Source of the DNA: Chlorobiota bacterium
GTDB lineage: Bacteria; Bacteroidota; Ignavibacteria; OLB7
Direction of reading: 5' to 3'
NCBI GenBank assembly: GCA_016788565.1
Contig: JAEUSP010000065.1
Location: 1 to 64,000 of the forward strand
Length of the DNA: 64,000 bases
Shown: positions 1 through 64,000 of the stretch, one piece after another
How the letters are laid out: each line of letters starts with the position of its first letter
Position numbering within the stretch: the stretch's first letter is position 1
Program-made: the position numbers and the translations under genes
Notes under the pieces: generated by a model
Told to the model about the DNA's origin: nothing
What the model saw: only the letters and a program-made list of their open reading frames with translations
Database searches by the model: none

Positions 1-425
1 GCGTTGTCCGCAACGGTGGTTGCTATTTCGGCACTGCGTGAGTGTAGGCTGTACGGGGCCGAGGTGAACTCCGTTCGCGGAAGCTCGGTTCCATTGTTGA
101 TGGTGATTCCCAAGTAGTACGGCTTGTCAAATTTCAGCGAAAACGGTGTCACGATTCCCAGATTGGCTTTGAACAATCCGCGTGCAACGGTGACGGTCTG
201 GTTCTCGCTCCAGACTGCGCTTCCCCCCGATGTTGATTCGTACAAGCGGAAGGCAACGGAATACTGCCCGTCGGTCACTGGCGTAATGCTGCCAGCGTTG
301 GTTGCAAGCCCCTGGAAATTGATGATCTGTGGAACTTGGGCGTTGGCTGTGCTGGTAAGAAATCCTGCTGCAAGAAGCACTGCGGCTGCTTGGCAGATAC
401 GGCGAAAAGTCTTGTTGGCTGACAT
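1..425 (-). CDS. Secreted hypothetical protein, 3' end outside window
   Basis: This is an open frame on the minus strand that starts at ATG 425 and runs off the left edge, so about 141 residues are visible. The N-terminus is a clear Sec signal peptide (basic start, hydrophobic stretch, STANAQ-like cleavage region). After it comes the pattern INFQG...VTDGQYSVAFRLYES...W(S)E...VTVARGLF and later PYYLGITI...LPRTEFTSAPYS. This layout is common at the start of large surface or tail-fibre-like proteins of Bacteroidota and other bacteria, where it precedes repeats or a chaperone domain. The gene lies downstream of another exported-protein gene on the same strand, 206 bp away. What follows the visible part cannot be told, and no function is assigned beyond exported surface protein. 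Confidence 0.75.
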   Translation of the reverse strand, partial: MSANKTFRRICQAAAVLLAAGFLTSTANAQVPQIINFQGLATNAGSITPVTDGQYSVAFRLYESTSGGSAVWSENQTVTVARGLFKANLGIVTPFSLKFDKPYYLGITINNGTELPRTEFTSAPYSLHSRSAEIATTVADN

Positions 426-631
426 GGTTATTCTCCCTGCCTGTGTGATGTGTTGAAAGGTGCTAGATCGTTTGGATATGCTTGCTCGGTCCACGCAGCC
501 GATAGCAGCAGAAGGTTTTCCAACTCCCCTCGCAATTCTGGCTGCGTTGGCTCTGTTGGTTCTCCGTTTGTGCCGCTGCAAGTGCTCTGCGTGGCTCGGT
601 TGGTTGTTGGTTCCGGTTGCATTGCTGCTGG

Positions 632-1219
632 CTACAGATGTTGAATGATGAGCAACCCGGTACTCCATTCATCGGTGGGGTTATCGGTCCTCATGCGGCA
701 GAGGTAGTTTCCGGCGGGGACATCTTCCCCTTGCTGGTCGGTTCCGTCCCATGCAATCGTGTGGGTTCCCGCCTCCATCACTCCTGATTTCAGTTGGCGC
801 ACTGGGCGGCCAAGAAGATCGAAGATGGTGATGCTGACAAGGCCTGCCCGCTCCAGCCGGCAGCTCACTGCTGTGGTAGTGGTGAATGGATTGGGAACTG
901 CGTGCAGCCCGTGGGTGGCTGTGGCGGCTTGCAATGGAGCATCGGCGGCTGTTGTTTTGGCCATCGGAAGCCAAAAGCCCAGATAGAAACTTGCGGCAAG
1001 CCCCGAACCTGCGCCGTTGATGGCATCAACAATCGGCTGGCCCAGCGTGAACGAGACCGATTGTTGGCTGTCGGCCAGGCCAATTCCCCCGCCAGTCCCA
1101 ACCACCTGCCAAGCGATCTCAACATTTTGTGCGTGAAGTATGCCGGCCGCCAGCATCACCATCAGTGTCAGGATTGCTGCGGCGCAGTGTCTGGTTGCTG
1201 TGGAAACAGGAGCATTCAT
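632..1219 (-). CDS. Secreted protein with T9SS (Por) C-terminal sorting domain
   Basis: This is a 195-residue protein with a signal peptide (hydrophobic residues about 13-30 ending in HAQ). The middle (about 31-85) contains GGGIGLADSQQSVSFTLGQPI, a form often seen in short T9SS cargo. The last about 80 residues form a FlgD-like/Por sorting module: AVPNPF, then RLERAGLVSITIFDLLGR, then GTHTIAWDGTDQQG and PAGNYLCRM. In T9SS-bearing bacteria this module directs export across the outer membrane and attachment to the surface. Almost nothing lies between the signal and the sorting domain except one beta-rich segment, so the protein is probably a small surface factor. It is likely co-oriented with the truncated gene that follows. 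Confidence 0.8.
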   Translation of the reverse strand: MNAPVSTATRHCAAAILTLMVMLAAGILHAQNVEIAWQVVGTGGGIGLADSQQSVSFTLGQPIVDAINGAGSGLAASFYLGFWLPMAKTTAADAPLQAATATHGLHAVPNPFTTTTAVSCRLERAGLVSITIFDLLGRPVRQLKSGVMEAGTHTIAWDGTDQQGEDVPAGNYLCRMRTDNPTDEWSTGLLIIQHL

Positions 1220-1575
1220 AGCTTGCTTTCTCCGTGGCTGAAATGATTGAATGAATGTTGCTTTTGAAGTTCAACGTTGCTCTGGCGGGCAACAGAGAGC
1301 CGGCACGGCGGCGTGCCCGGCATTGGCCAACCGGCGCCAGTGCAGCCAATGCCGCAGACAGAGCCGCCGTTGATTTCTTGCGGGCAAACGTACCATATCG
1401 AAGGGGGGCTTGTCACCCGGACAAAAACCGGACAATGGGGGGGAGATTGGTGAGGAATGCCAAGCGAAATTCAGGCAGAATTGCTGGCGGCTACATGTGA
1501 AATGCTAACTTTAGAAGCAGAAGAATTGGACGATTGGTGGGGGTATCCAAGCGAATTTTTTTGAGCCGAAAAAGA
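1220..1575. other. Intergenic region between divergent genes
   Basis: These 356 bp separate the minus-strand secreted protein from plus-strand dtd, so promoters for both are expected here. I see no convincing gene: the short open frames have no good start context and no recognisable product. A GC-rich stretch around 1300-1350 contains partial self-complementarity (gccggcac/gtgcccggc) but no terminator-like T tract. Confidence 0.4.
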
Positions 1576-2025
1576 ATGAAAGCAGTAATCCAACGCGCAC
1601 GCAACGCCACAGTGACGGTTGCTGGGGAAGTGGTGGGGGCAATCCCAAAAGGGATGGTGGTGCTGTTGGGGGTGGCCGCCACCGACACCGCGCCGCACGC
1701 GGCAATGCTGGCAAAAAAAGTGGCCAACTTGCGGTTGTTCCCCGATGCTAACGATGTCCCGAATCTTTCACTGCTGGATACCGGCCACGGCGCGTTGGTC
1801 ATCAGCCAATTCACCCTGCTTGCCGACACGCGCAAGGGGAATCGCCCCAGCTACATTGCCGCCGCCCCGCCCCAGCTTGCCAACGAGTTGTACGAGCGGT
1901 TTGTTGAAGAATTGCGTGGATTGATTGGCCCCAACAACGTTGCCACCGGACGATTCCGTGCGATGATGGACGTGGCGTTTGTGAACGAGGGTCCTTTCAC
2001 ACTGCTGCTGGAATCGAAGGTGTAG
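1576..2025 (+). CDS. dtd: D-aminoacyl-tRNA deacylase
   Basis: This 149-residue cytoplasmic enzyme hydrolyses D-amino acids (and mischarged glycine) from tRNA, a proofreading step. The start is placed at the internal ATG 1576, because DTD proteins begin MKAVIQR and the upstream in-frame ATG adds 14 unrelated residues. The family signatures are visible: SQFTLLADTRKGNRPSY (the SQFTL catalytic region) and VNEGPFTLLLES near the C-terminus (the GP cis-proline motif). The length matches the family norm of about 145-150. The next gene starts 1 nt after its stop, suggesting co-transcription. Confidence 0.95.
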   Translation: MKAVIQRARNATVTVAGEVVGAIPKGMVVLLGVAATDTAPHAAMLAKKVANLRLFPDANDVPNLSLLDTGHGALVISQFTLLADTRKGNRPSYIAAAPPQLANELYERFVEELRGLIGPNNVATGRFRAMMDVAFVNEGPFTLLLESKV

Positions 2026-2026
2026 C

Positions 2027-2752
2027 GTGGCAAATCAAACAACCAGATGGTTGAGTGATGTCGCAATGCTTTTGCTGCTTTGCTTCAGTGTGGCAGCCCA
2101 GGCCAGGTCGCAGGAAAAACTGGTAGTGCGGAAGATGGCCAACTTCACACTCCTACTTCCGGATAACCAGGACCCCACACAACTCACCGAATGGCTGGAA
2201 TCGGCGCGGAAACGGGTGCAGGAATATGGGCTTGCGTTGCCACGGACGGTGGTGGTGCGGGGCTATTCCACCAGCGCGCAGTTTGCGCAAGCCACGGGGC
2301 TAACAACCTCACATTTGGCCGGAACCCAGAATGGGCGGTTGCATCTTCAGCCACTTCCGTTACTTTTGCGCCGCCCTGGGGCATTGCGCACAATCGGGCA
2401 CGAGCTTGTTCACATTGCATTGGGGCGCGCCGCCGGCAACGGATTGCCGCAGTGGTTCAACGAAGGGATGGCGATGGTGGTGGCCGGCGAGCAGCAGCCG
2501 GAGAGCGTCAGGTTCGTAACCTTGCAGGCGTTGCGGGATACTTTGCTCCGTTCCCGAAACTACTCGGTGGTTCGCTCGGCCTACGGAACGTGCCAACGGT
2601 TGGTGGAAAAATTTGTGGAGCAGCGGGGGAAGTCAGCTGTGTTGGCAATGCTTCGCGCGGTTGGCAATGGGGGTAAGTTCCCCGATCGTTTCCGCCGGTT
2701 GGCGGGGCGTTCGGCGGAAGAATGGGCGCGGCAAGAACTGCCGAAGCGGTAA
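2027..2752 (+). CDS. Secreted peptidase MA-like (gluzincin) metalloprotease
   Basis: This is a 241-residue protein. It is read here from GTG 2027, one base after the dtd stop; ATG 2066 is an alternative start that still keeps the hydrophobic signal sequence (MLLLLCFSVAAQA). The zinc-peptidase signature is H125-E126-L-V-H129 followed by the downstream glutamate in QWFNEG (E146), the peptidase-MA family arrangement. The protein probably acts in the periplasm or outside the cell on an unknown substrate. The C-terminal part (RLVEKFVEQRGKSAV... and RFRRLAGRSAEEW) is helical, as is usual for this family. The coupling to dtd seems to be simple proximity. Confidence 0.8.
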   Translation: MANQTTRWLSDVAMLLLLCFSVAAQARSQEKLVVRKMANFTLLLPDNQDPTQLTEWLESARKRVQEYGLALPRTVVVRGYSTSAQFAQATGLTTSHLAGTQNGRLHLQPLPLLLRRPGALRTIGHELVHIALGRAAGNGLPQWFNEGMAMVVAGEQQPESVRFVTLQALRDTLLRSRNYSVVRSAYGTCQRLVEKFVEQRGKSAVLAMLRAVGNGGKFPDRFRRLAGRSAEEWARQELPKR

Positions 2753-2924
2753 TGGCCGCAGAAATATCCCCCCCCCGTGCAAAATGCAATATTGCGGCTG
2801 TTACGAAATCGCTTCTTGCAAGACCCGATTGCTTGAAATATCTTGCCGCCCCGCAAAACAATGCCCGCTACCTGCTGTGGCACGGTTCTTATACTCACAT
2901 CTTCAATAGGGAGACAGCCTCGAA

Positions 2925-3275
2925 ATGTTCTCGTCGAAAGTAAAAGTGACCTCTGCCGATGGGGTTCGCATCGTTGAACTAAACGGCGAATTTATTGGTG
3001 GTAACGAGACCGACGACCTGCGCGACACGCTGACGCAGGAATCGAAGGATGGAACCCAGAAGTTGTTGATTGACCTTGCCGGAGCAACCTACTTGAACTC
3101 CACTGCACTGGGCGCGCTGATTTCGGCACACACCAGTTTCAGCAAACGGGGGGCGCAGGTGGCTATCTGCAATGCCTCGGACAACATCAACAATATCTTC
3201 GTCATCACGAAGCTATCATTGGTGTTCCAGGCCTACGGGACCCGCGCCGAAGCAATGGCGGCACTGCAAGGGTAA
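2925..3275 (+). CDS. STAS-domain protein (anti-anti-sigma factor type)
   Basis: This is a 116-residue single-domain STAS protein of the SpoIIAA/RsbV type. Such proteins bind partner-switching anti-sigma kinases and are controlled by phosphorylation of a serine in a DSSGL-type loop. Here the loop reads YLNSTALGAL, so the usual aspartate before the serine is Asn58 and the candidate phospho-acceptor is Ser59 (or Thr60). The rest of the fold is recognisable (VELNGEFIGG at the N-terminus; LLIDLAG before the loop; AQVAICNASDNI after it). No RsbW-like kinase or phosphatase is encoded nearby, so the partner lies elsewhere. It stands about 120 bp ahead of the exbB operon and may or may not be co-transcribed with it. 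Confidence 0.85.
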   Translation: MFSSKVKVTSADGVRIVELNGEFIGGNETDDLRDTLTQESKDGTQKLLIDLAGATYLNSTALGALISAHTSFSKRGAQVAICNASDNINNIFVITKLSLVFQAYGTRAEAMAALQG

Positions 3276-3393
3276 ATGGCGTTCCAGCCAACATTCCGGG
3301 CTGCAAACTCACCCGCGCAGGTGGGGCGGCGGCTCGCATCACACATCAGCAACCACGGTTCTTAACTCACACATCTACCAAACATCACGGCTT

Positions 3394-4170
3394 ATGAAAA
3401 GCAAGTATTTCGTCATCGGTGTCGTTGTTGCCTGCCTTGTAGCAGGTGTCCTTATCTGGCAATTCCTGTTCGGTGCTGCGGGAAACTTCTCCGATGCCGC
3501 ACGTGAAAAACCGATCAATCTTCTTGGCACAGTGTACACCGGCGGGTGGGTTGTGCCAGTGCTGGTGGGGCTAACTTTAATGGTCGTCACCTTCATTGTT
3601 GAGCGGTTGATGTCGCTATCGCGGGCGCAGGGGCGGGGCAACTTGTCGGCCTTCCTCCACAAGGTTCACGATAACCTTGAGCACGATAACGTTGACGCAG
3701 CCTTGGACGAATGCAATCGCCAGCGTGGTTCGGCCGCCAACATCCTTCGTGCTGGATTGGAACGCTGGCAGCAGGTTCGCAACGATGCCTCGTTGGATAA
3801 AGAGAAAAAACTGACGGAAGTGAAACGCGCCATTGACGAGGCTACCGGGCTTGAAACTCCGCTGCTGGAAAAGAATCTTGTCGCGCTCTCAACAGTAGCT
3901 TCTATCTCCACCATGTTCGGTCTGTTGGGAACAACAATCGGTATGATTCGTGCCTTCGCAGCACTGGGCGGTGGCGAAGGCGCAGTTTCGGCAACGCAGC
4001 TTTCCATCGGTATCTCGGAAGCTCTTATCAACACAGCGTTCGGTCTGATTGCCGCAATCTTGGCCATCGTTGCCTACAATATCTTCACCAACAAGGTGGA
4101 TAACTTCGTCTATATGATCGAAGAGTCAACGCTCTCGATGATGGAAATCCTGACCGTGAAAGTGAAGTAA
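3394..4170 (+). CDS. exbB: ExbB/TolQ/MotA-family proton channel
   Basis: This 258-residue inner-membrane protein starts at ATG 3394; the open frame reaches further upstream but that part overlaps the STAS gene. One membrane helix lies near residues 6-25 and another near 49-66. A long cytoplasmic segment follows (ANILRAGLERWQQV...), then two helices in the canonical MotA_ExbB region: STVASISTMFGLLGTTIGM and ALINTAFGLIAAILAIVAYN. ExbB pentamers and ExbD form the proton-driven motor that energises TonB. It is the first gene of a four-gene cluster exbB-exbD-exbD-tonB with short spacers (34, 42 and 30 bp), closed by a terminator at 6172. Confidence 0.93.
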   Translation: MKSKYFVIGVVVACLVAGVLIWQFLFGAAGNFSDAAREKPINLLGTVYTGGWVVPVLVGLTLMVVTFIVERLMSLSRAQGRGNLSAFLHKVHDNLEHDNVDAALDECNRQRGSAANILRAGLERWQQVRNDASLDKEKKLTEVKRAIDEATGLETPLLEKNLVALSTVASISTMFGLLGTTIGMIRAFAALGGGEGAVSATQLSIGISEALINTAFGLIAAILAIVAYNIFTNKVDNFVYMIEESTLSMMEILTVKVK

Positions 4171-4204
4171 GCCCCTTTGTTTAACCGAACCGGACGTAAC
4201 CCTT

Positions 4205-4720
4205 ATGGGAGCACATAAACCAAAACGGATCGGCTTCAAGCTGGACATGACACCGCTGGTGGACGTAGCGTTCCTGCTGCTGACCTTCTTCATGTTCACC
4301 GCGAAATTCAAATCGGAAGCCGAGAGCGAGCAGAAGTTCCAGATCAAGCGGCCCGTGGCCTCACCCGACACCGCAAAGCTGCCGGAACGGGGGGTCGCCC
4401 TTGTGAAAATTGGCATTGATGAAAAAGGGGACACGCTGACGTACTATGCCGTCATCAGCGAGAAAGACCGCAAGTCAATCTACACCGCGCAAGGGGTGGA
4501 CCCCGCCGAAGCGAACAACGCCCAAGTGACCGTGCGCGACACCGTGACGCTGGCAAATTTGGTGCTGCAAACACGCCGCACCAATCCCAAAATCAAATTC
4601 ATGATTGATGCCGACAAACGGGTCCGCTACGGGCGGATTGAACAGGTGATGAACACCTTCCGCGCACAAGGGGCAACGCTGTTCAACTTCGTGACCGTCA
4701 ACCGAAGCCAGCAGGGATAG
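4205..4720 (+). CDS. exbD: ExbD/TolR biopolymer transport protein, copy 1
   Basis: This 171-residue protein has a short cytoplasmic N-terminus, a single membrane helix (VDVAFLLLTFFMF) whose Asp in TPLVD is the expected proton-carrying residue, and a periplasmic domain. The periplasmic part (QIKRPVASPDTAKLPERGV ... FMIDADKRVRYGRIEQVMN) has the alternating strand-helix pattern of ExbD. The helix-encoding segment is nearly identical in DNA to that of the next gene, whereas the periplasmic domains differ strongly. The two copies probably form a heteromeric motor or serve different TonB partners. Confidence 0.92.
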   Translation: MGAHKPKRIGFKLDMTPLVDVAFLLLTFFMFTAKFKSEAESEQKFQIKRPVASPDTAKLPERGVALVKIGIDEKGDTLTYYAVISEKDRKSIYTAQGVDPAEANNAQVTVRDTVTLANLVLQTRRTNPKIKFMIDADKRVRYGRIEQVMNTFRAQGATLFNFVTVNRSQQG

Positions 4721-4762
4721 GCAACGAAATTTTATCACACGAACTAGCAACGGAGATAGGAT

Positions 4763-5311
4763 ATGGCAGGCGCCGATTTAGGTGAAAGCTCTTCCAAAAA
4801 GAAGAAAGGTGGTGGAGTAAAAAAACCGAAACGGATCGGTTTCAAACTGGACATGACACCGCTGGTTGACGTAGCGTTCCTGCTGCTGACCTTCTTCATG
4901 TTCGCAACCACCATGGCACAACCGCAGATCATGGAGATGCAGGTCCCGCCTGACATCACCACCCCGGTTGAGGTGGCACAGTCGGACTTGTTCACGCTGT
5001 ACGTCAGCAACAAGGAACATCTGTTCTACAACACCGGCATTGACCCAACCATGCGGAAGATTGACATCAAGGATTTGAAAGCACTGGCGGTGCAGAAAAA
5101 TGCCGAACGGGAGAACGACTTAATCACATCGCTGAAAGTTGACCCCGCCGCCAGCTACGCCACCGTGGTGGATATCCTTGATGAGTTGAACCTTGCCGAA
5201 GGAGAATTGGTGGATTCGTACAAGGAGAAGAACTTGAAGCGGGAGCGGCGGTTTGCGATTACGCCAATCACCGAAGAGGACAAGGCCGAGCTGGCAAAGG
5301 TGGATATCTAA
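4763..5311 (+). CDS. exbD: ExbD/TolR biopolymer transport protein, copy 2
   Basis: This 182-residue paralogue has a longer lysine-rich N-terminus (about 20 residues) before the shared KPKRIGFKLDMTPLVD segment and membrane helix. The periplasmic domain differs from copy 1: it contains EVAQSDLFTLYVSNKEHLFYN and ends in ITPITEEDKAELAKV. Paired exbD genes are common in Bacteroidota TonB loci. An AACGGAGATAGGAT ribosome-binding region lies just before ATG 4763. Confidence 0.92.
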   Translation: MAGADLGESSSKKKKGGGVKKPKRIGFKLDMTPLVDVAFLLLTFFMFATTMAQPQIMEMQVPPDITTPVEVAQSDLFTLYVSNKEHLFYNTGIDPTMRKIDIKDLKALAVQKNAERENDLITSLKVDPAASYATVVDILDELNLAEGELVDSYKEKNLKRERRFAITPITEEDKAELAKVDI

Positions 5312-5341
5312 ACGTTTTTTTTGAGAGGAGCACAGAGAACA

Positions 5342-6133
5342 ATGACTATGGCGCACACACTGAAGTATGGCGCAGCAGAACTGAAGCGTTTCTACAACCC
5401 GAACCTGCGGACGGCGTTTATCGTCTCGATAGTGTTCCACCTGCTGCTGCTTTCCATCCCCTTCTTGATCTCGGCGGTTGCCGCCGACACCAAGAAGGTG
5501 GCTCCGGTGGGAAAAATGAAGCTGACCAACCTTCCCCCGCCACCGCCGCCGGATAACGCCACGCCGCCGCCGCCGCCACCAATGATTCCGCCAAACCTGC
5601 AAACTGGCGGGACCGGAAACGGTGGTGTGGCCGCCCGCGCCGGCGTGCCGATTGCCGTCCCCGACGCATTGATTACGCCCGAGATGCAGAAGTTCGCAAC
5701 CACCGATGTTATCTCCGTTGCCACCCCAGAAGGGGGCGATGGAACCGGCTTCTCCATTGGCGACGGCGACGGCTTGGGTGCCCAGCAGATTGACGTAAGC
5801 AAGACGGAAGTGAAAGAAAAAGAAGAGGCCAAAGACCCCTATGAGTTCGTGCCTGTGGAGAAGGAGCCGTCGTACGACGAAAGCGATTTACAGCGGCGGG
5901 TGAAGTACCCGGAAATCGCCAAACGCAACGGCATCACTGGCCGCGTGACGGTGCGCGTCTATGTGAGCAAAACGGGCAAAGCCGAGAAGTGCATTATTGA
6001 GCAGAGCGACAACAAAATTTTGGAAGAAGAAGCACGCCGCGCGGTGCTGGAAACGGTGTTCACACCGGCAATCCAGAACGGCAATCCCATCGGTCTTTGG
6101 ATGTCCATTCCGGTGAACTTCCAGTTGAACTAA
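5342..6133 (+). CDS. tonB: TonB energy-transducing protein
   Basis: This 263-residue protein spans the periplasm and passes energy from ExbBD to outer-membrane TonB-dependent receptors. The start is set at ATG 5342 because an AGGAG sits at 5326-5330; an upstream TTG at 5321 lacks such support. A single membrane anchor lies near residues 24-42 (FIVSIVFHLLLLSIPFLIS). Proline-rich linkers follow (LPPPPPPDNATPPPPPP), then the C-terminal TonB domain of about 90 residues: RRVKYPEIAKRNGITGRV, VRVYVSKTGKAEKC, then VLETVFTPAIQNGNPI. It is the last gene of the exbB-exbD-exbD-tonB cluster. Confidence 0.95.
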   Translation: MTMAHTLKYGAAELKRFYNPNLRTAFIVSIVFHLLLLSIPFLISAVAADTKKVAPVGKMKLTNLPPPPPPDNATPPPPPPMIPPNLQTGGTGNGGVAARAGVPIAVPDALITPEMQKFATTDVISVATPEGGDGTGFSIGDGDGLGAQQIDVSKTEVKEKEEAKDPYEFVPVEKEPSYDESDLQRRVKYPEIAKRNGITGRVTVRVYVSKTGKAEKCIIEQSDNKILEEEARRAVLETVFTPAIQNGNPIGLWMSIPVNFQLN

Positions 6134-6171
6134 CTAATCTTGCTGCCGGATTTTGCACAGTTGGAAAAACC

Positions 6172-6208
6172 ACAGCACCTTCCGGCAACGGAGGGTGCTG
6201 TTCCTTTT
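6172..6208 (+). terminator. Rho-independent terminator after tonB
   Basis: A 13-bp stem (acagcaccttccg pairing with cggagggtgctgt, one G-T pair) with a 4-nt loop is followed by ttccttttg. It sits 38 bp after the tonB stop and closes the operon. Confidence 0.8.
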
Positions 6209-6369
6209 GTGGGGGATGGCTGCGCAGTTAGGCCGTTCCTCTTTTTTGCGTAAGCATCCTGAACAAAACAACGGCGATGCTGCGGGGGGCAGGTGTGATT
6301 GGCGAAGATTACACCCTACGACCCGCCGATACCATTGCCATTAACTCACATTCAGCCATCTTTACAGCC

Positions 6370-6600
6370 ATGCGTGGTAATTTGCTTTGGGTTGGCTACA
6401 TCTTGGGCGTTGCAATGTTGGTGATGGGCATTCTGATCCTTTCGGGCTTTTTCCAATTACGGGGAACCGAGGCGGGGCAGATGTCGCTGATGCAAACGGT
6501 GTTTGGCGTTGTTCTGCTGCTGTACGGCATCTACCGCTTGGTGATGACCGATATGCAGCGGAAACGCGCAGAACGTGAGGAGGGGGGGAACAACCGATGA
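6370..6600 (+). CDS. Small two-helix membrane protein
   Basis: This is a 76-residue protein starting at ATG 6370; the open frame extends 31 codons upstream without support. It has two hydrophobic helices, about residues 5-27 (LLWVGYILGVAMLVMGILIL) and 41-58 (LMQTVFGVVLLLYGIYRLV), then a charged tail (MQRKRAEREEGG). Its stop overlaps the start of the PstS-like lipoprotein gene (ATGA), so the two are translationally coupled. I do not recognise a named family; it may assist its partner at the inner membrane. Confidence 0.7.
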   Translation: MRGNLLWVGYILGVAMLVMGILILSGFFQLRGTEAGQMSLMQTVFGVVLLLYGIYRLVMTDMQRKRAEREEGGNNR

Positions 6601-7589
6601 ACAGAACTCCAATGGTTTGTTCCAGCTTTTTCAGAAAAAATATCTACCAGCCGTTGGGTGTTGCCGTGTTCGGATTGGCGGCTCTGTTGGCGGTGCTGGC
6701 CTTTGCCGGCTGCGAAACTTCCCCGCCAGGAACCAGCCGCCTGACATCGGGCCGATTGGTGGTGGCGGTGGATGAGGCGTATGCCCCGCTGTTCCGCACA
6801 TTGGCCGATAGCTTCATGGCCCGCACACCAAACGCCAAAATAGAAATCCAAGCGATGAGCCCACGGATGGCGGTTCAATATCTGTTGGATCACTACAACG
6901 ACACCACGGCTTCCTTTGCTGCAATTGTAGGGCGGCGATTCCTTCCCGATGAATCGGCTGCGATTGCCAAAGCTGGCTTGCAGCCACGCCACTACTCCAT
7001 TGCTTACGATGGCCTTGCCGTGGTGGTCCCGACCGATTCCCCCCTGAAGCAAACCACACGGGAAGCTCTGGTTGCGGCGTTGCGCTCCCCTTCGCCAACA
7101 ACAAAGCAGCTGGATAGTGCCGCCGCGGCTAACCCGCTATCATTCGTGCTTCCCGACCAGAATTCTTCGGCGTTCGCGCTTCTGCGAACACTCCTTGTCC
7201 CCGACTCCATCGTGAAGGCTTCGGCACACTACGTTGCCAGCCCTGACTCCGTCAATACTCTGGTGGCCGATGGCAAAGGGGTTGGAGTTGTTGGCTGGTA
7301 TGTTGCCCACCGCGACAGCGTGCGGCTACGGACGCTGTACATGGGATATACCGATAGCCTGGGCCGCCACCACACGCCAGCGCGCGTGCATCCTTCCTCC
7401 CTTGTCACCGATGTCTATCCGTTGAAGCAACCGATTGTTGGCTACACTTTTGCCGACCCCAAATCGGTGGCCAATGGGTTTTTGATTGCTGTTTCCAAAG
7501 GGCGCGAATCGCAGCGGTACATTGTGGAGCAAGGGCTGCAAGCCGAAAATGTGAAACTGCAATTAGTGCCGACCGGAGCCGAGGAGTGA
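6597..7589 (+). CDS. PstS-like periplasmic substrate-binding lipoprotein
   Basis: This 330-residue protein has a signal peptide ending in a lipobox (AFAGC, about residue 40). It then has a periplasmic binding protein fold of the PBP-like/PstS type: RLVVAVDEAYAPLFRTLADSF, the DGLAVVVPTDSPLKQTTRE hinge region and LKQPIVGYTFADPKSVANGF. No permease or ATPase genes follow, so it is not part of a visible ABC transporter. In this lineage such orphan PstS-like lipoproteins are often found next to TonB motor genes, as here. The ligand (phosphate or other anion) is not evident. It is coupled by a 4-nt overlap to the small membrane protein upstream. Confidence 0.8.
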   Translation: MNRTPMVCSSFFRKNIYQPLGVAVFGLAALLAVLAFAGCETSPPGTSRLTSGRLVVAVDEAYAPLFRTLADSFMARTPNAKIEIQAMSPRMAVQYLLDHYNDTTASFAAIVGRRFLPDESAAIAKAGLQPRHYSIAYDGLAVVVPTDSPLKQTTREALVAALRSPSPTTKQLDSAAAANPLSFVLPDQNSSAFALLRTLLVPDSIVKASAHYVASPDSVNTLVADGKGVGVVGWYVAHRDSVRLRTLYMGYTDSLGRHHTPARVHPSSLVTDVYPLKQPIVGYTFADPKSVANGFLIAVSKGRESQRYIVEQGLQAENVKLQLVPTGAEE

Positions 7590-7781
7590 GGTTCAGAAAG
7601 TGGCGTTACAGAAAAACAGCCGTTTTGTCATCAAGCCGAAACAAACATCTTGCGTCACTGAAGCCGGACAACGGGAACCTGAAGAGGAGAGAGTTTCCCG
7701 AATCCCTGGGGCGCAAGCGATTGCCGTAGCGTAGTTTTTCAGCGTACAAAACTCTCCTTCTGCCGTACTCATTCACAGACC

Positions 7782-9542
7782 ATGACCATGCGTTCATTCA
7801 GTTCCGCCGCACGTATTGCGGCAATCGTTCTCTTCTCAGCATTGCTGACCGTGCCCGCCGCTGCACAAGGGAGCGCGTTAGATCGCGCCCGTGCTGCCGC
7901 CAGCGAAGGGGATTTTACCAACGCAGCACGCTTGTACGACGAGGCCGTTAAAGAAGCACCAAAAGATGAAACCGTGCTTACCGAAGCCGGTGATGTAAAT
8001 ATGGAACTGGAGCGGTACGCCACCGCCCGCGATTACTACAAACGGGCAGTGGATCGCGACAGCAAAAATGAGGTGTTCAACCGGAAATATGCGCTATCCC
8101 TTTCGGCATTGGGAAGCCATACCGAGGCGGTTGAGGCTGCCCGCAAAGCAATGAAAAGCGATGATGGCTCCCTGGAAAGCAGCATGACGCTGGGCCAAGT
8201 GCTGATCAACGCCGGCAAGGACTCGTTGAACACAGCGGAGCTTACCATCCTGACCGCCAGCAAAAAATTCCCCAACGCACCGGAACCGCAAACAGCACTG
8301 GGCGATCTTTATTTTGCCCGTGGCGTGTACGAGCTTGCGCAGACCTACTACGAAAAAGCCCTATCGCTTGATGCCAAGCTGATTGATGCGCGGGTTCGGC
8401 TTGGGCGTTCCTATCGTGAAATGGCCATCCGCTGCCCCGACCTTGAGTGCGCCAAACCATACTACTCCAAAGCCTTGACTGAGTACAACGATGTCACGGT
8501 TCGCGCCCCAAAAAACGCCCGTGCATGGCTGGAGCAAGGGGAGATTTTGATGTTGGCACAGGAGTATGAAAAAGCTGGCCAATCGTTCACCAAGTATGTT
8601 GAGCTTCGGCCCGAGGATCCGCGTGGTGACATCTTGCTTGCACGCGCCGCCTACGAAGGACGCTTTTACTTGCAAGCAATCGAACCATTGGAGCGGGTGC
8701 TTTCGCGAAACGACTCCATCTCCAAGGAGTTTGCCAGCCGCGCCCACTTGATGCTTGGGCTATCGTACATGGCCGACAAGAAGTACGACAAAGCACGCGA
8801 TGCCTACGCCCGCGTGCCGGACGCAATGATGCAGCGTAAGGATCGCAACTACTACGCCTCGGCAATCCTGACCTCCGGTGGTGACACTGCCAAGTCGCTC
8901 AGTATCTACCGCCAACTGCTGGAAGAAGACCCGAACGATTGCAGTCTCAGTTTGCAGTTGGGGAACATGTACTACAAGATGAAGAAGTACGCCGATGTGG
9001 TAGAAGTCTTCAGCAAACGGATTCAGAACTGCCCGAACGAGCCGAAGTACACGTCATATCTGTTCATTGGGTTGTCGCAGTTTTCCTTGCAGCAGTATGC
9101 TCAGTCGGCCACGTCGCTTCACCAAGCCATTGCTGCCGACAGTTCCGAGGCCGATGGCTACTTCTGGCTGATGAACGTCTATGCAAAAGCCGACTCTATC
9201 AACAAGGCCGCAGAAGTTGGGCGGGTGTTCACCGCTCGCAGCTTTGATGAAACGGTGAAGGAGAACGCAAGCAAGCTATCAACCGCCTATTTCTTTATGG
9301 GCTTCGATAAGTTCAACGAAGGGAAAAACAAGAAGAACAACAAAGCCTTCACCGAGGCGATTGCCTACTTCGAACGTGCCGCCAAACTGAACCCAGATAA
9401 TGGCCAGAACTACCTGTTCATGGCGTACTGCCACCAATATCTGAACGAAAAGGAGGGGGCCTGCAAGAACTACCGCCAAGCATTGAAGCTGGACCCAAGC
9501 AACGCAAACATCAAGAAAAATCTTTCCGATTTGGGATGCTGA
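7782..9542 (+). CDS. Secreted/periplasmic TPR protein
   Basis: This 586-residue protein starts at ATG 7782 (another ATG lies 2 codons on). A signal peptide ends near AAAQG (residues 24-29). The rest is almost entirely tetratricopeptide repeats; recognisable units include YKRAVDRDSKNEVFNRKYALSL, YYEKALSLDAKLIDARVRLGR, YFERAAKLNPDNGQNYLFMA and YRQALKLDPSNANIKKNLSDL. It is a scaffold for protein-protein contacts in the periplasm. It lies between the TonB-associated genes and the DUF1573 genes and has its own terminator. Confidence 0.88.
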   Translation: MTMRSFSSAARIAAIVLFSALLTVPAAAQGSALDRARAAASEGDFTNAARLYDEAVKEAPKDETVLTEAGDVNMELERYATARDYYKRAVDRDSKNEVFNRKYALSLSALGSHTEAVEAARKAMKSDDGSLESSMTLGQVLINAGKDSLNTAELTILTASKKFPNAPEPQTALGDLYFARGVYELAQTYYEKALSLDAKLIDARVRLGRSYREMAIRCPDLECAKPYYSKALTEYNDVTVRAPKNARAWLEQGEILMLAQEYEKAGQSFTKYVELRPEDPRGDILLARAAYEGRFYLQAIEPLERVLSRNDSISKEFASRAHLMLGLSYMADKKYDKARDAYARVPDAMMQRKDRNYYASAILTSGGDTAKSLSIYRQLLEEDPNDCSLSLQLGNMYYKMKKYADVVEVFSKRIQNCPNEPKYTSYLFIGLSQFSLQQYAQSATSLHQAIAADSSEADGYFWLMNVYAKADSINKAAEVGRVFTARSFDETVKENASKLSTAYFFMGFDKFNEGKNKKNNKAFTEAIAYFERAAKLNPDNGQNYLFMAYCHQYLNEKEGACKNYRQALKLDPSNANIKKNLSDLGC

Positions 9543-9586
9543 GCGTGGCGTAGGTGGCCAGGAATCTTTAGCTGTAACAGAACCGC

Positions 9587-9629
9587 TGTGGCCGGAGTCT
9601 CTATCAAGGCTCCGGCCACACTTGTTTTC
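9587..9629 (+). terminator. Rho-independent terminator after TPR gene
   Basis: An 11-bp perfect stem (tgtggccggag / ctccggccaca) with a 12-nt loop is followed by cttgttttct, 44 bp after the TPR stop codon. Confidence 0.85.
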
Positions 9630-9746
9630 TGCGCGGTGGCGAATACAAAACAATCTATTGCCAGCGTAGAAAGTTCTAAACATATTTGCGGAAGCTGTGT
9701 CACGCGAACAACACAATACCATTCGATTAACCGAAGAAAACCATCC

Positions 9747-10487
9747 ATGAAACGCATGAGACTACCCGCAATGTTTGCCACTGCCTTTGCTGCATTGGCG
9801 CTGATAACCGTATCGGCAACTGCCCAGCAAAAAGCTGGAAAAATTGAGATCGTGAACGGAACCACCTACGACTGGGGAAACGTAGCCCCAGGCGATTTGA
9901 AAGCCACGATTGAGGTGAAAAACACCGGCGAAGGGGTGCTGAATGTGAAAGAGGTTCGCCCGGGATGCGGTTGCACCGCCGCACCGATTGACAAAAACGT
10001 ACTGAATCCCGGCGAAGTCGGAAAAATTAGCGTGACGCTACGGGCCTCCACCAGCACAGGGCCGCTGCAAAAATCCATCACCGTCACCTCCGACGACCCA
10101 CAAACCCCGGTGACCATCATCTACCTGAAAGCCAACGTAAAACGCCCGTTCCGTGTTGATCCCGATTGGATATCGGTGCTGAACGGAAAACTTGGCGTGG
10201 AAAGCGCGGTGACAGTGAACATCCAAAACACAGGCGACGAAGCCTTGACGATTTTCCCACCAGAAGCCAACGTCACCGCCACCGTCCGCTTCGATTTGAC
10301 GGCACCGAAAAACCTGAAGCCAGGGGAATCAACCCCACTGACGGTGTTTGTCACGCCAACCAAAGTCGGCCCGATTGCTGGCCAAGTGAAAATCAAAACC
10401 AGCAGCAAGGAAATGCCGGAGAAAGCGGTTGATGTTGTTGGCTCTGACGTGACCGAAGGGGGAGGAAATGCCCCCACTCATAACTGA
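9747..10487 (+). CDS. DUF1573 secreted protein, copy 1
   Basis: This 246-residue protein starts at ATG 9747; upstream codons in the same frame run through the terminator and are not coding. The signal peptide ends near SATAQQ. The DUF1573 core is the pattern TTYDWGNVAPGDLKATIEVKN, VRPGCGCTAAPIDK and SVTLRASTSTGPLQKSITV, an Ig-like beta fold found in many exported Bacteroidota proteins. The GCGC pair is typical of the family. A second Ig-like repeat follows (ITVTSDDP..., VFVTPTKVGPIAGQVKIKT). The function is unknown; it may bind envelope components. It is paralogous to the next gene. Confidence 0.85.
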   Translation: MKRMRLPAMFATAFAALALITVSATAQQKAGKIEIVNGTTYDWGNVAPGDLKATIEVKNTGEGVLNVKEVRPGCGCTAAPIDKNVLNPGEVGKISVTLRASTSTGPLQKSITVTSDDPQTPVTIIYLKANVKRPFRVDPDWISVLNGKLGVESAVTVNIQNTGDEALTIFPPEANVTATVRFDLTAPKNLKPGESTPLTVFVTPTKVGPIAGQVKIKTSSKEMPEKAVDVVGSDVTEGGGNAPTHN

Positions 10488-10559
10488 TAACGGATAACTG
10501 ATAGTGCTGCATTGGTGTGCATTTGCCATGCCAGACGTGCAGCAGAGGAACGACTCGGT

Positions 10560-10600
10560 ACGGTCGCAACCACCCATTCCCAAAAGGTGGTTGTGACCGT
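10560..10600 (+). other. Stem-loop between DUF1573 genes
   Basis: A 15-bp stem with one mismatch (acggtcgcaaccacc / ggtggttgtgaccgt) and an 11-nt loop lies in the 145-bp gap between the two paralogues. There is no T tract after it, so it is more likely a processing or attenuation structure than a strong terminator. Confidence 0.5.
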
Positions 10601-10632
10601 GCCATCACTACGAACCCCTAATCAAAAAGGCA

Positions 10633-11391
10633 ATGGAATACTGGTTGTTGTTGCGTGCGGTTGCTTGCGTGGCGGTTGCTGCGGTTGCGGCATCATCGCT
10701 TGGGTTGGCCCAAGGGAAGGCTGCTCCCCAGGGGCGGATTGAGGTTGTTGGCGGAACCACCTACGATTGGGGCGACGTGCAACCTGGGGTGCTAAACGGT
10801 GAGGTCGTGGTAAAAAATGTTGGGAAAGGAGACCTGCGTATCCTTGAGCTACGGGCTTCCTGCTCATGCACGGGGACTCTGCTGGCCGATAGCGTAATTA
10901 AGTCGGGAGGGACAGCAACTATCAGCTTGGCACTGACCACAGGAAGCAGTGCCGGAAGGATTCACAAACCACTAGTGATCCTTTCCACCGACCCCACAAC
11001 CCCATCCGTGAAATTGGAGCTTACGGCCAACATCCGTCGGGCCTACACAATCATGCCTTTTGAATTTTTCAATGTGATGAACGCTCAGGTTGGGAAAGAA
11101 AGCGTGGCAGGGATCAACATCATCAGCCTAAGCGATTCCAGCTTCACCCTGTTCCCCCCTGAATTGGTGGAAGGGAACGTGGATGTCCGTTTTGAGCGGA
11201 CAACGCCGGTTGAAGTGAAGCCGCGTTCCATCACACCAGTGCGGATATTTGTGACCCCGCGAAAGCCAGGAGAAATGCGTGGCAAAATCCGCATCAAAAC
11301 CAGCCGCCCCGAAGCCGCAGAGAAAATCATCGAGATCACAGGAACCAATGTTCCTGCCAGCGAAAAAAAGAACACTCCAGTAAGGGAATGA
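10633..11391 (+). CDS. DUF1573 secreted protein, copy 2
   Basis: This 252-residue protein has a signal peptide (about residues 1-28, ending SLGLAQG). It shares the same architecture as the preceding protein: GGTTYDWGDVQPGVLNGEV, then LRASCSCTGTLLAD, then TTGSSAGRIHKPLVILSTDP. The cysteine pair is spaced CSC rather than CGC. The C-terminal half carries RIFVTPRKPGEMRGKIRIKT, matching VFVTPTKVGPIAGQVKIKT of copy 1, so the pair arose by duplication. No function is known. Confidence 0.85.
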   Translation: MEYWLLLRAVACVAVAAVAASSLGLAQGKAAPQGRIEVVGGTTYDWGDVQPGVLNGEVVVKNVGKGDLRILELRASCSCTGTLLADSVIKSGGTATISLALTTGSSAGRIHKPLVILSTDPTTPSVKLELTANIRRAYTIMPFEFFNVMNAQVGKESVAGINIISLSDSSFTLFPPELVEGNVDVRFERTTPVEVKPRSITPVRIFVTPRKPGEMRGKIRIKTSRPEAAEKIIEITGTNVPASEKKNTPVRE

Positions 11392-11620
11392 TCGGTAGCG
11401 ATTGCGGCATTCCACCTCTGCTTTTCTGTTGTGAAAGGGGTGGTGTGCTGCAGAAATAAATTTTTCATCAAGGAAAAGTGCATGAAAGATGCGCCCTCTG
11501 CGAAACAATCGTTGCCTATTTGAGCGAAGCGTCCTAAATTCTCCCCCCTATTCCGTCCCCCCGCGTCCGTGGGGTATCACATTTGCCGAATCCTCTCCTC
11601 TCTCATATCACAAGGTGTCA

Positions 11621-14179
11621 ATGAACAACAACAACAACCAACACAAGCCGGTGGTGTATGCGATCAGCCTGCGCTTCCTCCTTCCCTCCCTGCTTGCCCT
11701 GGTTGCGCTAAGCCTCCTAAGCAGTACACCGCTGCACGCGCAACCACCCGGCAATGACCAAGACATCAAAAAATTCCAAATCCGCAATCTTGGGCCGGTT
11801 GTCAACACAACCGATCTAGAGTATGCGCCGACGATCACCGCCGATGGCCGAACCCTGTTTTTTGTGAGCGACCGCTCCGGCGGGGTTGGCGGGCACGACT
11901 TCTGGTTTACCACCAAAGCAAACCGCTTGGATACAGTATTCACCCCCCCAGTGAACCTTGGCCCCCCAGTGAACACTGGTGAAAACGAAGGTGTTGCCTC
12001 GATTGCCGCCGACGGCCAGACGATTTTTTTCACCGGCTGTAATCGCGATGACGGGCTTGGCGATTGCGATATCTACGAAGCCGAGCTTGACGGAAATGAA
12101 TGGACGAACGTCCGTAACGTGGAGGAGATCAACTCCCCCGCATGGGATTCCCAGCCCTCAATTGCCTCCGACGGCAAAACCCTCTATTTCTGCTCCACCC
12201 GCGAAGGTGCGCTTGGCGGCGAAGGGGATGCCGACATCTACGTCAGCACCAAACAGTCCGATGGCAAATGGTCCAAACCAAAAAATCTTGGGCCGCCAAT
12301 CAACACTCCGCAGCGTGAGGATAGCCCCTTTATCTTCCCCGGCGGAAAACTACTCTACTTCTCCTCAGCCGGACACGGCGGAGAAGGGGGCTTGGACTTC
12401 TTCACCTCCAAAGTGAGCGGAGGAGTTTTTGCCGAGCCTGAAAACTTAGGCGAGCCATTCAACACCGAGCGCGATGAGCGTTTTATCACGCTTCCGGCTG
12501 CGGGCGACATCGTCTATTTTGCGTCCGAGCGGAACGACCTGGGGAACGAAGGGAAGCTGGACATCTTCATGGGATTGCTGCCGCCACGCACGGTCACGAT
12601 TCTCGTCAAGGGGCGCGTGTTCGACCAGTGCACAGGGGATAATCTTCCTGCCGATCTGACGTTCGTCAACCGGAAAACAGGGGAAACACTCCAGGCCGTG
12701 AAAACCAACATGGCCACCGGAACCTACTCCTTTGTGGTGAACGCCGAAGGAGCCATGACGATTGACGTTGCTGGCAGCAGCCCCGGCTACAAAGCCATCA
12801 AAGAAGCGATTGAGATACCGAAGACCGACAAGTACATGGAGATCACCAAGGACTTCCCATTGGGTGAGATGCCGGTGCTTGGCGCAACCTACGACACCTC
12901 CGACTACGTTCGTTCCTTGAAGCAGAACCAGCCGAACGCTCCGGCAAAATACCGTGAGTTCCATGGGTTGCTGATCGAGGAAAACCTTGTGAAAGAGCTG
13001 TATCCGTTGCTGACCTACGTCTTCTTCGACAGCGGTAGCGCGAAAATTCCAGATCGCTACATCCTCTTCACAAGCCCCGACCAAACCAACAACTTCAACG
13101 ACTCCACGATCCCCGGCGGCACGTTGCAGAAATACTACCACATGCTGAACATCGTGGGGTATCGGATGCGCAAGCACCCAGACACCAAGATTGAAATTCA
13201 AGGGTGCAACTCCAACAGCGAAGCGGGCAATGATGCCAGCCAAACTGCAATCGGTGAGGTGATAGATGTTTCCGGCAAGCGCGGCCAAGTGGTGTATGAC
13301 TACTTAGTCAACATTTGGCAGATTGATCCAAGCCGCATCGCGCTGATGAAGCCACGGAATATGCCACGCCTCCGTTCCAACCCGAAAGACCCGCTGGGCA
13401 TTGTGGAAAACCGCCGTGCCGAAATCAATGTGGTAGATCCGGCAGGCGCAGGTTGGGGCGTTGCAAAGCCGATTGTGCAGGTTGACTTCCGCCGCTACCC
13501 GCAGCCGGATACCATGCACTTCCAGATGAAAAACGGCATCAACGATGCTTTGGTGGCACGCCGTGTGATCGAGATCAAACGGAAAGGACAGATCTGGCAC
13601 AAGATGACGAACGTCGGAACCACCGATGCGGTATCACCAGAGTACAACTGGGGCAAGGATGGGGACGAAGATCAAATCCCCAACACAGAAGAGCCATACA
13701 CCGCCCAGCTTGTGGTGTACAACAAGGATGGGAAAGAGTGCCGCTCGCCGGAAATTCAAATCCCTGTGATGATTGTCACGAACGAGCGGAAACGTACCGA
13801 GCAGCTGGTAGATAGCACGAAAGACCGCTACTCACTGGTGCTGTTCGAGTTCGATAGCCCGAAGGCTGGTCCGCTAAACGAACGCATTCTGAAGGAGTAC
13901 ATCTACGGTGATATTCGCTCCGGCGCAAAGATCAACGTCACCGGCTACACCGACGTTGTCGGTGCCGACGACCGCAACCTGAAGCTCTCGAAGGATCGCG
14001 CCAAAACCGTCACCGATGGCATTGGCCGCAACGTGAATAAAGCGTTGATTAACTCCTTGTACGGCGACGGCGTTGGGGAAACTCAACCGTTGTACAACAA
14101 CAACTTGCCGGAAGGCCGGTTCTACAACCGAACCGTGCAAGTGCTGATCAGCACCCCGTCCGGTGGCGGCGGAAGTTGA
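11621..14179 (+). CDS. PorE-like OmpA-family protein with PD40 (WD40-like) repeats
   Basis: This 852-residue protein starts at ATG 11621 (MNNNNNQ); 44 upstream in-frame codons overlap the leader and are excluded. A hydrophobic signal peptide covers about residues 16-45. TolB-like PD40 repeats follow (about 60-340): YAPTITADGRTLFFVSDR, GVASIAADGQTIFFTGC, SQPSIASDGKTLYFCSTR, DSPFIFPGGKLLYFSS. A carboxypeptidase-regulatory-like domain (VKGRVFDQCTGDNLPADL) comes next. Two OmpA-like peptidoglycan-binding regions close it, one near TYVFFDSGSAKIPDRY ... KIEIQGCNSNSE and the second at VLFEFDSPKAGPLNERIL ... INVTGYTDVVGADDRN. This order resembles PorE, the T9SS component that ties the machinery to peptidoglycan. 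No other T9SS core genes are adjacent. Confidence 0.85.
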   Translation: MNNNNNQHKPVVYAISLRFLLPSLLALVALSLLSSTPLHAQPPGNDQDIKKFQIRNLGPVVNTTDLEYAPTITADGRTLFFVSDRSGGVGGHDFWFTTKANRLDTVFTPPVNLGPPVNTGENEGVASIAADGQTIFFTGCNRDDGLGDCDIYEAELDGNEWTNVRNVEEINSPAWDSQPSIASDGKTLYFCSTREGALGGEGDADIYVSTKQSDGKWSKPKNLGPPINTPQREDSPFIFPGGKLLYFSSAGHGGEGGLDFFTSKVSGGVFAEPENLGEPFNTERDERFITLPAAGDIVYFASERNDLGNEGKLDIFMGLLPPRTVTILVKGRVFDQCTGDNLPADLTFVNRKTGETLQAVKTNMATGTYSFVVNAEGAMTIDVAGSSPGYKAIKEAIEIPKTDKYMEITKDFPLGEMPVLGATYDTSDYVRSLKQNQPNAPAKYREFHGLLIEENLVKELYPLLTYVFFDSGSAKIPDRYILFTSPDQTNNFNDSTIPGGTLQKYYHMLNIVGYRMRKHPDTKIEIQGCNSNSEAGNDASQTAIGEVIDVSGKRGQVVYDYLVNIWQIDPSRIALMKPRNMPRLRSNPKDPLGIVENRRAEINVVDPAGAGWGVAKPIVQVDFRRYPQPDTMHFQMKNGINDALVARRVIEIKRKGQIWHKMTNVGTTDAVSPEYNWGKDGDEDQIPNTEEPYTAQLVVYNKDGKECRSPEIQIPVMIVTNERKRTEQLVDSTKDRYSLVLFEFDSPKAGPLNERILKEYIYGDIRSGAKINVTGYTDVVGADDRNLKLSKDRAKTVTDGIGRNVNKALINSLYGDGVGETQPLYNNNLPEGRFYNRTVQVLISTPSGGGGS

Positions 14180-14207
14180 TCGTACTTACCAAGGCTTGAA
14201 TGCCATG

Positions 14208-14245
14208 AAATGCCCGCTTCGTTGCAACGAAGCGGGCATTTTCGT
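14208..14245 (+). terminator. Rho-independent terminator after porE-like gene
   Basis: A near-perfect palindrome of 17 bp per arm (aaatgcccgcttcgttg and its complement, centre at 14224/14225) is followed by tcgtttt. It sits 29 bp after the stop codon. Confidence 0.88.
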
Positions 14246-14979
14246 TTTGCAATGAAATGCTGAAGGCCTTTTAAAAAAACATCCGCAACACTTGAAAAAC
14301 GCCGATTAAATACAAAAAACGTTGATTTTTCACTAATTCTACCTCCTAAACCCCAACCCTCTGAGCACGTTTTCGGGATGCTACTACTGTAGATTTGGCT
14401 CAAGTTTTATACACCACGCGCAACGAACCGGCATCACCACCGTTAGGGCTTGCCGGCACCACACGAAAGGAGAGTATTTGAGGGGAAGAGAGAGGACAAC
14501 CGCGGGAGTGATGAGAGAGGGAGAGAGCATCACCCGCTACCACGCTGGCAAATGAAGCCAGCAGGGAAGCTGCGAACAACGAGAGAGAGAGAGAAAGGTG
14601 AGTAGCTCCCAAAAAATCAAGGAAGGCATTGCAAGAGGAGAGAGAGAGCAACACCTTCCGCCAATTCAATCAGCTACACCATAGAGCATCACCCTCACCC
14701 AGGGTCGGATGACTGATGATGCAGAACAGAGCAGTGACAAGTGGCTAACCCTTTGAATTCCGCCACGTTCCCCCGGAACCATCCCCCACTGTTCACCCTT
14801 GCCACCACGCAGGTGATGCTAACACCACAAGCATCGCCACAAAAAAGAAAGGAAGAGAGAGAGAAACCCCGAGCAGAGGGGAACACGGCAACAGCAGAAA
14901 CACCACCCTGCAAGCCGATACTGTGAACACATACTGTGGGCACACACCAGCACGGCAACACCACTTGCACGGCAGATGA
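14246..14979. other. Long non-coding stretch rich in GA runs
   Basis: More than 700 bp without a gene I can support. It contains repeated purine runs (gagagagagag near 14512-14525, 14580-14597, 14636-14650 and 14850-14862) and GC-rich unique DNA. Read on the minus strand, the runs give serine/leucine-rich frames (for example 14400-14669, 89 codons, with a signal-like N-terminus). They lack a recognisable domain, and their composition comes from the simple repeats. Confidence 0.4.
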
Positions 14980-15031
14980 ATAAAGGTGCTGGAAAAAGCA
15001 GCAAGCACGCTGCCGATTCCAGCACCTTTAT
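14980..15031 (+). other. Long stem-loop upstream of crcB
   Basis: A perfect 15-bp outer stem (ataaaggtgctggaa / ttccagcacctttat) contains an inner 5-bp stem (gcagc at 14998-15002 with gctgc at 15009-15013). No T tract follows. It lies 80 bp before the crcB start, directly ahead of a second structured leader segment. Confidence 0.6.
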
Positions 15032-15040
15032 CACATCCTA

Positions 15041-15106
15041 CCCTTTGGCTAATCTGATTCCTGCCCGCTTCGTGAGTGATGCCAAAAGGGTGTATTTTTT
15101 GGGCAG
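15041..15106 (+). promoter_or_regulatory. Pseudoknot-capable leader of crcB, possible fluoride-responsive element
   Basis: Two interleaved pairings are visible. ccctttggc (15041-15049) pairs with gccaaaaggg (15081-15090, one bulged A). ctgccc (15061-15066) pairs with gggcag (15101-15106), which lies 4 nt before the crcB ATG, where a ribosome-binding site would be. The first pairing is preceded on its 3' side by tgatg. The overall topology (5' loop pairing with sequence after UGAUG) recalls the crcB/fluoride riboswitch. However, I cannot match the full consensus, and the outer P1-like stem (atca 15030-15033 with tgat 15055-15058) is weak. Confidence 0.35.
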
Positions 15107-15110
15107 TGTT

Positions 15111-15491
15111 ATGAAGACCTACCTCTACATTGCGATTGGCGCTGTTGCCGGGGCAATCGCTCGATATCAGCTTGGCGTTTGGGTTACGCAGTGGCGTGGC
15201 ACTTCGGTAGGGTTCCCGTGGGGGACGTTGTTGATTAACGTCAGCGGGTCGTTGTTGCTTGGATTTCTGTTTCGCTCATTCCGCTCTGGTTTGGATAACC
15301 GCAACTTGCAAGCACTGCTTGGTACGGGGTTCTGTGGGGCATATACCACCTTCAGCACGTTCAGCTTGGAAACCATCAATCTGATGCTTGAATCGCATAC
15401 GCCAACCGCATTGCTGTATGTGGGCATCAGCATGGTTATGGCTCCGGCTGCTTGTTTTGTTGGCTATCTGCTTGCGGGGGCAATGGAGTAA
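15111..15491 (+). CDS. crcB: Fluoride ion channel CrcB/Fluc
   Basis: This 126-residue protein has four predicted membrane helices. It exports fluoride from the cytoplasm as a dual-topology dimer. Family hallmarks: GAIARYQLG near the N-terminus, GTLLINVSGSLLLGFL (helix 2 with the conserved Asn), then GFCGAYTTFSTFSLE, the TTFSTF track of fluoride-coordinating phenylalanines. The start is ATG 15111, since the open frame upstream covers non-coding hairpins. The length matches the family (about 120-130). It is a single-gene unit with a structured leader. Confidence 0.95.
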   Translation: MKTYLYIAIGAVAGAIARYQLGVWVTQWRGTSVGFPWGTLLINVSGSLLLGFLFRSFRSGLDNRNLQALLGTGFCGAYTTFSTFSLETINLMLESHTPTALLYVGISMVMAPAACFVGYLLAGAME

Positions 15492-15518
15492 ATAGAGTGA
15501 GCGAACGGCGATACTTCA

Positions 15519-15627
15519 CCTCTCTTTCTTCCCTCCTGTGCTCTCTGTGCCTCTGTGGTCCTTTCTCTTCTTCGCTTCTGAAAATATGAAAACCACAGAG
15601 ACACAGAGAGGGGGAAGAAGAGAGAGT
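15519..15627. repeat. Imperfect inverted repeat between convergent genes
   Basis: A pyrimidine-rich arm (15519-15560, ending tctgtgcctctgtggtc) is complementary with gaps to a purine-rich arm (15591-15627, starting accacagagacacagagag). It lies between the 3' ends of crcB and the convergent protease gene, so it could act as a bidirectional terminator. This CTCTGTG/CACAGAG type of simple repeat is common between bacterial genes. Confidence 0.55.
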
Positions 15628-15692
15628 GGGACAATTCCGACATCAGCTAAACAATCTGCACACTCCACTCGGCTTCCCCTTCTTGATCCCCA

Positions 15693-18600
15693 TCACCGCC
15701 GGACTACGGCCACGGGATACGTCATACGCTCGCCATTTGCTGTGATGTTTAGGTAGTAGGCCCCTTGCGGCATCGCGGAAAAATCCAACAAGACTGTGTG
15801 ATCCCCGGCTGCAAATTGGCTTGGTTTGTTTCCCCAAACTTGCTGGCCGCTGCTGGTGAACAACGCAAGCTCCACGCTGGCCCCGTGGCGAAGCTGGAAT
15901 TGTAGCGTTGCCGTTCTATCTGCTGGGTTCGGAGCAACGCTGATGCTGGCTACTGTTGCCAACCCTGTGAAATTGCTTGCCCCCTGAATTGGTGCCGATG
16001 ATACCTGTGCTTCGCGATAGCCGTACAAGCTGTATTGAGCCAACCACAACGTGTTCCCCTGGCCCTCGCTTCCGCCAGCCATTTGCGTTCCGTAGCCGAT
16101 GTCGAAGAAATTTAGCCCTGCCGGAACGGGGACGTACTCCCACGATTGCCCGACAGTATTGCTGGCAAACAGCCCGCCGGTGGATTCCAGAGAGCGATCG
16201 GAGGCAGTAAGGTAAATCCGCCCCGACATGGCCGCCAACTGTGTTGGGCGGTAGCCGGTTGGGACTCCGTTGCCACGTGGAATCCATGTTGCGCCCCCGT
16301 CGGTGGTGGCTTGCAGTTGGTCGGCTTGATTGCCACCGCCGCTTCTTCCCAGCAACTGAATCATCCCTTGCTCCGGTGTTGTAAATGCCATGCTGGTAAT
16401 TTCTGCGGCTTGGGGAAGCGTATCAACAACGCGCCATGTTTGCCCACGGTCGTCCGAGCGGTAGATGCGGGTTAGCTCTGGTTGCTGGGCGGGATCACGC
16501 CCAATTCGCGATAGATAGATGGTGTTGCCAACCGTGGCCATGATGCCATCCTCCACCTGCTGTTGTAAACGGTCGGGAAGCTCCACGGGACTCCATGTTG
16601 CGCCGCCGTCGGCCGTGCGGCCAACTCCGGAGCCTGCGCCGGGTTTGCTTTTTCCGCAAACAATCCCCTCCTTTTCATCAAACATCCAGATGCGGGTTGG
16701 CTCGGTTGCTACGGGCGTAATCGTTGTTTGCTCCCATGCTTTCCCGCCGTTGCTGGTGCGGAAGATGAACGACTCCAACTCACCCTCGGGCCGGCCCGAT
16801 CCCACCACAACGGCATGGTTGGAGTCGAAAGCATTGATTGCGCGAATAGTGATTTTGTCCGTTCCAGGAATTCGTGTAAATGGACTCCATAGTTGGCCGT
16901 CGGTGGTGCGGGCCGCGCTGTAGAACCAATCGTTGGGGCCACGCTGCGCATATCCCAACGCCCAGGCTTCGCGCTGCGACGGGGCTGCAACGCTAACCAC
17001 GAACGAGGTGATCCCCTCGGTTTCCTGGTTCACCGATTGTGTGCGAAGCCCGGGAAGATCAACTTCAATCGGGATAGCGATGAGGTCGCGGTAGCCTTCG
17101 CCGTTGGTGAGTTCAAGAATCAGCAGTGATTTTCCCTCGCTGAAAAGTGATCTGTCGGGATTCAGCCGCGCCACAATCTCCACCTGCTGTTCTTCCTTTG
17201 TTCCGATTGTTTGAATCGCCACCGGGTCGGCCAGCAGCATGGACCTACTCCACGGGGCAATCTGGATATTTTTCCCCGGTGCCAGCCAGTTGGTAAGCGA
17301 TAGCCGAACCTTCACCCTGTCGTCCGCCGAGCGGATGGTGTCGCTGGCGTTTCCGTGCAAAGCGTAGCTGTTCAGGGCAATTCCGGGGAGCGTTCCGGTT
17401 GCGGAGGTTAGGTCGCGGTTCAGCTCCAACGCCCGCCGCATATTCAACCGGCGGTACGCGTAGGGGTGGGCTGTTTGCAGTGTATCGCCGGTGACGCGAA
17501 GCTGCATCCGAACTTGGTCGGGGGTCCAATCGGGATGGAGTGCCATCACCAACGCCGCCGCGCCGCTAACAATCGGTGCGGAAAACGATGTCCCGTTTGC
17601 TGGCTGGTAGCTGTCGCCGCTGGATGTTGAAAGGACCGCTTGCCCCGCCGCAAACAGCGTCACCCCAGCTCCATAATTGCTGAACCCGGCGGCATTGTTG
17701 TTGGAATTGGAAGCCCCCACCGACATCACCCCGGGAAGGTCCGCAGGGTAGAAGGGATTGCGCCCAAGAAATAGCCCATCGTTCCCCGCACTGGCCACCA
17801 CTAACACGTTGTTGCTGCGGGCGTAGGCGATTGCTTCTTCCATCAGCGGTAATTCTCCCGGAGCCAATTCCGATTCAGACGCACCCCAACTCAGATTCAG
17901 AATTCGTGCGCCACGATCCACAGCGTAGCGCATGGCATCATAGACCTCGTAGAGCATCGAGCCGGAAGAATCGGGAGCACACTTGGTCAGAATAAGGCGG
18001 GTGTGATATCCAGCGCCGGCAACTCCACGGTCGTTGTTGGTGACAGCCGAAGCGCACCCGGCAACAAGCGTTCCGTGGGGGATTTGTTTCAGTGCGGGCA
18101 GCGGCTGGGGGTTGTTATCCGGCTTGAACGCGCTGTCCAGAAATTCCTGCTCGCTAAGGTTCCCGATAAAATCCCAGCCGTAGAAATCATCAACATACCC
18201 GTTGCCGTCGTCATCAATGCCGTTGGTCTGTTTCTCCTTTCCGCTTCCGTCGGTTCCGCTTTCGCCCCAGTTCACTGCAACGTTGTCGCGCAGGTCTTCG
18301 TGGCTCCATTCCACTCCGCTATCAATAATTCCAATGGCAATGCTGGTGTCGCCGGTGGTGATCTCCCACGCGGCTTCTGCGTCCGATTGCTTCACCCAAT
18401 ACTGCTCGGCTAATCGTGGGTCGTTTGGTGTGTTGGAGGTGCGGAAGGCGCGGTAGGGAGCTGCGTACTCCACCAGCCCGGTTTCGCGCAGTTGGTTGGC
18501 AACCGTGCGCGGATCAATCGGGTTGCCGTAGTTGATAACGTATGTTCTGTTGAACGGCGAAAGGGCCACCGAGAATAACTCCATTGAAGGAGCCATCGGG

Positions 18601-18851
18601 TACAGTGGCCTGCGCTGGCGAATGCCCGCTTGCTGAAGCAGAGCATCAATGGCCGGAACGCCGAACATCAGCGCGCCGCGGCGGTTCGGCACGCTTGCTT
18701 TCAGCTTCAGGATTATCACCCCCGGTCGGTAGTGTGATGTCTGTGCCGTATCGGCTTGGGCCGCAGGTGGAAGCGGGATACGTTGCTGGGCATTGGCCAG
18801 ATAAGCGATCCCCAAAAACAGCAACAGCGGAAGGAGCAAAGGGCGTTGCAT
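15693..18851 (-). CDS. Secreted subtilisin-like (S8) protease with BNR-type repeats and T9SS sorting domain
   Basis: This 1052-residue exported protease has a signal peptide at residues 1-21 (ending ANAQQ) and a propeptide-like region to about 145. The S8 catalytic domain follows (about 150-475) with Asp177 in IIDSGVEWSHED, His259 in PHGTLVAG and Ser422 in NGTSFSAP. It includes a DDDGNGYVDDFYGWDF insert typical of Bacteroidota subtilases. Beta-sandwich sequence comes next, then beta-propeller-like repeats of the BNR/Ycf48 type (RTSNGGKAWEQT, RTADGGATWSPV, RSDDRGQTWRVV, ATTDGGATWIP). The last 80 residues are a Por sorting domain (SVAPNPADRTATLQFQL ... GAYYLNITANGE). It is likely surface-anchored or released and degrades external protein. 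It is monocistronic. Confidence 0.93.
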   Translation of the reverse strand: MQRPLLLPLLLFLGIAYLANAQQRIPLPPAAQADTAQTSHYRPGVIILKLKASVPNRRGALMFGVPAIDALLQQAGIRQRRPLYPMAPSMELFSVALSPFNRTYVINYGNPIDPRTVANQLRETGLVEYAAPYRAFRTSNTPNDPRLAEQYWVKQSDAEAAWEITTGDTSIAIGIIDSGVEWSHEDLRDNVAVNWGESGTDGSGKEKQTNGIDDDGNGYVDDFYGWDFIGNLSEQEFLDSAFKPDNNPQPLPALKQIPHGTLVAGCASAVTNNDRGVAGAGYHTRLILTKCAPDSSGSMLYEVYDAMRYAVDRGARILNLSWGASESELAPGELPLMEEAIAYARSNNVLVVASAGNDGLFLGRNPFYPADLPGVMSVGASNSNNNAAGFSNYGAGVTLFAAGQAVLSTSSGDSYQPANGTSFSAPIVSGAAALVMALHPDWTPDQVRMQLRVTGDTLQTAHPYAYRRLNMRRALELNRDLTSATGTLPGIALNSYALHGNASDTIRSADDRVKVRLSLTNWLAPGKNIQIAPWSRSMLLADPVAIQTIGTKEEQQVEIVARLNPDRSLFSEGKSLLILELTNGEGYRDLIAIPIEVDLPGLRTQSVNQETEGITSFVVSVAAPSQREAWALGYAQRGPNDWFYSAARTTDGQLWSPFTRIPGTDKITIRAINAFDSNHAVVVGSGRPEGELESFIFRTSNGGKAWEQTTITPVATEPTRIWMFDEKEGIVCGKSKPGAGSGVGRTADGGATWSPVELPDRLQQQVEDGIMATVGNTIYLSRIGRDPAQQPELTRIYRSDDRGQTWRVVDTLPQAAEITSMAFTTPEQGMIQLLGRSGGGNQADQLQATTDGGATWIPRGNGVPTGYRPTQLAAMSGRIYLTASDRSLESTGGLFASNTVGQSWEYVPVPAGLNFFDIGYGTQMAGGSEGQGNTLWLAQYSLYGYREAQVSSAPIQGASNFTGLATVASISVAPNPADRTATLQFQLRHGASVELALFTSSGQQVWGNKPSQFAAGDHTVLLDFSAMPQGAYYLNITANGERMTYPVAVVRR

Positions 18852-19177
18852 AAGCAGAAGTAGGTAGTGTGAAAGAATAAATTGCAGGAAGAATGGAGCT
18901 TCAATGAAGCAGCTGTTCTACCAGCCACCAACTTCGTCAACTTTACGCGGATAGCCAACCTTTTTCCCTTCTTCGGAATTGCTAGAAATCGGGTGTTGTC
19001 AATCAAAAAATCCCTCGCAAAAAAATTCTCTCCATCACATTCAACCTCTCTTTCTCACCTCCTGTCATCCGGCGCATTCCTGCTGCCTGCGTTGGGGAGA
19101 GACCGGCAATTCTTTCTGCACGGCTGCTTGTTAAACTAACCGTTCGTCCACGTATGATTTTTTGGAGACTGCGTCAC
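18852..19177. other. Intergenic region between divergent genes
   Basis: This 326-bp gap holds the upstream regions of the minus-strand protease and the plus-strand lipoprotein. It is more AT-rich than its surroundings around 18950-19030 (caatcaaaaaatccctcgcaa), as expected for promoters. I see no gene, repeat or terminator. Confidence 0.4.
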
Positions 19178-20248
19178 ATGAACAAGCACACGTTCCTACG
19201 CCTGCTGCCCGCGATTGGGGCAGCCCTTGCCATCACGATTGGTGGTTGCGTAACGATCAACCACTATCCCGAAAACCCGAACGCTATCGCAGCTGCCAGC
19301 ACTCCCGTTGCCAACACCTACGCGGCACACTACGCCACCGATTGCAACTGCAATCACCAACAACATGCCAGCCACAGCAGTGGGGCAACGCAAGTTTGCG
19401 AGCATGGCTACTACTCAGGCGGGTACTTTCCAACACCCCCGATCTACCGCAACGAAAACGACGACCGCTACTACGATTACTCAAACAATTATCCGTGGCA
19501 GTACGGACGGCACGAGCCTTACGTGATCTACGTTCCAACCGCACCGAAGCCAAACCGCAACGATGAATCGGCGGGGCGCACCGATGCTGGAGGAGGGAGA
19601 AATGAGGGGACGCAATCGCAGGATGGAGTTCAATCGCAGCCGCGCCGCACGCAGGGGGAAATCTACCGCGCCGCCCGCCCAACAGAATTGCCAACGGTGA
19701 ACGACGAACGGAGATCAGAACCGCGCCGCACAATCCCAGTGGTGGAAGAACAGCCTCAGCGCGCCGCCCGTCCAACAGAATTGCCAACGGTGAACGACGA
19801 GCGGAAATCAGAACCGCGCCGCACAATCCCAGTTGTGGAAGAACAACCTCAGCGTGCCAGCCAATCTCCAACGGTTCCCGTAATGACTGGGCCAGCATCG
19901 CAGCCACGGCGTTTTGAGCAGAGTGAGGTTCCGGTGCGCGCCCAGCAACCAGCTGTTCGGCCAGAAGCTACGCCAGCCGCAAGCGAAGAATCGAAGCCCC
20001 GCCGCGTTGTGGTTGCTCCGGCGGTTGCAACCGAATCGGCGGCACCGGCAGAGGTTGTCGTGGAAGCTCCAGTGGAATCTACCGTTCGCGTTGAGAAATG
20101 GAACGTGGATGAAAATGCGGTCACGGTGCAATCACAACAATCGGAGAGAGTGGTGGAGGCGGCAACGCCAAGCGTTCCGCAGCAAGCAATCCCCGTCGAG
20201 CAAGGGGGAAGCTCCACGGTACGGCGTGCGACACCGATGCCACGCTGA
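19178..20248 (+). CDS. Proline/arginine-rich repeat lipoprotein
   Basis: This 356-residue protein starts at ATG 19178, since GGAG at 19164-19167 is well placed for it and an upstream ATG at 19154 overlaps that site. The N-terminus has a signal peptide with a lipobox-like IGGC (about residue 25). The following 90 residues are His/Tyr/Asn-rich (NHQQHASHSSG, YRNENDDRYYDYSNNYPWQY). From about residue 125 the chain is low-complexity Glu/Arg/Pro/Val sequence, including two copies of a 31-residue unit. No enzyme domain is seen; it is probably a disordered, envelope-attached protein. A terminator follows. Confidence 0.75.
   Translation: MNKHTFLRLLPAIGAALAITIGGCVTINHYPENPNAIAAASTPVANTYAAHYATDCNCNHQQHASHSSGATQVCEHGYYSGGYFPTPPIYRNENDDRYYDYSNNYPWQYGRHEPYVIYVPTAPKPNRNDESAGRTDAGGGRNEGTQSQDGVQSQPRRTQGEIYRAARPTELPTVNDERRSEPRRTIPVVEEQPQRAARPTELPTVNDERKSEPRRTIPVVEEQPQRASQSPTVPVMTGPASQPRRFEQSEVPVRAQQPAVRPEATPAASEESKPRRVVVAPAVATESAAPAEVVVEAPVESTVRVEKWNVDENAVTVQSQQSERVVEAATPSVPQQAIPVEQGGSSTVRRATPMPR
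19670..19855 (+). repeat. Two tandem 93-bp in-frame repeats
   Basis: Copies 19670-19762 and 19763-19855 each encode the 31-residue unit beginning AARPTELPTVNDER and ending VEEQPQR. They differ at a few synonymous positions and one Arg/Lys change, and a shortened third start follows. The repeat number is likely variable between strains. Confidence 0.9.
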
Positions 20249-20297
20249 AGCAGATGAGCCTTCATCACCGTTGCCAGCAACAATTTTCCCGCCAACG

Positions 20298-20337
20298 GCG
20301 AAGCCTTGCTCCAAGCCGAGCAAGGCTTCGCTATTTT
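20298..20337 (+). terminator. Rho-independent terminator
   Basis: A 13-bp perfect stem (gcgaagccttgct / agcaaggcttcgc), an 8-nt loop, then tatttt. It sits 49 bp after the repeat-lipoprotein stop and 22 bp before the next start codon. Confidence 0.88.
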
Positions 20338-20358
20338 GCCGCAACCATATTCTACACC

Positions 20359-20826
20359 ATGAAGATGATCGCACTTTGCTTCCTATCGCTGGCCATCCTG
20401 GCCGCCTGCAACACCAACGCCGATGTTCAGCAAACAATGGGCCGCAAAGCCGACACCGTTGCGTTGGCCGAGCGCACACTGATCATCGGTTCGGGGGGCG
20501 GGTTCACCGGGATGTATCGCGGCTATCGGCTCTGCTCCGATGGGCGGGTCTATGGCTGGTCTGCTCCGGCAGGCGGGCGCGACACCGGGACAATTCTTTT
20601 TACCGACCCCGACTCGGTGACGGTATTTTTTGGGATGATAGATGCAATGAAATTCCAACAACTGAACTACAACGAACCAGGAAACATGAACTGGTATGTT
20701 GAGCTTCAGCAAGGGGAGGAGCGGCATCGGGTGCAATGGAGTACATCGCCGCCGGCGGGAGCGATTGCCGAATTTCACCGCAGCGTGAGCGCGTGGGCAA
20801 TGCGGCGCAGCAAGAAATCGGAATAG
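20359..20826 (+). CDS. Hypothetical lipoprotein
   Basis: This 155-residue protein starts at ATG 20359; upstream in-frame codons pass through the terminator hairpin and are rejected. A signal peptide with lipobox LAAC places the lipid-modified cysteine near residue 17. The mature part contains GGGFTGMYRGYRLCSDGRVY, then TILFTDPDSVTVFFGMIDAMKFQQLNYNEP and a short C-terminal helix (AEFHRSVSAWAMRRS). The layout resembles small stress- or protease-inhibitor-like lipoproteins that bear a FTG(M)YRG motif, but I cannot name a family. It is followed by a MITE-like element. Confidence 0.7.
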   Translation: MKMIALCFLSLAILAACNTNADVQQTMGRKADTVALAERTLIIGSGGGFTGMYRGYRLCSDGRVYGWSAPAGGRDTGTILFTDPDSVTVFFGMIDAMKFQQLNYNEPGNMNWYVELQQGEERHRVQWSTSPPAGAIAEFHRSVSAWAMRRSKKSE

Positions 20827-20913
20827 AGCCAAGCCGCATCGGCACGCGGCATTGCGCGCTGCCAAATCTTTACAGCGTTCTTGCTGATAGTCTTCTAACT
20901 TTCGGGTAGAAGC

Positions 20914-21140
20914 TATACTCCAATGAAATTGGTTTACAAGAATCAAGGGGTTGCCCTCCCAAAATCACGCCTTGTCATCGCGAGGAGCGATAGCGACGTG
21001 GCGATCTCGCGTGTGGCAGTGTGTCCGATGCCATCCCAGAAACCCGCGAGATCGCTTCGTCGAAGACTCCTCGCGATGACGAACGGGTGATATCGTCTCA
21101 ACTGACTTCTGAGATTCGCAAACCACTTTACTCCGAGTAT
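20914..21140. repeat. MITE-like palindromic element A (variant core)
   Basis: The ends (tatactccaatgaaattggtttac at 20914 and gcaaaccactttactccgagtat ending 21140) match those of elements B and C in this window in inverted orientation. The core differs. It is a large inverted repeat: gtcatcgcgaggag (20974-20987) with ctcctcgcgatgac (21067-21080), and gcgatctcgcg (21001-21011) with cgcgagatcgc (21045-21055). No protein is encoded. It occupies most of the 348-bp gap before the peroxiredoxin gene. Confidence 0.7.
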
Positions 21141-21174
21141 CCTTCCATTACCTACCAAACACGGAGCAATCAAC

Positions 21175-21813
21175 ATGGCATTACGGCTTGGCGACCAAGT
21201 TCCTGATTTCACACAGGACTCAACAGAAGGAACCATCAATTTCTACGATTGGGCTGGCGATAACTGGGTGGTGCTGTTCTCGCACCCCGCCGATTACACA
21301 CCGGTGTGCACCACCGAGCTTGGGCAAGTGGCAAAACTGCAAAACCAGTTTGCCGACCGGAACGTGAAAACTATTGGCCTAAGCGTGGATAGCGTGGAAG
21401 ACCACAACGGATGGATGGGCGACATCGAAGAAACGCAAGGTCATGCGGTGAATTTCCCGATGCTGGCCGACAGCGACCGCCGCGTGGCCGACCTGTACGA
21501 CATGATTCACCCAAACGCCAACGACACCCAAACAGTGCGCTCGGTGTTTGTTATTGACCCCAACAAAAAACTGCGTCTGACGCTAACCTACCCAGCCAGC
21601 GCGGGGCGGAATTTCGCGGAAATTCTGCGGGTGATTGACAGCCTTCAGCTCACCGATAAATTCAGCGTCTCCACGCCAGCAAACTGGAACGATGGCGACG
21701 ACGTAATTATCTCACCCAAACTAACCGATCCCGAAATTCTTGCCGAAAAATTCCCCAAAGGCTACACCGAACTAAAACCCTACCTGCGAGTGACACCGCA
21801 GCCGAATAAGTAG
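21175..21813 (+). CDS. 1-Cys-type peroxiredoxin (Prx6/AhpC family)
   Basis: This 212-residue cytoplasmic thiol peroxidase reduces hydrogen peroxide and organic peroxides. The active site is P38-A-D-Y-T42-P-V-C45 with the conserved Pro, Thr and peroxidatic Cys. The Prx6-specific long C-terminal domain is present (SVFVIDPNKKLRLTLTYP, AEILRVIDSLQL, TPANWNDGDDVIISP, then FPKGYTELKPYLRVTPQP). No second resolving cysteine is seen, in line with the 1-Cys type. It stands alone between MITE-like elements and has its own terminator. Confidence 0.94.
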   Translation: MALRLGDQVPDFTQDSTEGTINFYDWAGDNWVVLFSHPADYTPVCTTELGQVAKLQNQFADRNVKTIGLSVDSVEDHNGWMGDIEETQGHAVNFPMLADSDRRVADLYDMIHPNANDTQTVRSVFVIDPNKKLRLTLTYPASAGRNFAEILRVIDSLQLTDKFSVSTPANWNDGDDVIISPKLTDPEILAEKFPKGYTELKPYLRVTPQPNK

Positions 21814-21830
21814 AAGTAGATATTTAGCGC

Positions 21831-21868
21831 AAAAAATCCCCTGCCATTTTGGGATGGCAGGGGATTTT
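21831..21868 (+). terminator. Rho-independent terminator after peroxiredoxin gene
   Basis: A 15-bp perfect stem (aaaatcccctgccat / atggcaggggatttt) has a 6-nt loop, with flanking A and T runs. It sits 18 bp after the stop codon. Confidence 0.92.
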
Positions 21869-21875
21869 GCTTGAA

Positions 21876-21991
21876 TATACTCCAAACAGAGTGGTTTGCG
21901 AAAAACTCAATCACTGTCATTCCCGCGAAAGCGGGAATCCATAGCGCACCTGGCTGAGTAGAGTTTCGCAAACCAATTTGCGCCCAGTATA
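21876..21991. repeat. MITE-like palindromic element B
   Basis: This 116-bp element has inverted ends (tatactccaaacagagtggtttgcgaaa / tttcgcaaaccaatttgcgcccagtata) and a perfect inner hairpin attcccgcgaaagcgggaat. A copy of identical length and about 85-90 percent identity by eye occurs at 62529-62644. No coding capacity is visible. It marks the left border of the AT-rich region. Confidence 0.85.
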
Positions 21992-22044
21992 AAAGGGTTT
22001 TCGAAGCCCTATGGTGACACAGCTAATAGTCAATTCTCTTATTT

Positions 22045-23178
22045 TTAAAATTTTATTGATGTAAGTGCAGTTTTTGCACCAATTCCTATACTGAAGTTTT
22101 GCTCTCCTATTAGATACCCATATACTCCAAGCTCTAACTGAATAATGTTGGGGAGCTTATAGCCAATATGCCCGCTAAGTAAAGTACGGCTGTTGGGCAA
22201 AGTAGTGGAGTGTATGCCTATAGTTTGTACAACCGCATAGCAGACTGGAGAGAATTGATAGCTTACTGAAACGATAGGAAGCCCCTGGGTTGTTACCCCT
22301 ACTCTGCCTGCAATAGCACTACTATCTTTTCTGAATTCTATTCCCCCTAATCCAATAAATACATTCGACTTTTTTGAAACACTACGATGGTATTCAAACC
22401 CTGCCATGATGCTTAAATAGTGTTTTTTATTATCCACCAATTCTTCTTTGATTTTAGCTATGTGATCATTCATCTCCTTTGTAAGGGTATCAATAGATTT
22501 ACTAACACTGTCTATCTTAAATAAATATCTATTCATAGAATCAAATTTTGTACTGTAATCTGGAGAATGAGTAAAAGGCATTTTCAATTTTATTGAATCA
22601 AGTCGATCAATAATCGAATCCAATGGATTATTGTGTGAGTTGTCACTAATAATTTTGCTTTGATTCAATCTCTCAACATATTCACTTATACACTGAAGTG
22701 AGCTATCAAGGCTTTTTATCTGGCGTTCTTGGCGTTCGTATATGTTTTCTTGAGGGAAGACATAGGTTTGAAGCTGGTCATATAACTCTTGCCATTGATA
22801 AAGCAGACCGTATATATGGCTGTAGTTATTTGTTACGCCATAGATGTGAACACAAATGCTGTCATTTATTGTTATAAAGGAAATGACCTTATTAAGGATT
22901 GCTGCTTTATTTAAAGCAATAAATCGATTTAAAGAATTTGATTCTATTCTATTTTTCATTTGAGTTAATATATTTATAACGTGAGTTGTCTCAATACTAG
23001 CGCATTTTGAAATCTGTGTAGTACCCGTATTATCTATTTTTAAATGAGCATAATTTATAAGTTCGTTGCATCTTTTTATAATCTCATCATTGTAAGTCTG
23101 AATTAAAAATTGATTTGATTGACTCATAGCTGGTAATGCTATTAACAATAGTATGATGGTGTGAATAAGAATTTTCAT
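22045..23178 (-). CDS. Exported hypothetical protein (AT-rich cassette)
   Basis: This is a 377-residue protein of unknown family. A signal peptide is clear (MKILIHTIILLLIALPAMSQ). The middle (about 40-250) is helical with coiled-coil character (EYVERLNQS, IDRLDSIKLKM, SIDTLTKEMNDHIAKIKEEL). The last about 120 residues are Gly/Ser-rich alternating strands (FIGLGGIEFRKDSSAIAGRVGV, VSYQFSPVCYAVVQTIGI, LGVYGYLIGEQNFSIGIGAK), like a small outer-membrane beta-structure. It starts 3 bp after the stop of the membrane protein upstream, so the two form an operon. Base composition is markedly more AT-rich than the rest of the window, suggesting recent acquisition. Confidence 0.7.
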   Translation of the reverse strand: MKILIHTIILLLIALPAMSQSNQFLIQTYNDEIIKRCNELINYAHLKIDNTGTTQISKCASIETTHVINILTQMKNRIESNSLNRFIALNKAAILNKVISFITINDSICVHIYGVTNNYSHIYGLLYQWQELYDQLQTYVFPQENIYERQERQIKSLDSSLQCISEYVERLNQSKIISDNSHNNPLDSIIDRLDSIKLKMPFTHSPDYSTKFDSMNRYLFKIDSVSKSIDTLTKEMNDHIAKIKEELVDNKKHYLSIMAGFEYHRSVSKKSNVFIGLGGIEFRKDSSAIAGRVGVTTQGLPIVSVSYQFSPVCYAVVQTIGIHSTTLPNSRTLLSGHIGYKLPNIIQLELGVYGYLIGEQNFSIGIGAKTALTSIKF

Positions 23179-23181
23179 AGT

Positions 23182-24855
23182 CTATCTCCTCTCATTTTTT
23201 AAAATAGAATTAACAATGCTATTGGATTTGAGATCATCTCTAGAGCTATTCCCATTTATTCCAATAGCTGCAGTTGAATAAACAACAGAAGTAATTCGTG
23301 CTAATAGAAGATCATTTTGTTGCTTTGATTCAATTTTGAAAGAATTCAACGACTCACGAGTCTGATCAATCGCAGATATTAGTTTATCTAACTTTGTTTC
23401 GACGGATGCGAAATTTATTTCGACATTTTTAGGAGTATTATTGTTATAACTTTTATTGCTCAACCAGTGCATTAAGATTCCCGGCAAATACCACTGCGGC
23501 GCATTGATAATCGCCTCATACTGATCCTTTTTGCTGTCAATATTTTTGTTTTTTGCAGGATCGCTTGCTGGTTCAAAAAGCATAAGGAGCATTATTGCTA
23601 ACGTGATTAACCAAGCATCTACTGTTTGCACGCGCTTATCTTTTTGAGCTTGAGTAAGAAAAGTCTCTCCTCCTATTAATTTACGAGACCCATAACGTCT
23701 GCATTGGTAGCGGTAAAGAACCAAGGCTATCATCGGTATCAACAGCAACGCAATCCCACGCCACTGAACAAATCGAAGGGCATTTTGCATAAATGGCACT
23801 GTTTTCCCTGATCCTACGTCGCTATCTGTTATCACATTTTTTTTCGCTGTGTCTCCAATGGAAGCTGTGTTCACAGCTGGGGTAATAATTTTATTAAAAT
23901 ATTGACTATGATCTGTATTTAACAAAGCAATGTTAAATACAGCTGTATCTGAATTCTGATAACTCTGCGGCCGCATAAGTTCCGATGGATACCAAAGGAT
24001 GATAGCAATGATGCACAAGGCAAACCCACCAGCCAATAAGGAATTTCGACCACCCGGTCTAAATTTGTTTTCTGGAGCCTTCTTCTCGGAAGGAATTTTA
24101 GAAAAACGAATAAATTCGATAATAAACCAAAGTACACCAATCATAATTGCTGCTATCGCTATCCTATGCATTAATTTACTCCATGGTACAGCATAAAGCC
24201 CTATTGAAGCTAAGAGGACGATATTCATTATTAAAAATGGAACATGAAAAAGCAGATAATTTTTTCCATGAGCTACAAACTTAATATAGAGATAGTAGAT
24301 GGTAATCCCAGCCACAACAGTAGCTATTGTCGTGATGATTTCATGGGCAAAAAATGGTAAAACTATAATGAATCCTAAATAAATACTAATAATAATCAAT
24401 AATAGTGGCATCCGAATTTTAAACCAGTGAGTATAATAACTATTATTGTTACCAGGATTTTTATCTTGAGTATCTTGTGATTGTTCTTTCATCACAAGAT
24501 CAATATGCCAAAGAATAATCAGCAACATCGGCAAAGAGAAATAGAGTGCTGCAAACATCCGAAATGCCAGACCCAGATCTAAACCGAATGTCTCAGCCAG
24601 CCCTGCAGCTCCCTTGGGGACAAACGCTGTGAATCCTACAATTGAGAGTAAGGCCACCACGAATTTTTTCTGTAGCTCTTTTGATGACTCGTTAGCGATA
24701 ATTGCAGAAATGTTTTCATTCTGCAATGGCGTACTTTTAAAGGCCACCACGAATTTTTTCTGTAGCTCTTTTGATGACTCGTTAGCGATAATTGCAGAAA
24801 TGTTTTCATTCTGCAATGGCGTACTTTTAGGAGTAGTTTGTTGTTGGTTTCCCAT
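23182..24855 (-). CDS. Polytopic membrane protein of unknown function (AT-rich cassette)
   Basis: This 557-residue protein has about nine predicted membrane helices, for example FRMFAALYFSLPMLLIILW, PLLLIIISIYLGFIIVLPF, IAIAAIMIGVLWFIIEF, LAGGFALCIIAIILWY and WLITLAIMLLMLF. The cytoplasmic N-terminus contains a perfect 30-residue tandem duplication. The C-terminal about 90 residues have coiled-coil character (VETKLDKLISAIDQTRESLNSFKIES). It shows no transporter signature I know. It is in an operon with the exported protein downstream and shares its AT-rich composition. Confidence 0.7.
   Translation of the reverse strand: MGNQQQTTPKSTPLQNENISAIIANESSKELQKKFVVAFKSTPLQNENISAIIANESSKELQKKFVVALLSIVGFTAFVPKGAAGLAETFGLDLGLAFRMFAALYFSLPMLLIILWHIDLVMKEQSQDTQDKNPGNNNSYYTHWFKIRMPLLLIIISIYLGFIIVLPFFAHEIITTIATVVAGITIYYLYIKFVAHGKNYLLFHVPFLIMNIVLLASIGLYAVPWSKLMHRIAIAAIMIGVLWFIIEFIRFSKIPSEKKAPENKFRPGGRNSLLAGGFALCIIAIILWYPSELMRPQSYQNSDTAVFNIALLNTDHSQYFNKIITPAVNTASIGDTAKKNVITDSDVGSGKTVPFMQNALRFVQWRGIALLLIPMIALVLYRYQCRRYGSRKLIGGETFLTQAQKDKRVQTVDAWLITLAIMLLMLFEPASDPAKNKNIDSKKDQYEAIINAPQWYLPGILMHWLSNKSYNNNTPKNVEINFASVETKLDKLISAIDQTRESLNSFKIESKQQNDLLLARITSVVYSTAAIGINGNSSRDDLKSNSIVNSILKNERR
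24650..24829. repeat. Perfect 90-bp tandem duplication inside a coding region
   Basis: 24650-24739 and 24740-24829 are identical base for base. The unit encodes 30 residues (STPLQNENISAIIANESSKE plus flanks) and keeps the frame. Perfect identity means either a very recent event or an assembly artefact. Confidence 0.95.
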
Positions 24856-24904
24856 GGTAGTATCTGAATAGTTGTGTAACCTTGCTTTTATTAAAAATCA
24901 CCCC

Positions 24905-25909
24905 CTACCCCTCCGCAAACCCCCGCGGCACTTCGGGAAGTGTTGATAGGTCAAGTGCTAATTGCGTTTTGCCGCCGTCGGCAAGGGCGATTATGGTGAA
25001 GGCTCCGTAGGCGTAGCGTTCCAGTGTGGCTTGGCCATTTTTGGCGGTTACGGGAACTTTTGCTTGCGGGAAGGTGTGATGAACCAGAAAATAGACCCGC
25101 CCCTCAATCGGCTTCCCCGAACCAACCGGGGCTAACCTCACCCGAATATGATACCAGTCGGGATCGTCCTCATCCGCCTCAACGTTGGCAGTTAATGCCC
25201 GCTCCGAATTGGCCGCTGGCAAGTTTTTGAACTGATCTACCAACGCCCACGTGTCGTCGTCGGGATCAAGGTCGGGGGGCATTTTTATGCTGCGAATTAA
25301 TTGCTGCAATGCAGCATCGCTTGCCTCAGCCAATGGAGATTCTGGTTGCTCCATTGTATTTTTTATTTCTGGTGGTGCGGCTGCTTCCGTTGGCGTTTCC
25401 GTTGCCATTTCTCTGTTCAATGGCGCGGCAAACGATCGCTCCTCCGTTTTTCGCGCCCCTCCTGGCACTCCGCCAATTTCCCGCACCATCTGCGCTTCCC
25501 TTTTTACGGCGCGTGCGGCCTGAGCCGCCACACTGCTCACTTGCTCCTGCAAGCTGGATTGCGCTGTCTGAATTTTCTCCTGAATTTCCGTCTGAATTTT
25601 TTCTCGATTTTCCTGCGCCTCCTTTTGAACCGCTTGGGTCTGTATTTCTACCTTTTTTTCTAACTCCGTTGCCTGGGTTTGTACCTCCTGCTTCACTTCC
25701 TCCATTTTCCCCTCAATCAACTCCTTTAAATTCACCTCCACCCCGCCGGCCTTGAAGGATTTTAGATATGGAAGAATTGCCGCAAGCCCAGCCGCAAGCA
25801 GTAGGTAGATGCTGTTGCTCTGCAACGGGCGCAGCTCGTTCATCACCACCGTAGCAAGTGCCACGGCCATCAGTATCAACCCAAGCGTTTTGATGTTCAA
25901 TGGCTTCAT
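24905..25909 (-). CDS. Membrane-anchored coiled-coil protein with C-terminal pYEATS-like domain
   Basis: This 334-residue protein has two membrane helices near the N-terminus (about 8-24 and 33-49) and a long Gln/Glu/Lys coiled coil (about 60-140, with repeated KVEIQTQAVQKEAQEN-like heptads). A disordered linker follows, then a C-terminal beta domain at about 250-330: HIRVRLAPVGSGKPIEGRVY, FLVHHTFPQAKVPVTAKNGQ, AYGAFTIIALADGG. This pattern matches the prokaryotic YEATS-like domain known from TM-pYEATS proteins of caspase- and peptidase-containing conflict systems. Its start codon overlaps the stop of the metallopeptidase gene upstream (ATGA), showing tight coupling. It probably serves as the membrane sensor or anchor of the set. 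The domain call is by eye and should be profile-tested. Confidence 0.7.
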   Translation of the reverse strand: MKPLNIKTLGLILMAVALATVVMNELRPLQSNSIYLLLAAGLAAILPYLKSFKAGGVEVNLKELIEGKMEEVKQEVQTQATELEKKVEIQTQAVQKEAQENREKIQTEIQEKIQTAQSSLQEQVSSVAAQAARAVKREAQMVREIGGVPGGARKTEERSFAAPLNREMATETPTEAAAPPEIKNTMEQPESPLAEASDAALQQLIRSIKMPPDLDPDDDTWALVDQFKNLPAANSERALTANVEADEDDPDWYHIRVRLAPVGSGKPIEGRVYFLVHHTFPQAKVPVTAKNGQATLERYAYGAFTIIALADGGKTQLALDLSTLPEVPRGFAEG

Positions 25910-27807
25910 GCTTTATCCCCTTTTTTTGGGTTATTACTTTTCCTTCCTTTCTCGTGCATCCGTTTGGTCATGCCGGGGAGTGGGGCGCGGCGGCCGTTGG
26001 TTAGGCCCCACAGCGGTGAGGCTTTTGCGAACTCGCGGGCGTGTTCCAACCGCTGTTTGTTGAGCAAACTTTTGGAGATGATGTAGCGGATTTCTCCGGC
26101 AGGATCAAGGATGATGGTGGAGCCGCCAAAAAAACACCACGAGCCGTTGTCGTCCTGGACGGTGCGGCATTGGGTGACTTCGGCAACAAGATCGAACACG
26201 ATTACTCCATCGGGGCCAGCGCGGCGCGCAAGCCGGACCGACTCCACTTCGGGAAGGTCAACGGTATCGCTCTTAAGCCGTGGGTCGTTGGGGGGAACCA
26301 GCCCGAACTCCTCCATCAACTCTGGCTGCGTCACTAATTTCCCAATCTCACGGGCTTGCCGCTTCAACTCTTCTACGCTTGCGGGCCGGCTGGGGTCGCC
26401 ATCGAACTGCATTTTGGAAAAGCTGAGTGCTGCAATTGCCGGAATGGATTTCTGCGGGCCGCGCCAACAGAGTGCTTCCTCCGAAAGGTTCATCACTTCT
26501 TCGGGATAGATGCCGCGCCGGCGGAAGGCGGCAATCCATGCTTCGCGGTAAGCCCAGGGGTCGTCGGGGGCCAAGTCGCAGTCGGCGGTGATGACGGCGC
26601 GGAGGAAATCGCCGAACTCAATATCTACCGGCGGGCAAAAATCAATCGCCCGCACGCAGATGGTTTGGAATTGGCTGGCAAGGTCGCTGGCTTCTTCGGC
26701 CAGCACGTCAATCAGGTAGTGGGGGATTTGCCCGGCGGGAAGGATTCCGCTGCCGTTGGTTGCCAGCAGCAAGTAGCGGTCGGTTTTCCGTTTGAACAGC
26801 ACTAGGAACGCCTCGAACACCGCCGCCACCAGCACCGACCCAAGCTCGTGAGCCTCGGGGCCAGCATCGGTGTAGCTGCGCGGCTGCTGAACAATGCCAT
26901 CGGTGGTTTGTTCGGTAAGATCAATGGCGGTGCGGAGTGAGTTGACCCCGCCAAGCGCCCGCCCGAACTGCCCGGCAATCTCGGTCAGGAATTTTGCTTG
27001 CTCCAATTTCCCCCCCGATTTTTTCAACGCTTGGATCAGCACCTCACGGTAGGTGAAATGCTGGAAGATTGCCACCAGGTCGGCAAAGGCTTCGTGGAAG
27101 GCGGGGACGTCCTGGTTGCTGGGAAAGAAGAAGTGCGCCCGAAGCCCATCTAACAAAGCGTGGGTTACTTCGTGGGCGATGACATCGTGTGAAAGTGCGG
27201 TGAAAATTCTCCCGCTGGGAAGACCACCAGTGGCATTCTGGGTCGAAAAATATCCGAAGGCAATCTCGCCGTTCTCGTGGTCGTAGTAGGCGTTGGGGCC
27301 GTCAAACGCATGGGGCCGAATCCGTAGCCGAGCGGGGTCGGAGTTGCCGCCAGTTGTTCCCGACGGGGCAACGTCGTAACCCCAGGCAATGTCGCGCCCC
27401 AACGCCCGCCGGAACGCAGCGTGAACCAAGCTGCAAACGGCATACACCATCTGCTGGTGGAATCGTGGTTCGGAAAGTGAGGGGGGGAAGCCATCGGTGA
27501 TTAGCTGCTTGGGGTCATCCAAGTCGGCGGCTTGGTACTGCTCGCTGGTGGTGTCGTTGCGGTCATCCACCAGAAGCAGTTTCCCTTTTGGTCCCGGCTC
27601 TACTTCCTCGTAGGGGACGTTGACCGTGGCAATGGCCCCATCCAACCGCGAGACCGAGGGGTCCAGCGTGTAGATGCGGAGCGGGCGGTAGGTCGCGTCC
27701 CCCGGCTTGCGTTTGTAGGGGCGGGCATGAACCGCGCGTGCCACCCGCTCACCCAACACAAAGTTGGTTGGGGAATTGGCATGATGTTGTGCTTGATGAT
27801 TGTTCAT
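25906..27807 (-). CDS. Thermolysin-like (gluzincin) zinc metallopeptidase without signal peptide
   Basis: This is a 633-residue protein. The zinc site is H212-E213-V-T-H216, with the third ligand probably E239 in AFHEAFADL and Asp243 four residues on, as in thermolysin (E166/D170). It differs from secreted M4 enzymes in having no signal peptide or propeptide, so it is expected in the cytoplasm. The C-terminal half (about 400-630) is unfamiliar; it contains YPEEVMNLSEEALCWRGPQ, VQDDNGSWCFFGGSTIILD and a helix with KSLLNKQRLEHAREFAKAS. It starts 23 bp after the caspase-fusion gene and overlaps the pYEATS gene by 4 nt, which places it in the same operon. Confidence 0.8.
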   Translation of the reverse strand: MNNHQAQHHANSPTNFVLGERVARAVHARPYKRKPGDATYRPLRIYTLDPSVSRLDGAIATVNVPYEEVEPGPKGKLLLVDDRNDTTSEQYQAADLDDPKQLITDGFPPSLSEPRFHQQMVYAVCSLVHAAFRRALGRDIAWGYDVAPSGTTGGNSDPARLRIRPHAFDGPNAYYDHENGEIAFGYFSTQNATGGLPSGRIFTALSHDVIAHEVTHALLDGLRAHFFFPSNQDVPAFHEAFADLVAIFQHFTYREVLIQALKKSGGKLEQAKFLTEIAGQFGRALGGVNSLRTAIDLTEQTTDGIVQQPRSYTDAGPEAHELGSVLVAAVFEAFLVLFKRKTDRYLLLATNGSGILPAGQIPHYLIDVLAEEASDLASQFQTICVRAIDFCPPVDIEFGDFLRAVITADCDLAPDDPWAYREAWIAAFRRRGIYPEEVMNLSEEALCWRGPQKSIPAIAALSFSKMQFDGDPSRPASVEELKRQAREIGKLVTQPELMEEFGLVPPNDPRLKSDTVDLPEVESVRLARRAGPDGVIVFDLVAEVTQCRTVQDDNGSWCFFGGSTIILDPAGEIRYIISKSLLNKQRLEHAREFAKASPLWGLTNGRRAPLPGMTKRMHEKGRKSNNPKKGDKA

Positions 27808-27830
27808 CGGTGTGCCGTATCACAACTGGG

Positions 27831-30656
27831 TTAGAAGGGAAGGAGTAGCGAACGATGCTTCAGAAGGTCATCGCACCACAGCTCCGGGGTCTGGTCGACC
27901 CAACCGGTGAAGGATGTGGTGGTCAGCCGCAAAAACTCGGCATGGCTGATGTTGATTCCATACCTCGCCAGCACCTGCGTGGCGGCTATGGTGAAATCCC
28001 CGTGCCCGTAGTGCTCTTTTGCTGTTTGGCGTGATGTGCAGGCACTGAACAGGATGTCGCGCTGGGCGCGATCGTTGAGTGCCCGGATTCTTCCCGGTTG
28101 CTGCCTGCGGAACTCCGCTTTGTTAAGCTCCTTCATCTGCTGTGTGGCGACCATGAAGCGCGAGCGGCCCCCTGCGGATTGGCGCGCATTGCCCCCTCCG
28201 GCTCCGAACATCCGGTTGCTTGTGCCGGAGTGGCAGCAGTCAATAAAGTGAGTAAGATTCACCCTGGCGGGAAGGCCGGCGGTGATGGCGGCGATGTCGT
28301 CATCAAGGATGCAAGCGGATTGATCGAAATCAATCGGGACAAAGGCTTCATCCAGAGTGTCGCGCTCGTCTTGTGTGGCTTCGTCGCCATTATGGTCGGG
28401 TAGCTGTGTTCCATGCCCGGCAAATTGGAAGACGATGACATCGCCGGGTTGGCTGGTTTCCACAAGCTGCCGCAAGTTGGAAAGCATCCTCTGGCGTGTG
28501 GCGGCTTCGTCTGTCAGAAGGGTGACGTGGAATCCAAGCGATTCCAGCGTTTCTTTCCACCGTATGGCATCGGCAACGCAGCCGCGAAGTTGGAAGTTTC
28601 CACCATAGTTGTTGATCCCCACGCACAAGGCACGGCGATTCCCGGAAGCCGGGACGATGATGTGTGAGCCCGAACACCCAGCAGTGCCATGGAATGTTGA
28701 TTGCTGATGTTGTGAGCCCGAACACCCAGCAGTGCCATGGAATGTTGATTGCTGTTGTCCTGTTCCCAGCCGCGAGCCAATCACCCGCAAGCCTTCTGGC
28801 CAATCCACTTGCCCTTCCCAGGAGCGGAGCTTGTCGGAGTCAAAGTCGCGCTCGCGCGGGAAGCTCTGCTTGAGTGGGGCAGTATCGGGAAGGTCTATCA
28901 CGCGCCGCAGGATGCTTTCCATTGTTGGCGGGTCGTTGTCGAAATCGCCGTGCTTGGTGGCGCGTGTCGCGCTTCGTCCGCTGGTTGCTCGCGTTGTGGA
29001 CCAGATGACCTCGGCCGTGGGGGAAGCCGTGCCGCGCAGTCCAAACAAGTTCTGCAACGCACGGTCATTCAGCACCGATTCCTGCAAGCCCAGTATCGGC
29101 GTTTCCGGTTGCGGCTCAAGGGCGTGATGAATCAGGTAAAGAAGGGATTTCCGATAGACCACCATGCAGTTGTCGTCCCGCTCGAAATCCTTCTTCATGG
29201 TGAACATTGACAAGTGCTTCACCCCCGCGCCCAGTGTTCCCGCAAGCCGTGATTTGAACTCATCCACCCGAATTGCCGGGGCCATAAAGTGGAGTGTGCG
29301 GAAGGTTGGTCCACCCGCAGTGGCCAACACCGTCGGGACGAAGTGGGAGTGAAAAATGGAGCCTGCGCTGTGGCCAACGGCGTGCAGTTCAATATCCTTT
29401 GTGCCGCCGCTGGCTTGCAGGAATGCGGCTAACTGCTGGGCGGCGTAGTTGGCTCCGCCAGCGGGGCTGCTTGCCATCATCGCGTTCTGCTTCATCCCAG
29501 TCCAAATGCGCTCTCCGTACAAGGCGCGTGCGGCGCGTTCGATGAACGGGTCGGTGGTGTGATCCCAAAAGTCGCGCGTGCCACGGCCCGTTCCCGAAAT
29601 TGCCCGCTGGAGCATCGCGCCAACCGTCTCGAACAGCCCCGTTTCCCAAGCGAAATAGATGGGATAGACTCCGTTGGCAGTCCACCACGGGATGTGCGTA
29701 GCCGCAATTTTCAGGGCGTTCGATTCGCTGACCAACCCGCCGTGGGCGTAGAACAGGATGCGGAGTTTTTCTTTGGCAGCCTGGCGAGCTTTCAGTTCGG
29801 CGGGGAGGTGTTGTTGGAAGATTGCATCAACGTCACCCTTATCGGTGGTGAAGATGCCGGTGGAGGAAAGCATCCCCGATGTGAGGTTAATGACGTACCG
29901 GCGAAGCTCGGCCAACGTCTTGGAAGTAAGATCATCACCGCCACGCGAGCGGGTGTTGTTGCCGTAGCTTCCCCCTCGCGATAACGCCTGCAACGTCGGG
30001 TCTTCCGATTCCTTCAGCTCGGCATCGGCGGGGTCCAACCGGAAGCTCTGGGCCCTATGTTGTTTTGCCAGATCGAACACCTGCAAGGCTGATGGATCGA
30101 AGGGGCGGACCTTTGGTGACGATGGCGGAGCCGTGCGAATGGCAGCGATGTGAGCTTTAAGATCTTTCAACAACGCTGGCCGATCAATGCCGCTTCCCGG
30201 GCAGCTTTTTCCCGACATCTCGTTGTGGAAGCGGAGCTTATCGGGTGAAAGATTGAAGCAAAGTTGGATGCGGGCAATCAACTCCAACACCGATTTCCGC
30301 TGCAGGCCTTGCAGGACATCGCTGTCGAAGTCGCCGATCATCGCAATCATAAACGGCCCATGCGTTGCTGATCCGTTGTATCCGCTTGCGCTGGCGGGGG
30401 GGGCATCCCAGTTTCTGCCCAGCCAGATTGTGCCATCGGGGGCAACGGTGGCGTGCTGGGCGAAGTCGCTCCAGCCGTAGGTTTTTGTGTGGTGATCGTA
30501 CATGGCCACGATTGTCTGGTGGCCTTTGTACTGGCTGTGGTTTGGCCACCACGTGTGGTGCAGATGCACCTCGGTAATCTTGCGGCGGAATGGAAGATAG
30601 TGCTCAACAAACGCCGCAAGATCGGTTGGCTGTAGTTGCTTAAATGGAGGAGGCAT
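27831..30656 (-). CDS. Amidase_2/PGRP-like, alpha/beta-hydrolase and caspase-like fusion protein
   Basis: This 941-residue protein has three enzyme-like modules. (1) About 28-165: amidase_2/peptidoglycan-recognition fold, with zinc-ligand candidates in VHLHHTWWP and HNEMSGKSCPGSG. (2) About 300-520: an alpha/beta hydrolase with LRILFYAHGGLVSESN and the nucleophile elbow VGHSAGS (Ser430). (3) About 670-941: caspase-like peptidase (C14) starting RALCVGINNYG, with His748 in FAGHGTQ and Cys808 in DCCHSGT. The linker before the caspase carries a tandem 16-residue repeat. No signal peptide is present, so the protein is predicted cytoplasmic. It is followed by a metallopeptidase and a TM-pYEATS-like gene, and preceded by a metzincin gene. 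A role as a self-directed effector is inferred. Confidence 0.85.
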   Translation of the reverse strand: MPPPFKQLQPTDLAAFVEHYLPFRRKITEVHLHHTWWPNHSQYKGHQTIVAMYDHHTKTYGWSDFAQHATVAPDGTIWLGRNWDAPPASASGYNGSATHGPFMIAMIGDFDSDVLQGLQRKSVLELIARIQLCFNLSPDKLRFHNEMSGKSCPGSGIDRPALLKDLKAHIAAIRTAPPSSPKVRPFDPSALQVFDLAKQHRAQSFRLDPADAELKESEDPTLQALSRGGSYGNNTRSRGGDDLTSKTLAELRRYVINLTSGMLSSTGIFTTDKGDVDAIFQQHLPAELKARQAAKEKLRILFYAHGGLVSESNALKIAATHIPWWTANGVYPIYFAWETGLFETVGAMLQRAISGTGRGTRDFWDHTTDPFIERAARALYGERIWTGMKQNAMMASSPAGGANYAAQQLAAFLQASGGTKDIELHAVGHSAGSIFHSHFVPTVLATAGGPTFRTLHFMAPAIRVDEFKSRLAGTLGAGVKHLSMFTMKKDFERDDNCMVVYRKSLLYLIHHALEPQPETPILGLQESVLNDRALQNLFGLRGTASPTAEVIWSTTRATSGRSATRATKHGDFDNDPPTMESILRRVIDLPDTAPLKQSFPRERDFDSDKLRSWEGQVDWPEGLRVIGSRLGTGQQQSTFHGTAGCSGSQHQQSTFHGTAGCSGSHIIVPASGNRRALCVGINNYGGNFQLRGCVADAIRWKETLESLGFHVTLLTDEAATRQRMLSNLRQLVETSQPGDVIVFQFAGHGTQLPDHNGDEATQDERDTLDEAFVPIDFDQSACILDDDIAAITAGLPARVNLTHFIDCCHSGTSNRMFGAGGGNARQSAGGRSRFMVATQQMKELNKAEFRRQQPGRIRALNDRAQRDILFSACTSRQTAKEHYGHGDFTIAATQVLARYGINISHAEFLRLTTTSFTGWVDQTPELWCDDLLKHRSLLLPF
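28663..28758. repeat. Two 48-bp tandem repeats in the caspase-fusion linker
   Basis: Copies 28663-28710 and 28711-28758 differ at one base. On the coding strand each encodes 16 residues containing QQSTFHGTAGCSGS. They sit immediately before the caspase domain (residues about 633-665). Confidence 0.93.
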
Positions 30657-30770
30657 AGTGATGCTGGTTAGTAGTCATTAGTTTTTCAGTTTTTTTAGTC
30701 ATCGGCTGCGGCCTGCCACGCGCTGTTTGCGTGGCAGGCGTTTGAAGTCTGTGTCTTCTTCAATATCGGG

Positions 30771-31829
30771 TTAGCCTTTTCGCACCTTCACCGTGTAGTT
30801 TCCGGTTCCGTTTGCCAGGTTGTAGTGGCGGATTTGAACAAGGTAGGTTCCGGGGAGCAGCGTGGCGATGATGCGGGCGTTCAGCCCAACGCCGCTGTCG
30901 TCGTCCTCGGCAATCAGTGCTGTTTGGCTGTTCGGGCCGAAGAGTTTCATCACCAAGTCGGTTGTGCCGCCGGTTTCCACCACATATTTCCCGGCTTTGG
31001 TCACTTTAAATCTGAACAAGTCCTCTTCCCCGGTCTTCCCGATGGATGCTGACTTTGGAACCCCACCTATTGTCAGCAGCACCGGCTCGGCAGTCGTGGC
31101 CGTTTTTGGATACGCTTGCGAGGAAGCGATGAACGATTTATCCAGCGCCGACAACACCGAGTTAGAGTGAGTGCTGATGCCATTAATCGTCCAGGAAGCA
31201 GGGAAGGCATAGAGCATGATGGAGTCGTGGTCGAACACCGTTCCCCGGATTTGGCTGGTGCTGTACTTGTTGATGACGTTGTGGCGGATGGTGGCTTCGT
31301 CCCAGAAATTTGGCGAGCCGCTCAGGTCGTGGATCACTTGAGCTTCGTTCCACTGAATCCCTCCGGTAGGACTTAGATGCTCATGCCCCAAGCCAATAGC
31401 GTGGCCAAATTCATGGGCTGCGGTTCCGCCGGTCATAAACCCGAGATTCATGGTGGGTTGGTTCAGCGGAATCCCCTGGCAGTCGGTGCCGACGTAGCTC
31501 CAGGCGCCATCGTTGGCGTTGAAGGCAATGCGGATTTCGGCATCGGGAGCATCGTTAAAATCGAAGTGCAGGTTGGCGTGTTCGGTCCACCAGAGTGCTT
31601 GCTGGCGGGCAAGATTTTTCTGGGCGGCGGTTCCCCCCATAAACCGCACCCGAAGCGTTGAGCCGTTAGGCCACATTTTGCTGATGACGATAATCGCACG
31701 CGCCCCGCCACCGCGCCCAATTGTTAGCTGGGGGCGCGCAAGTTCGTGGGCTGGCAAGCGGTCAATGCAGACGTGTGGGCGTTTGGTGGCTGCGGCTGCT
31801 GGTTTCTCTTTTCGTGTTGAAGCTGGCAT
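30771..31829 (-). CDS. Metzincin metalloprotease with C-terminal PPC-like domain
   Basis: This 352-residue protein starts at ATG 31829, which has a strong AAGGAGAGGGA site just upstream; the frame stays open for 91 more codons to 32102 but without a good start. The zinc motif is H139-E-F-G-H143-A-I-G-L-G-H149, the metzincin HExxHxxGxxH of astacin/matrixin-type proteases. The region before it (WPNGSTLRVRFMGG ... HANLHFDFNDAPDAEIRIAF) has the expected fold. From about residue 255 there is a pre-peptidase C-terminal (PPC) domain (GEEDLFRFKVTKAGKYVVET, DDDSGVGLNARIIATLLPGTY). No N-terminal signal peptide is visible, although PPC-bearing relatives are normally exported. It lies 114 bp upstream of the caspase fusion on the same strand. 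Confidence 0.83.
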   Translation of the reverse strand: MPASTRKEKPAAAATKRPHVCIDRLPAHELARPQLTIGRGGGARAIIVISKMWPNGSTLRVRFMGGTAAQKNLARQQALWWTEHANLHFDFNDAPDAEIRIAFNANDGAWSYVGTDCQGIPLNQPTMNLGFMTGGTAAHEFGHAIGLGHEHLSPTGGIQWNEAQVIHDLSGSPNFWDEATIRHNVINKYSTSQIRGTVFDHDSIMLYAFPASWTINGISTHSNSVLSALDKSFIASSQAYPKTATTAEPVLLTIGGVPKSASIGKTGEEDLFRFKVTKAGKYVVETGGTTDLVMKLFGPNSQTALIAEDDDSGVGLNARIIATLLPGTYLVQIRHYNLANGTGNYTVKVRKG

Positions 31830-32651
31830 GGATACTCCCTCTCCTTTGTGGTAAGGCGAAATGAATGGATCGTTATGATGGTGCGGCGTTGCTGCTAACC
31901 TTCGGGTGGTTGGCAGTTGATGGTGGCGTAGCCCGTTTGCCACAGTGCGTTTGTGGTACGCTTGGTGCTGTGGCAGGTGTATCGGCGGCGGCAAGGTGTT
32001 GTTGGGCGGATGTCGCTCCCCCAACGCGCCTTTGCCGTGGCGATAGATATGTGGTACAGGAAGGTCCGCAAGCATTCCAGCAACGGTTGCAACGGCGCGC
32101 AATCACTGCGGCGGCGTAGCCCCATTCAAATATCTGGGAATGCAAGATTGCCGGTTGGTGCAGAAAGACCGGCGCGCTAAACGGGTGAGTTGCGAGGATG
32201 GAATCGGGAGGAATTGCAACGCATCTTTGACATCTCTTTTGGCATCGCTGAGGCCACGCCCCAGCCAGCGTTGCCACCGCAACCCTGGTTGCAGGATGAA
32301 CTACAACCAGGGTCCTCCTTGCGGCGAATTCTCTTTTGTCACAACAGGCTTCCGTCAGCAGTGTAATACAGTAGATACGATGCCGGCAACCTTTAAACTG
32401 TGGTGCATCGGTTTGCCAAAGACGGAGCCGTTGCCAAAAGAGGAAGAAAAGAACTACTGCTCACGGAATAATCCCCAGCCAAGTATTTGAACAGAGTTTT
32501 AGCAGAGCCTTAGTGGTGGCGAAGAGCTATGCCCCAGTTTGCTGCGCTGTTCGTGGGTGCAAATTTACGGCATCAGCAAAGCCGATGCACCACGACAAAA
32601 CCACGACAAACGGAGCGGAGGGGGGGGGGGAGTATCTATCTCAGAAAAAAA
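31830..32651. other. Intergenic region between regulator and metzincin genes
   Basis: This stretch of about 820 bp should hold the promoter of the hydrolase locus. It contains a 9-bp inverted repeat (ccctggttg ... caaccaggg, about 32283-32314) without a T tract, and a run of about twelve G near 32620. The open frames across it (for example 32140-32490 plus, 31873-32277 minus) have no recognisable features and mixed reading direction, so I call no gene. Confidence 0.4.
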
Positions 32652-34307
32652 TCAGAGGGCAGCCATGTAGGTGGTGAGGCTGGTTTCGGTTGGGACGCGG
32701 AGTTTTTTGCGGATGCGGAAACGGTACTGCTCCACCGAGCGGTAGTCAATATGAAGCAGGTTGGCAATCTCCTTGCTGGAAAGTCCTGAACGGATCAGCG
32801 CACTGACCTTCCGTTCGGTGGGGCTAAGGTCTGGGAATCGCTGTGCAAGCAACGGCATGAAGCCGTGGTGAACTTGCTCAAACTGATCTTCAAATTGCTT
32901 CCAGGCTTGGCCGGGATTTCGATCATCGTGCAGTTGGCGAATCAGGGATTTTAGATTTTCTTGCTCGCTTGGGGTGTGGCTATCGTTGGCGGCAATCTGC
33001 GTTAGCTTGATGCGAATGTCTTCGATGAATTGGTTCCGCTCCACCAAGCTCAAGGCAATCGCCCGTAGCTCGCGCTCCTTCTGGGCGGCCTCGGATTGCA
33101 GTTGCTGGCTTTGCAGCCGCAGTATCTGCAGCTCCTGCTGGGCGCGTTCAACGTCAAATCGCAGATGAAGCGTGGCAATCGCTTTCTGCTTTTCGATGCT
33201 TTGCAGCTGGTCGCGAATCTGGGCAAAGTGCTTGTAGTGGCCCAGTGCACGTGCGGTGTCGTGAAGCTCCTCGAACGCCTCGGCAAGCAGTTCATGGGCG
33301 CGGTACTCCAAGTGGGGAAGATTTCTTGCTTGGGCAATGCGGAGCGCTTCCTCGATCAAGTAAATTCCCTGATGTAGGGTGTTGGTTTTCCGGTGCAGGC
33401 GGCCCAGGCCAAGCAGTACGCCGATGTAGCCTTCTTCATCGCTGCGGTCGTCCAAGCCATCCATTGCACGTTTCATGTAATCGAATGCGCTGGCAAACTC
33501 CCCTTGTTCTTCCAGAATGCTGGCAATGGTCATCATCAGCCGTGGGATGTCACGCTGATAACCCAGGATTCGGTACAACGTCAGTGAGCGCAATCCGTGT
33601 TCCAGTGCTTGGTCATTCTGGTGCAAAGCGTGGTGGGCGGCGGCGATATTTCCTGCGGTGCGTGCTTGCATCATCAGGTTGCCCGATTCGGCAAACATTG
33701 CCAACGCTTGGGTGAATTGCTCCAATGCCGCATCGTAGTTTTCCATCTGGCCGTACAACGCGCCGATGTTGCTGATAACCCCAGCCCGCACATCCGAAAC
33801 GGGATCGTGGGCGGCAACGAACTGAAGTAGCTGCAAGTACCAATCCAACGCCGCCACGTAATCGCCAATGTCGGTGTGAAACCGGGCAAGCGACTCTAAA
33901 GCATCTATCTGGCCGGTGACGTAATTGATGTTTCGGGCAAGCTCCAGGGCTTGGGTCAGCTTGGTGGCGGCAATCCGTACCTGGCCGTTGTGCCACTGGC
34001 CTTGTCCCATCAACAGCAATGCGTTCGCCTCCCCCTGGCGATCGTCCATCCGCTGGCGAAGCTCCAATAGTTCGGAAAGAAAGGATTGTGGAAGAGGGGT
34101 GTGGGGAAGTTGGAGGTACAGCCGGCAGCAGAATTCTAAGCAGCTTGCAACGTGGTGGTGATTGTTGGTTAGGCGGGCAGTGGCCAAGGCTTCTTCGGCA
34201 AACGCCCTAGCTTGGTGGGGGCTATCGCGCAGTGCCTGGTGGGCATTATCTAACAACTGAGCAATGTGTGTAAACTGCTGATCGAGGAGGTCATCATGGT
34301 TCGGCAT
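32652..34307 (-). CDS. TPR / coiled-coil / LuxR-type HTH regulator
   Basis: This 551-residue protein starts at ATG 34307 with GGGTGAT in front; an upstream TTG would add 17 residues. About seven TPR units fill residues 20-340 (for example GNIAAAHHALHQNDQALEHGLRSL and HELLAEAFEELHDTARALGHYK). A coiled coil follows (about 345-410). The last 65 residues form a LuxR-type DNA-binding domain: LSPTERKVSALIRSGLSSKE, then LLHIDYRSVEQYRFRIRKKL. No membrane helix is seen. This architecture is typical of Bacteroidota TPR regulators that sense through the repeats. It lies upstream of the hydrolase locus in the same direction, separated by a long gap, so it may control it. Confidence 0.88.
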   Translation of the reverse strand: MPNHDDLLDQQFTHIAQLLDNAHQALRDSPHQARAFAEEALATARLTNNHHHVASCLEFCCRLYLQLPHTPLPQSFLSELLELRQRMDDRQGEANALLLMGQGQWHNGQVRIAATKLTQALELARNINYVTGQIDALESLARFHTDIGDYVAALDWYLQLLQFVAAHDPVSDVRAGVISNIGALYGQMENYDAALEQFTQALAMFAESGNLMMQARTAGNIAAAHHALHQNDQALEHGLRSLTLYRILGYQRDIPRLMMTIASILEEQGEFASAFDYMKRAMDGLDDRSDEEGYIGVLLGLGRLHRKTNTLHQGIYLIEEALRIAQARNLPHLEYRAHELLAEAFEELHDTARALGHYKHFAQIRDQLQSIEKQKAIATLHLRFDVERAQQELQILRLQSQQLQSEAAQKERELRAIALSLVERNQFIEDIRIKLTQIAANDSHTPSEQENLKSLIRQLHDDRNPGQAWKQFEDQFEQVHHGFMPLLAQRFPDLSPTERKVSALIRSGLSSKEIANLLHIDYRSVEQYRFRIRKKLRVPTETSLTTYMAAL

Positions 34308-34634
34308 TCTATCACCCTGAATGTGAAGGAGGATCAGTTTGGCTGTAGAATGTGGCAAATATGCAACGCGGACGAAGATTATTTGCTGAAATGTCGGAAA
34401 TGTCGAATGCCGCCCTCTGCTCGTGCTGAAGCTCCGTCGAGGTATGAGTGGAGCCAGCGAACCCAGCCGCCTTCGCTGCCTGCCCTCACCCCCCGCCCTC
34501 TCCCAAACTGATGGCGGTGCTGATTCCGCTTTATTGGCCGGGTGGGAGAGGGAGCCAAAGCGAAGAGTGAAGAGTGAGATGGGAAGAGTGAAAGAAGACC
34601 CCCGATCCCCGCTCCCCGCCCACCGCTCCCCGCC
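34308..34634. other. Intergenic region with GC-rich iterated sequence
   Basis: 327 bp between two minus-strand genes. It includes an inverted repeat (cgccctctccca ... tgggagagggagc, about 34495-34555) and, at about 34598-34636, iterations of cccgatccccgctccccgcccaccgctccccgcc. The latter is the reverse complement of the gggatcgg/ggtggacggg repeats found between dcw genes. No gene is supported. Confidence 0.45.
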
Positions 34635-35633
34635 TCACCGAATCACCCCTTCCTTCCGATACCAAGCTATCGTCTCGGCAATCCCTGCCTCCAGGGGGAT
34701 TTGTTGGCGGTATCCAAAATGCTCGCGGGCCTTCTGCACGCTGCAAATCCAGTAGGAAGTGGTGATGTCGCGCCCTTTGTCGCGATCAAAAATTGTCGGC
34801 TTTTTTTGGAACATCCCCGCAAACCCGCTCACCGCAGCCGCCAAGTGAATCACCGCGTGCGGAACCCGCAGATGCCGCACCCGCTTCCGCCCCATCACCC
34901 GCGCGGTGATTGCACCAACTTCCTCCCACGTGTAAAATTCTTCCGAGCTTACAAAGTATGCTTCGCCTGCGGCGCGGGGACTTTCGGCAGCTTCCACCGA
35001 GCCACGCGCAAGGTCGGTGACGTGAACAAGGCTCACCTTTTTTTCGCCGAAACCGATCAGTGGCGCAATCCCTTTTGCCGCCACCACAAAAAATGTGAAG
35101 GCTCCGGTTCCCGCATCACGCGGGCCATAGACCACCGGCGGGCGGACGATGGTTGCTGGCAGTTTGCTCATCCGGTCGAACACCTCACGCTCGGCTGCGG
35201 CCTTGCTTTCGCCGTAGGTGGTGATGGGGTGGAACGGTGTGGTTTCATCAACCGGGCTGCTGAGGTTGGGGGAAGGGCCAACGGCGGCCAGGCTGCTGAC
35301 GTGCAGAAATCGTTGGAGGTTAGGGTTGTACCGAAGCGTGGCCTCCAGCAAATTGCGGGTGGCTACTTGGTTTCCTTCAAAGAATTTCGCGCGGTTTTTT
35401 GCGGCGGTCGCGCCGGCAACGTGGTAGATGAAATCAACCTGCTGAACGGCATCGCGAAGTGATTCGGGGTCGGCAAAATCCCCCCGAACTGGCTGAACAG
35501 GAAGATGCTGAACCGATTTCAAGTTGGTGCTGGAACGGGCAAGAACTTTAAGGCTGTAGCCGCGTTCGTGAAGCTGGTCGCAGATATGGCTTCCCACAAA
35601 CCCAGAAGCCCCGGTAACAAGTGCAGTTGGCAT
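34635..35633 (-). CDS. NAD-dependent epimerase/dehydratase (extended SDR)
   Basis: This 332-residue protein starts at ATG 35633 (MPTALVTGASG), placing the Rossmann glycine motif TGASGFVGSHI at residues 7-17; the upstream TTG start is rejected. The catalytic tyrosine/lysine pair is in TTYGESKAAAE, and PPVVYGPRDAG is the usual substrate-loop motif of extended SDRs. Relatives act on nucleotide sugars, sterols or dihydroflavonols; the sequence alone does not decide. The C-terminal segment (KPTIFDRDKGRDITTSYWIC ... AREHFGYRQQIPLEAGIAETIAWY) resembles the 3-beta-HSD/NAD(P)H-steroid-like subgroup. It appears to stand alone. Confidence 0.85.
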   Translation of the reverse strand: MPTALVTGASGFVGSHICDQLHERGYSLKVLARSSTNLKSVQHLPVQPVRGDFADPESLRDAVQQVDFIYHVAGATAAKNRAKFFEGNQVATRNLLEATLRYNPNLQRFLHVSSLAAVGPSPNLSSPVDETTPFHPITTYGESKAAAEREVFDRMSKLPATIVRPPVVYGPRDAGTGAFTFFVVAAKGIAPLIGFGEKKVSLVHVTDLARGSVEAAESPRAAGEAYFVSSEEFYTWEEVGAITARVMGRKRVRHLRVPHAVIHLAAAVSGFAGMFQKKPTIFDRDKGRDITTSYWICSVQKAREHFGYRQQIPLEAGIAETIAWYRKEGVIR

Positions 35634-35776
35634 GGGGCGCAAAATGCCACAACAACCCAATGCGCCGCAACAACAGTAGGGGCATTGGACGGATGTTTAC
35701 AGAGGCGGGGGGAATTGCCGAACGGCTTCCCTTGCTGGATGGCGTTGCGCAGGTGGAGGTGGTGCAGAAAAAAAAG

Positions 35777-35850
35777 TGGTCCCGGCAAGACTCGAACTTG
35801 CGACATTCAGTTTAGGAAACTGACGTTCTGTCCAGCTGAACTACGGGACC
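35777..35850 (-). tRNA. tRNA-Arg (anticodon CCU)
   Basis: A 74-nt cloverleaf is readable on the minus strand. The acceptor stem is GGTCCCG/CGGGACC, the D stem GTTC/GAAC, the anticodon stem TCAGT/ACTGA around loop TTCCTAA, and the T stem GCAAG/CTTGC with loop TTCGAGT; the discriminator is A. The anticodon CCT reads AGG codons. The 3' CCA is not encoded, and a T-run follows. Confidence 0.95.
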
Positions 35851-35958
35851 ATGTGTTGTGTGGAAATCGCCGCAAAGATAGCAACAAGCCCCCTCCCGAA
35901 CGCACCCCTTGTGCCGTTAGCAAGCGTAAACTTTCTTTCCCGCGATACCGGCTGAACC

Positions 35959-37422
35959 TTACTCAGCCAAACTGCAACGGTCGCAGTTGCCGCAGGCGTT
36001 TGCTGTGGGGAATCCAAAATAGCTGCTGATGTGGCCCCTGCGGCAGCCTTCGCCACGCACGTATTGCACCATCGAAAGGAGCTTCATGTTGTCGCGGCGC
36101 AGCTTGCCGTTTAGCCGTTCGTCGTCCAGAAGCTCATCGGCAAGGTCGGCAACGATTCGCAGATCGCGCCCTTCAATGCTCCCCTCGATTACTCCATACC
36201 GATCCAGCATCCCCAGCGCCGTCTCCAGCCGGAAATCGCGGCGGTTGCGGTAGTTCAGTTGCTCGCGCAGATACTCCATCCCCATTCTGTTTGCGTGCTC
36301 TTCATCGCTAAGTAAGCCGAACAGACGTGAGTAAAACCCTGCGTTTGGGTTGGACCATTTCACGAACTCCATCTGTGTTGCAAGGTCATCTTGGCTGTAC
36401 AGAAGCAGGCAAAGCGATTCCCCGCCATCGCGCCCCGCGCGCCCAATTTCTTGGTAGTACGATTCCACCGACGATGGCACTTCCGCGTGGATCACAAAAC
36501 GGATGTCGGGCTTGTCAATTCCCATCCCGAAGGCGTTGGTGGCCAGCATCAGTTGCTGGTTGCCGGCAAGAAATTCCCGCTGAACGGCGCGCCTTCGCTG
36601 CGCCCCCAGTTTCCCGTGATAGACCCCGTGGCCAATTCGTTTGTCGGCCAACATCTGCGAGAATTTTTCCAGCGTTTGAATCAGCGAAAAATAGATGATG
36701 CCGCTCCCGTTGCCGAACCGCTGAATCGTCGCCATCATCGCCGCTAACTTCTCATGATCCCGATCTAATTCTTCCATTTCCAGCCGCAAATTTGGCCGCT
36801 CAATTCCCTGGTGAACTATCTGAACTTGCTCCGGCTTCAGCCCCAATTTCTCGATGATGTCGCGCTGGACTTCCGGGGTGGCGGTGGCGGTTAGGGCAAT
36901 CGTTAGCGGGTTGCCAAGCATGGCGCGGAACTCGGCCAGGCGGGAATAATCGGGGCGGAAATCATGGCCCCACTCGCTGACGCAGTGGGCTTCATCAACC
37001 GCCAGCAGGGCGATGGAGGCTTGTGTGATGGCCGCAGCAAATTCCGCCCGCCGGAACCGCTCGGGGGTGACGTACAGCAGTTTATACTCACCGTCCAAAA
37101 ATCCCCGAAGGCGCGATTCCCGATCTTGAGCCGAGACGGTGGAGTTGATGAATGTTGCGGGGATATTTCGCCGCCGCAGCGCATCCACTTGGTCTTGCAT
37201 CAGCGCAATCAAGGGGCTTATCACCAACGTTCCCCCTTCCAGCATCAGCGCGGGGATTTGGTAGCAGAGTGATTTTCCGCCGCCGGTTGGCATCAGGATT
37301 AGGCTGTGCCCGCTCCGGTCCGGTGTCTCGATCAACCGCTGAATAATCGCCTGCTGCGCCCCGCGAAATGTGGCGTAGCCGAAGTATTCTTGCAGTGTGG
37401 TGAGCGATGTTGGTTGGGTCAT
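35959..37422 (-). CDS. recQ: RecQ-family ATP-dependent DNA helicase (short form)
   Basis: This 487-residue protein starts at ATG 37422 (a GTG nine codons upstream is less likely). Motifs: FRGAQQAIIQRL (motif 0), MPTGGGKSLCYQIPAL (Walker A), LAVDEAHCVSEWGHDFRPDY (DEAH box and aromatic loop), ALTATATPEVQ (III) and YYQEIGRAGRDG (VI). A zinc-binding segment closes the protein (cysteines in RGEGCRRGHISSYFG and CGNCDRC). It ends there, without the winged-helix or HRDC domains of E. coli RecQ, so it is closer in size to Bacillus RecS. It unwinds DNA 3' to 5' in recombination and fork repair. Confidence 0.92.
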   Translation of the reverse strand: MTQPTSLTTLQEYFGYATFRGAQQAIIQRLIETPDRSGHSLILMPTGGGKSLCYQIPALMLEGGTLVISPLIALMQDQVDALRRRNIPATFINSTVSAQDRESRLRGFLDGEYKLLYVTPERFRRAEFAAAITQASIALLAVDEAHCVSEWGHDFRPDYSRLAEFRAMLGNPLTIALTATATPEVQRDIIEKLGLKPEQVQIVHQGIERPNLRLEMEELDRDHEKLAAMMATIQRFGNGSGIIYFSLIQTLEKFSQMLADKRIGHGVYHGKLGAQRRRAVQREFLAGNQQLMLATNAFGMGIDKPDIRFVIHAEVPSSVESYYQEIGRAGRDGGESLCLLLYSQDDLATQMEFVKWSNPNAGFYSRLFGLLSDEEHANRMGMEYLREQLNYRNRRDFRLETALGMLDRYGVIEGSIEGRDLRIVADLADELLDDERLNGKLRRDNMKLLSMVQYVRGEGCRRGHISSYFGFPTANACGNCDRCSLAE

Positions 37423-37486
37423 GTGATCGTTGTTCAGCAACTGCCGCACGCCAGGCGGCTGGGTGATGCTTTGGTTGTGTGTGTGT

Positions 37487-38473
37487 TCAGTACGTCAGTG
37501 CGTTCAAATGCGCCCGCAAGCCGCGAACGATGCGGGCCATGCGGTCGTAGTCCAGGCGGTCCGGTGTGTCGAACGGGGTGTGGTAGTAGGGGTAGCGGAA
37601 TGGCGCGGTGTCGGTAATCATGATTGCTTGGTAGCCTTGCTCCCAAAACGCTGCGTGGTCGCTCCAGCCGATTCCCGTAATCCACCCGGGCGCGCTTGCC
37701 CCTTCCGATGGGAATGCCGTGGTTTCCCGAAACGCCGAAATAGCCTCGGTCACCAGCGACCGCGAATCCATGTTCCCCACAAACGCAATGAAATTCCCGG
37801 TGGAAGGGTAGCAGAGATTGAAGGGGAATGGATAGGCTTGGCTTCCAACGGAATCGGAATACCACCCAATCGTTTCGATGCTGTACATCGCTCGGATGTT
37901 TTCGTTGCGGGCGCGGCATCCCGCAGCATAAACTCTGCTCCCTTGCAAGAAATATGGCGGTTCCTCGTTCGCAAAAAAAACGAAGCGAATGGTGCGTGAT
38001 AGTTTCTTGCCAGCATAGGCCCGCGCCAACGCCAGCGTTGCCGCCACCCCCGACCCGTTATCGTTTGCGCCGGGGGCATCGGGGGCGGTGTCGTAGTGTG
38101 CGCCAACAATCACAATATCTGCGTGTGTTGCCCCCGGAATTTCGGCCACAAGGTTCCAGCAAGTCTTTCCATCCACCGTGAACGGTTCTTTCCCAACGTG
38201 GTATCCGAACGATTCCAACGTTGCGCTGATGTAGCCCGCCGATGCTTGTAAGTTGGGATAATTGGCAACGTTCCGCTCCCCAATTTCTCCTGCCAGATCG
38301 TGCACGTACTGGCGCATTTCAGCCGCCAAGTTTTTCTCATCGTCGTGCAACGGCGGCAGCGTTCCGCTGAATGTTTGCAGCGGCATTGCAACAATGGTGA
38401 AGTACGCCACCAGCAGTGCGCCAAGCAGCAGCGTCAGGGGAATGGCAAGGATCAAAATCCAGCGGCGGGACAT
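37487..38473 (-). CDS. M28-family zinc aminopeptidase, membrane-anchored or exported
   Basis: This 328-residue protein starts at ATG 38473, giving a hydrophobic N-terminal anchor (WILILAIPLTLLLGALLVAYF); 40 upstream in-frame codons are unsupported. The di-zinc aminopeptidase core follows: IVGAHYDTAPDAPGANDNGS (His and Asp ligands), FVFFANEEPPYF (catalytic Glu pair), SDHAAFWEQGYQAIMITDTA and the final ligand His in YYHTPFDTPDRLDYD. It probably cleaves N-terminal residues from peptides in the periplasm. It is 65 bp from recQ on the same strand but functionally unrelated. Confidence 0.88.
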   Translation of the reverse strand: MSRRWILILAIPLTLLLGALLVAYFTIVAMPLQTFSGTLPPLHDDEKNLAAEMRQYVHDLAGEIGERNVANYPNLQASAGYISATLESFGYHVGKEPFTVDGKTCWNLVAEIPGATHADIVIVGAHYDTAPDAPGANDNGSGVAATLALARAYAGKKLSRTIRFVFFANEEPPYFLQGSRVYAAGCRARNENIRAMYSIETIGWYSDSVGSQAYPFPFNLCYPSTGNFIAFVGNMDSRSLVTEAISAFRETTAFPSEGASAPGWITGIGWSDHAAFWEQGYQAIMITDTAPFRYPYYHTPFDTPDRLDYDRMARIVRGLRAHLNALTY

Positions 38474-38605
38474 GATGAGGTTAGGGGATAACGGTCTATT
38501 TCTATTGCCTTGAAAACGCGCCTTGAAAACGGCGTTGCAACTTTTCTTCCGGCTTGCGGCACATGGATAGTGTACGCCACGCTGACGGTACAATCATCAG
38601 GCCTG

Positions 38606-39214
38606 ATGTCTTCCCAGCACCAACAACATACAACAGAACGGCAACAACGGTTTCTCCGGTTGTTGGAACCTGTGCGCCCGCGGCTGTCGCGGTTTGCTTG
38701 GGCAATGACACGCAACCGCGACGAAGCCGAGGACCTTGCTGCCGAAGCAATCGCCGCAGCGTGGGAAGGGCTGGACCACCTGCGCGACGATGCCGCATTC
38801 CCCGGGTGGTTGCTGCGGATCACGGTTCGGCTTCACCGACGTGGCCGCCGCCGCCAGAAATTTTGGGGATTGTTCAGCCAAGAACAGGCCGAGCAACTGC
38901 GGGACCAGAACACCCCGCCCGATGTTGCCGCCGAAATCCGAATCCTGTACGAAGCCCTTGCACAGCTTCCCGAACGCCAACGCGAATCGGTGGTGCTGTT
39001 CGAGATCGCGGATTTATCACTGGAAGAAATCCAGGAGATTCAGGGGGGGACGCTTTCCGGGGTGAAGTCGCGGGTGACGCGAGGGCGCGAGCGGCTGACG
39101 GAATTGATGGTGGGGAAGCCGCACAACAAGCAAGAACTCACTCCGGTGAAGAACGGAATTCTTCCGGAGAAAGGGAACACAACCGTCAACATTACAACAG
39201 CAATCCACCGATGA
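38606..39214 (+). CDS. ECF-type RNA polymerase sigma factor
   Basis: This 202-residue protein starts at ATG 38606. Region 2 is visible as RPRLSRFAWAMTRNRDEAED ... AIAAAWEGL and FPGWLLRITVRLHRRGRRRQ. Region 4 is LPERQRESVVLFEIADLSLE followed by GTLSGVKSRVTRGRERLTEL. Its stop overlaps the start of the next gene (ATGA), the usual arrangement of a sigma factor with its anti-sigma partner. It likely responds to an envelope signal. Confidence 0.9.
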   Translation: MSSQHQQHTTERQQRFLRLLEPVRPRLSRFAWAMTRNRDEAEDLAAEAIAAAWEGLDHLRDDAAFPGWLLRITVRLHRRGRRRQKFWGLFSQEQAEQLRDQNTPPDVAAEIRILYEALAQLPERQRESVVLFEIADLSLEEIQEIQGGTLSGVKSRVTRGRERLTELMVGKPHNKQELTPVKNGILPEKGNTTVNITTAIHR

Positions 39215-40653
39215 ACCAGGACAGAAGCAACCAGCTTGACGATCTGTTCGCCCAGGCGAAGGATGTCCCTTTGCTGCCGTCGGAGGAGCGCGTCCACACG
39301 ATTGTCAACACAGGCAATGGAACGTCCGGCCGGCGGCTCCAAAAGCCAAACTCACGTTTTACAACCACACAAGGAACAACCATGACACTCACGATTTTTG
39401 GGCTGGCCGGACTGCTTGGCATCGGCGCGCTCTATCTGGGACCAACCGAGCAACCGGAACCGCAGCGGAACTCCATTGCTGGGGCGGCCACACAAACCGC
39501 CCCGCAAGCATTTCCCCAAAGCACTGCTTCCCCCAGCGTTGTGCCGCCATTGCTGATGGCAACGCCCGCCGCCGCGCCCCGCGATGGTGCAACAGACAAA
39601 CCAGCTGCTGCATTGAAGGAAGCTGGGGCGGATAGCGCAGCAAATCGGCAACGGGATGCGTTGGCGAACAAATTCGTTGAGCAGTTCGGCAAAACTCTAT
39701 CCGATTTTTGGCTGAACAAAATCAACGGCTACAAACGCCAGATTGATGCCATGCTTACCCCCGACGACCTTTCCCGACTGAACCGTTTGCGGGTGCGCTG
39801 GAGCTTGGCCAAAGGGGGGATTTCCACCATGCTTGGCGCAAGTGCCAGCGGGAACTCACTCTCCTTGAACTTTGGCATCAGCAACAAGGGGGCAAAGCAT
39901 GAAGAAGAGGAGCCGGAGAAGCAGGAGAAAGAAATGGAGGAGGGGGGAATGAAGGATATTGATCTAACGATGATGCTCCCCTTCATCCGCCAGATGATGT
40001 TGCAGGACACCAGCGAATCGGGGGTGGTGCTTGCTGGCGCGATTCGCTTATCGGATCAATACCGCCCGGGTCTTGATGAGCTTCGGGGGAACGTGATGCG
40101 GGACCTCTCGGAGTTTATTGACCTGATGGCCAACCAAGCTGCGTCCTTCGTGGAGCAACACAAAGGGGAACTGAGCAAAGAAGATCAGGTGAAGGTGGAA
40201 GATATCCGGGCGAAGATTAGCGAAGGGATTGGGGAGATTAAAAAACAAGAGAAGCTGCTGACAGCGATCTACGGAGCTATTCTTGAACCAGTGCTGATGC
40301 TCTACAACGGGTCGGACATCAGCGGGTTGATTTCCAGCGCCATCACCGAACCGGTTGCGGGGGTGAAGCTATCGGAAAACCAGACGCTGAAGCAGAGCAT
40401 CCCGAACCCAGCAACGGGGAACGTGGCAATCAACTACACCCTAACCGAGCCAAGCCAGCGGACGTTGCTGCGGGTGTTCGATGCTGCCGGAAACGTGGTT
40501 GCCACCAGCGACCAGGGAAGCCGCCCCGCCGGCGACCACACCGTTAATCTGGACGTGAGCAACTGGGGCAACGGAACCTACCTGTACCACCTAACCACTC
40601 AAACAAGCAACGGCGAACGGGTGTTCTCCAAAACCATGCAAGTGGTGAAGTAG
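39211..40653 (+). CDS. Putative membrane anti-sigma factor ending in a T9SS-type sorting domain
   Basis: This 480-residue protein starts at ATG 39211, overlapping the sigma gene by 4 nt; the same frame is open far upstream but only as a shadow of the sigma gene. Residues 1-55 are cytoplasmic-like (DDLFAQAKDVPLLPSEERV). One membrane helix lies at about 58-76 (LTIFGLAGLLGIGALYLG). A long extracytoplasmic region follows, with a helical stretch rich in charge and a core containing MLPFIRQMMLQDTSESG. The final about 85 residues look like a Por sorting module: QSIPNPATGNVAINYTLTEP, LLRVFDAAGNVVA, then NGTYLYHLTTQT. A sigma-coupled inner-membrane protein with such an end is unusual. A strong terminator follows. 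Confidence 0.75.
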   Translation: MNQDRSNQLDDLFAQAKDVPLLPSEERVHTIVNTGNGTSGRRLQKPNSRFTTTQGTTMTLTIFGLAGLLGIGALYLGPTEQPEPQRNSIAGAATQTAPQAFPQSTASPSVVPPLLMATPAAAPRDGATDKPAAALKEAGADSAANRQRDALANKFVEQFGKTLSDFWLNKINGYKRQIDAMLTPDDLSRLNRLRVRWSLAKGGISTMLGASASGNSLSLNFGISNKGAKHEEEEPEKQEKEMEEGGMKDIDLTMMLPFIRQMMLQDTSESGVVLAGAIRLSDQYRPGLDELRGNVMRDLSEFIDLMANQAASFVEQHKGELSKEDQVKVEDIRAKISEGIGEIKKQEKLLTAIYGAILEPVLMLYNGSDISGLISSAITEPVAGVKLSENQTLKQSIPNPATGNVAINYTLTEPSQRTLLRVFDAAGNVVATSDQGSRPAGDHTVNLDVSNWGNGTYLYHLTTQTSNGERVFSKTMQVVK

Positions 40654-40680
40654 AGTACTCTCCAAGAAGAGTCACAACAG

Positions 40681-40728
40681 AACAACGCGCTTGGCAGCTA
40701 TTCGGCTAACCAAGCGCGTTGTTTTTTT
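40681..40728. terminator. Terminator, probably bidirectional
   Basis: A 14-bp perfect stem (aacaacgcgcttgg / ccaagcgcgttgtt) with a 15-nt loop leads into a run of seven T. It lies 28 bp after the anti-sigma gene and 13 bp before the end of the convergent ATP-grasp gene, so it can serve both. Confidence 0.92.
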
Positions 40729-40740
40729 CAGGCGTTCCCT

Positions 40741-42294
40741 CTAAACGCTGGCGGCACTGGCCTCTTCATCAAGTATCTGGATTGCTTGGCGGTACATCGC
40801 CTCTGCTTCTTGCATGGAGTCAGCAACGGCGGTGAAGCCCATGCGCCCGCATTCGGGGAGCGCGGTCATCATGTGGCAGACAATGCCGGTTTGCCGCGAT
40901 TGATCGAAGTGCAATTTCCGCCGCACCAAAATATCGAACAGGTCGTCGGAAGTGAGCACCCGATATTTTTCTGATTCGATATGGTCGCTTGCCACAAAAA
41001 ACTTCCGTTGGCCGCTGGGTGCGGTGAACAGTGCGGTGTCGGGGTTGTAGGTCCCATCGGTGAGGAACTGAAGCGTTAGAAACGGGTGCGTTGTTCCCCC
41101 TTTGCGCAGGTTCAGCTCAATGGCATACGGCTCCCAGTCGGTCCCTTCGGAGCGCACCACCACAAAGTCAATCGCGAATCTTCCGATTACCCCTTCGCGC
41201 CCCAGCCGTTCGCCAACTTTTTTTGCCTCCTGCGAGATCAGCAATGCGTAGTCGGGGTTGGCTGGGAACATGCAGCCCAGATAGCTTTGCCCTTCTGGCC
41301 CGCCCAGCAGTTGGTCGTGGGTTGAAAGAAGCTCAACGTTCCCAAGCGGTGTCACCCGCATCTGCACGCTGGGGCTGCAGAATTGCTCCCCCATAATTCG
41401 TTCCTCCACAATCCCCCCTTGCTCCTGGAATCCACTGATGTAGCGGTCGTACCGCACCGCTGGCGAATCGAACTGCATGGCGTGAATCCGTTCGGTGATT
41501 GCCACCCGCTCCTGGTCGCTTCCGGGTGCGGGAAGGTTCTGCAGGTTCACCAGTGCGTTTCCAAAACCGCTTACGCCATCGTTCTGTTTCACAATCACTT
41601 GGCGCAGCCCCGGCTTGCGCCCCCGCATCCGCGCAATGGCGGAAATTAGTTCGTCAATGCTCCGCAAGTTCTCCTCACCAATCGGATGCGCTACCCCTTC
41701 CTCGGCAAAAATTTTGCGGCAGCCACTTTTGGTCCCCAGCGGAAAAAATTTGGGGTCGGCTCCATACATCGGAATCCCCAGCCGCAGCGATAGCTCCTTC
41801 TCGTCGTCGGTGGTGCTGAAGGGGACAAGGTGGGCGCGCTCGGTATCGGGGATTAAGTCGCGAATCTGCTGAAGTAATCGCGGGCGGGCCAATAATTTTT
41901 TTGTGAGCGGAGTGGTGGAAGCATCCAGCGGCGAGACCAAGAACAACCGCCGCCGGGCATGGCTTGCGATAACCCCGGGAAGCAGGCTTAGGTAGTAATC
42001 AACCACCGATGGATGAATTTCCTGCGAGGTGATATACACCACGCGGGCGCGCGGCTGCCGCAGCAAAAACAGCAGGAACAGAAATCGCTCCTCGTACGCC
42101 TGAAGCTCGCTCCCTTTCAGCGGAAGATCAACGGCAAACGACGGGACGATCACAATGGTTTGTTCATCCTGATTAAAATTTTGGATAGACTTCCACAGGG
42201 GGATCAGCTTTTGCTGAAGCTGGTCGAACGCTTGGTTTGCTGCGTCGCTGGGGTGGGCAATGCCCGGCTCTATTTCCTGAAGTTCGATGGACAT
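40741..42294 (-). CDS. ATP-grasp ligase, peptide ligase PGM1-related
   Basis: This 517-residue protein starts at ATG 42294 (MSIELQEIEPG); the open frame reaches 114 codons further but without coding character. The N-terminal half has Rossmann-like segments (TIVIVPSFAVDLPLKGSEL, ARVVYITSQEIHPSVVDYY). The ATP-grasp core follows: RQVIVKQNDGVSGFGNALVN, SVQMRVTPLGNVELLSTHDQ, RFAIDFVVVR and PYAIELNLRKGGTTHP. The last carries the metal-binding E-x-N. The C-terminal part resembles the PGM1 C-terminal domain. PGM1 ligases join an amino-acid-like starter to peptides in pheganomycin synthesis; here the substrate is unknown and no biosynthetic partners lie alongside. Confidence 0.8.
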   Translation of the reverse strand: MSIELQEIEPGIAHPSDAANQAFDQLQQKLIPLWKSIQNFNQDEQTIVIVPSFAVDLPLKGSELQAYEERFLFLLFLLRQPRARVVYITSQEIHPSVVDYYLSLLPGVIASHARRRLFLVSPLDASTTPLTKKLLARPRLLQQIRDLIPDTERAHLVPFSTTDDEKELSLRLGIPMYGADPKFFPLGTKSGCRKIFAEEGVAHPIGEENLRSIDELISAIARMRGRKPGLRQVIVKQNDGVSGFGNALVNLQNLPAPGSDQERVAITERIHAMQFDSPAVRYDRYISGFQEQGGIVEERIMGEQFCSPSVQMRVTPLGNVELLSTHDQLLGGPEGQSYLGCMFPANPDYALLISQEAKKVGERLGREGVIGRFAIDFVVVRSEGTDWEPYAIELNLRKGGTTHPFLTLQFLTDGTYNPDTALFTAPSGQRKFFVASDHIESEKYRVLTSDDLFDILVRRKLHFDQSRQTGIVCHMMTALPECGRMGFTAVADSMQEAEAMYRQAIQILDEEASAASV

Positions 42295-42404
42295 TTGTGT
42301 ATTGCTGCTGTGAAAGAAATCGGATGGAAGGCCAATGCGGCGATTGCACGCAATGGCCGAAAATATCCAGCAACACCACCGCCACAAAAAAATAGGGGAG
42401 GTTG

Positions 42405-43295
42405 TTACGCGCTGAAGTAGTTCATCCACCCCTTGATGGCCGCTGCCACCTGCTCCGGTTCTTCTTCCTGCGGGAAATGTCCGGCACTTTCCAGCCGGAT
42501 TATCTGGTTGTTGGGAAACCCCGCAGCAAACTTCTGCAGATATTCCGGGCGTGCAAACGTGTCCTTCATCCCCCAAATGAGAAGCGTGGGAAGTTGTGCC
42601 AGAACGCCCCGGCGTTCCCACAAGATCTGGAACCACTCTTGGTCGTTCAGCAGCGACCGTGCAAAGGCTAACGCACCTTCCCGTTCCCCGGCATTGCCAA
42701 ACGGTGCGGTGAAATGGCGATGAATCTGGCGGCTAAGTTTGGAACGGTCGCCAAATGATTTCGGGAGAAGAACCCGCGGTGAAAAATTCAGCCGACGGTA
42801 GAGAAAGGGGAGCAAGGGGCTGCGGAGAATTTTGCTGAATCGTTGGTATTCGGGGTCATCGGCACTGCTCCACAGCCAACTATTCATCACCACAAGCCGG
42901 CGGATCAGCGTGGGGTTCTGTAGTGCCCATGCCATCGCAATTGGGCCGCCAAAATCGTGCATCACTGGGGTGATATTCTTCAGCTTTAGATGTTCCACAA
43001 GCTGCCCCAACGTTGCGGCGTGGTTCGCGGTGGAGTAGTTGTAGCTGGCGGGTTTGTCCGACAACCCAAACCCGATGTGATCCAACGCCACGCAGCGGAA
43101 ATCGCGCGATAACTTCGTGATGACCTTGCGGAAATCAAACGACCACGAAGGGGTTCCGTGAACGAAGAGAAGTGTGGCGGCTGATGCGTCATCAGGCCCT
43201 TCATCAATGTAATGAAGCTGGTGCCCGGCAACGGTTAGATAGTGCGATTGAAATGGATACTGGCGTTGGTCAAGCCATGATGGATGCTGGTTCAT
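42405..43295 (-). CDS. Alpha/beta-hydrolase with Asp nucleophile (haloalkane dehalogenase-like)
   Basis: This 296-residue cytoplasmic enzyme has the oxyanion region FVHGTPSWSFDFR. The nucleophile elbow has Asp in place of Ser (VMHDFGGPIA, Asp114). The acid candidate is Asp245 in WGMKDTF, and the general base His273 in AGHFPQEEEP. An Asp nucleophile is the mark of haloalkane dehalogenases and epoxide hydrolases. The tryptophan that normally follows the nucleophile and binds halide in dehalogenases is Phe115 here, and the first-loop Asn is Thr, so the true activity is uncertain. It lies 110 bp upstream of the ATP-grasp gene on the same strand. Confidence 0.82.
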   Translation of the reverse strand: MNQHPSWLDQRQYPFQSHYLTVAGHQLHYIDEGPDDASAATLLFVHGTPSWSFDFRKVITKLSRDFRCVALDHIGFGLSDKPASYNYSTANHAATLGQLVEHLKLKNITPVMHDFGGPIAMAWALQNPTLIRRLVVMNSWLWSSADDPEYQRFSKILRSPLLPFLYRRLNFSPRVLLPKSFGDRSKLSRQIHRHFTAPFGNAGEREGALAFARSLLNDQEWFQILWERRGVLAQLPTLLIWGMKDTFARPEYLQKFAAGFPNNQIIRLESAGHFPQEEEPEQVAAAIKGWMNYFSA

Positions 43296-43400
43296 TCTGT
43301 TGCTGCGTGTTGGTGGTTCGGTGTTGCTTCTCGGTTCTCACGATGCAAACCTACGCGCCTTTCCGCGCGAAATTCTTGGTATAAACCAACATCACGGCTT

Positions 43401-43970
43401 CTACATTTTCACGCTGTTGAACAGCTTGCTGAAGTTGGTGGGATTGATGTTCAGATAGGCCGCCAGATACTTGTGCGGGACAAGCTCCAAAAGGTGCGGG
43501 CTGCGCCGTGCGAACACAAGGAACCGCTCCTTGATGCTAAGCGATTGCAGCTCAAAATGCCGTTGAATCATCCCGGCCAGCACTGCTTCGGTCATTTTTC
43601 GGAACAGTCGTTCAATCTGGCAAGAACGGTTGAACAGGTCATTGAGTGCGGGGAACGGGAGGCTGAGTACCGTGGTGTCCGTAAGGGCTTGCAGGGTGAA
43701 CCGTGAAGGGGTTTGAGTAAGGAACGAATCAGGGATGCCGCTAAATCCGGGGGGATAGGTGAACGCCATCACGTGCAGCCGTTGGCCATGTTCGGCAAAC
43801 GACATCTGCACGCCCTCCAGCACCAACAGCAAATCCCGCTGAACCTCACCTTCGGCGGTGATGACTTGGCCGCGTTCGTACTGCCGCTTGGTGCAGCTAT
43901 CTAGCAGCAACTGATAGTCGGCTTGGGTGATCGGGTGAAATTGTTGGAAGAACGTGAGATAGTTCATCAT
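43401..43970 (-). CDS. Crp/Fnr-family cyclic-nucleotide-binding regulator
   Basis: This 189-residue protein has a cNMP-binding beta-roll (about 10-110: YERGQVITAEGEVQRDLLLV, FSGIPDSFLTQTPSRFTLQAL) and the connecting C helix. A C-terminal helical domain contains LSIKERFLVFARRSPHLLEL, then VPHKYLAAYLNINPTNFSKL, a helix-turn-helix of the kind found in Bacteroidota Crp-like proteins that have an SxxRIR-like variant. It lies just upstream of the hydrolase gene on the same strand (106-bp gap) and divergent from dnaX. It may regulate its neighbours. Confidence 0.85.
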   Translation of the reverse strand: MMNYLTFFQQFHPITQADYQLLLDSCTKRQYERGQVITAEGEVQRDLLLVLEGVQMSFAEHGQRLHVMAFTYPPGFSGIPDSFLTQTPSRFTLQALTDTTVLSLPFPALNDLFNRSCQIERLFRKMTEAVLAGMIQRHFELQSLSIKERFLVFARRSPHLLELVPHKYLAAYLNINPTNFSKLFNSVKM

Positions 43971-44099
43971 GCGGGTTCCCTCACTCGTTTATGAATGGGC
44001 AGATAGGCCAACAGTGCTGCGGCAAGTATAAGGCTACGGCTTGGCTGGCGGTGCAATCTTCGTAACTTCAGCCAAGCAATACTTGATCGCCGAACAACC

Positions 44100-46070
44100 A
44101 TGAGCCAGCAGCAAGAATACCAAGTTACCGCCCGCAAGTGGCGGCCCGCCGAGTTTGATTCGGTGGTGGGCCAGGAGCACGTTACGCAAACGCTTCGCAA
44201 CGCCATTCGCAATCGGCGGATGCACCATGCGTATCTGTTTTGCGGCCCGCGTGGCGTTGGCAAAACCACAACGGCGCGCATCCTTGCCAAATCGCTGAAC
44301 TGCTTGAACCCCGGGGAAGATGCCGAGCCATGCAATGCTTGCGAGTCGTGCCAGCAGATCACCAGTGGCCGCTCGATGGACGTGGTGGAGATTGACGGCG
44401 CAAGCAACAACTCCGTAGATGACATCCGCAAACTGCGCGACAACGCCAAGTATCCGCCGGTTTCCGGCCACTACAAGCTCTACATCATTGACGAGGTTCA
44501 CATGCTCTCCACCAGTGCCTTCAATGCACTGTTGAAGACGCTGGAGGAACCGCCGAAGCATCTAATTTTTGTGTTTGCCACCACCGAGCCACACAAAGTT
44601 CCGGCAACCATCCTTTCCCGCTGCCAGCGGTTCGATTTCCGGCGGATGCAAATCCCCGACATCGTTGGGCGGCTGCGCTACATTGCCGAACAGGAGAAGA
44701 TGGAGGTTGATGATGATGCGCTGGTAGTGGTGGCCCGCAAAGCTGATGGATCAATGCGCGATGCCCAGTCCATTTTCGACCAAGTAACGGCATTTTGTGG
44801 AACCACGATCACCTACCACCAAGCCAACGACGCGCTAAATCTTATTGACCAAGATTTTCTGTTCCGCGTCACCGATATGATGCGCGCACAGGACACTGCC
44901 GAGGCGTTCGCGATTGTTGAGCATCTGATGCGGGTGGGGTATGACCCGCAGGAGTTTTTGATTAGCCTTGCCGAGCATCTTCGCAACTATCTAACGGTTA
45001 TCACCGCTGGCTCCACGCGGTTGATTGAAGCAGCAAAAATGCACATTGACCGCTACGCTTCGGAAGCCCGCAACATGGAACAGGGGGACGCTATCCGGGC
45101 ATTGCACTTGGTGCTGGCAGCGCAGCAAGCAATCCGCACCGCACCGCAGCCGCGGCTGCGATTGGAGCTTGCACTTGTTCAACTTGCGGTGATGGACTCC
45201 ACCGTTAATCTAACCCAGCTGTTGGAGAAGATTGACCGAATGCCAGAGAATCCAGGTGGCGGAAATAATGGAGGGGGAAGTAGCGGGTTGGCAGCCCAAG
45301 TAAGAACCGGAATGACAGTAACTGCAGAACCAAACAAAGGGTACTCCACTGCCGCCCCCCCAGCCACCAGCAATGGAAACAGCCAATACAGCAGCGATGG
45401 AAGCCGCTCCCAAGCTGGGACAGAAACTGAGAAGAAGGGAGATCAAGCAACATCACTAACAAGTCAGCTGTCGGTCGTGGCCCCTTCGCTTGCGGCATCA
45501 CGGGACCTTGCTGCGTTCCCAACTGCTGCGCCTGCATCGGCACGAACCCAGCAGCGGATCTACACCAGCGATCCAGACATTCCCAAGCTGCCGCAGCAAG
45601 GGGGGGGGATTGGGGCTTCGCTACTGGGCGGCGGCGGGCTGGCAATGGCGGTAGGTGGGATGGTGGCAGAGTCGGTTGCCAGTATCGCCGTCAGCGCGCA
45701 ATCTATCCCGCAGCACGTTCCGCAGTTCGCTGAAGTACAGCATCGTTGGCAAGAGTTTGTGCAGACCGCCTGCCACGATAAAAAATATCTTGCCACCACC
45801 TTGATGTCGGCACAGCCCTTCGAGATGGTTGGCGCAACACTCCGCATCTGCGTTGCCGAGGAAAACCAAGCAACGGTGCTGAACCGCTCGCGCGAGGTGC
45901 TGAACCAAAAGCTTGGTGAATTTTTCCAAGGGGGGTTGCAAGTGGAAAGTATTGTTGGCGTGGCACCCCAGCCGCTGCAAAGCAATGCCTTCAGCAACAC
46001 AACAACGGTGACTCACCATCATCCCTTCCTAACCGCGTTAGCCGAAAAGTTAGCAGCCACCCCCTTGTGA
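44100..46070 (+). CDS. dnaX: DNA polymerase III subunit gamma/tau
   Basis: This 656-residue AAA+ clamp-loader subunit shows the Walker A FCGPRGVGKTTTARILAKSL, the zinc module CNACESCQQITSG, the Walker B-like IIDEVHMLS and sensor sequences FATTEPHKVPATILSRCQRF. The clamp-loader collar follows (about 220-370). A low-complexity Gly/Ser/Pro/Ala linker (about 380-520) precedes a tau-like C-terminal domain that begins near HRWQEFVQTACHDKKYL and binds DnaB or alpha. It is monocistronic, ends in a strong terminator and precedes the dcw cluster. Confidence 0.96.
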   Translation: MSQQQEYQVTARKWRPAEFDSVVGQEHVTQTLRNAIRNRRMHHAYLFCGPRGVGKTTTARILAKSLNCLNPGEDAEPCNACESCQQITSGRSMDVVEIDGASNNSVDDIRKLRDNAKYPPVSGHYKLYIIDEVHMLSTSAFNALLKTLEEPPKHLIFVFATTEPHKVPATILSRCQRFDFRRMQIPDIVGRLRYIAEQEKMEVDDDALVVVARKADGSMRDAQSIFDQVTAFCGTTITYHQANDALNLIDQDFLFRVTDMMRAQDTAEAFAIVEHLMRVGYDPQEFLISLAEHLRNYLTVITAGSTRLIEAAKMHIDRYASEARNMEQGDAIRALHLVLAAQQAIRTAPQPRLRLELALVQLAVMDSTVNLTQLLEKIDRMPENPGGGNNGGGSSGLAAQVRTGMTVTAEPNKGYSTAAPPATSNGNSQYSSDGSRSQAGTETEKKGDQATSLTSQLSVVAPSLAASRDLAAFPTAAPASARTQQRIYTSDPDIPKLPQQGGGIGASLLGGGGLAMAVGGMVAESVASIAVSAQSIPQHVPQFAEVQHRWQEFVQTACHDKKYLATTLMSAQPFEMVGATLRICVAEENQATVLNRSREVLNQKLGEFFQGGLQVESIVGVAPQPLQSNAFSNTTTVTHHHPFLTALAEKLAATPL

Positions 46071-46271
46071 AAGTGATGCCGAGAGAGCTACCGCTTAGAG
46101 CTACCGCTTCCTGGAACCCAGATAGCCAATAATCCCTCACGTTTCCCCCTATTTCCCCACAATTGTCCCGTGAAACACCACAAACACGCTGCACTGGTAT
46201 TTTTTTCAGTATGACTTTTTTGAAACGGTAAACGGCACATAACGCACATTCATTCTGATTGCGGAAAGAAG

Positions 46272-46335
46272 AAAACCGCGAAATCAGCCAAAAAACAGCC
46301 GTCTGGCGATTTTGGTCTGATTTCGCGGTTTTTGC
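46272..46335 (+). terminator. Rho-independent terminator between dnaX and mraZ
   Basis: An outer 16-bp perfect stem (aaaaccgcgaaatcag / ctgatttcgcggtttt) continues into an inner 6-bp stem (ccaaaa / ttttgg), followed by tttgc. This isolates dcw transcription from dnaX. The rest of the 368-bp gap holds the dcw promoter region. Confidence 0.85.
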
Positions 46336-46388
46336 TTGCTATGGCTTGGCAGGTGCATAAGGGCAAAACCTAACTTGCGGGCGTTCGG

Positions 46389-46413
46389 TGGGGAAAAGTG
46401 GGGAATGTTGGAG
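46389..46413 (+). promoter_or_regulatory. MraZ operator (three direct repeats)
   Basis: TGGGG (46389-46393), TGGGG (46399-46403) and TGGAG (46409-46413) repeat with a regular 10-bp period, 26 bp before the mraZ start. Direct TGGG-type boxes spaced by 5 nt upstream of mraZ are the known binding sites of MraZ, which represses its own cluster in E. coli and acts on it in other bacteria. Confidence 0.8.
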
Positions 46414-46438
46414 CATCAGAACAGGTTTTGCACTGGCA

Positions 46439-46897
46439 ATGTCGTTTTTCAAAGGGAGTGAGCTTTATTCGGTGGACGCAAAGGGGCGCGTTAGCCTGCC
46501 GGCCAAGATGCGGAAGAATCTTGCGCCAGAGGCGAACGACACCTTTGTTGTCACCCGTGGCCCCGACGACGAGCCGTGTATCTACGCCTATCCTTTAGAT
46601 GAATGGCGGAAGTTCGAGGAGAGCCTGAAAGCTCTAAATCAGTTCCAGGAACGGGATCGCTTCTTTGTGCGAACCCTACTGCTTTGGGCCGATGAGATCA
46701 CACTGGATAACCAAGCGCGAATCTCAATCCCGAAAGGCTTGGTTGATTTCACTGGCATTGATAAAACCGCGCTCATCATTGGCGCGATTGACCACGTTGA
46801 AATCTGGAAGCCAGAGACCTTTGACAATTATCTGAACGGACGCACCGAATCCTACGCCAACGTCGCGCAATCGGTGATGGGATTGCGGGGGGCGTAA
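46439..46897 (+). CDS. mraZ: Transcriptional regulator MraZ
   Basis: This 152-residue protein starts at ATG 46439 (MSFFKGSELY); the longer open frame would include the operator. It has two AbrB/MraZ swapped-hairpin domains: YSVDAKGRVSLPAKMRKNL and the second LDNQARISIPKGLVDFTGID. It forms a ring-shaped oligomer that binds the TGGG repeats upstream. Its stop codon overlaps the rsmH start (TAATG). Confidence 0.95.
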   Translation: MSFFKGSELYSVDAKGRVSLPAKMRKNLAPEANDTFVVTRGPDDEPCIYAYPLDEWRKFEESLKALNQFQERDRFFVRTLLLWADEITLDNQARISIPKGLVDFTGIDKTALIIGAIDHVEIWKPETFDNYLNGRTESYANVAQSVMGLRGA

Positions 46898-47886
46898 TGG
46901 AGCAATCCACAACGTTGCCAGCCGGCGAAGCCTACCACATCCCCGTGATGTTTCAGCTGACGATTCAGATTCTGGTTGGCAATCCACACGGCACATTTGT
47001 GGACGGCACGTTGGGCGGTGGGGGGCACACCGCAGGCATTCTGGAATCGTTGGAATCGGGTGGCCGCGTTTTTGCCTTCGATGCCGATCCGGGGGCAATC
47101 GCTAACGCAGCCAAGCGGTTCGCAGCAGTTCCATCTGGGCGGCTGGTTGTTCGGCAAGCATACTTCAGCGAGGCTTGCGAAATGCTGAGCAACGAGCAAG
47201 TGACGATAGATGGAGTGTTGCTTGATTTGGGGGTTTCCAGCCGCCAGCTTGACAGCGACCAAATCGGCCTTAGCTACCGCCAAACAATGCCGCTGGATAT
47301 GCGATTCCGCCCCAGCCACAACCGGCGGTCGGCGCGTGAGGTTGTCAACGAAGATTCCGCAGAAGCAATCGCTTCGCTGCTGCGCCAGTTTGGCGAGGAA
47401 CCTGCCGCTTGGACAATTGCCCAAGCAATCGCCCGCCAGCGCAGGGGCGCGGCAATCCAAACAACAACCGATCTGCGCAACGTGATCGCTTCGGTGATAC
47501 CGGAGCGGTTCATCATCAAAACTTTGTCGCGGGTGTTCCAAGCGCTTCGCATTGCAGTGAACGATGAGCTTGGTGAGCTTCGGGTGGCACTGGAGCAATA
47601 CACCGGATTGCTGAACGAAGGGGGACGCTTTGCCGTGCTGACCTATCACTCGCTGGAAGACCGCATTGTGAAAGATGCCTTCCGCCACGAAGAGCGCGAC
47701 TGCATCTGCCCGCCGGAACTGCCGGTCTGCCGCTGCGCCAAGCAGCAACGCCTGCGCCTGCTGACGCGCAAGCCCGCAGTGCCGGACGCAACCGAAATCC
47801 AGCAGAACCCCCGCGCACGCAGCGCAAAACTTCGCGTGGCAGAACGGGTGATAGACCCGAGAGAAGGAAGAGGAAACGCCAACTGA
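46897..47886 (+). CDS. rsmH: 16S rRNA (cytosine1402-N4)-methyltransferase RsmH
   Basis: This 329-residue SAM-dependent enzyme methylates C1402 in the ribosomal P site. The SAM site begins FVDGTLGGGGHTAGIL, followed by VFAFDADPGAI and DGVLLDLGVSSRQLD. The characteristic inserted helical domain (SAREVVNEDSAEAIASLLRQ) precedes FQALRIAVNDELGEL and TYHSLEDRIVKDAF. The C-terminus carries a conserved CICPPELPVCRC segment. It is translationally coupled to mraZ. Confidence 0.96.
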   Translation: MEQSTTLPAGEAYHIPVMFQLTIQILVGNPHGTFVDGTLGGGGHTAGILESLESGGRVFAFDADPGAIANAAKRFAAVPSGRLVVRQAYFSEACEMLSNEQVTIDGVLLDLGVSSRQLDSDQIGLSYRQTMPLDMRFRPSHNRRSAREVVNEDSAEAIASLLRQFGEEPAAWTIAQAIARQRRGAAIQTTTDLRNVIASVIPERFIIKTLSRVFQALRIAVNDELGELRVALEQYTGLLNEGGRFAVLTYHSLEDRIVKDAFRHEERDCICPPELPVCRCAKQQRLRLLTRKPAVPDATEIQQNPRARSAKLRVAERVIDPREGRGNAN

Positions 47887-47931
47887 TTGAAGTCAAAAAA
47901 AATCAACAGAACAGAGTCAACAGCCAACACA

Positions 47932-48366
47932 ATGGCAACAGCACCAGGAATCATCACGCTTACCAACCGGTTATCGCGGCGGCGGCGCAAAGCATCGCCC
48001 GCAGCGGTGGCCGATGCGGCTCCGGCAACAACCAAACGGGCATTGTTTGTGCGCCGCTGGTTTGCCGCTGGCGCGCTGGTGTTGGCATCGGGGCTGATTG
48101 TGCTGTATGTGGCCAACAGCATCGCCATCAACAACCTGATGGCCGACATCACATCGCTGGAACGGGAACGCGACTTGGCCCGGAACGAGAACGAGCAACT
48201 CCGTGCCGATCTGCTGAAGCTGATGGCGGTTGAACGAATCTCCAACCTTGCACAACAACAGTTGGGGATGATGCAGCCAGCCGCCCCCCCCGTTCTGTTG
48301 CAAGAACCCTCCGCAGTATCACAGCCAGCCAACACGCAGGCTGCGGGAACCATAGCCAACGAATAA
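47932..48366 (+). CDS. ftsL: FtsL-like cell division protein
   Basis: This 144-residue bitopic protein has an Arg-rich cytoplasmic tail and one membrane helix (about 41-61, WFAAGALVLASGLIVLYVAN). A periplasmic coiled coil follows (TSLERERDLARNENEQLRAD) and a Pro/Ala/Gln-rich end. FtsL sequences are poorly conserved, so the name rests on topology and on its place between rsmH and the division PBP. ATG 47932 is chosen over the TTG at 47887 directly after the rsmH stop. Confidence 0.8.
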   Translation: MATAPGIITLTNRLSRRRRKASPAAVADAAPATTKRALFVRRWFAAGALVLASGLIVLYVANSIAINNLMADITSLERERDLARNENEQLRADLLKLMAVERISNLAQQQLGMMQPAAPPVLLQEPSAVSQPANTQAAGTIANE

Positions 48367-48387
48367 TTTTTTGGCGCGCCGCTTCCC

Positions 48388-50520
48388 ATGCCTGCACCAG
48401 CCGAACATACCGAGCAAGCTCCCCCCCGCCGCGCTCCGCATCGCGACCCGCGTCGCATCTATGTGGTGGCTGCTGTTCTTCTGATTGGCCTGGTGGTGGT
48501 TGCGGTCCGCTTGATAAAACTGCAAGTGATTGATGGCGACCAGTATGCCACAATGGCACGCCGGCAATACGAGTCCCGTGTGACGCTGCAAGCCGAACGG
48601 GGGACGCTCTTTGACAGAAACGGAAACCTGCTGGCTACCAACAGCACCAGCTACTCCTTTGCCGTGGATCCAACCCACGTGGAGCATCCACGCACGTTGG
48701 CCGCTGCGTTCCAGCGTGCATTGGGGGGTGAGCAGCGCGATTGGCTGGAGAAACTCACGCGCGACAACACCTCGTTTGTCTGGCTTCAGCGGAAGGTGAC
48801 AGGCCTGGCCGCAACAGCACTGAAGGACCTTGACGACAACGGGCTAATCATCATCAAGGAGCCGCTGCGCCACTTCGAGTATGCTTCGCTGGGATCGCAA
48901 GCCATTGGCTGCACCGACATTGATAACAACGGCCTGAGCGGTGTGGAGCTTTTCTACAACCAACAGCTGCGCGGTGCCGATGGCTTTATGGTGATGCAGC
49001 GCGACTCACGCGGCCGCCGCCGCCCCGATGCCGACCTGCCATTAGCCAAACCGGAACATGGCGATGGCCTGGTGCTCACCCTGGATATCAACATGCAAGG
49101 CATTGTGGAGGATGAGCTTCGCAAAGGGGTGGAACGCGCCGGGGCTGCTTCCGGAACCGCGATTGCTTTGGACCCGCGCACCGGTGAAATCCTCTCAATC
49201 GCAAGCTGGCCAAGCTACGATCCCAATAATCCTTCAGTGGCCGAGCAATCCATGATTCGCGTTCGCGCAATCACCGATACCTACGAGCCTGGCTCCACGA
49301 TGAAAATCATCACTGCGGCTGCCGCGCTGGAGGAAGAAGCTGTTACTCTGCAGGATAGCATCAACGCCGAAGGTGGTGAGTATCAACTGGGGAACCACAC
49401 CATCCGCGATGACCACCCGATGGCGGTAACCTCCTTCCGCACAGCGTTCCAGGAATCCAGCAACATCGTCTTCGCCAAAGTTGCGGCGCGGCTTCCGGCC
49501 CCACGCTTCTACAAATACGTGCGTGATTTCGGGTTCGGCATCATCAGCGGAATTGACCTTCCCGGCGAAGCACGCGGCGAGGTGAAAAAGCCGAATGAGT
49601 TCAGCCAGGGAACCCAGGAGTTCATGGCCTTTGGATACCAGCTTGCCGTTACGCCGCTGCAATTGGTCACCGCGTGCGCTGCAATCGCCAACGGCGGCGT
49701 GATGATGAAGCCCCACCTGCTGAAACGCCGCATCAGCAAGGATCAGGAAATCATTGAAGAGGTGATCCCGCAAGAAATCCGGCAGGTGGTAAGCCGCCAA
49801 ACTGCCGACAGCGTTCGGGCATTGATGGAAGGGGTGGTGCAGCACGGAACCGGAAAGGAAGCGCGCGTGGATGGGCTGCGGGTGGCCGGCAAAACCGGAA
49901 CCGCACAACAGCTTGCCAACGGTAGCTACTCCAAGGAAAAATACAACGCCTCGTTCGTTGGATTCTTCCCCGCCGACGACCCCCAAGTTGCGCTGCTGGT
50001 CCTGCTGGATTCCCCAACCAATGGCTACTACGGCGGGCAAGTTGCCGCACCAATTTTCCGGGAGATTGCGCGGCGGATTATGGGGGTTGGAGCAACACCA
50101 GCCGAGCCGCAATTCCAGATGGCCGCCAGCGACACCATTGCCGCACGCTACGTTGCAGCAGCAATGCTTCACGCACCGGAACTGCGCGGAATTGAAGCCG
50201 ATGCCGCCGGCGAGATTGCCCGCAAACTTGGCTTCCGCGTGGTGCGCCGCGGGGCCGGAAACATTGTGATGGCGCAATCCCCAATGCCTGGCTTGCAACT
50301 TGAACGCCACGGCATCCTGGCACTGGAAACCGACACCTGGCAATCAACCGGTGGCCTTCCCAACCTTCAGGGGCTTCCGCTCCGCAGGGCACTGAACATC
50401 CTGAATGCCTGCCGCGCCAAACCAAAAGTTGTCGGGACCGGAATTGTGCAAACGCAATATCCCCCCCCGGGAACTCCAATCCGAGCAAGCATGGAAGTGA
50501 GAATTGAAGGAAGAAGGTGA
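48388..50520 (+). CDS. ftsI: Division-specific penicillin-binding protein with PASTA domains
   Basis: This 710-residue class B PBP has one membrane anchor (about 24-43), an N-terminal dimerisation region (LQAERGTLFDRNGNLLA) and the transpeptidase domain with S303-x-x-K306 (EPGSTMKI), S357-x-N359 (ESSNIVF) and K502-T-G (GKTGTAQ). About 140 residues at the C-terminus form two PASTA domains (LRGIEADAAGEIARKLGFRV and LQGLPLRRALNILNACRAK). It cross-links septal peptidoglycan. PASTA tails make it resemble Spo-type or Gram-positive division PBPs more than E. coli FtsI, a trait also seen in the FCB group. It is followed by short gtgagtgag repeats. Confidence 0.93.
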   Translation: MPAPAEHTEQAPPRRAPHRDPRRIYVVAAVLLIGLVVVAVRLIKLQVIDGDQYATMARRQYESRVTLQAERGTLFDRNGNLLATNSTSYSFAVDPTHVEHPRTLAAAFQRALGGEQRDWLEKLTRDNTSFVWLQRKVTGLAATALKDLDDNGLIIIKEPLRHFEYASLGSQAIGCTDIDNNGLSGVELFYNQQLRGADGFMVMQRDSRGRRRPDADLPLAKPEHGDGLVLTLDINMQGIVEDELRKGVERAGAASGTAIALDPRTGEILSIASWPSYDPNNPSVAEQSMIRVRAITDTYEPGSTMKIITAAAALEEEAVTLQDSINAEGGEYQLGNHTIRDDHPMAVTSFRTAFQESSNIVFAKVAARLPAPRFYKYVRDFGFGIISGIDLPGEARGEVKKPNEFSQGTQEFMAFGYQLAVTPLQLVTACAAIANGGVMMKPHLLKRRISKDQEIIEEVIPQEIRQVVSRQTADSVRALMEGVVQHGTGKEARVDGLRVAGKTGTAQQLANGSYSKEKYNASFVGFFPADDPQVALLVLLDSPTNGYYGGQVAAPIFREIARRIMGVGATPAEPQFQMAASDTIAARYVAAAMLHAPELRGIEADAAGEIARKLGFRVVRRGAGNIVMAQSPMPGLQLERHGILALETDTWQSTGGLPNLQGLPLRRALNILNACRAKPKVVGTGIVQTQYPPPGTPIRASMEVRIEGRR

Positions 50521-50589
50521 GTGAGTAAAGGAAGAAGGTGAGTGAGGGAGTGAGTGAGTAAAGGAAGAAGGTGAGTAAGTGAGGAGGGA

Positions 50590-52170
50590 ATGATTGCCCG
50601 CGCCAGTTCATCAGCAAAGAAAAAAAAATGCCGTTCCCCAGTGCTTGATCTGCAAACCATACTGACCCCTGTTGAAGGGCTTCGCGAGTTGCGTGGCGAC
50701 CGAACAATTCCGGTGACGGAGATTCGGTACGACAGCCGCAAGGTGGCCGCCGGGGATATGTATGTGGCAATCAACGGGCGCGATGACCACGGCCCACAGT
50801 TCGTGGCCGAAGCGATTGCTGCCGGTGCAAAAATCATCGTGAGCGATGCCCCCGATTCCTTGCCAGCCGAGGTTCGCGACAATCAAACCATCACCCTTGT
50901 GGTGGTTGATGATGCCCGCGCAGCAATGGGGGAAATGGTCAACCGGCTCCATAATTATCCGGCCCACCGGCTGAAGCTGTTTGGCATTACCGGCACCAAC
51001 GGAAAAACCACAACCGCGTGGCTGCTGCTGCAACTGCTGGAAGCCGCTGGCGAACGGGTCGGGATGATTGGAACGTTGGGGAACTACCGCGACGGCAGCT
51101 TCACCCCAACCGGATACACAACCCCGGAATCCCCAGAACTGGCCGCCGCCCTTGCCGAAATGGCCGATGCTGGTTGCACCGCTGTGGTGATGGAAGTTTC
51201 CTCGCACGCGCTGGCGTTGCACCGGGTTGCTGGGCTTCGGCTGTACGCCGGGGTGTTCACAAACCTGACGCAGGATCATCTGGATTTTCACGGATCAATG
51301 GCCGAGTATCACGATGCCAAAAAGCTCCTTTTCGATCACCTGGACGCCGACCGCTCCGCTGTGGTCAATCTCGACGACGTACATGGAACCACAATGGTCC
51401 GTGACTGCTACGCCACTGTGGTCGGCTACGGAGCAAAAGAAGAAGCGGACGCGCACATCCAAGAAACGGAACTTGGGCCGAACCACACGGCCTGGACGCT
51501 GAAGCTATCGGAACGATTCGGCGGCGGAACGCTGCGGCTGCGCTCGGGGCTGGTGGGTGATTTCAATATCTGGAACGCAACCGCCGCCGTTGCAACCGCG
51601 CTGACAGAAGGGATGGATAGAACCCTGCTGGTGCAGGCCGTCAGTAACCTGCGCGCTGTTCCCGGAAGAATGGAAACAATCGCGCTGCCGAACGGCGCAA
51701 CCGCAGTGGTGGATTACGCCCACACCCCCGATGCTCTGGAAAAAGCCTTGCTGACACTCCGCAAGGTTGGCGGCAACGCCACCCTGACAGTGGTTTTCGG
51801 TTGCGGCGGCAACCGCGACGCAGCCAAGCGGCCAATCATGGGAGCGATTGCCGCACGCCTTGCCGACCGTGTGGTGCTAACCAGCGACAATCCCCGCAGC
51901 GAAAACCCAGAAACTATTCTGGACCAGATTGCTGCCGGAATCGCAAACCCAGCAACCATAACGCGAATCAGCGACCGCGCCGCAGCAATTCAACACGCAC
52001 TTGGCCAAGCCAACGCCGATGATGTTGTGCTGATTGCCGGAAAAGGGCACGAGGATTACCAGATCATCGGCCTGCAGAAAATCCATTTTGATGACCGTGA
52101 GGTTGTTCGCGATTGGGCGGCAGCGCAAGCCGCCGAACAACATCACCAGCTTCAAGGAACTGCCCAATGA
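50590..52170 (+). CDS. murE: UDP-MurNAc-tripeptide synthetase (meso-diaminopimelate-adding)
   Basis: This 526-residue Mur ligase carries GITGTNGKTTTAWLL (P-loop), YTTPESPELAAAL and VVMEVSSHAL (the carbamylated-lysine and metal region), and the specificity motif LTSDNPRSENP. In it DNPR marks meso-diaminopimelate addition. The start is uncertain: AGGAGG lies only 2 nt before ATG 50590, and GTG 50641 (17 codons on) would give a more usual N-terminus. The gene overlaps murF by 4 nt. Confidence 0.95.
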   Translation: MIARASSSAKKKKCRSPVLDLQTILTPVEGLRELRGDRTIPVTEIRYDSRKVAAGDMYVAINGRDDHGPQFVAEAIAAGAKIIVSDAPDSLPAEVRDNQTITLVVVDDARAAMGEMVNRLHNYPAHRLKLFGITGTNGKTTTAWLLLQLLEAAGERVGMIGTLGNYRDGSFTPTGYTTPESPELAAALAEMADAGCTAVVMEVSSHALALHRVAGLRLYAGVFTNLTQDHLDFHGSMAEYHDAKKLLFDHLDADRSAVVNLDDVHGTTMVRDCYATVVGYGAKEEADAHIQETELGPNHTAWTLKLSERFGGGTLRLRSGLVGDFNIWNATAAVATALTEGMDRTLLVQAVSNLRAVPGRMETIALPNGATAVVDYAHTPDALEKALLTLRKVGGNATLTVVFGCGGNRDAAKRPIMGAIAARLADRVVLTSDNPRSENPETILDQIAAGIANPATITRISDRAAAIQHALGQANADDVVLIAGKGHEDYQIIGLQKIHFDDREVVRDWAAAQAAEQHHQLQGTAQ

Positions 52171-53633
52171 GTTCCTTCGGAACGGTCCGTAGCCTGCTTG
52201 AAATTCTTTGCGCTGAAGCTGCAACCGTAGCTGCAATCACAACCGCAGCCCAGCCACAGTTTGTTGGTCCGGCCGCCGCGCTTCGCCGTAGCGTTCGCGG
52301 GGTTTCCACCGACACACGTTCTTTGAAAAAAGGGGATGCCTTTGTTGCGCTGGCCGGGGAAAACTTCAACGGCCACAGCTTTATCCAAGCCGCAGCGGAG
52401 CGGGGGGCCGCAGTTGCCATTGTTGCGAATGCTTGGAACGATGAGAGAGTGAGTAACCCAGCTCCGCTCCCGGTCATTTCCGTTACCGACACGCTTGCGG
52501 CCTACGGCTGGATTGCGCGGGCGCACCGCCTGCAATTCCAAATTCCGGTGATTGCCGTTGCCGGGTCCAACGGCAAAACCAGCACCAAGGAGATGATTGC
52601 CGATCTCCTTTCCACACGCTACAACGTGCTCCGGACTGAAGGAAATCTGAACAACCTTGTTGGCGTTCCGGCAATGCTGCTGCGGATGAACGAAACACAC
52701 ACCGCAGCGGTGATCGAGATCGGTACAAATATGCCGGGCGAGATTGCGGCACTCTGCCAAATCCTGATGCCAACGCACGGGCTGATTACCAACATCGGAC
52801 GCGAACATCTGGAGTTGCTGGGGACGATTGAGGGGGTTGCCAACGAGGAAGGCGCGCTGTTCCGCTGGCTTGCCGCAAACGGCGGAACAGCCTTTGTGAA
52901 CCTTGACGACCGGAACGTTGCGCGGCTGGCAAAAGGGCTTCCCACCTCAGTACGCTACGCCCTGCGGAAGCCCGCCGATGTGCGCGGGGTTGCCGGGGGG
53001 ATGAACCAATCGGGCGCGCCTTCGCTGGCGATTGAGATGAACGGGAAACAGTGGCCGATAGCCTTGCAAACGCCGGGCTTGCACACCGCCACCAACGCAC
53101 TCTGCGCAGCAGCGGTTGGCCTAACCCTGAAAGTCCCGCCAACAAAGGTGAAACGCGCGCTGGAGTCGTTCCGGCCGCCAGAGTACCGCAGCGGCTACGC
53201 CCGGCTTGCAATGGTGAAAGCCGCCAACGGGGCAACGGTGCTGAACGACACGTACAACGCCAACCCCGACTCCACACTGGCCGCGCTGCAAACACTTCGC
53301 GCACTGAAGCCGGGGCGTGGCGGAAAAAGAATCGCTGTGCTTGGCGACATGCGTGAATTAGGCGCAAGCTCGGCAACCGAACACACTGGCATTGGGGAAG
53401 CAGTTGCCAAAATGGGCATTGCACACACGCTGTTTCTGGGGACCGAAATGCAGAACGCACACCGCGCCGCTGTTGCCGCCAACGGAAAAACCGCGGCGCA
53501 GCACTTCACCGAAAAAATGGAGTTGATCGCCGCGCTGCAAGCATTGCTGAACCCCAACGATGTCCTTCTGGTGAAAGGCTCGCGCGGGATGAAGATGGAG
53601 GAAGTGGTGAAGGCAATAACCGATTCCCGATAA
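52167..53633 (+). CDS. murF: UDP-MurNAc-tripeptide:D-Ala-D-Ala ligase
   Basis: This 488-residue protein starts at ATG 52167 in an ATGA overlap with murE. Motifs: RGVSTDTRSLKKGDAFVAL, AVAGSNGKTSTKEMIADLLS (P-loop), VIEIGTNMPGEIAALCQI, ITNIGREHLELLGTIEG and TVLNDTYNANPDS. It completes the UDP-MurNAc-pentapeptide precursor in the cytoplasm. Confidence 0.95.
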   Translation: MSSFGTVRSLLEILCAEAATVAAITTAAQPQFVGPAAALRRSVRGVSTDTRSLKKGDAFVALAGENFNGHSFIQAAAERGAAVAIVANAWNDERVSNPAPLPVISVTDTLAAYGWIARAHRLQFQIPVIAVAGSNGKTSTKEMIADLLSTRYNVLRTEGNLNNLVGVPAMLLRMNETHTAAVIEIGTNMPGEIAALCQILMPTHGLITNIGREHLELLGTIEGVANEEGALFRWLAANGGTAFVNLDDRNVARLAKGLPTSVRYALRKPADVRGVAGGMNQSGAPSLAIEMNGKQWPIALQTPGLHTATNALCAAAVGLTLKVPPTKVKRALESFRPPEYRSGYARLAMVKAANGATVLNDTYNANPDSTLAALQTLRALKPGRGGKRIAVLGDMRELGASSATEHTGIGEAVAKMGIAHTLFLGTEMQNAHRAAVAANGKTAAQHFTEKMELIAALQALLNPNDVLLVKGSRGMKMEEVVKAITDSR

Positions 53634-53642
53634 CTGAGGTGA

Positions 53643-53780
53643 GTCATTAGTCATTAGTCATTGGTCATTGGTCAGTTGCGAAGAAGGGATTTTGAGCGAA
53701 GAAGTGAAGCAATCGGGCTCAATGAGCCGATTCCCGACAACCGATTCCCGACAACCGATTCCCGACAACCGATTCCCGAC
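53643..53780. repeat. Heptamer and 14-bp tandem repeats between murF and mraY
   Basis: 53643-53676 is a run of 7-bp units (gtcatta, gtcattg, ending in ttggtca). 53727-53780 is 3.9 copies of the 14-bp unit ccgattcccgacaa. Related units occur at several later junctions of the cluster. Confidence 0.85.
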
Positions 53781-54905
53781 GTGCTGTACTATCTGGCTCA
53801 ATACATCAACGAACTTTTCTCCCCGCCGGGGTTTGGGCTGTTCCGCTTCGTGACCTTCCGGGCGGCGGCGGCGGCACTTACTGCGTTGCTGATTGCGTTT
53901 GTGTTCGGGCCAAAAATCATCCGCCGGCTGAAGCGGCTGCAGATTGCCGAGCAGGGAAAAAAGGAAGCCCCCAAAAGCCACATGGCAAAAGCGGGAACGC
54001 CCACAATGGGGGGGCTGATTGTTCTGCTGTCGTTGGTTGTTCCGGCGTTGCTCTGGTGCGATATCCAAAGCGCTTATGTGCTGCTGGCGGTTGTGGTGAC
54101 GCTGTTCCTGGGTGGCGTTGGCTTCTTGGATGACTACCTGAAAGTGGTGAAGAAGCTCCCCAAAGGGTTGATCGGACGCTACAAAATTGTTGGCCAGGTG
54201 GCGATTGGTTTGGTGCTTGGCGGAACCATCTATTTCTTCCCGGAGTGGTTCCCCGGCAACTACGCCAGCATCAACACCTACTCAACCGTTCCGTTCGTGA
54301 AAGATGCCTTCTTCAACTTCGGCATCCTCTATATCCCCGTGGTGGTGTTTGTGCTGACGGCCACCAGCAACGCCGTCAATCTGACCGACGGGCTGGATGG
54401 CTTGGCAATCGGAACCGTCAGTGTTGTTGCGCTTGCGGTGGCACTGATTACCTACTTAAGCGGCAACGCCGTGGCCGCCAACTACTTGGGAATACCCCAC
54501 CTGCGCGGCATTGATGAGCTGGCAATTTTTTGCGCGGCGTTGTTGGGGGCGGGGCTGGGATTCCTGTGGTTCAATGCCTATCCGGCCCAGGTCTTCATGG
54601 GGGATACGGGGTCGTTGGCGTTGGGCGGGTCAATCGGCGCGCTGATGATCCTGGTGAAAAAGGAGTACATGATCCCCATCCTGGGGGGAATCTTCTTTGC
54701 CGAATCCCTTTCGGTGATGCTACAAGTGGGATACTTCAAATACACCAAACGCCGCTACGGCGAAGGGCGAAGAATCTTCCGGCGAGCACCGCTCCACCAC
54801 CACTTTGAAGAAAAAGGGTGGCCCGAAGCGAAGATCGTCACCCGCTTCTACATCGTGGCAATCCTGCTAGCAATCCTGGGCCTAACAACCCTAAAAATTC
54901 GATGA
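53781..54905 (+). CDS. mraY: Phospho-MurNAc-pentapeptide translocase MraY
   Basis: This 374-residue, ten-helix inner-membrane enzyme makes lipid I from undecaprenyl phosphate. The start is placed at GTG 53781 because MraY proteins begin (M)LYYL; the 40 codons upstream are the tandem repeats. Motifs: AGTPTMGGLIVL, GVGFLDDYLKV (the DD pair), NAVNLTDGLDGLAIG, WFNAYPAQVFMGDTGSLALG and PLHHHFEEKGW. The start lies directly after the repeats, with no clear Shine-Dalgarno. Confidence 0.95.
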   Translation: MLYYLAQYINELFSPPGFGLFRFVTFRAAAAALTALLIAFVFGPKIIRRLKRLQIAEQGKKEAPKSHMAKAGTPTMGGLIVLLSLVVPALLWCDIQSAYVLLAVVVTLFLGGVGFLDDYLKVVKKLPKGLIGRYKIVGQVAIGLVLGGTIYFFPEWFPGNYASINTYSTVPFVKDAFFNFGILYIPVVVFVLTATSNAVNLTDGLDGLAIGTVSVVALAVALITYLSGNAVAANYLGIPHLRGIDELAIFCAALLGAGLGFLWFNAYPAQVFMGDTGSLALGGSIGALMILVKKEYMIPILGGIFFAESLSVMLQVGYFKYTKRRYGEGRRIFRRAPLHHHFEEKGWPEAKIVTRFYIVAILLAILGLTTLKIR

Positions 54906-55149
54906 TCGGGGGGCGGGAGTCGGGGGGCGGGGGCCGGAGGACGGGAATCGGTGGACGGAAATCGGGAGGACGGGGAGCGGTGGACGGGAATCGAGGAGCA
55001 AGGATCGGGGGACGGGAATCGGCGGACGGAAATCAGGAGGACGGGAATCAGGGAGATTGATAGAACGGACAACTGACAACTGACAACTGACAACTGACAA
55101 CTGACAACTGACAACTGACAACTGACTAAGAACTACTGACCCACTCTTC
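54906..55149. repeat. GC-rich iterons and a heptamer array between mraY and murD
   Basis: 54906-55060 iterates variants of cgggaatcggtggacgg/gggagcggtggacgg. 55068-55126 is about 8.4 copies of the 7-bp unit gacaact. No gene is present in the 244-bp gap. Confidence 0.88.
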
Positions 55150-56514
55150 ATGCCAACCGAAACCACATACTCAATCCTTGGTGCCGCTCGTTCGGGGCTG
55201 GCGGTTGCGGCGTTGCTGCGGCGGGAAGGGGCGCGTGTGTTCGTTAGCGATTCCAAGCCAGCCGATGCCAACCCAACCGCCATTCCCCGGCTGCGGGCAA
55301 TGGGGGCCGGCTATGAGTTTGGCGGGCATACCAAAGCGGTGCTGCAATCTTCCGTGCTAATCCTTTCCCCGGGCGTTCCCGACACCATCCCCATCGTTCG
55401 CCAAGCTGCCGAGCAGGGGATACGGATCACCAACGAGATTGAGATTGCCGCAAGCCGTTGCCGCGCGCCAATCATTGCAATCACCGGAACAAACGGCAAA
55501 ACAACAACTACGGAACTCACCGGATTCATCCTCCGCAACTCCGGACTGAACACCTTTGTTGCCGGAAATGTTGGATTGCCCTTCAGCGAAATTGCTTTGC
55601 AGGCCGATGAGCAAAGCGTGGTGGTGTTGGAACTCAGTTCCTTTCAGTTGGAGCATATCCAAGCGTTCCGTCCACGGGTGGCGATGATCCTGAACGTCAC
55701 CCCCGACCACCTTGATCGCTACCCAAATTTCGAGGCCTACGTGCGGGCAAAGTTCCGCATCACCATGAACCAAACCCCAGCCGACACGCTGATCTACAAC
55801 GCCGACGACCACAACCTGAGCGCGCTTCCGGCCAGCAGCGTGGCGCGGGCAATCGGCTTCAGCCTAACGCAGGCGCTTCCCGACGGTGCGTTTGTTCGCA
55901 ACGGGCAAGTGATACTGCGTGCCAACGGAGAACAAGAACTGATGAACACCAACGATATCCGCATTCGTGGACCGCACAACCTCTATAACGCAATGGCCGC
56001 CGCGCTTGCTGCGCAGTCAGTTGGGGTGGGGCTGGATGCAATCCGCGAGGGCCTGAAAAATTTCCCGGGCGTTCCTCATCGGCTCGAGCCGGTGCGCCAG
56101 TTGGATGGTGTCCGCTACATCAACGACAGCAAGGCCACCAACGTGGATTCGGTGTGGTACGCGCTGCAAAGTTTTGCCGAACCCATCGTGCTGATTGCCG
56201 GCGGAAAAGGGAAACAGAACGACTACACGCCAATACTTCCGCTGATTCGCAAGCATGTGAAAGCGGTGGTGCTGATTGGCGATGAAGCCCCGGCAATGGA
56301 AGCCGCATTTGCCGGCTACGCCCCAACCGTCCGCGCCGGACACAGCATGGAGCTGGCGGTGGAGCAAGCCCGCAGCTTGGCGGTTCCCGGCGATGTGATT
56401 CTCCTGTCACCAGCCTGCGCCAGCTTCGACATGTTCAACAACTACGAACACCGCGGCGAATCTTTCAAAACGCTGGTGAACCAGTTAATCCCAGCAAGCG
56501 AAGCCGTGAACTGA
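55150..56514 (+). CDS. murD: UDP-MurNAc-L-alanine:D-glutamate ligase
   Basis: This 454-residue Mur ligase shows the Rossmann start SILGAARSGLAVAALL, the P-loop AITGTNGKTTTTELTGFIL, VVLELSSFQLEHI, MILNVTPDHLDRY and the C-terminal YINDSKATNVDSV and SPACASFDMFNNYEHRGESF. It adds D-Glu to UDP-MurNAc-L-Ala. It is separated by repeats from both neighbours. Confidence 0.96.
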   Translation: MPTETTYSILGAARSGLAVAALLRREGARVFVSDSKPADANPTAIPRLRAMGAGYEFGGHTKAVLQSSVLILSPGVPDTIPIVRQAAEQGIRITNEIEIAASRCRAPIIAITGTNGKTTTTELTGFILRNSGLNTFVAGNVGLPFSEIALQADEQSVVVLELSSFQLEHIQAFRPRVAMILNVTPDHLDRYPNFEAYVRAKFRITMNQTPADTLIYNADDHNLSALPASSVARAIGFSLTQALPDGAFVRNGQVILRANGEQELMNTNDIRIRGPHNLYNAMAAALAAQSVGVGLDAIREGLKNFPGVPHRLEPVRQLDGVRYINDSKATNVDSVWYALQSFAEPIVLIAGGKGKQNDYTPILPLIRKHVKAVVLIGDEAPAMEAAFAGYAPTVRAGHSMELAVEQARSLAVPGDVILLSPACASFDMFNNYEHRGESFKTLVNQLIPASEAVN

Positions 56515-56637
56515 GAATCGGGGATCGGGAGTCGGGAAACGGGGATCGGAAAACGGTGGACGGGAATCGGTGGACGGGAATCGGGGAAACGACTACTGAC
56601 CACGGACTACTGACTAATGACTACGGACTTTTGACCA
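56515..56637. repeat. GC-rich iterons and short repeats between murD and ftsW
   Basis: Units such as cggggatcgg, aaacggtggacgggaatcgg and the heptamer-like gactactgac/ctactgac/ctaatgac fill the 123-bp gap. They are the same family as at 54906-55130. Confidence 0.8.
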
Positions 56638-57792
56638 ATGACTAACCGCGGCCATAACGACTGGTATCTGCTGCTTGGCGTGCTGGGGCTGATGTTCTTT
56701 TCCATTGCGTTCGTCTATTCCGCTTCGGCGGGATTTGCCGACGATAAAACTGGGTCATCCGAAACGTTTTTCTGGAGCCATGCGGTCAGGGTACTGGCCG
56801 GCATTGGGGTGATGCTCTTCTTCTCGCGGGTGGATTACCACTGGCTGGAGCGTTGGTCCAAACCGATACTGGTGCTGGCCATTGGGATGCTACTGTTCGT
56901 GCTGTTTGAAGGGACCCGAATGAAAGGGGCAACCCGCTGGATTGACATCGGAATTATCTCCTTCCAGCCCTCCGAGCTTGCAAAGTTCGCGCTGGTGATG
57001 CACCTGGGGGTGATGCTTGCCGACAAACGGGACTACCTGAACGACCTCAAATTCAGCTTCCTCCCGATGCTCTTCTGGACAGCGATTGTCTGCGCGCTGG
57101 TGGCCGCACAGCCGAACCTTTCCACCACGCTGGTGATCTTCGCCGTGGCAATGGGGACGCTGTTCATCGGGCGGGTAGGCTTGAAATATCTGCTTGGCGT
57201 TGCGGTTGCCGGGTTGGCCGCCGGGGCCGCCTACGCCGTCAGTGCCGAGTATCGGATGCGCCGAATCATGGCGTTCATCGGGCTGCACAGCGACGGTGGC
57301 GGCGGGGCCGACCTTGCCAGCGGCGACAACTACCAGCTGATGCAAGGATTGATTGCCTTCGGCTCGGGCGAAATTTTTGGATTGGGGCCGGGACACAGTC
57401 GCCAACGATTTTTTCTTCCCGAACCGTTCGGCGATTTCATCTACTCCATCATCGGCGAAGAATATGGGGTGATTGGCACGGTGGCAATTTTGGCGGTCTT
57501 TGGCATCATTGTTTGGCGCGGATTCCTGATTGCACGCCAAGCCCCCGACGACTTGGGGCGGAACGTTGCTTCCGGCGTGACGCTGATTGTTGGGCTGTAT
57601 GCCGTTATCAATGCTTGCGTCACCACGGGGCTGCTTCCAACCACCGGTTTGCCGATGCCGTTCATCAGCTACGGCGGAAGCTCGGTGCTCTTCAGCGCGG
57701 TGGCGGTTGGGGTGCTGCTGAATATCTCACAACAGGCCAACGTGATGCCGCGCGAATCGCTGAACCCAAGTATGGCTGGGGCAAAAGCATGA
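56638..57792 (+). CDS. ftsW: Septal peptidoglycan polymerase FtsW (SEDS)
   Basis: This 384-residue polytopic protein polymerises glycan strands at the septum with its partner PBP. SEDS motifs: YHWLERWSKP, KGATRWIDIGIISFQPSELA, GPGHSRQRFFLPEPFGDFIY (the loop with the catalytic Asp region) and TTGLPMPFISYGGSSVL. About ten helices are predicted. It overlaps murG by 4 nt. Confidence 0.95.
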   Translation: MTNRGHNDWYLLLGVLGLMFFSIAFVYSASAGFADDKTGSSETFFWSHAVRVLAGIGVMLFFSRVDYHWLERWSKPILVLAIGMLLFVLFEGTRMKGATRWIDIGIISFQPSELAKFALVMHLGVMLADKRDYLNDLKFSFLPMLFWTAIVCALVAAQPNLSTTLVIFAVAMGTLFIGRVGLKYLLGVAVAGLAAGAAYAVSAEYRMRRIMAFIGLHSDGGGGADLASGDNYQLMQGLIAFGSGEIFGLGPGHSRQRFFLPEPFGDFIYSIIGEEYGVIGTVAILAVFGIIVWRGFLIARQAPDDLGRNVASGVTLIVGLYAVINACVTTGLLPTTGLPMPFISYGGSSVLFSAVAVGVLLNISQQANVMPRESLNPSMAGAKA

Positions 57793-58892
57793 GCAAAAGC
57801 ATGAGCAAACGCCTGCTGTTTGTTGCCGGGGGAACCGGCGGCCACTTGTTCCCAGCGTTGGCGGTGGCAGCGCGGTGCCGCCAGCTTCAGCCCGATTCCG
57901 TCATTGAGTTTGTGGGGACGCGGGGAAGAATGGAGGAGAAAATTGTCCCGCGCGAAGGCTATCCGCTGAACTTCCTTTGGATTAGCGGATTGGAGCGGAA
58001 GATTTCTTTGAAAACCTTGCTCTTCCCACTGAAAGTTGTGGTGGCGGTGGCCCAGGCCCTGCGGCTGATTGGCCGCTTCCGTCCCGATGCAGTGATCTGC
58101 GCCGGAGCCTACGTCAGCTGGCCAATGGGGATTGCCGCCCGGATGCGCCGCGTCCCGCTGGTGCTGATGGCCAGCGATGCCCGCCCCGGTTTGGCACTGA
58201 GTAAGCTGGCGGCAAAGGCATCGCAGATTCACGTTGCCTTCGATTCGGCTGCCGGCCACTTCCGTGCGTTGGGTGCGCGTTGCCCCATTCTGCTCAGTGG
58301 AAATCCGGTGCGGAGCAACCTGCTTGCCAGCCACGATGCGGCTCACGCTCGCCAGCATTTTGGGCTGCATCCCGACCGCCCAACGCTGTTTGCTTTTGGC
58401 GGATCGCTTGGGGCGCGCTCGGTCAACAACGCGCTGGATGCTGTGGCCGATAAACTCCGTGCCGACGGCATTCAACTGATCTGGCAAACCGGAACAAGCT
58501 ACGCCGGCCCTGAGCTGAAGGAGCCAGATTTGTACCGCTCCACCTTCATCAACGAAATGGAGCTTGCCTACGCCGCTGCCGACCTTGTGGTGGCCCGCGC
58601 CGGGGCAATGACGGTAAGCGAATTGGCGGTGGTTGGCAAGCCCTCGGTTCTGGTTCCGCTGCCGATTGAAACGGTGCACCAACGGCAAAACGCCGAAGCA
58701 ATCCAAGCCGCCGGGGGTGGGGTGATGGTGGCCGATAACCAGATTGTTGAACAACTCTATCCGGTGGTATCCGGCTTGCTTGCCGACCGCCAGCGGCTGG
58801 CAGAAATGGGGAGTAAGGTGGCTGCGCTGGCCGTGCGTGATGCCGATGAAAGAATTGCACAAGCGATTGTTGAAATAGGAAAGAGAAAGTAG
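57789..58892 (+). CDS. murG: UDP-GlcNAc:lipid I N-acetylglucosaminyltransferase MurG
   Basis: This 367-residue protein starts at ATG 57789 in an ATGA overlap with ftsW; another ATG 4 codons later (57801) is possible. It is a GT-B-fold enzyme on the inner face of the membrane: LLFVAGGTGGHLFPALAVA (donor/acceptor glycine loop), GAYVSWPMGIAARM, LFAFGGSLGARSVNNAL and VVARAGAMTVSELAVVGKPS. It makes lipid II. Confidence 0.96.
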   Translation: MSKSMSKRLLFVAGGTGGHLFPALAVAARCRQLQPDSVIEFVGTRGRMEEKIVPREGYPLNFLWISGLERKISLKTLLFPLKVVVAVAQALRLIGRFRPDAVICAGAYVSWPMGIAARMRRVPLVLMASDARPGLALSKLAAKASQIHVAFDSAAGHFRALGARCPILLSGNPVRSNLLASHDAAHARQHFGLHPDRPTLFAFGGSLGARSVNNALDAVADKLRADGIQLIWQTGTSYAGPELKEPDLYRSTFINEMELAYAAADLVVARAGAMTVSELAVVGKPSVLVPLPIETVHQRQNAEAIQAAGGGVMVADNQIVEQLYPVVSGLLADRQRLAEMGSKVAALAVRDADERIAQAIVEIGKRK

Positions 58893-58964
58893 GAAATAGA
58901 AAGTAGGGTGACCGGGGATTGCTGACTGGAAGCATCTATCCCGGCAACCAACAACCTGCGAACC

Positions 58965-59459
58965 ATGCCCGAATCGTTCCGACATAAACTGGATGTCTAT
59001 TACGTGGCAACCATTGCCTACGTGCTGACGCTGATTGCCTACGTGGCGGTGCGCGGCACGGTGGAAGGTGGAAAATTCGAGGTTGTTCTGCGCGACCCCA
59101 TTGTCTATCTGCTTGCTGTTTGCACGGCAGCATCACTTGTCGGGCTTGGAATTTCGGCACTGTTGGGGCGGCGGGTGATTATCCGCGATAACAGGCTGGT
59201 GTTCATCACCCGATTCAAAGAGCGGGTGATACAGCCGGAGGATATTGAGTGGATTGGGTTCCGCCGCGAAGAAGCAAAAGTACGTGGCGGGCGGGCCTAT
59301 CCAACTGCGCGGTTCAAGCTGCGGAACCGCCGCCGGCTGCTGCGGCTTCGGGTCGCCAACTTCGAGCGGAAATCGGAGCTGGCGCGCGCCCTGAAAGAAT
59401 GGACAACCAACAACAACGTGACGCTGCTACGGGGGAAGAAAAAGAGGGGGGGGCAGTAG
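58965..59459 (+). CDS. Small membrane protein with PH-like C-terminal part
   Basis: This 164-residue protein has two membrane helices, about 12-29 (YYVATIAYVLTLIAYVAV) and 48-65 (YLLAVCTAASLVGLGIS). A basic, beta-strand-rich C-terminus follows (VIIRDNRLVFITRFKERVIQ, DIEWIGFRREEAKVRGGRAY, FKLRNRRRLLRLRVANFERK), a pattern like membrane-attached bacterial PH domains. It sits between murG and murC, where these two are usually adjacent. I know no name for it; a link to envelope synthesis is suggested by position only. Confidence 0.65.
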   Translation: MPESFRHKLDVYYVATIAYVLTLIAYVAVRGTVEGGKFEVVLRDPIVYLLAVCTAASLVGLGISALLGRRVIIRDNRLVFITRFKERVIQPEDIEWIGFRREEAKVRGGRAYPTARFKLRNRRRLLRLRVANFERKSELARALKEWTTNNNVTLLRGKKKRGGQ

Positions 59460-59499
59460 TCAGTAGTCAGTGGTCAGTGGTCAGTTGCAAAGAGTAGGC

Positions 59500-59741
59500 T
59501 TGGATGTTGGTTTTTGGTTATTAGTCATTAGTCATTAGGAAGAGATCGCTACTGGCGTTCACCCTTCCTTCTTACTAATCACCAATCACCAATTACCTTC
59601 AAACAACCGATTCCCGATTGGATGTTGGTTTTTGGTTATTAGTCATTAGTCATTAGGAAGAGATCGCTACTGGCGTTCTCCCTTCCTTCTTACTAATCAC
59701 CAATCACCAATCACCAATTACCTTCAAACAACCGATTCCCG
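59500..59741 (+). repeat. 118-bp direct repeat upstream of murC
   Basis: Copy 1 begins at 59500 and copy 2 at 59618 (period 118). Both contain ttggatgttggtttttgg, the gtcattagtcatta heptamers, gaagagatcgctactggcgtt, ctaatcaccaatcacc and caaccgattcccg. The second copy has one extra caatcac-type unit and ends at the murC start codon. Together with the ttggtcagtt-type units just before it (59460-59485) it fills the gap after the small membrane protein. Confidence 0.92.
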
Positions 59742-59743
59742 AG

Positions 59744-61123
59744 ATGTTTACCAGCATACATACCGTTCATTTTGTGGGCATTGGCGGCATTGGCATGTCG
59801 GGGATTGCCGAGATTCTTCTTGACCAAGGCTTCACCGTCACCGGAAGCGACCTTGCCCGCAGCGAAGCCACCGAACGCTTGGAATCGCAAGGCGCGCGGG
59901 TGATGATTGGCCACGCGCCCGATCACGTTGCGGGTGCCGATGTGGTGGTCTATTCCAGCGCAGTCCGCCCCGACGAAAACCCAGAAACAGCCGAGGCCAT
60001 ACGCCGCAAAATCCCGCTGATCCGCCGCGCCGAAATGCTGGCCGAAGTCACCCGGATGAAGTACGGCGTGGCCGTTGCCGGAACACACGGCAAAACCACC
60101 ACCACCTCCATGATCGGCCTTGTGCTGATGGAAGGTGGGATTGACCCGACGGTGATTGTTGGCGGAAAACTGAGCGGGTTTGGCGGAACCAACGCACGGC
60201 TTGGCCACGGCCAATGGACCGTTGTGGAAGCCGACGAGTTCGACCGCTCGTTCCTCACCCTTTCGCCAACGATTGCGGTGGTCACAAACCTTGAGCGCGA
60301 ACACCTTGACATCTACTCCGACCTGGACGACATCAAGCGGGCGTTTATCGAGTTCGCCAACAAAGTCCCGTTCTACGGATTCACCGCGCTTTGCCTTGAT
60401 GAGCCATCACTGGTGGACATCCTGCCGCAGATGAAACGGCGCGTGGTCAGCTACGGATCAACACCGCAATGTGATGTCCGCGCCGTTGAGATCAGCTACG
60501 CCGAGCGCACCAGCACTTTTGGCGTAATCCACAATGGCCAGCGGCTGGGGAACGTGACCGTTGGCGTTCCCGGCCAGCACAACGTGAAGAACGCACTGGC
60601 CGCCGTGACGGTGGGGATCGAGGTTGGTGTGCCGTTCCAGAACATCGCCGATGCCCTTGCACGATTCACCGGGGTCTATCGCCGGTTCGAGGTGAAAGGT
60701 GAGGTTGGCGGCGTGATGGTGGTGGACGATTACGCTCATCATCCAACCGAGGTGAAGGCAACGCTGGACGCAATCCGCCAGGGGTGGAACCGGAGGATTG
60801 TGGCAATCTTCCAGCCACACACCTACACCCGCACACGCGATTTTTACGAGGAGTTCGGCAAGGCGTTTTTCAATGCCGAGCAGACCATTATCACCGATGT
60901 CTATCCCGCACGCGAGCGACCCATCCAGGGCATTTCTGGCGAGCTGATTGCCAACAGTGCCACCGGCTTTGGCCACCGCAACGTGCTGTACGTGCCGGAC
61001 CGCAACGAGGTGGCCGCACGCGCCCTGCAGCTAATCCAGCCCGGCGATATTGTGGTGACAATGGGCGCAGGCGACATCTGGAAAACAGCAGATGAGCTGT
61101 TGGAAAAACTGGCAAGTGGTTAA
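59744..61123 (+). CDS. murC: UDP-N-acetylmuramate:L-alanine ligase
   Basis: This 459-residue Mur ligase shows the N-terminal nucleotide motif VHFVGIGGIGMSGIAEIL, the P-loop VAGTHGKTTTTSMIG, VEADEFDRSFLTLSPTIAVV, TNLEREHLDIY, VVDDYAHHPTEVKATL and IFQPHTYTRTRDFYEEF. It adds the first amino acid of the stem peptide. ATG 59744 directly follows the repeat. Confidence 0.96.
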   Translation: MFTSIHTVHFVGIGGIGMSGIAEILLDQGFTVTGSDLARSEATERLESQGARVMIGHAPDHVAGADVVVYSSAVRPDENPETAEAIRRKIPLIRRAEMLAEVTRMKYGVAVAGTHGKTTTTSMIGLVLMEGGIDPTVIVGGKLSGFGGTNARLGHGQWTVVEADEFDRSFLTLSPTIAVVTNLEREHLDIYSDLDDIKRAFIEFANKVPFYGFTALCLDEPSLVDILPQMKRRVVSYGSTPQCDVRAVEISYAERTSTFGVIHNGQRLGNVTVGVPGQHNVKNALAAVTVGIEVGVPFQNIADALARFTGVYRRFEVKGEVGGVMVVDDYAHHPTEVKATLDAIRQGWNRRIVAIFQPHTYTRTRDFYEEFGKAFFNAEQTIITDVYPARERPIQGISGELIANSATGFGHRNVLYVPDRNEVAARALQLIQPGDIVVTMGAGDIWKTADELLEKLASG

Positions 61124-61238
61124 ATGCCAAATGGCAAATCGTAGGCAGGGGGGGGATGCAAGAATATGATAGGCTCAAATCGCCGTGCTGTTCAACCCGC
61201 GTTCATTCGACATTCGACACTTGACATTCGACATTCCC

Positions 61239-62135
61239 ATGATTGCCCTTGACGATATCCGCAAAAGTTTTCGTGGCCGGATTGCCCTAAGCGAGCCGAT
61301 GGCCCGATACACCACCTTCCGCATTGGCGGGGTGGCCGATATCTACTTGGAGCCGCTGGACAAGGAGGACGCGCTGGCATTGATAACCTACTTACGCCGC
61401 GAATCGGTCTCCTACGTGCTGATGGGAAATGGCAGCAACATTCTTGTTTCCGATCAAGGCATCCGTGGGGCGGTGGTGAATTTAGAGGTTGGCTTCAACT
61501 ACGCGCGAATCGAACCGGACAGCACGATTGTTGCCGGCGCGGGAATCAAGTTGGCAAAGTTCGTTGACTTCTGCATCGGCAATGGCTACGCCGGGGCCGA
61601 GATGCTTGCCGGAATCCCGGGAACGCTTGGCGGTGCGGTGATTATGAACGCCGGAGCCTACGGCGGCGAAATTTCGGACCACATGCTGGCCGTGCAACTG
61701 ATCCGCGGCAGCAAACTGATGACCATTGCCAAGGATGACGCAGGGTTCGCATACCGCACCAGCAGCCTGCAAGGGGATGTGATTCTGGAAGCCAGCTTCC
61801 AATTCCCCAGCGGCCAGAAGGAGAACATGAAAGTTGCACGGCGCGAGATGATGACCAAGCGCAACCGCTCGCAGCCGGTTCAGTGGGGGAACGCTGGCAG
61901 CATCTTCAAAAATCCCAAAGGGGACTTTGCGGCGCGGCTAATCCAAGAGTGCGGATTGAAAGGAACAACCGTTGGCGGCGCGCAGATCAGCGAGCTTCAC
62001 GCCAACTTCATCATCAACCTAGGCCAGGCCACCGCCGCCGATGTGATGGCGTTAGTCCAGATAGCTCGCCAAACGGTCTTTGAAAAATTTGCGGTGGAGT
62101 TGGAGTTAGAGGTGAAGTTGATTGGTGATTGGTGA
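61239..62135 (+). CDS. murB: UDP-N-acetylenolpyruvoylglucosamine reductase MurB
   Basis: This 298-residue flavoenzyme starts at ATG 61239; the upstream frame covers short cattcgacattcgac repeats. FAD-binding motifs: ARYTTFRIGGVADIYLEP, YVLMGNGSNILVSD and AEMLAGIPGTLGGAVIMNAG. The catalytic serine lies in NAGSIFKNPKG, and the end has AARLIQECGLKGTTVGGAQI. It reduces enolpyruvyl-UDP-GlcNAc to UDP-MurNAc. The C-terminal codons (LIGDW) run into gattggtgattggt repeats. Confidence 0.95.
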   Translation: MIALDDIRKSFRGRIALSEPMARYTTFRIGGVADIYLEPLDKEDALALITYLRRESVSYVLMGNGSNILVSDQGIRGAVVNLEVGFNYARIEPDSTIVAGAGIKLAKFVDFCIGNGYAGAEMLAGIPGTLGGAVIMNAGAYGGEISDHMLAVQLIRGSKLMTIAKDDAGFAYRTSSLQGDVILEASFQFPSGQKENMKVARREMMTKRNRSQPVQWGNAGSIFKNPKGDFAARLIQECGLKGTTVGGAQISELHANFIINLGQATAADVMALVQIARQTVFEKFAVELELEVKLIGDW

Positions 62136-62156
62136 TTGGTTTACAGGAGAGTAGCG

Positions 62157-62525
62157 ATGGGAAGCATTAAAACATATCGGGATTTACAGGCTTGGCAAGA
62201 GGCGATACTGTTAGTAGAGATTGTGTACCGAGTGACAAGGCACTACCCTCGTGAGGAAGCATTTGGAATTACAGGACAGACGCAACGAGCAGCAGTTTCG
62301 GTATCACTCAATATCGCCGAGGGGTATGGGCGAGGCTCGAAGGCTGAGTTCGCACGATTCATCAGAATCTCTCGCGGATCACTTGCCGAGCTGCAAACCC
62401 TCCTGATCCTCTCTCAGCGATTGGGGTATGCCGAGCGAGAGAACCTCAAACCAATCTGGCAGCAAACAATGTCAGTGGGGAGGCTTATCAACGGATTATT
62501 GAGGTCATTACAACGCGCAGAGTAG
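62157..62525 (+). CDS. Four-helix bundle protein (23S rRNA intervening-sequence type)
   Basis: This 122-residue protein starts at ATG 62157 with CAGGAGAG upstream. The signature is KTYRDLQAWQEAILLVEIVY, then AVSVSLNIAEGYGRGSKAEF, RFIRISRGSLAELQTLLIL and a closing helix. The family is found as single copies, in integrated rRNA insertions and often near mobile repeats; its role is unknown. It interrupts the dcw order between murB and ftsQ and is followed at once by MITE-like element C, which suggests a joint insertion. Confidence 0.9.
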   Translation: MGSIKTYRDLQAWQEAILLVEIVYRVTRHYPREEAFGITGQTQRAAVSVSLNIAEGYGRGSKAEFARFIRISRGSLAELQTLLILSQRLGYAERENLKPIWQQTMSVGRLINGLLRSLQRAE

Positions 62526-62528
62526 AAC

Positions 62529-62644
62529 TATACTCCAAACAGAATGGTTTGCGAAAAATCTAGTCGTTGTCATTCCCGCGAAAGCGGGAATCCATACCAC
62601 ACTTAGCTGAGTAGAGTTTCGCAAACCAATTTCATCCGAGTATA
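62529..62644. repeat. MITE-like palindromic element C
   Basis: This 116-bp element has the same length, ends (tatactccaaacagaatggtttgcgaaa / tttcgcaaaccaatttcatccgagtata) and inner hairpin attcccgcgaaagcgggaat as element B at 21876-21991. A degraded relative may follow directly (62641-62765, ending ttcgcaaacccatttgcggtgaac), filling most of the 294-bp gap before ftsQ. Confidence 0.85.
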
Positions 62645-62819
62645 TACTCGGGATTCTGGGATTTGCGCCTTCATGTGCGTTAGCATTCCGGTTTAGCGAG
62701 AGCCGATAGGTCCGAGAATCGCATTCATAGGATAGCTATTTCGCAAACCCATTTGCGGTGAACATCACGGCAAGAATCGTTCTTCCAGCTAATTACTAAT
62801 CACCAATTACCAATCACCG

Positions 62820-63611
62820 GTGAAGGCCCGACGCAAACAAATCGCCAAAAAAAAATCCCGCAACCGCGACGACTCGCGGCGGTTTGCTTCGGCGGTGTCG
62901 GTGGGGTTGCTGATTGCCGGAGCGATTGCTGGGCTGGTGGCCGTGGCAAACAAATGGATGAAGCGTGAGCCGTTGGAGCAAATCAAAATCGTTGGCAGGC
63001 ACGTGCTGGACTCAGCCGAGATTGCCCAGAAAGCTGCAATCCCCGACAGCCTTCCGCTTGGCAAACTGAACTTGAAGGAGATCGAGACGAACCTGATCGC
63101 CCACCCCTTCATTACCGATGCTTCGGTGTATCGTGAGGAGCAAGGGACGCTGGTGTTGCAAATCCAGGAGCGCGCTCCGGTGGCGGTCACGTTTGTTGGC
63201 GGCGCGCCGGTCTATCTGGATTCGGCGGGTGTCACGCTCCCGTTTCGTTTCAGCAGTGCGGCGTTCGATGTTCCGGTGGTTGGCGGCATCAGCAACGGCC
63301 GCAAGGTGGATAGCCTGCAAGGGGTGGAGGCCGTCGGAGTGGTGAAAGTCGTTCGGGAATTCGACCCAACGCTCTTCCAGCAAATCTCCGAAATCAACCG
63401 CGAGCCAACCGGCCAGTACACACTGCTGTTTGCCGATGGTGGGCTTCCGATTCGCGCTGGCACAGCCGCAGAAATTCCGAAGCATCTAAAAAAACTGGAC
63501 CTCTTCTGGCGCACGGTGTTGCTGTCGGAGGGAACCAACAACATTCAATCCATTGACCTTCGGTGGCAAGGGCAAGTGGTGGTGAAAAAACGAACGGGCA
63601 CCAACGCCTAA
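62820..63611 (+). CDS. ftsQ: Cell division protein FtsQ
   Basis: This 263-residue bitopic protein starts at GTG 62820 (MKARRKQIAKKKSRNR). It has a basic cytoplasmic tail and one membrane helix (about 22-42, SAVSVGLLIAGAIAGLVAVA). The POTRA domain follows (about 50-120: IKIVGRHVLDSAEIAQKAAI, ASVYREEQGTLVLQIQERAP) and then the beta domain with VYLDSAGVTLPF. It links FtsB/FtsL to other divisome parts. It precedes ftsA as in most dcw clusters. Confidence 0.9.
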   Translation: MKARRKQIAKKKSRNRDDSRRFASAVSVGLLIAGAIAGLVAVANKWMKREPLEQIKIVGRHVLDSAEIAQKAAIPDSLPLGKLNLKEIETNLIAHPFITDASVYREEQGTLVLQIQERAPVAVTFVGGAPVYLDSAGVTLPFRFSSAAFDVPVVGGISNGRKVDSLQGVEAVGVVKVVREFDPTLFQQISEINREPTGQYTLLFADGGLPIRAGTAAEIPKHLKKLDLFWRTVLLSEGTNNIQSIDLRWQGQVVVKKRTGTNA

Positions 63612-63677
63612 GCCGAGATAGATGAACGTAGAATCCTTTGCTCAATAATCAATTTGCCTGACGTATCCGAAGACACA

Positions 63678-64000
63678 ATGTCCAGAATACAGCATACCAA
63701 CGGAACAACGATGAACGGTTCAGCAACGAACGGAACGGGACGCGACCCGCGCGAAATCGTTGTGGGGCTTGACTTTGGCACCAGCAAAGTCTGCGCGATT
63801 GTGGCCGAACGCAACGATGACTACCCGGGCGGCATTCACGTGCTTGGCATTGGCCATACTCCATCGGAGGGGCTAAATCGCGGTGTGGTGGTGAACATCG
63901 AGAAAACGGTTCGCTCGGTGGAGCGCGCTGTCGAGCTTGCCCAGGCCCAGTCGGGGGTGAAGATCACTTCCGTCTCGGTTGGCATTGCCGGCGACCACAT
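63678..64000 (+). CDS. ftsA: Cell division protein FtsA, 5' part only
   Basis: Open frame from ATG 63678 to the window edge, 107 codons visible (ATG 63711 is a possible alternative start). It shows the actin-like phosphate-1 motif EIVVGLDFGTSKVCAIVAER, then GLNRGVVVNIEKTVRSVERA and KITSVSVGIAGDH, matching FtsA subdomain 1A/1C. FtsA tethers FtsZ to the membrane. The position after ftsQ supports the name. Confidence 0.93.
   Translation, partial: MSRIQHTNGTTMNGSATNGTGRDPREIVVGLDFGTSKVCAIVAERNDDYPGGIHVLGIGHTPSEGLNRGVVVNIEKTVRSVERAVELAQAQSGVKITSVSVGIAGDH

Follow-up and report, generated by a model that had tools for sequence, protein, structure and literature searches.

The window, which is the whole stretch of 64,000 nucleotides that was analysed, contains two adjacent genes that recur together in distant bacterial genomes. 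The first encodes a fusion of an amidase, an alpha/beta hydrolase and a caspase, the second encodes a gluzincin. That the fusion and the gluzincin form a unit is well supported. We tentatively propose, at rather less than an even chance, that they are the core of a patchily distributed and probably mobile two-gene cassette for what we infer to be proteolytically gated cell lysis.

The pair lies among four minus-strand ORFs within 24905-31829. These were described in the earlier note as co-directional genes with intergenic gaps of 114, 23 and -4 nt, and the ORF coordinates confirm this. The same genes are found in one syntenic relative, L004. The features of the locus are as follows.

30771..31829, minus strand: metzincin (astacin-type, with a C-terminal PPC domain), accessory gene; 352 amino acids from ATG, assigned by Pfam and synteny
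27831..30656, minus strand: amidase/hydrolase/caspase fusion, core gene 1; 941 amino acids, assigned by Pfam, solved-structure matches and alignments
25906..27807, minus strand: gluzincin, core gene 2, directly 3' of the fusion; 633 amino acids, assigned by motifs and predicted fold
24905..25909, minus strand: P0001, with a hydrophobic N-terminus, a coiled coil and a C-terminal pYEATS domain, accessory gene; 334 amino acids, assigned by Pfam
32652..34358, minus strand: TPR protein with a LuxR-type DNA-binding C-terminus, possible regulator; syntenic in L004
23182-24855 and 22045-23178, same strand as the operon: P0005 and P0006, AT-rich genes; gaps of 49 and 3 nt

The listed ORF of the metzincin begins at a TTG at 32102, and the ATG-based ORF is 31829-30771. 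All four genes of the operon are under purifying selection, with dN/dS of 0.13-0.29 against the L004 orthologues, and therefore represent more than chance.

Domains of the encoded proteins

The domain calls made previously for the four proteins are borne out by Pfam, by matches to solved structures, by active-site motifs and by the predicted folds of the gluzincin and the caspase. The fusion consists of a PGRP/T7-lysozyme-like amidase (amino acids 1-170), an alpha/beta hydrolase (approximately 240-600), a disordered linker (approximately 603-670) and a caspase (670-941). The predicted model of the whole fusion has a pTM of 0.50, therefore its domain arrangement was not used. The DNA encoding the linker that precedes the caspase domain contains a 48-bp unit repeated 2.1 times (window positions 28658-28758).

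The caspase part matches Peptidase_C14 in Pfam at 2e-25 and has the dyad H748/C808. The His and Cys are kept in all 27 fusions of our alignment, from which L006, L018, L022, L034 and L086 were excluded. Structural alignment of the predicted model with 3bij gave a Z of 28.6 at 3.0 A over 244 residues, the VIA-align matches for the fusion model falling on the caspase part only. By profile, dyad and fold this part is a member of the caspase superfamily (C14).

The first 180 amino acids of the fusion match solved amidases, T7 lysozyme and PGRPs, the best at 6e-7. With the Amidase_2 profile at 0.01, 22 of the 27 fusions are matched, and the window protein is among those that are not. H34 is conserved in all 27 sequences and H144, K150 and C152 in 26; these four are candidate zinc-ligand and catalytic residues. 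Three amidase residues are missing in L035. The catalytic tyrosine of T7 lysozyme is represented by Gln in 26 of the 27 fusions, and this counts against a lytic function.

The hydrolase in the middle of the fusion is marked by a GHSAG motif, and its candidate residues are S430, D495 and H569. An alignment of 44 of the 70 listed pieces has the Ser, Glu and Asp in every sequence and the His in 40, the remaining four having gaps. The profile of the hydrolase matched nothing in the PDB below an E-value of 0.5.

The gluzincin contains the motif H212 E213 xx H216 plus E239. These residues, together with H320, are kept in all 32 aligned gluzincins, an alignment that takes in 32 of 87 loci. The predicted model (pLDDT 88.7) has a thermolysin/fungalysin fold at amino acids 35-445 and an extra C-terminal domain at approximately 510-625, which is perhaps NTF2-like, as suggested by weak Foldseek matches. 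VIA-align superimposed the model on the M36 fungalysin 7z6t with a Z of 25.2 (3.6 A, 319 residues) and on thermolysin 4tln with a Z of 21.4 (4.5 A, 288 residues), the M36 and M4 structures together spanning Z 20.2 to 25.2. Foldseek gave no match for the gluzincin at or below 0.001, its best matches being orange carotenoid proteins at E 0.03, and the likeness to thermolysin comes from this second look with VIA-align. The HExxH motif, the distal Glu and the predicted fold place it among the thermolysin-type gluzincins.

These features are shared with the M36 and M4 peptidases. Unlike them, the window gluzincin has no match in Pfam, nor in NCBIfam or PADLOC, up to 0.1, has no hydrophobic N-terminus and carries the added C-terminal domain. 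The Pfam Peptidase_M4 profile leaves the window protein unmatched up to 0.1 and matches two of the 32 aligned gluzincins, at 0.03 at best. Cargo of a Type VI or eCIS apparatus was also considered and rejected; the lone eCIS_core match, at 0.021 in one of the 32 gluzincins, was treated as noise.

The three enzymes of the operon had been reported to lack export signals, and a hydropathy scan, which is a simple scan and not a signal-peptide predictor, agrees in finding that their N-termini are not hydrophobic. The same scan found no hydrophobic N-terminus in any of the 27 aligned fusions or 32 aligned gluzincins.

The metzincin matches the Pfam families Astacin (3.5e-9) and PPC (1.6e-6). Its best NCBIfam match is to the beta-glucuronidase AbsR1 model (2.1e-46; 158.5 bits, far under the cut-off of 650), a name that is unexpected for a relative of metzincins. 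The C-terminal domain of P0001 had been called pYEATS-like, and this identity holds; it scores 29.2 bits with the Pfam family (PF20305), above the gathering cut-off of 26.9.

Distribution of the pair and of its neighbours

A genome collection was searched with the gluzincin and the best 80 of 477 relatives were kept. Fusion domains lie directly 5' of the gluzincin in 30 of these 80, and all three domains are present in 24. Of the remaining six, L009 and L029 have the amidase and caspase, L022 and L035 the hydrolase and caspase, L018 the amidase and L034 the caspase; L022 and L034 are interrupted by contig ends, and in L006 the fusion is split over two frames. A further 48 of the best 80 have an MBL-fold hydrolase 3' of the gluzincin on the same strand, and two near contig ends (L007, L017) have neither. 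None has both in the fetched stretch. When the window, two loci from its own phylum and four plasmid records are added, the 87 loci divide into 32 with the fusion, 53 with an MBL, two with neither and none with both, phmmer finding no MBL in the 32 fusion-side loci as far as they were fetched. According to their record titles the fusion-side hosts include Pseudomonadota, Acidobacteriota, Desulfobulbaceae and a cyanobacterium, in which the pair is carried on a plasmid. In L029 the region just 5' of the amidase-caspase/gluzincin pair (5407-8051) encodes an Ig-domain protein and another caspase.

The pairing in the 80 loci is seen from one side, because the loci were found from the gluzincin. Searches from the fusion side covered 398, 399, 249 and 247 partly overlapping genomes, at limits of 0.001, 1e-40, 1e-20 and 1e-20, and 148 own-phylum genomes twice. 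Fusions are sparse, occurring in 3/398, 3/399, 1/249 and 3/247 genomes, counts that include one amidase-caspase case and the centre genome of each set, mostly picked for having a fusion. The gluzincin adjoins three of the five new three-domain fusions (G990, G1517 and G1451). It is absent beside the other two, in G306 (L139), where 1.6 kb of contig remain beyond the fusion, and in G218 (L140). The partnership is therefore common and not obligatory. These two fusions without a gluzincin, and those without a hydrolase (L009, L029), count against the proposed lysis cassette.

The gluzincin tree places 31 fusion-side members on one side of a single branch with SH-aLRT support of 99. It was built by a quick method, with no bootstrap, from 84 rows after stop signs had been removed from the translations; L001 (the window itself), L007, L017 and L086 were excluded, and L003 and L035 have long branches. 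Distances between fusions correlate with those between their gluzincins over the 20 loci present in both alignments (r 0.90, a value reached in none of 2000 permutations), and the correlation is still 0.90 without the window and L004.

The accessory genes have a different distribution from the core pair. The earlier note had proposed the pYEATS protein as a sensor and had named recurrent co-occurrence across distant genomes as support for a system. Such recurrence is seen for the fusion with the gluzincin and is not supported for the metzincin and pYEATS genes, which phmmer found at the locus, among the loci searched, only in the window and in L004. The Pfam pYEATS profile matches somewhere in three of the 30 genomes of fusion-side loci, inside the fetched locus in L004 and outside it in the other two. 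L004 has the same four genes in the same order, flanked as in the window by an epimerase and the LuxR-TPR gene, and these are the only cases of this order found. Because the flanking genes and the four genes are shared in order, the window and L004 are one lineage and not independent recurrence. Although the L004 record is titled Armatimonadetes, the two appear to belong to one phylum, since the phylum samples around each share matches at identical contig coordinates. A system of all four genes built around pYEATS was rejected, the accessory genes being found at the locus in the window and L004 only. P0005 and P0006, of about 35% GC, were likewise rejected as members, being found in none of the other loci searched, L004 included. 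The gene at 23182-24855 contains a perfect 90-bp tandem duplication (24650-24829).

The flanks of the fusion-side loci were called with a simple script, and 91 of the 145 listed flanking proteins were scanned. No Pfam family occurs in more than three of the 91, as judged from 25 of the 98 families listed. PADLOC at 1e-8 matches eight families, each in one protein, and the protein matching LmuA (L013) is probably ComEC-like. Similar flanking ORFs form clusters of which the largest covers six of 30 loci, at varied positions and on both strands, and the four members looked at are histidine kinase-like. Three Granulosicoccus loci share more flanking genes, as expected for one genus. No holin-like or sensor gene recurs beside the pair in the flanking ORFs of fusion-side loci (25 of 98 families listed), and this too counts against the proposed lysis cassette.

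Possible functions of the pair

The main argument for envelope lysis comes from relatives of the alpha/beta hydrolase outside the pair. The fusion-side searches gave 43 loci in which this hydrolase is joined to a papain-like peptidase. At least six of these also have a muramidase or GH19-like domain (L096, L097, L100, L160, L165 and L167), a lower bound as loci are truncated. Pfam was run on eight of the 43 and found Peptidase_C1 in all eight, Muramidase in one (2e-54) and Glyco_hydro_19 in two, one of them below the cut-off. This hydrolase is thus combined in one chain with a wall-degrading enzyme and a peptidase, and the parts used differ.

The cassette reading is also favoured by the conserved motif residues, by the folds of the caspase and the gluzincin, by the sparse occurrence of the fusions and by the plasmid-borne pair of the cyanobacterium. 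The proposed lysis would proceed as follows. The fusion and the gluzincin appear to be synthesised and retained in the cytoplasm, since none of the aligned members has a hydrophobic N-terminus. The caspase and the gluzincin could act as a protease pair, one activating the other or trimming the fusion, a step suggested by their pairing and co-divergence. On domain logic, the activated alpha/beta hydrolase would damage membrane lipids, and the amidase would then reach and cut the peptidoglycan so that the cell opens. In the lineage of the window, the membrane pYEATS protein and the metzincin may have been added, perhaps for placement and regulation. Pneumococcal LytA is not known to be fused to a protease. 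It provides a precedent as a lytic amidase without a signal peptide, in the part of PMC12029793 drawn on here, and no relation is claimed.

The 53 MBL-side loci speak for another explanation, abortive infection against phage, in which the gluzincin would be the protease and its effector, ordinarily an MBL nuclease, would here be the lysis fusion. The two MBL proteins that were scanned both hit LmuA of Lamassu (8.7e-10 and 1.8e-10), with weaker matches to RTasMBL and, for one of them, a match to Avs1a as well, and the only upstream ATPase scanned, in L085, matches LmuB at 3.9e-24. Published pairs work through activation of the MBL nuclease by the protease, in the portion of PMC12799240 used here. 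Taken by themselves, the 91 flanking proteins described above give no defence-island signal, and the pair has no known phage sensor. We regard this explanation as possible and rather unlikely. An interbacterial effector with a lytic payload, delivered by contractile injection or released on lysis of some cells, fits the non-hydrophobic N-termini and the range of targets, which takes in wall, ester and protein. Two of the 91 flanking proteins have RHS-type domains, and a Tle1-like lipase lies near one MBL-side locus. No immunity or delivery gene recurs next to the pair in the flanks (25 of 98 families listed), and we find this reading improbable.

The two proteins might instead be cytoplasmic turnover or recycling enzymes without a killing role, acting as AmpD does on muropeptides. 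AmpD-type Amidase_2 proteins are cytoplasmic, and many of the flanking families are metabolic. The sparse distribution argues against housekeeping of this kind, as does the fusion of hydrolase relatives to muramidase or GH19-like domains, which are expected to need the polymeric wall; such a role seems distinctly improbable. Finally, the genes could be unrelated hydrolases that are neighbours by accident, as the confinement of the metzincin and pYEATS genes at the locus to the window lineage might suggest. For the core pair this is contradicted by the recurrent pairing and the co-divergence of the fusion and the gluzincin, and we consider it very improbable indeed.

Relation to described systems

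Fusions of Amidase_2 with a prokaryotic caspase homologue (metacaspase) were reported by Asplund-Samuelsson et al. in 2012, in four sequences from four species. One of these also has a GDSL-like lipase and was termed a seemingly highly destructive weapon (PMC3501461). In comparison with the proteins in the part of that paper drawn on here, the window fusion has a different hydrolase, with GHSAG, and an adjacent gluzincin. In the VMAP ternary systems of Kaur et al. 2020 a caspase always neighbours an alpha/beta hydrolase (PMC7159879, as excerpted). Here, the hydrolase and caspase are fused, together with an amidase, and no MoxR, vWA or VMAP match was found in the seven proteins scanned around the locus. 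The earlier note knew of no system with exactly this four-gene set, and none was found in the open-licence literature, which omits most subscription journals; the fusion-gluzincin pair likewise found no account there.

Tuck et al. 2025 described MBL nuclease-protease pairs and canu, and cited 'other diverse families' of proteases (fig. S2; PMC12799240). The systems in the sections used here resemble our loci in coupling an effector enzyme with a protease, and the MBL-side gluzincins adjoin LmuA-like MBL proteins. The window pair differs in having a thermolysin-fold protease, a lysis fusion as putative effector and no MBL, none being matched among the seven window proteins scanned. The gluzincin-MBL loci (L036-L083, L084, L085 and L087) look like another branch of the MBL-protease pairs. 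The gluzincin is fused behind an S8 peptidase in 20 MBL-side loci, and a patatin-like lipase precedes it on the same strand in six (L039, L044, L067, L071, L076 and L081). On a Methylorubrum plasmid, a SIR2-pYEATS protein adjoins the S8-gluzincin-MBL locus (L084, 11471-12865).

It is possible, if doubtful, that a single metalloprotease family supplies the activating protease, interchangeably, both to DNA-destroying MBL enzymes and to a one-protein envelope-lysis machine made of a wall amidase, a lipase and a caspase. If so, the pair would represent a new class of bacterial systems for programmed lysis under protease control, and proteases with a thermolysin fold would join those that act by proteolytic activation in bacterial conflict. 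The gluzincins, widespread but lacking a curated family name, would gain a testable role. The fusion would be a caspase protein equipped to break the wall, and perhaps the membrane, with domains of its own, and might correspond in bacteria to lytic cell death.

The reading of the fusion as a phage or prophage lysin was rejected. Phage records gave one match, to the caspase part alone, and viral contigs gave six, each to a single domain. Relatives of the gluzincin were found in two of 50,697 phage records. One of them (MT836994.1, 4312-5871; 39%, 85% covered) lies in a 9.5-kb phage record that carries no annotation and derives from human faeces.

Follow-up and report, generated by a model that had tools for sequence, protein, structure and literature searches.

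The peptidase gene and the pYEATS gene analysed here appear to form the 3' end of a larger cassette, in which an astacin-like metzincin is followed by an amidase-hydrolase-caspase fusion, the peptidase and a membrane pYEATS protein (Table 1). We read this locus, at slightly better than even odds (a probability of about 0.55), as a regulated multi-hydrolase cassette for cell death or conflict, in which the pYEATS protein would be a lineage-specific membrane accessory; this function is predicted from sequence. The view of peptidase and pYEATS as an obligate pair is corrected: the conserved partner of the peptidase in loci of this type is the caspase fusion encoded directly upstream, at a distance of 23 bp, which the original prediction had overlooked in favour of pYEATS. 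The window, the whole stretch of DNA analysed, comprises 64,000 nucleotides of a contig from a Chlorobiota bacterium.

Table 1. Genes of the cassette and its flanks in the window
Feature	Position	Strand	Basis or remark
TPR-LuxR type regulator, 568 aa	32652..34358	(-)	Pfam TPR_12 and GerE
Astacin-like metzincin with C-terminal PPC domain	30771..32102	(-)	Pfam Astacin 6e-9, PPC 4e-6
Three-enzyme fusion, 941 aa	27831..30656	(-)	Pfam, homologue alignments, fold search
Predicted M4-related cytosolic gluzincin, 633 aa	25906..27807	(-)	ORF and motifs; C-terminal extra region beyond ~residue 440
TM hairpin - coiled coil - linker - pYEATS protein, 334 aa	24905..25909	(-)	PF20305 and TM segments
Two low-GC (33-37%) genes, one multi-TM (557 aa)	22045-24855		Directly downstream of the pYEATS gene

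Gene order and the three-enzyme fusion

The genes for the TPR-LuxR regulator, the astacin-like/PPC protein, the fusion, the peptidase and the pYEATS protein follow one another in this order on the same strand, and the order is kept in G001, a second species of the same genus, where the regulator shares 80% identity. The astacin-like gene is the first of the apparent operon and the TPR-LuxR protein possibly regulates the cassette; a scan for promoters and terminators gave fewer sites than shuffled sequences. In Kovacikia, too, a homologue of the astacin-like protein is encoded close to the caspase-peptidase pair (L006, L089). The window's astacin-like protein carries the metzincin HExxHxxGxxH motif, and its best NCBIfam match, "beta-glucuronidase AbsR1", bears a name that may mislead (157 bits against a cut-off of 650). 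At the other end, the two genes downstream of pYEATS were rejected as operon members on account of their low GC content and their absence from G001, and this stretch is probably a recent insertion. Near the start of its multi-TM gene there is a perfect tandem duplication of 90 bp (24650-24829, 2.0 copies, 100%), either a recent duplication or an assembly effect.

The fusion protein consists of a PGRP/Amidase_2-like domain (residues ~4-169), an alpha/beta hydrolase (~251-555) and a caspase (~672-938), and its catalytic residues are intact. The caspase domain matches Pfam C14 (2e-25), its fold resembles metacaspases and GSU0716 (Foldseek, E ~1e-14), and the His-Cys dyad formed by H748 and C808 is present in 26/26 homologues. 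Residues S430, D495 and H569 of the hydrolase are invariant among homologues of the fusion, 21 of the 26 of which match Amidase_2; the PDB search returned PGRP and T7 lysozyme. Residues H31, H33, H34, H68 and C152 of the amidase domain are kept in 23-25 of 26 rows, and the zinc ligands are probably among them. In the comparison with the EACC1-caspase system, NF047832 scores 31.4 against a cut-off of 140. The linker preceding the caspase domain contains a tandem repeat (28658-28758, 48-bp unit, 2.1 copies, 96%), a stretch that the congener's fusion protein lacks. At a further locus, L162:2058-8499 (G420), the gene after an amidase-hydrolase-caspase fusion encodes an LCAT-like lipase-CHAT protein where the M4-like peptidase would be expected.

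Antibacterial effectors that are injected into other cells typically carry amidase, lipase-like and protease domains and lack signal peptides, and such a role has been proposed for protealysin (PMC9505478). Read in this way, the cassette would encode an effector set delivered into other cells in interbacterial competition, with the pYEATS-TM protein providing immunity. Neither the T6SS sheath (PF05943) nor a phage-like sheath (PF04984) is encoded in G000 or G001, which speaks against injection; moreover, no delivery domain was found and most homologues have no candidate immunity gene downstream. We regard an injected effector set as very improbable.

The peptidase and its relation to family M4

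The active-site residues named in the original prediction are correct: the motif H212-E213-x-x-H216 (HEVTH from residue 212) is followed by E239, within HEAFAD, and by D243, and these residues, together with H320, are identical in 37/37 homologues. H320 could be a second catalytic histidine, perhaps equivalent to H231 of thermolysin. It had also been claimed that the peptidase has neither a signal peptide nor a long propeptide, and this was borne out. The first 60 residues contain no hydrophobic stretch (maximal Kyte-Doolittle mean over 15 residues, 0.37), all 68 unfused homologues stay at or below 1.2 at the N-terminus, and no PepSY/FTP propeptide is present, the HExxH motif beginning at residue 212 as against 341-531 in classical long M4 enzymes. 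As a control, 23/25 classical M4 proteins of the same phylum reach at least 1.6 for N-terminal hydrophobicity; the remaining two (343 and 359 aa, in L144 and L147) are short proteins of the protealysin type, which pass the Pfam M4 model. With these controls a secreted M4 identity is ruled out, and the family-wide lack of a signal peptide argues for a cytosolic location. The statement that M4 peptidases are normally secreted has a known exception in protealysin, an intracellular M4 whose operon also encodes its inhibitor (PMC9505478); a cytosolic M4 is therefore unusual, yet precedented.

The assignment to family M4 itself requires qualification. Like thermolysin, the peptidase presents the motif order NAxx...HExxH...E...D and a later conserved histidine, and hhalign aligns its family with classical M4 proteins over 236 columns (E=1e-5) with a probability of 82%, which is moderate, being below the usual 95% level. 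Unlike the thermolysin family, it lacks the signal peptide and the PepSY/FTP propeptide and is mostly missed by Pfam M4: the curated catalytic-domain model PF01447 does not match the window peptidase, and the Pfam M4 models match only 2/37 homologues, marginally (best E=0.0014), missing the other 35. The Pfam, NCBIfam and PADLOC models all miss the family, and phmmer/hmmsearch comparisons with the PDB returned only sub-threshold matches to neutral protease and aureolysin. A confident AF2 model (pLDDT 87.6, pTM 0.91) gave nothing significant in Foldseek searches of the PDB and viral libraries, with no thermolysin or M4 match. Since neither the curated models nor Foldseek match M4, despite the motif order and the hhalign result, we call the protein M4-related rather than an M4 member; the sequence data support a cytosolic gluzincin whose tie to M4 is one of distant homology, and in this sense the original description as M4-like can stand. 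If this is true, a large peptidase family outside the curated models is added. For residues ~478-580 the top Foldseek hits, weak and below significance, are NTF2-like domains (orange carotenoid protein, Tim44, epoxide hydrolase), and the modelled region is possibly a ligand-binding domain.

Partners of the peptidase and of pYEATS in other genomes

With a profile of the peptidase, at least 562 encoding loci were recovered from the genome collection. The best 80 for the window protein were kept and, together with plasmid and phylum hits, give the 93 loci examined, so that the counts below cover close to moderate relatives; genes were called by codon usage, with results that agreed largely with the annotation of two plasmid loci. 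Three arrangements recur. In type I (37/93 loci, many phyla) a caspase or caspase fusion lies directly upstream on the same strand, mostly at 25 bp or less or overlapping; in type II (43/93) an MBL-fold hydrolase gene lies directly downstream, and among these loci 25 have a subtilase (S8) fused N-terminally to the peptidase and six have a patatin gene upstream; in type III (7/93) an M43 metzincin lies upstream, separated in six of the seven by a gene of ~110 aa. Of the few loci left without a label, most lie at the end of a contig or next to genes that are broken or miscalled, and in the Kovacikia peptidase homologue at L006:7872-9798 an apparent frameshift near 9022-9266 divides the gene in two. 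On the peptidase tree the partner labels change nine times, as against 45.9 when the labels are shuffled, with none of 200 shuffles as low, and type III forms a single clade with full support. The peptidase would seem to be the part that stays constant across a wide family, while the second protease varies, being a caspase here and a subtilase or an M43 metzincin elsewhere.

The distribution of the family bears on a reading in which the enzymes serve house-keeping proteolysis or developmental autolysis, unrelated to conflict, and degrade damaged or storage proteins. Such a role would agree with the nearby TPR-LuxR regulator and with the scarcity of known defence genes near caspase-type loci, where PADLOC recognised seven families, with one member each, among 78 neighbouring proteins. 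The peptidase is very patchy in occurrence, however, being found in 2/61 relatives and in 6/395 genomes of the phylum; homologues are carried on plasmids and the gene tree differs from the species tree, all of which make a house-keeping function improbable. Enrichment in defence islands was not seen at caspase-type loci; some type II loci lie near defence genes, including Hachiman and a Pycsar cyclase.

The pYEATS protein was described in the original prediction as a TM coiled-coil protein translationally coupled to the peptidase, and these points hold. Its pYEATS domain scores 29.2 bits with PF20305, above the gathering score of 26.9, and TM-like segments lie near residues 3-22 and 34-52; by the positive-inside rule both ends of this hairpin would be cytoplasmic, in the compartment of the peptidase. 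Both reading frames are present as claimed and the pYEATS start codon overlaps the peptidase stop by four bases (ATGA). Because G001 retains the arrangement of the genes and an identical -4 overlap, with protein identities of 83% and 72%, the overlap is beyond chance and translational coupling is supported. An overlap kept in two species, two N-terminal TM segments joined to a pYEATS domain, and the precedent of an intracellular M4, protealysin, encoded with its inhibitor (PMC9505478) would suit the inner-membrane complex of the original prediction, taken as a dedicated one in which pYEATS is the obligate partner or inhibitor of the peptidase, as in protealysin-emfourin. The locus survey does not bear this out, since pYEATS follows the peptidase at only 2/93 loci, the window and G001, so far in this genus alone, and in 30 of the 34 type I loci that allow the test, no gene on the same strand lies close downstream of the peptidase. 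Within the sample of 395 genomes of the phylum the peptidase occurs in six and pYEATS in nine, both only in the window genome, and pYEATS(-TM) genes are also present where the peptidase is absent, namely in G002, a member of the window genome's family, and in eight further phylum genomes. We consider an obligate complex rather unlikely, and pYEATS as a conserved partner of the peptidase is rejected by the survey and the phylum sample; the outcome that the original prediction itself named as refuting, a pairing that is not conserved, has largely come about.

The surroundings of pYEATS elsewhere point in another direction. In L122, from another family of the class, a pYEATS-TM gene adjoins a papain-alpha/beta-hydrolase fusion, accompanied by a PLAT-domain protein and a muramidase; between the hydrolase domain of this fusion and the one in the window's caspase protein the identity is 33% (E=2e-40). 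The hydrolase is present in 6/390 phylum genomes and pYEATS in ~9/395; both occur in two, and in both they adjoin (Fisher p ~0.007, an approximate value from samples that overlap without being identical, on as few as two cases). It may be, as far as gene neighbourhoods indicate, that it is hydrolase-cysteine-protease fusions, and not the peptidase in itself, with which pYEATS-TM is associated; two separate loci place pYEATS by the same alpha/beta-hydrolase-cysteine-protease architecture, which, if true, makes its role directly testable. Elsewhere a TM-coil-pYEATS gene lies near patatin (L119) or near an Hsp90-like gene (L120). Similar small TM proteins of 92-95 aa are encoded near pYEATS-TM at L119:5741-6019 and L122:3709-3996 and are possibly a further component of pYEATS systems. 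On a Methylorubrum plasmid (L002:11471-12865) a SIR2-pYEATS fusion lies near an S8-M4/MBL pair, on the opposite strand.

Proposed mechanism and known systems

In the regulated cassette that we favour, the enzymes would be held inactive in the cytoplasm until a trigger, perhaps phage or other invaders, which pYEATS-TM might sense at the inner membrane, leads to caspase activation through (auto)processing. Caspase and metallopeptidase might then process one another or shared targets, and hydrolase and amidase would act on lipid and cell wall, resulting in self-digestion or arrest. The pYEATS protein, as a lineage-specific accessory, may anchor or gate the complex at the membrane, in an amount that ATGA coupling would match to that of the peptidase. 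A regulated proteolytic cascade fits because the one cytosolic operon holds several enzyme classes with intact active sites, the second protease is exchanged across clades, the spread is patchy and plasmids carry homologues. Against it count the scarce known defence near type I loci, the lack of an NTPase switch in the operon and the absence of a thermolysin fold among the Foldseek matches; in addition, an amidase without a signal peptide would need a route to the peptidoglycan. More tentatively, with the chances somewhat against it, the survey may have outlined an undescribed and widespread bacterial proteolytic-cascade system, in which a constant cytosolic M4-like gluzincin is joined, through fusion or a common operon, to a second protease that can be exchanged (caspase, subtilase, M43 metzincin) and to envelope-attacking hydrolases, with pYEATS-TM added in some lineages to act as a sensor at the membrane.

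Among known systems, protealysin-emfourin of Serratia proteamaculans resembles the present case in having an M4-related zinc peptidase without a signal peptide, intracellular and accompanied by a short operon partner gene; loss of the inhibitor has been linked to toxicity (PMC9505478). Unlike protealysin, the window peptidase belongs to a family of larger proteins with an extra C-terminal region, missed by the curated M4 models and partnered by a protease, and the gene partner in the window encodes a TM-pYEATS protein rather than an emfourin-type inhibitor. The pYEATS and YLATT-pYEATS membrane proteins (PF20305, PF20303) share with the window protein an N-terminal TM region, a coiled coil, a C-terminal pYEATS domain and hydrolase neighbours; the window protein differs in its two-helix hairpin and in having no match to YLATT, whereas the protein of G002, a genome without the peptidase, does match YLATT. 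The pairing of caspase and alpha/beta hydrolase is known from bacterial conflict systems of the VMAP and EACC1 type (Kaur et al., eLife 2020, PMC7159879), which the cassette resembles, at the domain level, in coupling these two enzymes within a multi-component operon and in the predicted intracellular release of effectors by proteolysis. The window operon contains no MoxR-vWA, VMAP or EACC1 component, nor was an NTPase switch of the described caspase conflict systems seen in it; where a single-TM EACC1 would stand 5' of an N-terminal caspase, the caspase is here C-terminal and the upstream gene astacin-like. Unlike in those systems, a PGRP-like amidase is joined to caspase and hydrolase in one protein, and the gene for an M4-like peptidase comes next; this modular pairing of two proteases of different catalytic classes would, if true, join the few bacterial systems in which proteases control death or conflict.
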